The notes beneath the pieces were generated by a model. That model was given only the letters and a program-made list of their open reading frames with translations. It made no database searches and was not told the DNA's origin. From Tubiluchus corallicola (Eukaryota > Priapulida > Priapulimorpha > Priapulimorphida > Tubiluchidae): a stretch of 20,477 nucleotides of DNA. The stretch's first letter is position 1. Each line of letters begins with the position of its first letter. This document shows positions 1 to 20,477 of the stretch, one piece after another. Both the position numbers and the translations under genes were made by a program. The stretch lies in the NCBI GenBank assembly GCA_030141605.1, contig JAQGDQ010001790.1, positions 5,001 to 25,477 on the forward strand. The letters are read 5' to 3'.

Positions 1-72
1 GGCCGCTGGTCCGAACTCACGACCTCCCAGACGGAAAGCAGACGCATTACCACTAGACTAAACGGTAAAGCA
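1..72 (-). mobile_element. tRNA-derived SINE head (truncated by window edge)
   Basis: On the minus strand this segment reads as a tRNA-like RNA polymerase III promoter. It has an A box TAGTCTAGTGG and, about 35 bases further on, a B-box-like AGTTCGGACCA. It is the same family as the copy at 12862-13172, matching it from the GGCCGC junction through the tRNA part with a few differences. The body and 3' tail would lie to the left of the window. It is unlikely to be a functional tRNA: the anticodon stem does not pair and the B box has a G for A change. It is a retroposed element copied by a LINE's machinery, not a gene. Confidence 0.8.
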
Positions 73-888
73 GAGTAAAAAATAATAAAAAACAACAGCA
101 ACTATTTGTGTTAGAATTACTGTCTCAAGAAATAGTCAAATATTTTAAAATTTCATATAGTCCAGACTTCCTAAAGAAATAAAAATACTTGTCTTCCATA
201 GTCCATGAAATTTCATTTTGTAAATGTAGCAACTGCCGACTGATTGTCAGGGATATTAATCATTTTATCAGTAATGAGACGTGATATTTTTACTCTAAAC
301 TCCTGGCAAGAACAAACAATTCCAAGGATATATATAGCTCTTTAGAAAGAGGAAGAACAGGGCTACACGATGATGTGGACTATATTTTAGGACACGTCCA
401 CCAAAAGGAGTACCGACGAGTTAATTAGATGTTCTATTTTTGGCAATTTTTGCTTGGAAAACTGCTGACGCAATGCCATTGTTCTGACGTCATCCATTAC
501 ACTCTGCTTATAACTTTAATTCAGTAAAAGCTGCTGCTGGCTTTACGTTGTAAATGAGGACTATGTAGGCTGTTCGCGTATTTTTGATTATAATTGTATT
601 TATACGCAAAATTTTTTGCGCGGCCTTTGCTAGTCCCATAATTAAAGTGAAACAATACTGAGCTTGCAGAACAAAATAATGAATAATGTGATTACTGTTA
701 TTTAAACACCTCAAATAAAACTTGATAATTTATTTATAATTTGTAATTTATTGAGTGGAAGTACATTAACGGAATTATACTGTCATTAATTACAAAGTAC
801 CAGACAAAACAAATATAAGTACAAGGTTGCGCATTACCAAACAAAAAACAAAAATAACATCAAACGCTGATGTGTCATAAACACAACT
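73..888. other. gene-free AT-rich interval
   Basis: No convincing coding segment was seen on either strand. The 68-residue minus-strand frame at 508-714 has no recognisable motif and ordinary AT-rich composition. No array or structural repeat was seen. Confidence 0.6.
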
Positions 889-1026
889 TCAACACACTAA
901 AATTGATAACTTAGTTAACAATCCGATTAAACATCGTTTCAGGAATTGTTTATGAAGAGGCAGAATATCATCTACAAACAGAATATCTACGTGTTCTGTA
1001 ATGGAGATGCCACAGTTTTCACACAA
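889..1026 (-). pseudogene. possible LINE ORF C-terminal remnant
   Basis: The minus strand gives an uninterrupted frame of about 45 codons ending at TGA (889-891). It begins LCENCGISITEHVDILF, continues through a short leucine-rich stretch and ends LSILVC. The pattern C-x2-C followed by an (I/V)-T-E-H-(V/L) and a hydrophobic run resembles the zinc-knuckle-like end of many LINE ORF2 proteins. It also resembles the clearer fragment at 13383-13553. A stop lies just upstream, so this is a relic. The reading rests on this motif alone and could be chance. Confidence 0.4.
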
Positions 1027-1298
1027 CTACATTCTATGATGAGAGCAAAGTATCAATTTTATCATCTATTCTCCATGTTTGCGAACCGTAAAACGTTCTA
1101 AATATTAGAGATTTTATATCAGAATTGAGATACGGAAAGGTAGCAGTAACATGATTGACACGATAATATAAAATCATCACGTTTAATCATTGCGATCATC
1201 AAGAGTTAAAACATGCGGAGATGGTTACATTGTTACAGGATTGAATAACAGTCTCCTCAAGTAAGGGGACCGTTAAGTCGGACTGTAATCACCTGTAA
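1027..1298. other. gene-free flank before the pentanucleotide array
   Basis: AT-rich sequence without recognisable coding or repeat structure. It may be more of the decayed LINE, but no motif could be read. Confidence 0.5.
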
Positions 1299-1907
1299 TT
1301 ACCTTACCTTACCTTACCTTACCTTACCTTACCTTACCTTACCTTACCTTACCTTACCTTACCTTGCCTTGCCTTGCCTTGCCTTGCCTTGCCTTGCCTT
1401 GCCTTGCCTTGCCTTGCCTTATCTTATCTTATCTTATCTTATCTTATCTTATCTTATCTTATCTTATCTTATCTTATCTTATCTTATCTTATCTTATCTT
1501 ATCTTATCTTATCTTATCTTATCTTATCTTATCTTACCTTACCTTACCTTACCTTACCTTACCTTACCTTACCTTACCTTATCTTATCTTATCTTACCTT
1601 ATCTTATCTTATCTTATCTTATCTTATCTTATCTTATCTTATCTTATCTTATCTTATCTTATCTTATCTTATCTTATCTTATCTTATCTTATCTTATCTT
1701 ATCTTATCTTATCTTATCTTATCTTATCTTATCTTATCTTATCTTATCTTATCTTATCTTATCTTATCTTATCTTATCTTATCTTATCTTATCTTATCCG
1801 ATCCGATCCGATCCCATCTCATCTCATCTCATCTCATCTCATCTCATCTCATCTCATCTCATCTCATCTTATCTTATCTTATCTCATCTCACCTTATCTT
1901 ATCTTAT
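1299..1907. repeat. pentanucleotide satellite (CTTAC/CTTGC/CTTAT/CTCAT)n
   Basis: About 120 units of a 5-bp repeat arranged in homogeneous blocks. They run CTTAC, then CTTGC, a long CTTAT run, CTTAC again, a very long CTTAT run, a few CCGAT and finally CTCAT with CTTAT. The blocks indicate repeated mutation followed by local expansion. Because the period is 5 and no unit creates a plus-strand stop, all three plus frames stay open for about 200 codons. These are artefacts encoding ILSYL-type pentapeptide repeats. Confidence 0.97.
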
Positions 1908-2580
1908 GTCAACAATTTTGTCTACGAGTTTTCCCTTTTCGATCATTTTCCTCTCGGTAATTAATGGGACCAAACTGTTCCAGGATCTTTCACTTCACAA
2001 ACGAATTGTCAAGATCAAACCGACTGGAAAATACATATCCTTAAAATAGTGTAACCGTATACCAGCAGGGTAAATAAATGCTACATTATAAACCTGTATT
2101 CTAATGCTAGTAGTTACGCTCAAGCTGTCAGGGTATGATTTATTTTATCATAGGAAAATGACAGTAACATCGTAGAGTATACATGCGGGTAGGTTACTTA
2201 TTTATGCATCTATAATTGACATGTTTCTTGTTTGTCTTGGTAATGCACGCGATTCAGCCATTGTTTACGCTGGCTTCGGTGTGTGTGACCATAATTTCAT
2301 TAAGAGTAAGCCATCATATTGTCGTTATCCATACAAGTCGTTTGTGACATTCACTTCTTAAATCTGATATCGGATCTCACTAATTAGGACTTGAAACTCA
2401 AGTAGACTCTAGCAATTCTATGTTTCTCGGAATAACTGAAATGCTTATTACTTGTTTCTGCCTCTTGCAAAGATAAGAGCAGGCAACCCCGCTTACTACG
2501 TAGAACGTTAGGCCGTTTATGTGAACATTTGAAAGGGGTGGAGTAATTCGCTTGTTGCCGTGTTCGTCTCTCCAAGTTAT
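1908..2580. other. gene-free unique sequence
   Basis: No recognisable gene. A 63-codon minus-strand frame at 2384-2575 abuts the LINE remnant but shows no reverse-transcriptase or other motif, so I do not treat it as part of that element. Confidence 0.55.
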
Positions 2581-3510
2581 CTAAATTTTAATCGCTTAAA
2601 AATATTTGTATCATCTGCAAAAAGTCTGAAGATTAACTTTGAGCAACTTAGTCGCATATCACTTACATATAGAAGGAACAAAAGTGGTCCTAGAGTAGAA
2701 CCTTGGGGAACATAATTGGAAGTGAATTGGATTTGCTTCCATTTAGTTCAACATACTGGAGACGATCATAAGGATAACTTTTGAACCATGATTAAGCTGA
2801 ATGTCTTATACCATAATAATGCAATTTGTCTAGAAGAATACAACGATTAACCGTATCAAATGCCTTTGATGAATCTATAATCAGGTCACAGACATACTGA
2901 TTATTATCAAGCATCTCTGTAATTTTATTAGTTATTACAATTCATGCTAAAGCTGTTGAATGTGACTTTCGAAAACCGAATTGATAATGATCATTTGTTA
3001 TTTAAATTAGTGCTAATGCTGTTGAATGTGACTTTGGAAACCGAATTGATAGTCGCATAAAATCTGGTTTCGTAAAAGAAAAGGGGACAGTTGATTAAAT
3101 GCGATTTTTTCAAGTATTTTAGAAAAAACACTTACTATTGAAATTAGTCGATAATTAGATAACTTAGTTTTCCTATTTGATAGTACTTAGTATAAAGACA
3201 GGGATTACTTTCGTGAGTCTAAGCTGTTCAGGAAAAATGGTTGATTATAATTTTATTAAGGTTAATGGCTTAGAAATGACGGAACTGGCAATTTTAACAA
3301 AAAATTTACTGACATCATCTGCACCAGAGCTTTGTTATCCAGAACTGCTAACAATGAGAGCACCTCTACTTGATTAGTACATTCAAATCTAAATTCATTA
3401 ATGAAATTCCCAGAAAGCACCATAAATGTTGGTGCTTATTGGAATATTTTTTGCCAATGTTGATTCAACTTTAACAAAAAATTCATTAAATTTATCAGCC
3501 ATTAGTCGAG
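2581..3510 (-). pseudogene. decayed non-LTR retrotransposon (CR1/Jockey-like) reverse transcriptase
   Basis: Piecewise minus-strand translation recovers the reverse-transcriptase domain in order. There is an upstream linker (ADKFNEFFVKVESTLAKNIP, near 3445-3505) and SGADDVS. Then come NYRLISIVSVFSKILEKIAF (about 3105-3155), QFGFRKSHSTALA (about 2945-2982) and SSKAFDTVN (about 2846-2872). The last pieces are VPQGSTLGPLLFLLY (about 2667-2711) and the catalytic-site block FADDT (2608-2622). The pieces fall in different frames and are interrupted by at least two in-frame stops plus frameshifts, one just before VPQG. The enzyme would have copied the element's RNA at a nicked target. It lacks its endonuclease, thumb and 3' end, so it is a dead fragment. 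The motifs fit the CR1/Jockey group, but the clade cannot be fixed by eye. Confidence 0.93.
2950..3049. repeat. 66-bp partial duplication inside the LINE remnant
   Basis: The segment encoding the QFGF motif occurs twice, GCTGTTGAATGTGACTTT starting at 2952 and again at 3018. The copies differ by an indel, so only one retains the FRKS reading. The duplication post-dates loss of function, or is itself one of the inactivating events. Confidence 0.75.
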
Positions 3511-4462
3511 GTTATTTGCTCATTATTTATAACTTATTTGGTAGGTCAATTCTTTCTGACTTCTAGTTTTACTATTTAACTGACTATTTTCCACATTAAT
3601 TTAATATCTTAAAGGAAAACCGGATGATTGTGTAAACACGAGTACAAAATAAAGAATGCTCTATAATATTGAAAACTACAATAGTTTTTTCTAAACCAAA
3701 TCTTTGATTATATAATAATCACCTCGGATACTCAAATTTCGTTAAACTTTCAAAGCTACGCGCGGCGCAGTGAATCTACTAAGATTGGCCTTTTTGCCAC
3801 ATTCGCTGATTCTGGTTGATTTTGTAATTAAGGGGCAACAAAACTGCGAAAATAACATTACTGAGTTGTAAAATTATGACTCACATTTCAGAAGACCAAT
3901 ATTTAGATAACCAAAATGATAATTGTGACTTGTGAGTGTTTACTTCGCGTGCGTGCGTGCCTTTTTCTGCGCGTTTACGAACGATTTTTAAATGTTTAAT
4001 GTTCAAAGGATAGAACAGACCATTTCAAAGTACGTTCCAAAAAAATTTCTATGCAAAATCATTTGACTTAGCATTACGCTTACCTGCTTGAAAGAGTTGT
4101 GTCACTAGAAAAGAAATTCTTACCAAAAACGTATTTTTAATCTTATTGACAAGATGCGATAATTTATGCTTTTGCTTAGTTAGTGAACTGGGCTACTGTT
4201 TATTATATTCTGTTTATTTTTGCAAAGGTTGCGCAATGTTATCTAAACTTGTTTTCAATGACTTACCGTCAAAATGGCTGCGTCTAGCTGTAATAAGCTG
4301 TTTCACAGTTTCGCTGTGCGCATGCGCAATTGCTACTAATACAAACTCTGTTAGAATAAGGCAGTATTGAGGTGAAACAACATTTCAAGACGAATTTTTA
4401 TGTAAGTAAACGGTTTTCTTGTGCTTAAATCATTAGTAAAGTATAGCAAACTATAGCAACTG
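3511..4462. other. gene-free interval
   Basis: AT-rich sequence with no recognised coding domain. The 74-codon plus-strand frame at 4146-4370 is cysteine- and leucine-rich but has no family resemblance, and no splice context supports it. A short GCGTGCGTGC stretch occurs near 3950. Confidence 0.55.
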
Positions 4463-4806
4463 TCATTTCTGTGAACTCCATTTTGTCATCTTCATCACTG
4501 AGAAGCCATTTTGTCTCCCCACACTCATCTAATGACAGCACTAAGTAAAGCAACAGAATTAGATTTATTACGATTATTATGAGTAATGATTATTAGACAT
4601 TTTATGACGAGTACTTCATATCAAAGCTTCACTATCATTTCTGTGAACTACATTTTGTCATCTTCAACACTGGGAAGCCATTTTGTCTCCCCATACTCAT
4701 CTGATGTCAGCACTAAGTAAAGCAACAGAATCAGATTTATTAAGATTATTATGAGTAATGATTATTAGACATTTTATGACGAGTATTTCATATCAAAGCT
4801 TCACTA
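4463..4806. repeat. two-copy 172-bp tandem duplication
   Basis: Copies at 4463-4634 and 4635-4806 are head to tail with roughly 95% identity by eye and no length difference. Each contains two GCCATTTTGTCTCC / CATTTTGTCATC-like stretches and an AT-rich second half. No coding capacity is seen. Confidence 0.93.
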
Positions 4807-5026
4807 AAAGTCAGACAGTATATTATGTACCATTATGATCACGTGACTCGTTGCAGTAATGTCAAATATGTATTATCAATGGCCAACAGCAGTTTTAATT
4901 TCCTGTAATTTTTCCAGAAAAGCTTTCTTTGCCTCTCTCATGCGAATGTTTTCATTACTTTATGGACTGCTGTAATTTTGCTGTTGCTGCATTTGCAGAA
5001 ATTAATGAGTCGTGAAAATTAACGTG

Positions 5027-5386
5027 GAAAATGCATTGAGTAGTAGTAGTATGGCTGTTTGTTTATTTGCTTCGTAGGATCCAGTTTAAAATGCATTTAG
5101 TAGAAGTAGTATGGCTGTTGTTTATTTGCTTCATAGAAACCAGTTTAAAATGCAGTGAGTAGAAGTAGTATGGCTGTTTGTTTATTTGCTTCATAGAAAC
5201 CAGTTTAAAATGCATTGAGTAGAAGTAGTATGGCTGTTGTTTATTTGCTTCATAGAAACCAGTTTAAAATGCATTGAGTAGAAGTAGTATGGCTGTTTGT
5301 TTATTTGCTTCGTAGAATTCAGTTTAAAATGCATTGAGTAGAAGTAGTATGGCTGTTTGTTTATTTGCTTCGTAGAATTCAGTTTT
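5027..5386. repeat. six-copy 59/60-bp minisatellite
   Basis: The core TAGTATGGCTGTT recurs with ATGGCTG at 5051, 5111, 5170, 5230, 5289 and 5349. Spacings are therefore 60, 59, 60, 59 and 60. The single-base difference is GTTTGTTTAT versus GTTGTTTAT. Outer copies carry variant ends (GGATCC or GAATTC) where inner ones have GAAACC. The 70-codon minus-strand frame across it is a repeat artefact. Confidence 0.95.
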
Positions 5387-5835
5387 AATATCAGATATGA
5401 CATTACATAATCCTTGCTTATATTAATACGTATTTACTTACCTACACAACTAAATTCGAATTATTTGTATATTTATGTAATTATTTTATATCGTTTGTTT
5501 CGCATTGCTCTTTTTATTCTTTTTCTGCTTCATTAAAGTTGTGCACGGTGCAAACAGATGTACACTTTTTACACTATTTTACGGTTACGTTCATTGTTTT
5601 GCTTGCATCTCTCTCTCCTCGTACAGATCTAGGTTCATAATCTCTTAAATTCTCATTAAATTAATTTTAATGAGTTTTAATACTTCGTTTTAAGTTTTAA
5701 TCTTGAATAAATTGATATTTTCTGTTCAAAACGATGTGACAGTTGAAAGATTTAAGCCATTTTTCTGTAAACTGCAAACTGTTTGCCTGTCAAGTTGAAA
5801 GGGGAAAATATGATACTTGTCAACAGCTAGGACGC
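5387..5835. other. gene-free interval
   Basis: AT-rich unique sequence between two arrays. Nothing recognisable on either strand. Confidence 0.55.
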
Positions 5836-6143
5836 TGTGATAATGACGATGATAATTATGATGAATGGTGACGTTGACGACGATGATGATAACGGTGTTG
5901 ATGATTATGATGGTGATAATGGTGACGACGATGATGATGATGACGACGACGACGATGATGATGATATCGATGATGACAACTATGATGATGATGATGATGA
6001 TGATGATAATAATAATAATAATGATGGTGGTGGTGATGATATCGATGATGGCGATGATGACGACTATGGTGATGATGATGATGATGATGACGATGTCGAT
6101 GATGACGACTATAATGATGATGATGGTGGTGATGATGATTTAA
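5836..6143. repeat. imperfect (GAT/GAC)n trinucleotide repeat
   Basis: About 300 bp of GAY triplets with interspersed GGT, AAT and TAT. The plus frame reads as an aspartate-rich run of over 90 residues and a second frame as a methionine-rich run. These follow from the triplet repeat. There is no domain, no splice context and no conserved flank, so I do not call a protein here. Confidence 0.93.
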
Positions 6144-6406
6144 TTCTGCCTACAAGCAGAAACACAACATTAACTACATTGCTTTACTTTCCTATTACAT
6201 CTTACTGTGACGTCAATTCTATTGCCATTATCCTAACAAGGTCAGTGAGTTCAATTCTGCACCCATATCAATGCTGCAGTGTTGACACTTATAGAAGACA
6301 TTAATTAATACTTGTGCTCTCAGCTCACACAATATGCATCACTGCTCTCAATGGTGTCGACGACTAATTAATTACTAAGTAACGACTTCAATGACAAGCT
6401 CCTCAT

Positions 6407-6715
6407 CTTCTGTGCACGTTACGTAGGTAACGTCATTCATTAACGCATTCGTTAGGTAAGTACAGCGGAGAAGGTAAAGAGTGACCCAGCAGAGTGAAGA
6501 TAGCAGTAGCAACTGCAACAATGACGACGACGGTGACGACGACCATGATGATGATGAAATGATGACAATGACAAACTCCTGGTCTTCTGTGCACGTTACG
6601 TAGGTAACGTCATTCATTAACGCATTCGTTAAGTAAGTACAGCGGAGAAGGTAAAGAGTGACCCAGCAGAGTGCTATAGCAGTAGCAACTGTAACAATGA
6701 CGACGACGGTAACAG
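6407..6715. repeat. 177-bp tandem duplication with ACGT-rich palindrome
   Basis: CTTCTGTGCACGTTACGTAG occurs at 6407 and 6584. The similarity continues through the CAGCAGAGTG segment into the ACGACGACGG stretch, so the duplication post-dates part of the triplet repeat. Each copy holds the inverted repeat ACGTTAC-GTAG-GTAACGT followed by a CRE-like AACGTCATT. Confidence 0.92.
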
Positions 6716-7016
6716 CAACAGCAGCAGCAGCAGTAATAACAATAACAGCAACAAGAAACATGCTGTAGCTGTAGCAACTGCAACAATGACGATGACGGTA
6801 ACAGCAACAGCAGCAGTAATAACAATAACAGCAACAGTAACAAGCAGAAACAATAGTAACAATAAACATGCTGTAGCAGTAGCAGCTGCAACACCGATGA
6901 ACGACCGCAACAGCAACAACAGCACCGAGCAGTAGGAGCAGCAACAGCAACAAGAAACAAGCTGTAGCAGTAGCAGTTGCAACAACGACTACGATGGCAA
7001 CAGCAACAGCAGCAGC

Positions 7017-7069
<53 letters not shown>

Positions 7070-7070
7070 G

Positions 7071-7106
<36 letters not shown>

Positions 7107-7110
7107 AACA
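6716..7110. repeat. (CAA/CAG)n trinucleotide repeat with internal duplications
   Basis: Mixed CAG, CAA and TAA triplets become nearly pure CAA at about 7014-7105. A segment with GCTGTAGC(T/A)GTAGCA recurs about three times (near 6763, 6871 and 6961). The 265-, 116- and 103-codon minus-strand frames across 6375-7172 encode valine, cysteine or leucine runs dictated by the triplet and are not credible genes. Confidence 0.9.
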
Positions 7111-7480
7111 GCTATACCAGCAGCAGTTGTGAGCAGCAACGACAAGCCAGCAACGCGATAAAATTTTAACAAAAAAGTAAATAAGTAGATCTTACAGGGT
7201 TTTACCGGTTTATTGTCATAGTTGTTTTACAAGAAGATTAAATTACACATTAATTTATATTACACAGATTTGGCTGGCCTATTTTAAATAAGTCCTACAT
7301 AACAAATTACAATGTATTTTTTTACGTACTTACAATGTGTAAAATAACACATGCACAAATTTGACTGACATCAATAAACTATGAAAATGTGTTTAATTGC
7401 TATTAATGTGTGCAATAGTTAATAGTTTTGATTGTTTAACTAAGCTTTCTTTCAGTTTCTGAGCTATGAGTTATCTCGCT
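7111..7480. other. AT-rich region downstream of PRDM13
   Basis: No coding signal. It lies 3' of the PRDM13 stop on that gene's strand and may be its 3' UTR or intergenic DNA. An AATAAA on the minus strand at 7209-7214 is a possible distal poly(A) signal. Confidence 0.5.
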
Positions 7481-7920
7481 TTGGACGGTTAGGTATCGTG
7501 GTTGAATTTGCGAGTGACTTATTAAGAACAGGTCTCTGACTTGGTTGCGAGGTTACTTATTCTGTCGCTAGATGTCAGCACCGACTTGCCTTGGACGGTT
7601 AGGTATTGAGGTTGAACTTGCGAGTGATTTATTAAGAACACGTCTCTGACTCGGTTGCGAGGTTACTTATTCTGTCGCTAGATGTCAGCACCGACTCGCC
7701 TTGGACGGTTAGGTATCGAGGTTGTATTTGCGAGTGATTTATTAAGAACACGTCTCTGACTTGGTTGTGAGGTTACTTATTCCGCCGCTAGATGTCAGCA
7801 CCGACTCGCCTTGGACGGTTAGGTATCGAGGTCAAATTTGCGAGTGATTTATTAAGAACACGTCTCTGACTTGGTTGTGAGGTTACTTATTCTGTCGCTA
7901 GATGTCAGCACCGACTCGTC
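7481..7920. repeat. four-copy 110-bp minisatellite containing the PRDM13 stop codon
   Basis: TTGGACGGTT recurs at 7481, 7591, 7701 and 7811, an exact 110-bp period, with only a few substitutions between copies. The gene-proximal copy (7811-7920) includes the last 22 codons and the TAA of PRDM13. The other three lie in what would be its 3' UTR and repeat the same coding remnant with small changes, for example SNLTTKSETCS and SNLATESETCS, then stop. On the gene strand copies 2 to 4 contain AATAAA just after the stop; the most distal copy has AATAAG. Confidence 0.96.
7848..7853 (-). promoter_or_regulatory. poly(A) signal overlapping the PRDM13 stop codon
   Basis: On the gene strand the end of the coding region reads TCT TAA TAA ATC, so AATAAA overlaps the stop. 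The same hexamer recurs at 7738-7743 and 7628-7633 because it is inside the 110-bp unit. Cleavage 10-30 nt downstream of this first copy would leave almost no 3' UTR, so a later copy or the one at 7209-7214 may be used instead. Confidence 0.45.
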
Positions 7921-8951
7921 TTGTTCTATCACAGTGTTATTCTCTGCCTCCATGTCACTTTCACTAACATCAACATCGTCGATGTCGTCATCTTCCTTGC
8001 TTGTTAAACATTTTGCTTCTTGAGGATGTCTAGACTTGACGTGCCTTTCCAGATCTCTGCGTCTGACCAGAACTTTACCACAAAATTCACATCTGTAAGG
8101 CGTGTCGCCTTCGGCGTGCAACCGGATGTGTTTGTTGAGGTTGCTAGGGTCACCAAACGGACGGTGACACACCTTGCACTTCAACGGCTTATAGCCAGTG
8201 TGCGTCCGCAGATGGATTTTCAATCCATATTTTCTGGAGTAAATTTTTCCGCAATAGATGCACAAGTGTCCTTTTCGACACTTGCCATTCTCGCTAGGTG
8301 GCAGTTCGGTCTCCGCTTGTAGAAGAAGTCTTTCCTCTGCTGCCACACTAGGAATTTCACACAAACTTGCATCATCTCGTAGAGCGGCAGCCTGCATTTT
8401 CGTGAGCACAGATCTGTGGTCCGGCATTGATAATCCGTATTGCGGCAAATGCGATGACGTCACATCCGGCAGTGGAAGCGTCGATCGGAAGCCATTTTGT
8501 TTTGGCAGCGGACAGAGACCGGGATTGTACAAAATTTGACGCATTGAGTTAACGTTTTTCATTCGTGCATCACAGAAACTTGACTGGAAGGGGAAGAATC
8601 TGATGGGGCCACACCCAACTGTATAGGGCCAGAAAGGTGTTGAGGGCACAGGAAAGGGAAGAATATTGTGTCGAAGTACCGGATTTTCAGATGCTTGTAA
8701 AAATGTCGGATTACTCGTGACGTCATTAAACTGTCTCATGGGTCGAAGTTGAAACCCAAAATGTGGTTCCGCAGGCAAGTCACGCAACTGTCTCTTTGGT
8801 GCTGAAAACGCAGAGTCGTTCGTGTTGTCGCCGCTTGGTGGCAGCAACTTCGACGAAGTGCATGGTCGACACTCGAAAGCAATATGAGACTTGAGAGGGT
8901 TGGGATGAGTGAACACCTTACAGCATTTTATGCACACGTATCTCTGATTAC
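7852..8951 (-). CDS. PRDM13: PRDM13 orthologue, zinc-finger exon (3' terminal coding exon)
   Basis: PRDM13 is a PR/SET-family nuclear zinc-finger regulator; in vertebrates and flies it controls neuronal subtype choice. This exon gives 365 residues plus TAA. ZF1 is C2HC type (CIKCCKVF...HPNPLKSHIAFEC, about 8868-8933), the variant typical of PRDM13. A serine/proline-rich linker of about 200 residues follows. Then come three clustered C2H2 fingers (about 8026-8262) containing CIYCGK, RKYGLKIHLRTHTGYKPLKC, FGDPSNLNKHIRLH and RCEFCGKVLVRRRDLERHVK, nearly identical to vertebrate PRDM13. The tail is acidic (EDDDIDDVDVSESD). The exon begins after TTATTACAG at 8952. Its first two bases complete a glycine codon from the upstream exon (phase 1). 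The reading frame stays open upstream to 9015, but only as intron. The last 22 codons lie in the 110-bp minisatellite, so the extreme C-terminus may be lineage-specific. Confidence 0.95.
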
Positions 8952-9016
8952 CTGTAATAACAACAACAGTTAAGTTTGTTTTCTTTATTAGACAACAAAT
9001 AAACAATAACTTCAAT

Positions 9017-9442
<426 letters not shown>

Positions 9443-9790
9443 ATCAATTATAATGCTATTTTAATATAGCTCTATGTAAATTAAACATACACTGTGGTCG
9501 TTTCTTCTCCTCTTTTCCTTCTTCCTCTCCCTAATCTTACTATTTTTTCCATTCCATCATGTCTACTAACCCTAACCATTCTTTCATTCACTCATTTGTA
9601 CCACCTTAACAAGCCAAGCTTTCAAGGTGTCATACAGCAACTCTTTTATTTGGTTAATTTGACTTCATCAACGTTTTTTTTACCTATACTGTTTCTTTTT
9701 GTTTCAATAATATTGTATGTTGATGTATTGTATGTATGTTGATGTATTGTATATGTATTGTTGGAGTGAAATAAATTGATTGATTGATCT
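9443..9790 (+). mobile_element. probable retroelement 3' tail
   Basis: A T/C-rich stretch is followed by repeated GTATGTTGATGTATT-type units (near 9714-9760), then GAAATAAATTGATTGATTGATC. A poly(A)-signal-like AATAAA run into short (ATTG)n is the usual look of a LINE or SINE 3' end. No coding part is attached, so the family is unknown. Confidence 0.4.
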
Positions 9791-10166
9791 TTTTTTATGA
9801 AGCTTCCTGTTACACAAAGCTGGTTTTCTTGTTCTGGTTTCAATTTTAGAAAATTAGTATTTCCTATTTAATAAAGAATAGCAAGAATAATAAACACTCA
9901 TAAGAAAGAAGACGCGTTTTATATATATATATATAAACGAAATTCAAAGGAGAAAAACATAGTAGTTATTATTATTAGTATCTGTTTATCCACATTTTCT
10001 GCAGGGACACTGCAATGTGGCGCCATCTCGCGGCAGTTCGTTAAACATTTTCGTTGCAACATTTCAGAAAATTTAAATTCTGGTTCCTAGACTCGTTGTA
10101 TAGTGAGGAAGGAATTTAAAATTACCCATACAATTGAAATAACATAACTCTCACCCTAATCCAATG
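9791..10166. other. unique intronic sequence
   Basis: No coding sequence. It contains a short (TA)n at about 9921-9934, ATT triplets near 9968 and the CTCF-like site at 10019-10033. Confidence 0.5.
10019..10033 (-). promoter_or_regulatory. CTCF-like binding motif
   Basis: The minus strand reads CCGCGAGATGGCGCC. By eye it agrees with 14 of 15 positions of the metazoan CTCF core CCRSYAGRKGGCRSY, the mismatch being G at position 5. It sits in an AT-rich intron where such a GC-rich block stands out. An alternative reading of the ATGGCGCC core is a YY1-like site. Prediction only. Confidence 0.4.
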
Positions 10167-10207
10167 TCCCAACCCTAGACTTAACACTAACCCAACCCTA
10201 ACCCTAA
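10167..10207. repeat. degenerate telomere-like CCCTAA units
   Basis: AACCCTAGACTTAACACTAACCC-type sequence ends in two clean CCCTAA units directly abutting the 99-bp minisatellite. It is too short and degenerate to be a telomere. It could be an interstitial telomere scar from double-strand-break repair, or chance. Confidence 0.35.
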
Positions 10208-10729
10208 TTGTATGTTTACAGGACTAAGAAATGTACATACATTAAAACACTTGTACACCTAACACATGTACTAACTGTTTACTGTTATCTATAAGACAAT
10301 CATACCTTGTATGTTAACAGGACTAAGAAATGTACATACATTAAAACACTTGTACACCTATCACATGTACTAGCTGCTTACTGTTATCTATAAGATAATC
10401 ATACCTTGTATGTTTACAGGACTAAGAAATGTACATACATTAAAACACTTGTACACCTATCACATGTACTAACTGTTTACTGTTATCTATAAGACAATCA
10501 TACCTTGTATGTTTACAGGACTAAGAAATGTACATACATTAAAACACTTGTACACCTAACACATGTACTAACTGTTTACTGTTATCTATAAGACAATCAT
10601 ACCTTGTATGTTAACAGGACTAAGAAATGTACATACATTAAAACACTTGTACACCTATCACATGTACTAGCTGTTTACTGTTATCTATAAGACAATCATA
10701 CCTTGTATGTTCACAGGACTAAGAAATGT
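10208..10729. repeat. 99-bp minisatellite containing the PR-exon donor splice site
   Basis: CCTTG of the unit recurs at 10305, 10404, 10503, 10602 and 10701, an exact 99-bp period, with a degraded copy junction at 10208. There are about 5.3 copies differing by few substitutions. The last partial copy (10703-10729) is PRDM13 coding sequence, and 10701 is the first base of the real intron. The array therefore duplicates the final codons of the exon, the donor and the start of the intron. Confidence 0.95.
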
Positions 10730-10960
10730 TATTCCCAATTTCACAGCCACTTCTTCGCTGTACCAGACTAGAAGCTCCTCTTTTCTCTGGATGGTTTTTA
10801 TTGCTTTGAGCAACACGCCTCCTTTCCCGTCCTCTGCCAACTCGACGTTCTGTTCATGACGATCTCTTGCTGTCCGCAATTCTCTGAGCCAACCGGAAGC
10901 GGAAATCGTGGTTGAAGTGGTTCCATTTGAGGCTTCAAGGAGACCATTAACACATTTCAC
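10702..10960 (-). CDS. PRDM13: PRDM13 orthologue, PR/SET-domain exon (internal, partial gene)
   Basis: This internal exon encodes 86 residues plus one base: the C-terminal half of a PR domain, a divergent SET fold that in this family mostly serves protein interaction or weak methyl transfer. Key features are WLRELRTARD, EQNVELAEDG, GGVLLKAIKTI and EELLVWYSEEVAVKLGI. These align in order with vertebrate PRDM13 around its RAARNSQEQ, GGQIF and GEELTVWYS segments. The acceptor is TTTCTTTACAG|GTGAAATG at 10961/10960. The first codon is GTG in phase 0, and it is an internal valine rather than a start. The donor AAG|GTATGA ends it in phase 1. Joined to the zinc-finger exon it yields a 452-residue C-terminal product. 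The N-terminal PR portion must lie on an upstream exon that I could not identify between 10961 and 20477. Confidence 0.9.
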
Positions 10961-11087
10961 CTGTAAAGAAATGTGAAGTCAAACTTTTCTTCATTGCATT
11001 TGCAAAATGTTCTAATAAAATAAGAAAGGTAAGATGCAATTTATTCTAACTGAAAGGCGTATGTTACTAGCACACATACGATAAATT

Positions 11088-11118
<31 letters not shown>

Positions 11119-11373
11119 TTCCGACCCCTCAAACTATGAAATTTCAACTAAAATATAGTTATCTTTTATCACAAATCATATAAAAATTGAAGTTTCATAG
11201 AAAAAGTTGTTTGAATGCGTAGCGACGCAGGCAGTTTATGTAAGAGGCTGTTTGCCTCCGCCTCTCTTGTTGCGGAGAAACTTTTTAACAAGAGCAACAC
11301 GGGGGCAGGTGGACTATCCAGGGAGGGTTAATCTACAGGCTTATCCCGCCTAGTCATTCAATCGCCACGTCCT
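10961..11373. other. upstream intron sequence with (TA)n
   Basis: It begins with the PRDM13 acceptor polypyrimidine. It contains a (TA)n run at about 11092-11118 and a GC-richer patch near 11240-11345 that introduces the following minisatellite. No exon recognised. Confidence 0.55.
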
Positions 11374-12025
11374 GTGCGTTAAGGTAAACACTTCTATTAC
11401 ACCTGCTACTACGTGAACAGGCGCGCATGATTGAACTATGTGCGTTAAGGTAAACACGTCTATTACACCTGCTAGCTGTCAGCGTTACCACACTGGTAGC
11501 CTGAGAGCCATACTACGTGAACAGAAACGCATGATTGAACTATGTGCGTTAAGGTAAACACGTCTATTACACCTGCTAGCTGTCAGCGTTGCCATACTGG
11601 TAGCCTGAGAGCGATACTACGTGAACAGGCGCGCATGATTGAACTATGTGCGTTAAGGTAAACACGTCTATTACACCTGCTAACTGTCAGCGTTGCCACA
11701 CTGGTAGCCTGACTGTTAGAGAGCGATACTACGTGAACAGGCGCGCATGACTGAACTATGTGCGTTAAGGTAAACACTTCTATTACACCTGCTAACTGTC
11801 AGCGTTGCCACACTGGTAGTCTGAAAGCCATACTACGTGAACAGGCGCGCATGATTGAACTATGTGCGTTAAGGTAAACACTTCTATTACACCTGCTACT
11901 ACGTGAACAGGCGCGCATGATTGAACTATGTGCGTTAAGGTAAACACTTCTATTACACCTGCTTACCACACTGGTAGCCTGAGAGCGATACTACGTGAAC
12001 AGGCGCGCATGATTGAACTATGTGC
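11374..12025. repeat. variable-length 66/104-bp minisatellite
   Basis: GTGCGTTAAGG-type unit starts at 11374, 11440, 11544, 11648, 11760, 11864 and 11930, with a broken unit at 12022. Spacings are 66, 104, 104, 112, 104, 66 and 92. Short units lack the 38-bp AGCTGTCAGCGTTGCCACAC-containing part; the 112 unit has an extra 8 bp (CTGTTAGA). Each unit carries CACCTG (11400, 11466, 11570, 11674, 11786, 11890 and 11956), TACGTGA and GGCGCGC. It lies 0.4-1.1 kb upstream of the PR-domain exon. Confidence 0.95.
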
Positions 12026-12861
12026 TTGCTCATCCTGGACATCCAGTCTCCAGCACAGAATAAGGTGAAGTGAATCGTAGTTTGACAATCATAATCTCAA
12101 ACGAAACATTCATTAATATTACATTTTTCCATAAATAATAATACATATTATAGTGACATAGTTTTATACAATTTTTGATATTTTCTTTATCTTTTTATCG
12201 CCTTATAAATCAACTGAAATAAAGGAATTTATTTTGTCTGATCTATATAAGAAATAACGAAATAAATTAAAAATTTGAAAAATCATGAAACCACTCTTAT
12301 GAAGTTCATTTTTAAATTAATTTTTTTTCGTAATGTTAAAAACATAGATACAATTTTGAAATATTAAACGTTATGATTTTTATATTTTGGCTTTTTGATT
12401 TGTAGCGTTAATTTTATAGAAAGCAGAAAAGAAATATTGCTATTCCACGCTACGGATAGAAAATACTTTTTCATGACTGTTACGTAGCTAAAAATGCAAA
12501 GTTTGTAAAGATTTACTCACATTTTCAAAAAGCTTAAACTGTTTAAGATTTTCTTAATACTTAGTGCTACTGAGCAATAACATTGGCAGTGAATTTTAGT
12601 CACAAAAAATTTCAAAAAAAATTATTTCTTCAGCGTCGAATTTATTTCTTTTATTCGATTTAGTGGCGTTTTGCTACGAAGCAGTCTAAACGCAGAAACA
12701 GATGAAAATGGCTTAAATAAATTTTAATATTTCTAACTATGATGTTATTACACGAAAGATAACTGGATGATTTATACATGGAGGCTGGCAGAACTAGCTA
12801 ATAATATAATTGATAATTGAAAATTTACTCTGCATATCAGAATACCGTTATAGGGACGAAC
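12026..12861. other. gene-free very AT-rich interval
   Basis: No exon, RNA gene or tandem repeat recognised on either strand. On the PRDM13 strand it is probably intron. Confidence 0.55.
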
Positions 12862-12922
<61 letters not shown>

Positions 12923-13172
12923 CTTTATTTAAAGTCGGCTTTTTGGGTCAACAATTAACATTAGCTCAAAGAGCTATTATCGCCGACTGTAAATAACAAC
13001 CTACAACTACATAACAGAGACTATTATTACCCCACTTTTACCCTAAATACCACGCGTCAGGCAGGGCAACAGCTGGTACCATTTTTAAAGTCTTTGGTAT
13101 GACCCGGCCGCTGGTTCGAACTCACGACCTTCCAGACGGAAAGCAGACGCGTTATCACTAGACTAAACCGTC
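12862..13172 (-). mobile_element. nearly complete tRNA-derived SINE with (TTA)n tail
   Basis: Read on the minus strand from 13172 there is a tRNA-related head with A box TAGTCTAGTGA and B box AGTTCGAACCA. A body of about 180 bp follows (GGTACCAGCTGTTGCCCTGC near 13065-13082, GGGTAAAAGTGGGG), then AAAGAT and a (TTA)n tail at 12862-12921. The order of tRNA head, unrelated body and short-repeat tail is diagnostic of a SINE. The head matches the copy at 1-72. No clear target-site duplication could be found. The B box is intact while the A box has one change at its last position. Confidence 0.9.
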
Positions 13173-13382
13173 TGGTTCGACGGTTTGTTTTGTTTTGCAT
13201 TATAAAATCAACATTTTTTGTTATTTCAAAGATGAATTTTATTGGGGTTTTATGCCTCTGTATGTTGTATTTTTAATGATTTGTCTTGTGTTTTTATATT
13301 TTGTCTCTGGGTGCTTATGTGGTTTGTGGTTTGTGTATGTGGGTTAGTGGTTTGAGTTCTTCTTATGTATGTATAAATTTGC

Positions 13383-13553
13383 TTAATTTGCATTCAAACA
13401 GAAGAGCATGTTATCTGTTATTGTCCACTTACGAATCACCTTCGTGAAGATAACACCGAACTGAACTTCAACGATTTGCATGAATTTTTCAATGGAAACC
13501 CAATGTCATATTGTGAATTTGTAAATAATTCTTTAGCGATTTTTGGACAGTAA
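13383..13553 (+). pseudogene. LINE ORF C-terminal fragment
   Basis: An open frame of 56 codons ends at TAA (13551-13553). It reads TEEHVICYCPLTNHLRED, then NFNDLHEFFNGNP and ends VNNSLAIFGQ. The EEH-x-(L/I)-x-C-P-L-x(3)-LR pattern and the following F-x(n)-L-x-IF end are typical of the extreme C-terminus of non-LTR retrotransposon ORF2 proteins. The upstream reverse transcriptase is absent, consistent with 5' truncation on insertion. It may be the 3' end of the same family as the minus-strand fragment at 2581-3510, but no overlap exists to test this. Confidence 0.65.
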
Positions 13554-13650
13554 TGATCACGTTAGGCGATAATAAGTGTGTAGTGAGAATTTGTAAATAA
13601 TTCTTCAGTTATTTTTTGACAGTAATGATCATGTTATATGATCAAAAGTC
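13513..13650. repeat. 72-bp imperfect duplication at the LINE end
   Basis: AATTTGTAAATAATTCTT starts at 13516 and 13588, each followed by a (T/C)AG(C/T)(G/T)ATTTTT-like stretch, GACAGTAATGATCA(C/T)GTTA and a GAT. The second copy repeats the stop-codon region of the LINE fragment. Confidence 0.85.
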
Positions 13651-13718
13651 CTTTTTTGTAGTGATCTATGGACTGAACTAAAGTATCATGTTCGACTATC
13701 TCTTAATCAGTCAATAAA

Positions 13719-13746
13719 CACACACATATATATATATATATCATAT
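13719..13746. repeat. short (CA)n(TA)n microsatellite
   Basis: ACACACACATATATATAT-type tract just downstream of the LINE 3' region; possibly its tail. Confidence 0.8.
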
Positions 13747-13975
13747 ATGTAAACCTTTTATTAGTTTCTCTAACGTAATTTTATTATATTGCTGAGAGTT
13801 TGTAATTTTTATATAAAGCTAATGTACTTTTAAATGTATGAAATAAATTTATAATAAATAATAAAATAATGAAGTTAAATCATGTGAGACGGAAGGTAAT
13901 TTCAATAATTTGTTAAAATTCGTGGAAGTTCGGTTGAATAAAAATGTTGAATTAACAATCACATTTATTTTCTGC

Positions 13976-14256
13976 TTAACCCTTTCATTCCCGTTGTATC
14001 CCGTGAGATACAAGAATATTTTCTGCCTTTAAAATTAATAAAATTTTAAAACTGACAGGCATTTGATCTGTTAATAGTTATTTTGATTTAAGCCAATAAC
14101 AATAGACTAAAAATGGTGATAAAATGGCAAAGTAGAAAATCTACATAGCATAAAAAACTGCGCAAGGTACAGTACTTTAGAGACGACTTTGTACAGATCA
14201 GTATAGCATGCATACTAAATGTCTTAAATACTTTAAAAAACTACAAGCAGTTGCAA
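13976..14256 (+). mobile_element. piggyBac-like repeat, copy 1 (left end)
   Basis: Begins TTAA|CCCTTTCATTCCCG and contains the hairpin-like GTATCCCGTGAGATAC (13996-14011, one mismatch). It matches copy 2 at 19998-20280 over about 280 bp at roughly 90% identity in direct orientation. TTAA targets and CCCTTT-type termini are hallmarks of piggyBac-superfamily transposons. No transposase frame and no matching right terminus were found, so this is a non-autonomous or truncated copy. Confidence 0.6.
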
Positions 14257-15790
<1,534 letters not shown>

Positions 15791-15802
15791 ATTTTTTAAC
15801 AC

Positions 15803-16239
15803 TTACGCCATCTTAACCATGAACAAACAACTCGTCAAACCAGAGTGCAAATTCCTAAGCAAATTAACTCCGAAATTGTTGAATTTTGTGGACAAAATCT
15901 TTGCACATAACACCAGCCAGAGGTACCACACCAGCCGTAAGAAACGCTGGTGCTGGGTTAGTGGTTTGAGTTCCTCTTTTCTTTCGAACTCCGTTTCTGT
16001 CACATCTAATAGGTGTAACTTCATCTCACTTCAATACCTGAATTACGCAGGCTTTGTTACACCTGACAGCAATGGAGTCATTCAGACTTCTGACTAGTTT
16101 TAACTCAATCAGTTTAGAGGTTTTCAAAAGGGTTGCTACTCGAGTTAAACAGTATCAAGTGTATAATGAAATTTGTGGATTAGGTCAATTGACCTTGCAA
16201 GTTAATCCATTACATCAAATCTACGATATACAGCACTAA
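15803..16239. other. unrecognised ORF-bearing segment (possible exon or old transposon)
   Basis: This segment is less AT-rich than its flanks. It has overlapping open frames on both strands: plus 15819-16097 (92 codons, MNKQLVKPECKFLSKLTPKL...) and minus 15803-16024 (73 codons). On the minus strand, ATGGC|GTAAGT near 15807-15812 would be a strong splice donor and CGTAATTCAG|GTATTG near 16040 a possible acceptor. I recognise no family in either frame. A 7-bp perfect stem CACCAGC/GCTGGTG with a 10-nt loop lies at 15929-15952. It could be an exon, a transposon fragment or chance. Confidence 0.25.
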
Positions 16240-16506
16240 GGTGACCCCTCTTGTTGTATATGTTGTTGTTGTTCTTAAATTTCAATTGTCTGAAATAGAT
16301 CCTTTGTTATGTAGTTGAACGTTTTACAATATGTGGTTTTGTGTCTTAACGTGTGAACAGTTTTGGCAAAGATTTTACTATTGTTCACATCTCACAATTT
16401 TTACACACGCCTGTCTCTTCAATGATCTAAAAAACTTATAGAAAAAATTGAAGCTTTTGCCTTTTACCGTTTTTAACTTCAAATTTACTAGGCGTTTTTG
16501 TCGTTA
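16240..16506. other. unique AT-rich sequence
   Basis: Nothing recognised. Short GTTGTTGTTGTT at about 16260. Confidence 0.45.
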
Positions 16507-17277
<771 letters not shown>

Positions 17278-17521
17278 CCTTCACTCACTCACACACTCAC
17301 TCACTCACTCACTCACTCACTCACTCACTCACTCACTCACTCACTCACTCACTGACTCACTCACTCACTCACTCATTCACTCACTCACTCACTCACTCAC
17401 TCACTGGCTGACTCACTCACTCACTCACTCACTCACTCACTCACTCACTCACGCACTCACTCACGCACTCACTCACTCACTCACACGCTCACTCACTCAG
17501 TTAGTCACTCAGCTAGTCAGT
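17278..17521. repeat. (ACTC)n tetranucleotide microsatellite
   Basis: About 60 units, with scattered GACT, ACGC and ACTCATTC variants and a decaying right edge (AGTTAGTCACTCAGCTAGTC). Confidence 0.96.
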
Positions 17522-17694
17522 CGACTCTTACTCAATCACCAATCAGCAAGTGAGAGTTAATTAGTTTAAACAATATGTTTTTTGATAAAAAGATTGATTG
17601 AGAGGTAATTGGTAGTGATTTAATCAGGAATTTGATAATTAATAGATCAATTTCTAGATAGATTGTAAGTACAGCGGTATGGAAATCCGTAAAT
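17522..17694. other. short spacer between tetranucleotide arrays
   Basis: AT-rich sequence without recognisable features. Confidence 0.45.
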
Positions 17695-18180
17695 ATGTAG
17701 GTATATCTGGGTACGTTTGTAGGTAGTCATGTAGGTAGATAGGTAGGTAGATAGATACGTAGGTAGATAGGTAGGTAGATAGGTAGGTAGGTAGGTAGGT
17801 AGGTAGGTAGGTAGGTAGGTAGGTAGGTAGATAGTAGGTAGGTAGGTAGGTAGGTAGGTAAGTAAGTAGAGAGATACGTAGGTAAATAGGTAGGTAGGTA
17901 GGTAGGTAGGTAGGTAGGTAGGTAGGTAGGTAGGTAGGTAGACAGGTAGGTAGGTAGGTAGGCAGATAGAGAAGTAGATAGGTAGATAGATAGATAGATA
18001 GGTAGGTAGGTAGGTAGGTAGGTAGTTAGGTAGGTAGGTAGGTAGGTAGGTAGGTAGGTAGGTAGGTAGGTAGGTAGGTAGGTAGGTAGGTAGGTAGGTA
18101 GGTAGGTAGGTAGGTAGGTAGGTAGGTAGGCAGGTAGATAGGTAGACAGGTAAGTAGGTAGGTAGGTAGATGAATATCAG
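17695..18180. repeat. (TAGG)n tetranucleotide satellite
   Basis: About 480 bp of TAGG units with TAGA, CAGG and TAGT variants. The purest run is about 18026-18130. The minus frame LPTYLPTY is a repeat artefact. The unit is TAGG, not the telomeric TTAGGG. Confidence 0.96.
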
Positions 18181-18841
18181 ATAGGTAAACTAGCAGGTAG
18201 ACATAGTTAGTTAAATAAATAACAAGCAAGGGGACAAGCAGGCAATTTATGCAGCAAGCAACCAAGCAACCAGGCTAGTTAACCAAGCAGTGCATCAATT
18301 TAGGCGTCTTTCTTATTTAATTACATTATTATTTTACAAGAATCAGCAACATTTGAAGATAATTTAATTTAAGCGTTCGTGAAAATTTTTAGGTAAAAAC
18401 GGCAGCACTAATTTAAACTCTTTTAAACTCAACTGTTAAACTTTGTCTACGTGAAATCACATGACCAAAATAAAATTAAATTGACACATTATTTTTTACG
18501 TATCAGTAAAGTTAAATTTTGTAAGAACTACAAAACTAAAACTACTCATAAATTAAAACGCTACTTTGATCAACATAAACTTATTCTGATTTTTAAGCTA
18601 GAATGCGTGCTTTATAAAAATTTAAACGTGTGCAATTTGCTACTCAGATTTTTATAATATAGTAATTAATAATATGTTTAGTTAAAACAATTAGTTATAT
18701 AAAATAACACAACTAAAATGTTGTAGGGCTATAATAAATCTCATCACATATAGTTTCAAGTTTCAAGTACGAACTATCAGTTGCGAATGTTTTTATTTTT
18801 AGGCTGATAAGATAGTTGCTGAAACTGAAACATTAAAATAG
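18181..18841. other. gene-free interval
   Basis: Begins with degenerate CAAGCAACCAAGCAACC units (about 18225-18290), then unique AT-rich sequence. The 68-codon plus frame at 18451-18657 is lysine-rich without recognisable motifs. Confidence 0.5.
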
Positions 18842-18849
18842 CTGTAAAT

Positions 18850-19226
18850 TAGGAGTGAGCATCGTTCGCTCGAATTCGATTCGAATGAGTTTTTTTTAGT
18901 TCGAACTCGATTCGAATCCAAAACTATAGATTCGAATAATTCAGCACTTCAATCACATACGTTCCTGATCACTAAAACGATTGAAACATCATGCAATTAT
19001 CATAATTTAGCTGTGATTTCTGTGCACAATCTCATACCAATTACTAGTCGTTTTATTGCAGAACAAAATCTAGTGATATGCATGATCTTTGTAAGACTAA
19101 TTTTTACTGGTGGTTCGAAAACTTGTTCGAAAATCTTTCAATCTCAATTCGAGCTCGGTTCGAATTCGAAACACTGAAGTTCGGTTCGATTCGAATTCGC
19201 ATTCTGGTAGAGAATGCTCACCCCTA
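18850..19226. mobile_element. hAT-type MITE (377 bp) with terminal inverted repeats
   Basis: The left end reads TAGGAGTGAGCAT and the right end, reverse-complemented, TAGGGGTGAGCAT: 13-bp inverted repeats with one mismatch. The flanks are CTGTAAAT (18842-18849) and CTGCAAAT (19227-19234), an 8-bp target-site duplication with one change, the size made by hAT transposases. The interior has no coding capacity but is packed with TTCGAA and ATTCGAATTCG near both ends, arranged symmetrically. It is a non-autonomous element mobilised in trans. Confidence 0.88.
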
Positions 19227-19234
19227 CTGCAAAT

Positions 19235-19540
19235 TTTAACGATTATTTAAGTCAGTTATCAAACTTCAGTCTGAGTTGTAAAATTGTAAGTTGTTCAAAC
19301 CTTATTTCATTATATATGGGCGTATTATGTGTATATTGTAATAAATTAATATAAACTTCATCTTACGTTTATTATGTACTTTATTTATATTATCCCTGTA
19401 TATTGTATTATTGTATCTATTGTATCTATGTATGTAAATGAGTATTTCTATTTGTTTTTAGTTTTAGTTTTGTGCAAAATAGTTTATAGTTTTACACCAG
19501 ACGCATTTGTCATTTTTAATTAGTGTTTAATTATTATTAA
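19235..19540. other. gene-free AT-rich interval
   Basis: TGTATTGTATTATTGTATC-type stretches near 19400 resemble retroelement 3' UTRs, but no element can be delimited. Confidence 0.4.
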
Positions 19541-19755
<215 letters not shown>

Positions 19756-19997
19756 CATTAATTACTTTTAACACTGAGGATTGTGAATTTATTGTAATCC
19801 GTTTTATGGCAAATAAAGGATTATTTATAGTTATATACTTCATGCAGCTGAAAAAAGGAGACAGATTCAAGCAAATTTTATATTTTCGTAATACAGCATA
19901 AGCAGAAACTCGGACGTTCATATTTTTACTAATTAACATATTTTATAAATAAAACTTATGAATAATTGTTTTATTTTCCACCTAAGCTGGTGCAGTC

Positions 19998-20280
19998 TTA
20001 ACCCTTTCATACCCGGTGTATCCCGTGGGATACGAGAATATTTTCTGCCTTTATAATTAATAAAATTTTAAAACTGACAGTTATTTGGTCTGTTAATAGT
20101 TATTTTGATTTAAGCCAATAACAATAGACTAAAAATGCTGATAAAATGGCAAACTAGAAAATCTACATTGCATAAAAAACTGCTCAAGGTACAGTACTTT
20201 AGAGACGACTTTGTACAGATCAGCATAGCGTGCATACTAAATGTCTTAAATACTTTAAAAAATTATCAGCATTTGCAAAA
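19998..20280 (+). mobile_element. piggyBac-like repeat, copy 2 (left end)
   Basis: Begins TTAA|CCCTTTCATACCCGG and contains the perfect inverted repeat GTATCCC-GT-GGGATAC (20018-20033). Apart from about 20-25 substitutions it matches copy 1 at 13976-14256. Similarity ends near 20280, after CTTAAATACTTTAAAAAA. The right end of the element is not seen in the window. Confidence 0.6.
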
Positions 20281-20370
20281 TGAAACTTAATATTAAATCA
20301 TAATTTATAGAGAAATATAGACGGTTTTGAGATTCGGAACAACAATGTGCGAAGTGGAGGTAAAAATTAT

Positions 20371-20477
20371 AAAAAATCACCTAGAAGTTGGTATGTAATG
20401 TATATAATATTATACAATAAAAAATCACCTAGAAGTTGGTGTATAATGTATATAATATTATATAATCAAAAATCACC
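20371..20477. repeat. 48-bp tandem repeat running off the window
   Basis: AAAATCACC starts at 20373, 20421 and 20469 (period 48). Each unit ends in the self-complementary-rich TATATAATATTATA. The array continues beyond the right edge. Confidence 0.92.

Follow-up and report, generated by a model that had tools for sequence, protein, structure and literature searches.

Minisatellites that carry multiple splice donors are a known kind of element, described in two human genes, IFI6 and ABCA7, which are the precedents among the matches listed from the open-licence literature, where others may exist. In IFI6 (6-16, G1P3), two downstream repeat units are used as donors, giving three mRNAs (Turri et al., 1995, as related in the excerpted text of PMC4526556). 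In intron 18 of ABCA7, the first bases of a 25-bp array are the donor of exon 18. According to excerpts of that report (PMC5954066), splicing at the donor of the next unit retains one unit and introduces a premature stop, at a level of 2 ± 1% that is independent of array length, while skipping of the following exon (exon 19) does vary with array length; premature-stop transcripts increase under translation block. Effects of repeat length on splicing have also been described for MIR137 (PMC6692358, in excerpt) and, among listed search matches, for TERT intron 6 (PMC3948165, PMC11830802), and in neither case was the repeat seen to contain the donor itself. A related idea is the tandem genomic duplication model of intron gain, in which a duplicated AG/GT segment (here and below, the slash marks a junction) creates a new intron inside an exon (PMC4974935 and PMC3629103, in excerpt).

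We analysed a 20477-nt stretch of DNA from the priapulid Tubiluchus corallicola (hereafter, the window), in which a 99-bp minisatellite spans an exon-intron junction on the minus strand. The exon concerned (10702..10960, minus strand) is 259 nt long, has a phase-1 donor, and encodes a PR domain by translation and by its similarity to Pfam PRDM2_PR (3.2e-10) and to a PRDM12 chain in PDB (1.4e-05). When 10960-10702 is spliced to 8951-7852, an open frame results for a PR plus C2H2 protein that matches Pfam PRDM2_PR and zf-C2H2. The intron removed by this join (8952..10701, minus strand, 1750 nt) holds the array, and the last coding exon (7852..8951, minus strand) encodes the C2H2 zinc fingers and runs to the stop codon. 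A protein search gave 1012 matches at E<=0.001 among 4985 candidates, and the best 120 were taken as the orthologue set. The top matches were from Saccoglossus, snails, a nemertean, and an octopus, and many of the best 120, including snail, nemertean, insect, and fish proteins, are named PRDM13. With a PR domain followed by C2H2 fingers and its nearest matches among proteins named PRDM13, the gene is evidently a PRDM13 orthologue, as the earlier note had proposed, by an assignment from domains and listed matches. In a midpoint-rooted tree of 39 of the 120 proteins and the window protein, the latter grouped with arthropod sequences (96/91) on a long branch. The remaining 9.5 kb yielded no upstream coding exon, although a short, divergent one might have escaped detection: in tblastn, 18 of the 120 orthologues gave matches wholly upstream of the PR exon only at E 0.22-0.72, and a profile built from 13 sequences, run against 184 open stretches of the minus strand, reached a best E of 0.75. 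Within the intron, a (CT)n tract of about 425 nt in gene sense (9018-9442) lies approximately 65 nt upstream of the 8951 acceptor; very long pyrimidine tracts such as this are of the kind bound by PTB-like proteins.

The array itself (10208..10729, minus strand) was detected by Tandem Repeats Finder (TRF) with a period of 99, 5.3 copies, 96% matches, and a score of 981. In gene sense, it begins within the coding exon at 10729 and comprises five complete rows of 99 nt, with first bases at 10729, 10630, 10531, 10432, and 10333, and a further 27 nt. Each full row consists of the last 28 nt of the PR-domain exon (ACATTTCTTAGTCCTGTNAACATACAAG) and the first 71 nt of the intron, and 5 of the 99 columns vary among the five rows. 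The terminal partial copy (10208..10234, minus strand) repeats the exon end and terminates with CATACAA/TTAGGG; degenerate TTAGGG-like (telomere-type) repeats at 10150-10207 adjoin this distal end. Chance similarity was dismissed for 522 bp at 96%, and a dispersed repeat was likewise set aside, since nothing else in the window matches the unit. The rows that start at 10630 and 10333 agree over all 99 bp (100% identity), and the row variants follow the order A, B, C, D, B, (C or D), in which the partial row contributes one informative column. This order fits that expected from duplication of a three-unit block. The two identical copies might also be read as an assembly artefact, by which the copy number was inflated or collapsed; the copies nevertheless show a non-trivial pattern of differences across five columns, and we see only a slim chance of such an artefact. 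The copy number, which is based on one assembled sequence, may be wrong, but the existence of the array is unlikely to be.

The earlier note had described a minisatellite built from the PRDM13 exon-intron junction, and this description is borne out both by the array rows and by the exon-end peptide of the orthologues. The 28-nt exon end common to every full copy (10702..10729, minus strand) codes for TFLSPVNIQ and supplies base 1 of the Gly codon that follows, and orthologues carry GIPFLTPxNIQG or similar at this position. By a text pattern applied to the 120 orthologues, the distance between the WY motif and the first zinc-finger cysteine equals that of the window protein in 44 (40 fit the strict motif and 4 more match the spacing), is longer in 75 (by two residues in 73 and by one in 2), and is unmatched in the remaining one (P0107). 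The longer-spacing orthologues shown (P0016, P0021, P0081, and P0084) are fish proteins without the NIxG letters. Because orthologues have an equivalent of the exon-end peptide at the corresponding position, the exon end appears to predate the array, and the array would have been derived from the exon-intron junction, not the reverse. Had the array instead come first and the exon taken its donor from it, the exon end would be expected to resemble the other copies closely, and it does differ from them at one third-codon position only; conversion from the array may, moreover, have homogenised the exon copy. Such a capture is nonetheless very improbable in our judgement, as orthologues from molluscs, nemerteans, hemichordates, and arthropods have an equivalent peptide with matching position and spacing. 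The one variable column in the exon part of the array, the third base of the Val codon, is weak evidence of anything, because 4 of the 27 exon-part sites are four-fold degenerate. The in-frame join to 8951 and the matching orthologue spacing also uphold the exon end at 10702/10701 that had been proposed, and they make a true exon end elsewhere unlikely.

The authentic donor (GT at 10700..10701, minus strand; first intron base 10701) has the sequence AAG/GTATGA, and the same 9-mer recurs on the minus strand in four decoys, with GT at 10601..10602, 10502..10503, 10403..10404, and 10304..10305 and first intron bases at 10602, 10503, 10404, and 10305, respectively. The count of four intact decoys given previously is thereby confirmed as four exact 9-mers, the sixth, partial copy being without the GT. 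The array includes the authentic donor, and its further units keep a usable-looking one. Scored with a donor matrix not fitted to this species, the true donor and all four decoys reach 8.00, and a GT outside the array at 10154 reaches 8.38, so the decoys are not the only strong donors of the intron. Concealment of the decoys by RNA structure was dropped: in a local pairing model, the unpaired value of the 9-mer was 0.025 for the true donor and 0.008-0.017 for the decoys, which is low for all five, and the difference is too small to rest on. Each unit also contains an acceptor-like TTATAG. The first of these and decoy donor 1 delimit a pseudoexon-like interval of 82 nt (10603..10684, minus strand), and equivalent intervals end at the other three decoys; TTATAG scores 5.92, compared with 8.61 for the true acceptor at 8951, on an acceptor matrix that was likewise not fitted to this species.

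Choice among near-equal donors has been studied in human genes. In classical work, the intron-proximal donor was preferred, which holds for intron definition, whereas under exon definition the preferred donor is the one closest to the acceptor of the same exon (PMC9225289, in excerpt). The same source reports that, among all human events in which donors with near-equal scores compete, 60% use the upstream one, that strict exon-definition events and minigenes with two identical donors also favour the upstream donor, and that exon skipping was the outcome for constructs with longer exons in one condition (PMC9225289). Since the downstream intron of PRDM13 is 1750 nt long and the 9.5 kb searched gave no upstream exon, so that the upstream intron is probably long as well, exon definition is expected here. 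The first donor should be favoured, if modestly, and this rule alone would not make it exclusive.

Taken as a whole, we consider it probable that this is a junction minisatellite that is tolerated downstream of the true donor, with decoys that are mostly bypassed and a low leak that is decayed. An ordinary minisatellite would have formed through successive tandem duplications of 99 bp around the PR-exon donor, and later growth probably proceeded by a three-unit block. All extra copies lie downstream of the true donor and are intronic, leaving the coding exon unchanged, which may be why they are tolerated. The exon would be recognised across itself, by the acceptor at 10960 with the nearest donor at 10701, and the four identical downstream donors would mostly be passed over. 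By analogy with ABCA7, a few percent of transcripts may leak, retaining 99 to 396 nt, and these would meet a TAG at 10687-10685 and undergo nonsense-mediated decay (NMD). The array is thus most likely a harmless or slightly leaky repeat. That the expansion is neutral and tolerated because the true donor comes first had been one suggestion of the earlier note, and the published preference for the upstream donor, although modest and human, lends it support (PMC9225289, in excerpt). Several points weigh against this explanation. The decoys score equal to the true donor, and local strength therefore gives the true site no protection; the upstream preference is modest (60%) and reverses under intron definition (PMC9225289, human, in excerpt); the precedents are human, and an upstream exon may have been missed; and in IFI6 the downstream repeat donors are used (PMC4526556, in excerpt).

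The consequences of decoy use can be read from the frame. An in-frame TAG (10685..10687, minus strand), the AG of which is also that of the pseudo-acceptor (first base 10684), is met on any decoy use or intron retention. For every decoy, the translation reads VNIQGMIVL followed by this stop, in agreement with the QGMIVL and stop at 10685 noted before. With a decoy donor, the exon would measure 358, 457, 556, or 655 nt, leaving 82, 181, 280, or 379 nt between the stop and the junction. Under the usual NMD rule, a transcript is degraded when its stop lies more than about 50-55 nt upstream of a junction. The distances of 82-379 nt predict mRNA decay, not a PR-only protein, from the decoy mRNAs, which present an NMD-type context. 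Furthermore, all decoys lie downstream of the TAG, which forms nt 15-17 of the authentic intron, and the array is thus not needed to reach this stop. Plain intron retention would give the same protein end without the array, and polyadenylation at an intronic ATTAAA or AATAAA signal (9872, 9650, 9465, and 8989) would also meet the TAG without it. The mouse Prdm13 protein needs its C-terminal zinc fingers, and survival does not depend on its PR domain (PMC5576485, in excerpt), and for this reason a PR-only product would probably be inert or a loss-of-function form. The earlier note had envisaged that the array yields a PR-only isoform through its decoy donors. While the QGMIVL-stop frame is real, the stop belongs to the authentic intron, the decoys are unneeded for it, their mRNAs are of NMD type, and the product would look like loss of function by comparison with the mouse gene; we find this proposal barely credible.

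Comparison with the known systems bears on whether the decoys could matter in another way. As in ABCA7, a tandem array takes in the authentic donor, and use of the second-unit donor would retain one unit and reach a premature stop. However, the 25-bp unit of ABCA7 starts at the GT, carries no exon sequence, and is not a multiple of three, whereas the PRDM13 unit includes exon sequence and has a length divisible by three; the smallest length observed in ABCA7 is twelve units; and the ABCA7 array was measured in RNA and in people, that of PRDM13 being described from sequence (PMC5954066, in excerpt). IFI6 is similar in that minisatellite repeats provide splice donors downstream of the first, and it differs in that two of them are in actual use with three mRNAs, the PRDM13 copies being donors by sequence. 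One could imagine that the PRDM13 decoys are used to a meaningful extent and that the fraction of PRDM13 mRNA that is full-length depends on the length of the array, the mechanism being decay of the decoy transcripts rather than production of a PR-only protein. The four exact donor copies, the stop met from every decoy, and the junction distances of 82-379 nt are all compatible with this; the two identical copies suggest a recent block duplication, and repeat length is linked to splicing elsewhere (ABCA7 exon 19 skipping, MIR137, and TERT intron 6). Nevertheless, the decoy-donor isoform of ABCA7 is constant across array lengths (PMC5954066, in excerpt), and exon definition predicts first-donor use, if modestly, and we regard length-dependent output as unlikely. 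The copy-number-tunable splice switch put forward originally likewise finds no support, given a stop that precedes the decoys, an NMD context, and the copy-number-independent retention (2 ± 1%) in ABCA7.

The tandem duplication model of intron gain also invites comparison, because AG/GT is present in each full PRDM13 unit and splicing between equivalent points would restore the original sequence. In that model a new intron is made in an exon, whereas the PRDM13 copies sit in an existing intron. In addition, the AG of CATACAAG/GT has a low acceptor score here, 1.00 or -1.26 against 8.61 for the true acceptor on the acceptor matrix used above, and by that matrix its acceptor context in the units is weak.

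We next consider how exceptional the location of the array is. Merged arrays with a unit of at least 40 bp number seven and cover 2516 of the 20477 bases (12.3% of the window), and random placement would put at least one of them across the four known coding boundaries with P=0.37 and at least two with P=0.069. Because seven minisatellites cover 12% of the window, an array on a coding boundary is unremarkable here. The window is repeat-rich overall, with many long simple repeats (CTTAT, TGA, CAA, AG, TAT, TCAC, GTAG, and ATT) and minisatellites between 1299 and 19760, and a 104-bp minisatellite lies upstream of the PR exon (11407-11963; partial copies at 11373-11408 and 11979-12025). A second minisatellite detected by TRF (7475..7923, minus strand, 110 bp x 4.1) straddles the PRDM13 stop codon, and two boundary-straddling arrays in one gene are somewhat more than random placement would give (P=0.069). 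The first copy of this second array covers the final 72 nt of the frame, up to and including the stop codon, together with an AATAAA that overlaps that codon; the AATAAA is kept in three of the four copies, resulting in tandem copies of a stop and poly(A) signal. In both the 99-bp and the 110-bp array, the functional copy is the first in transcription order. We infer that this is the order that selection would leave, because an upstream expansion would enter the protein. It might further be proposed that the 99-bp array is self-cancelling, through unit-to-unit splicing in which AG/GT regenerates the junction, or dosage-setting, through a leak to decay by which copy number sets full-length PRDM13 mRNA, and that the 3'-end array acts likewise on 3' end choice. 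We hold this to be quite improbable.

Five identical, evenly spaced donors behind one exon constitute a natural test, in an invertebrate, of choice among equal sites. The precedent of ABCA7 indicates that such arrays can be nearly silent at the donor itself (PMC5954066, in excerpt). If donor choice or copy number did matter at this locus, the length of a repeat would be tied to the dose of a nervous-system transcription factor.
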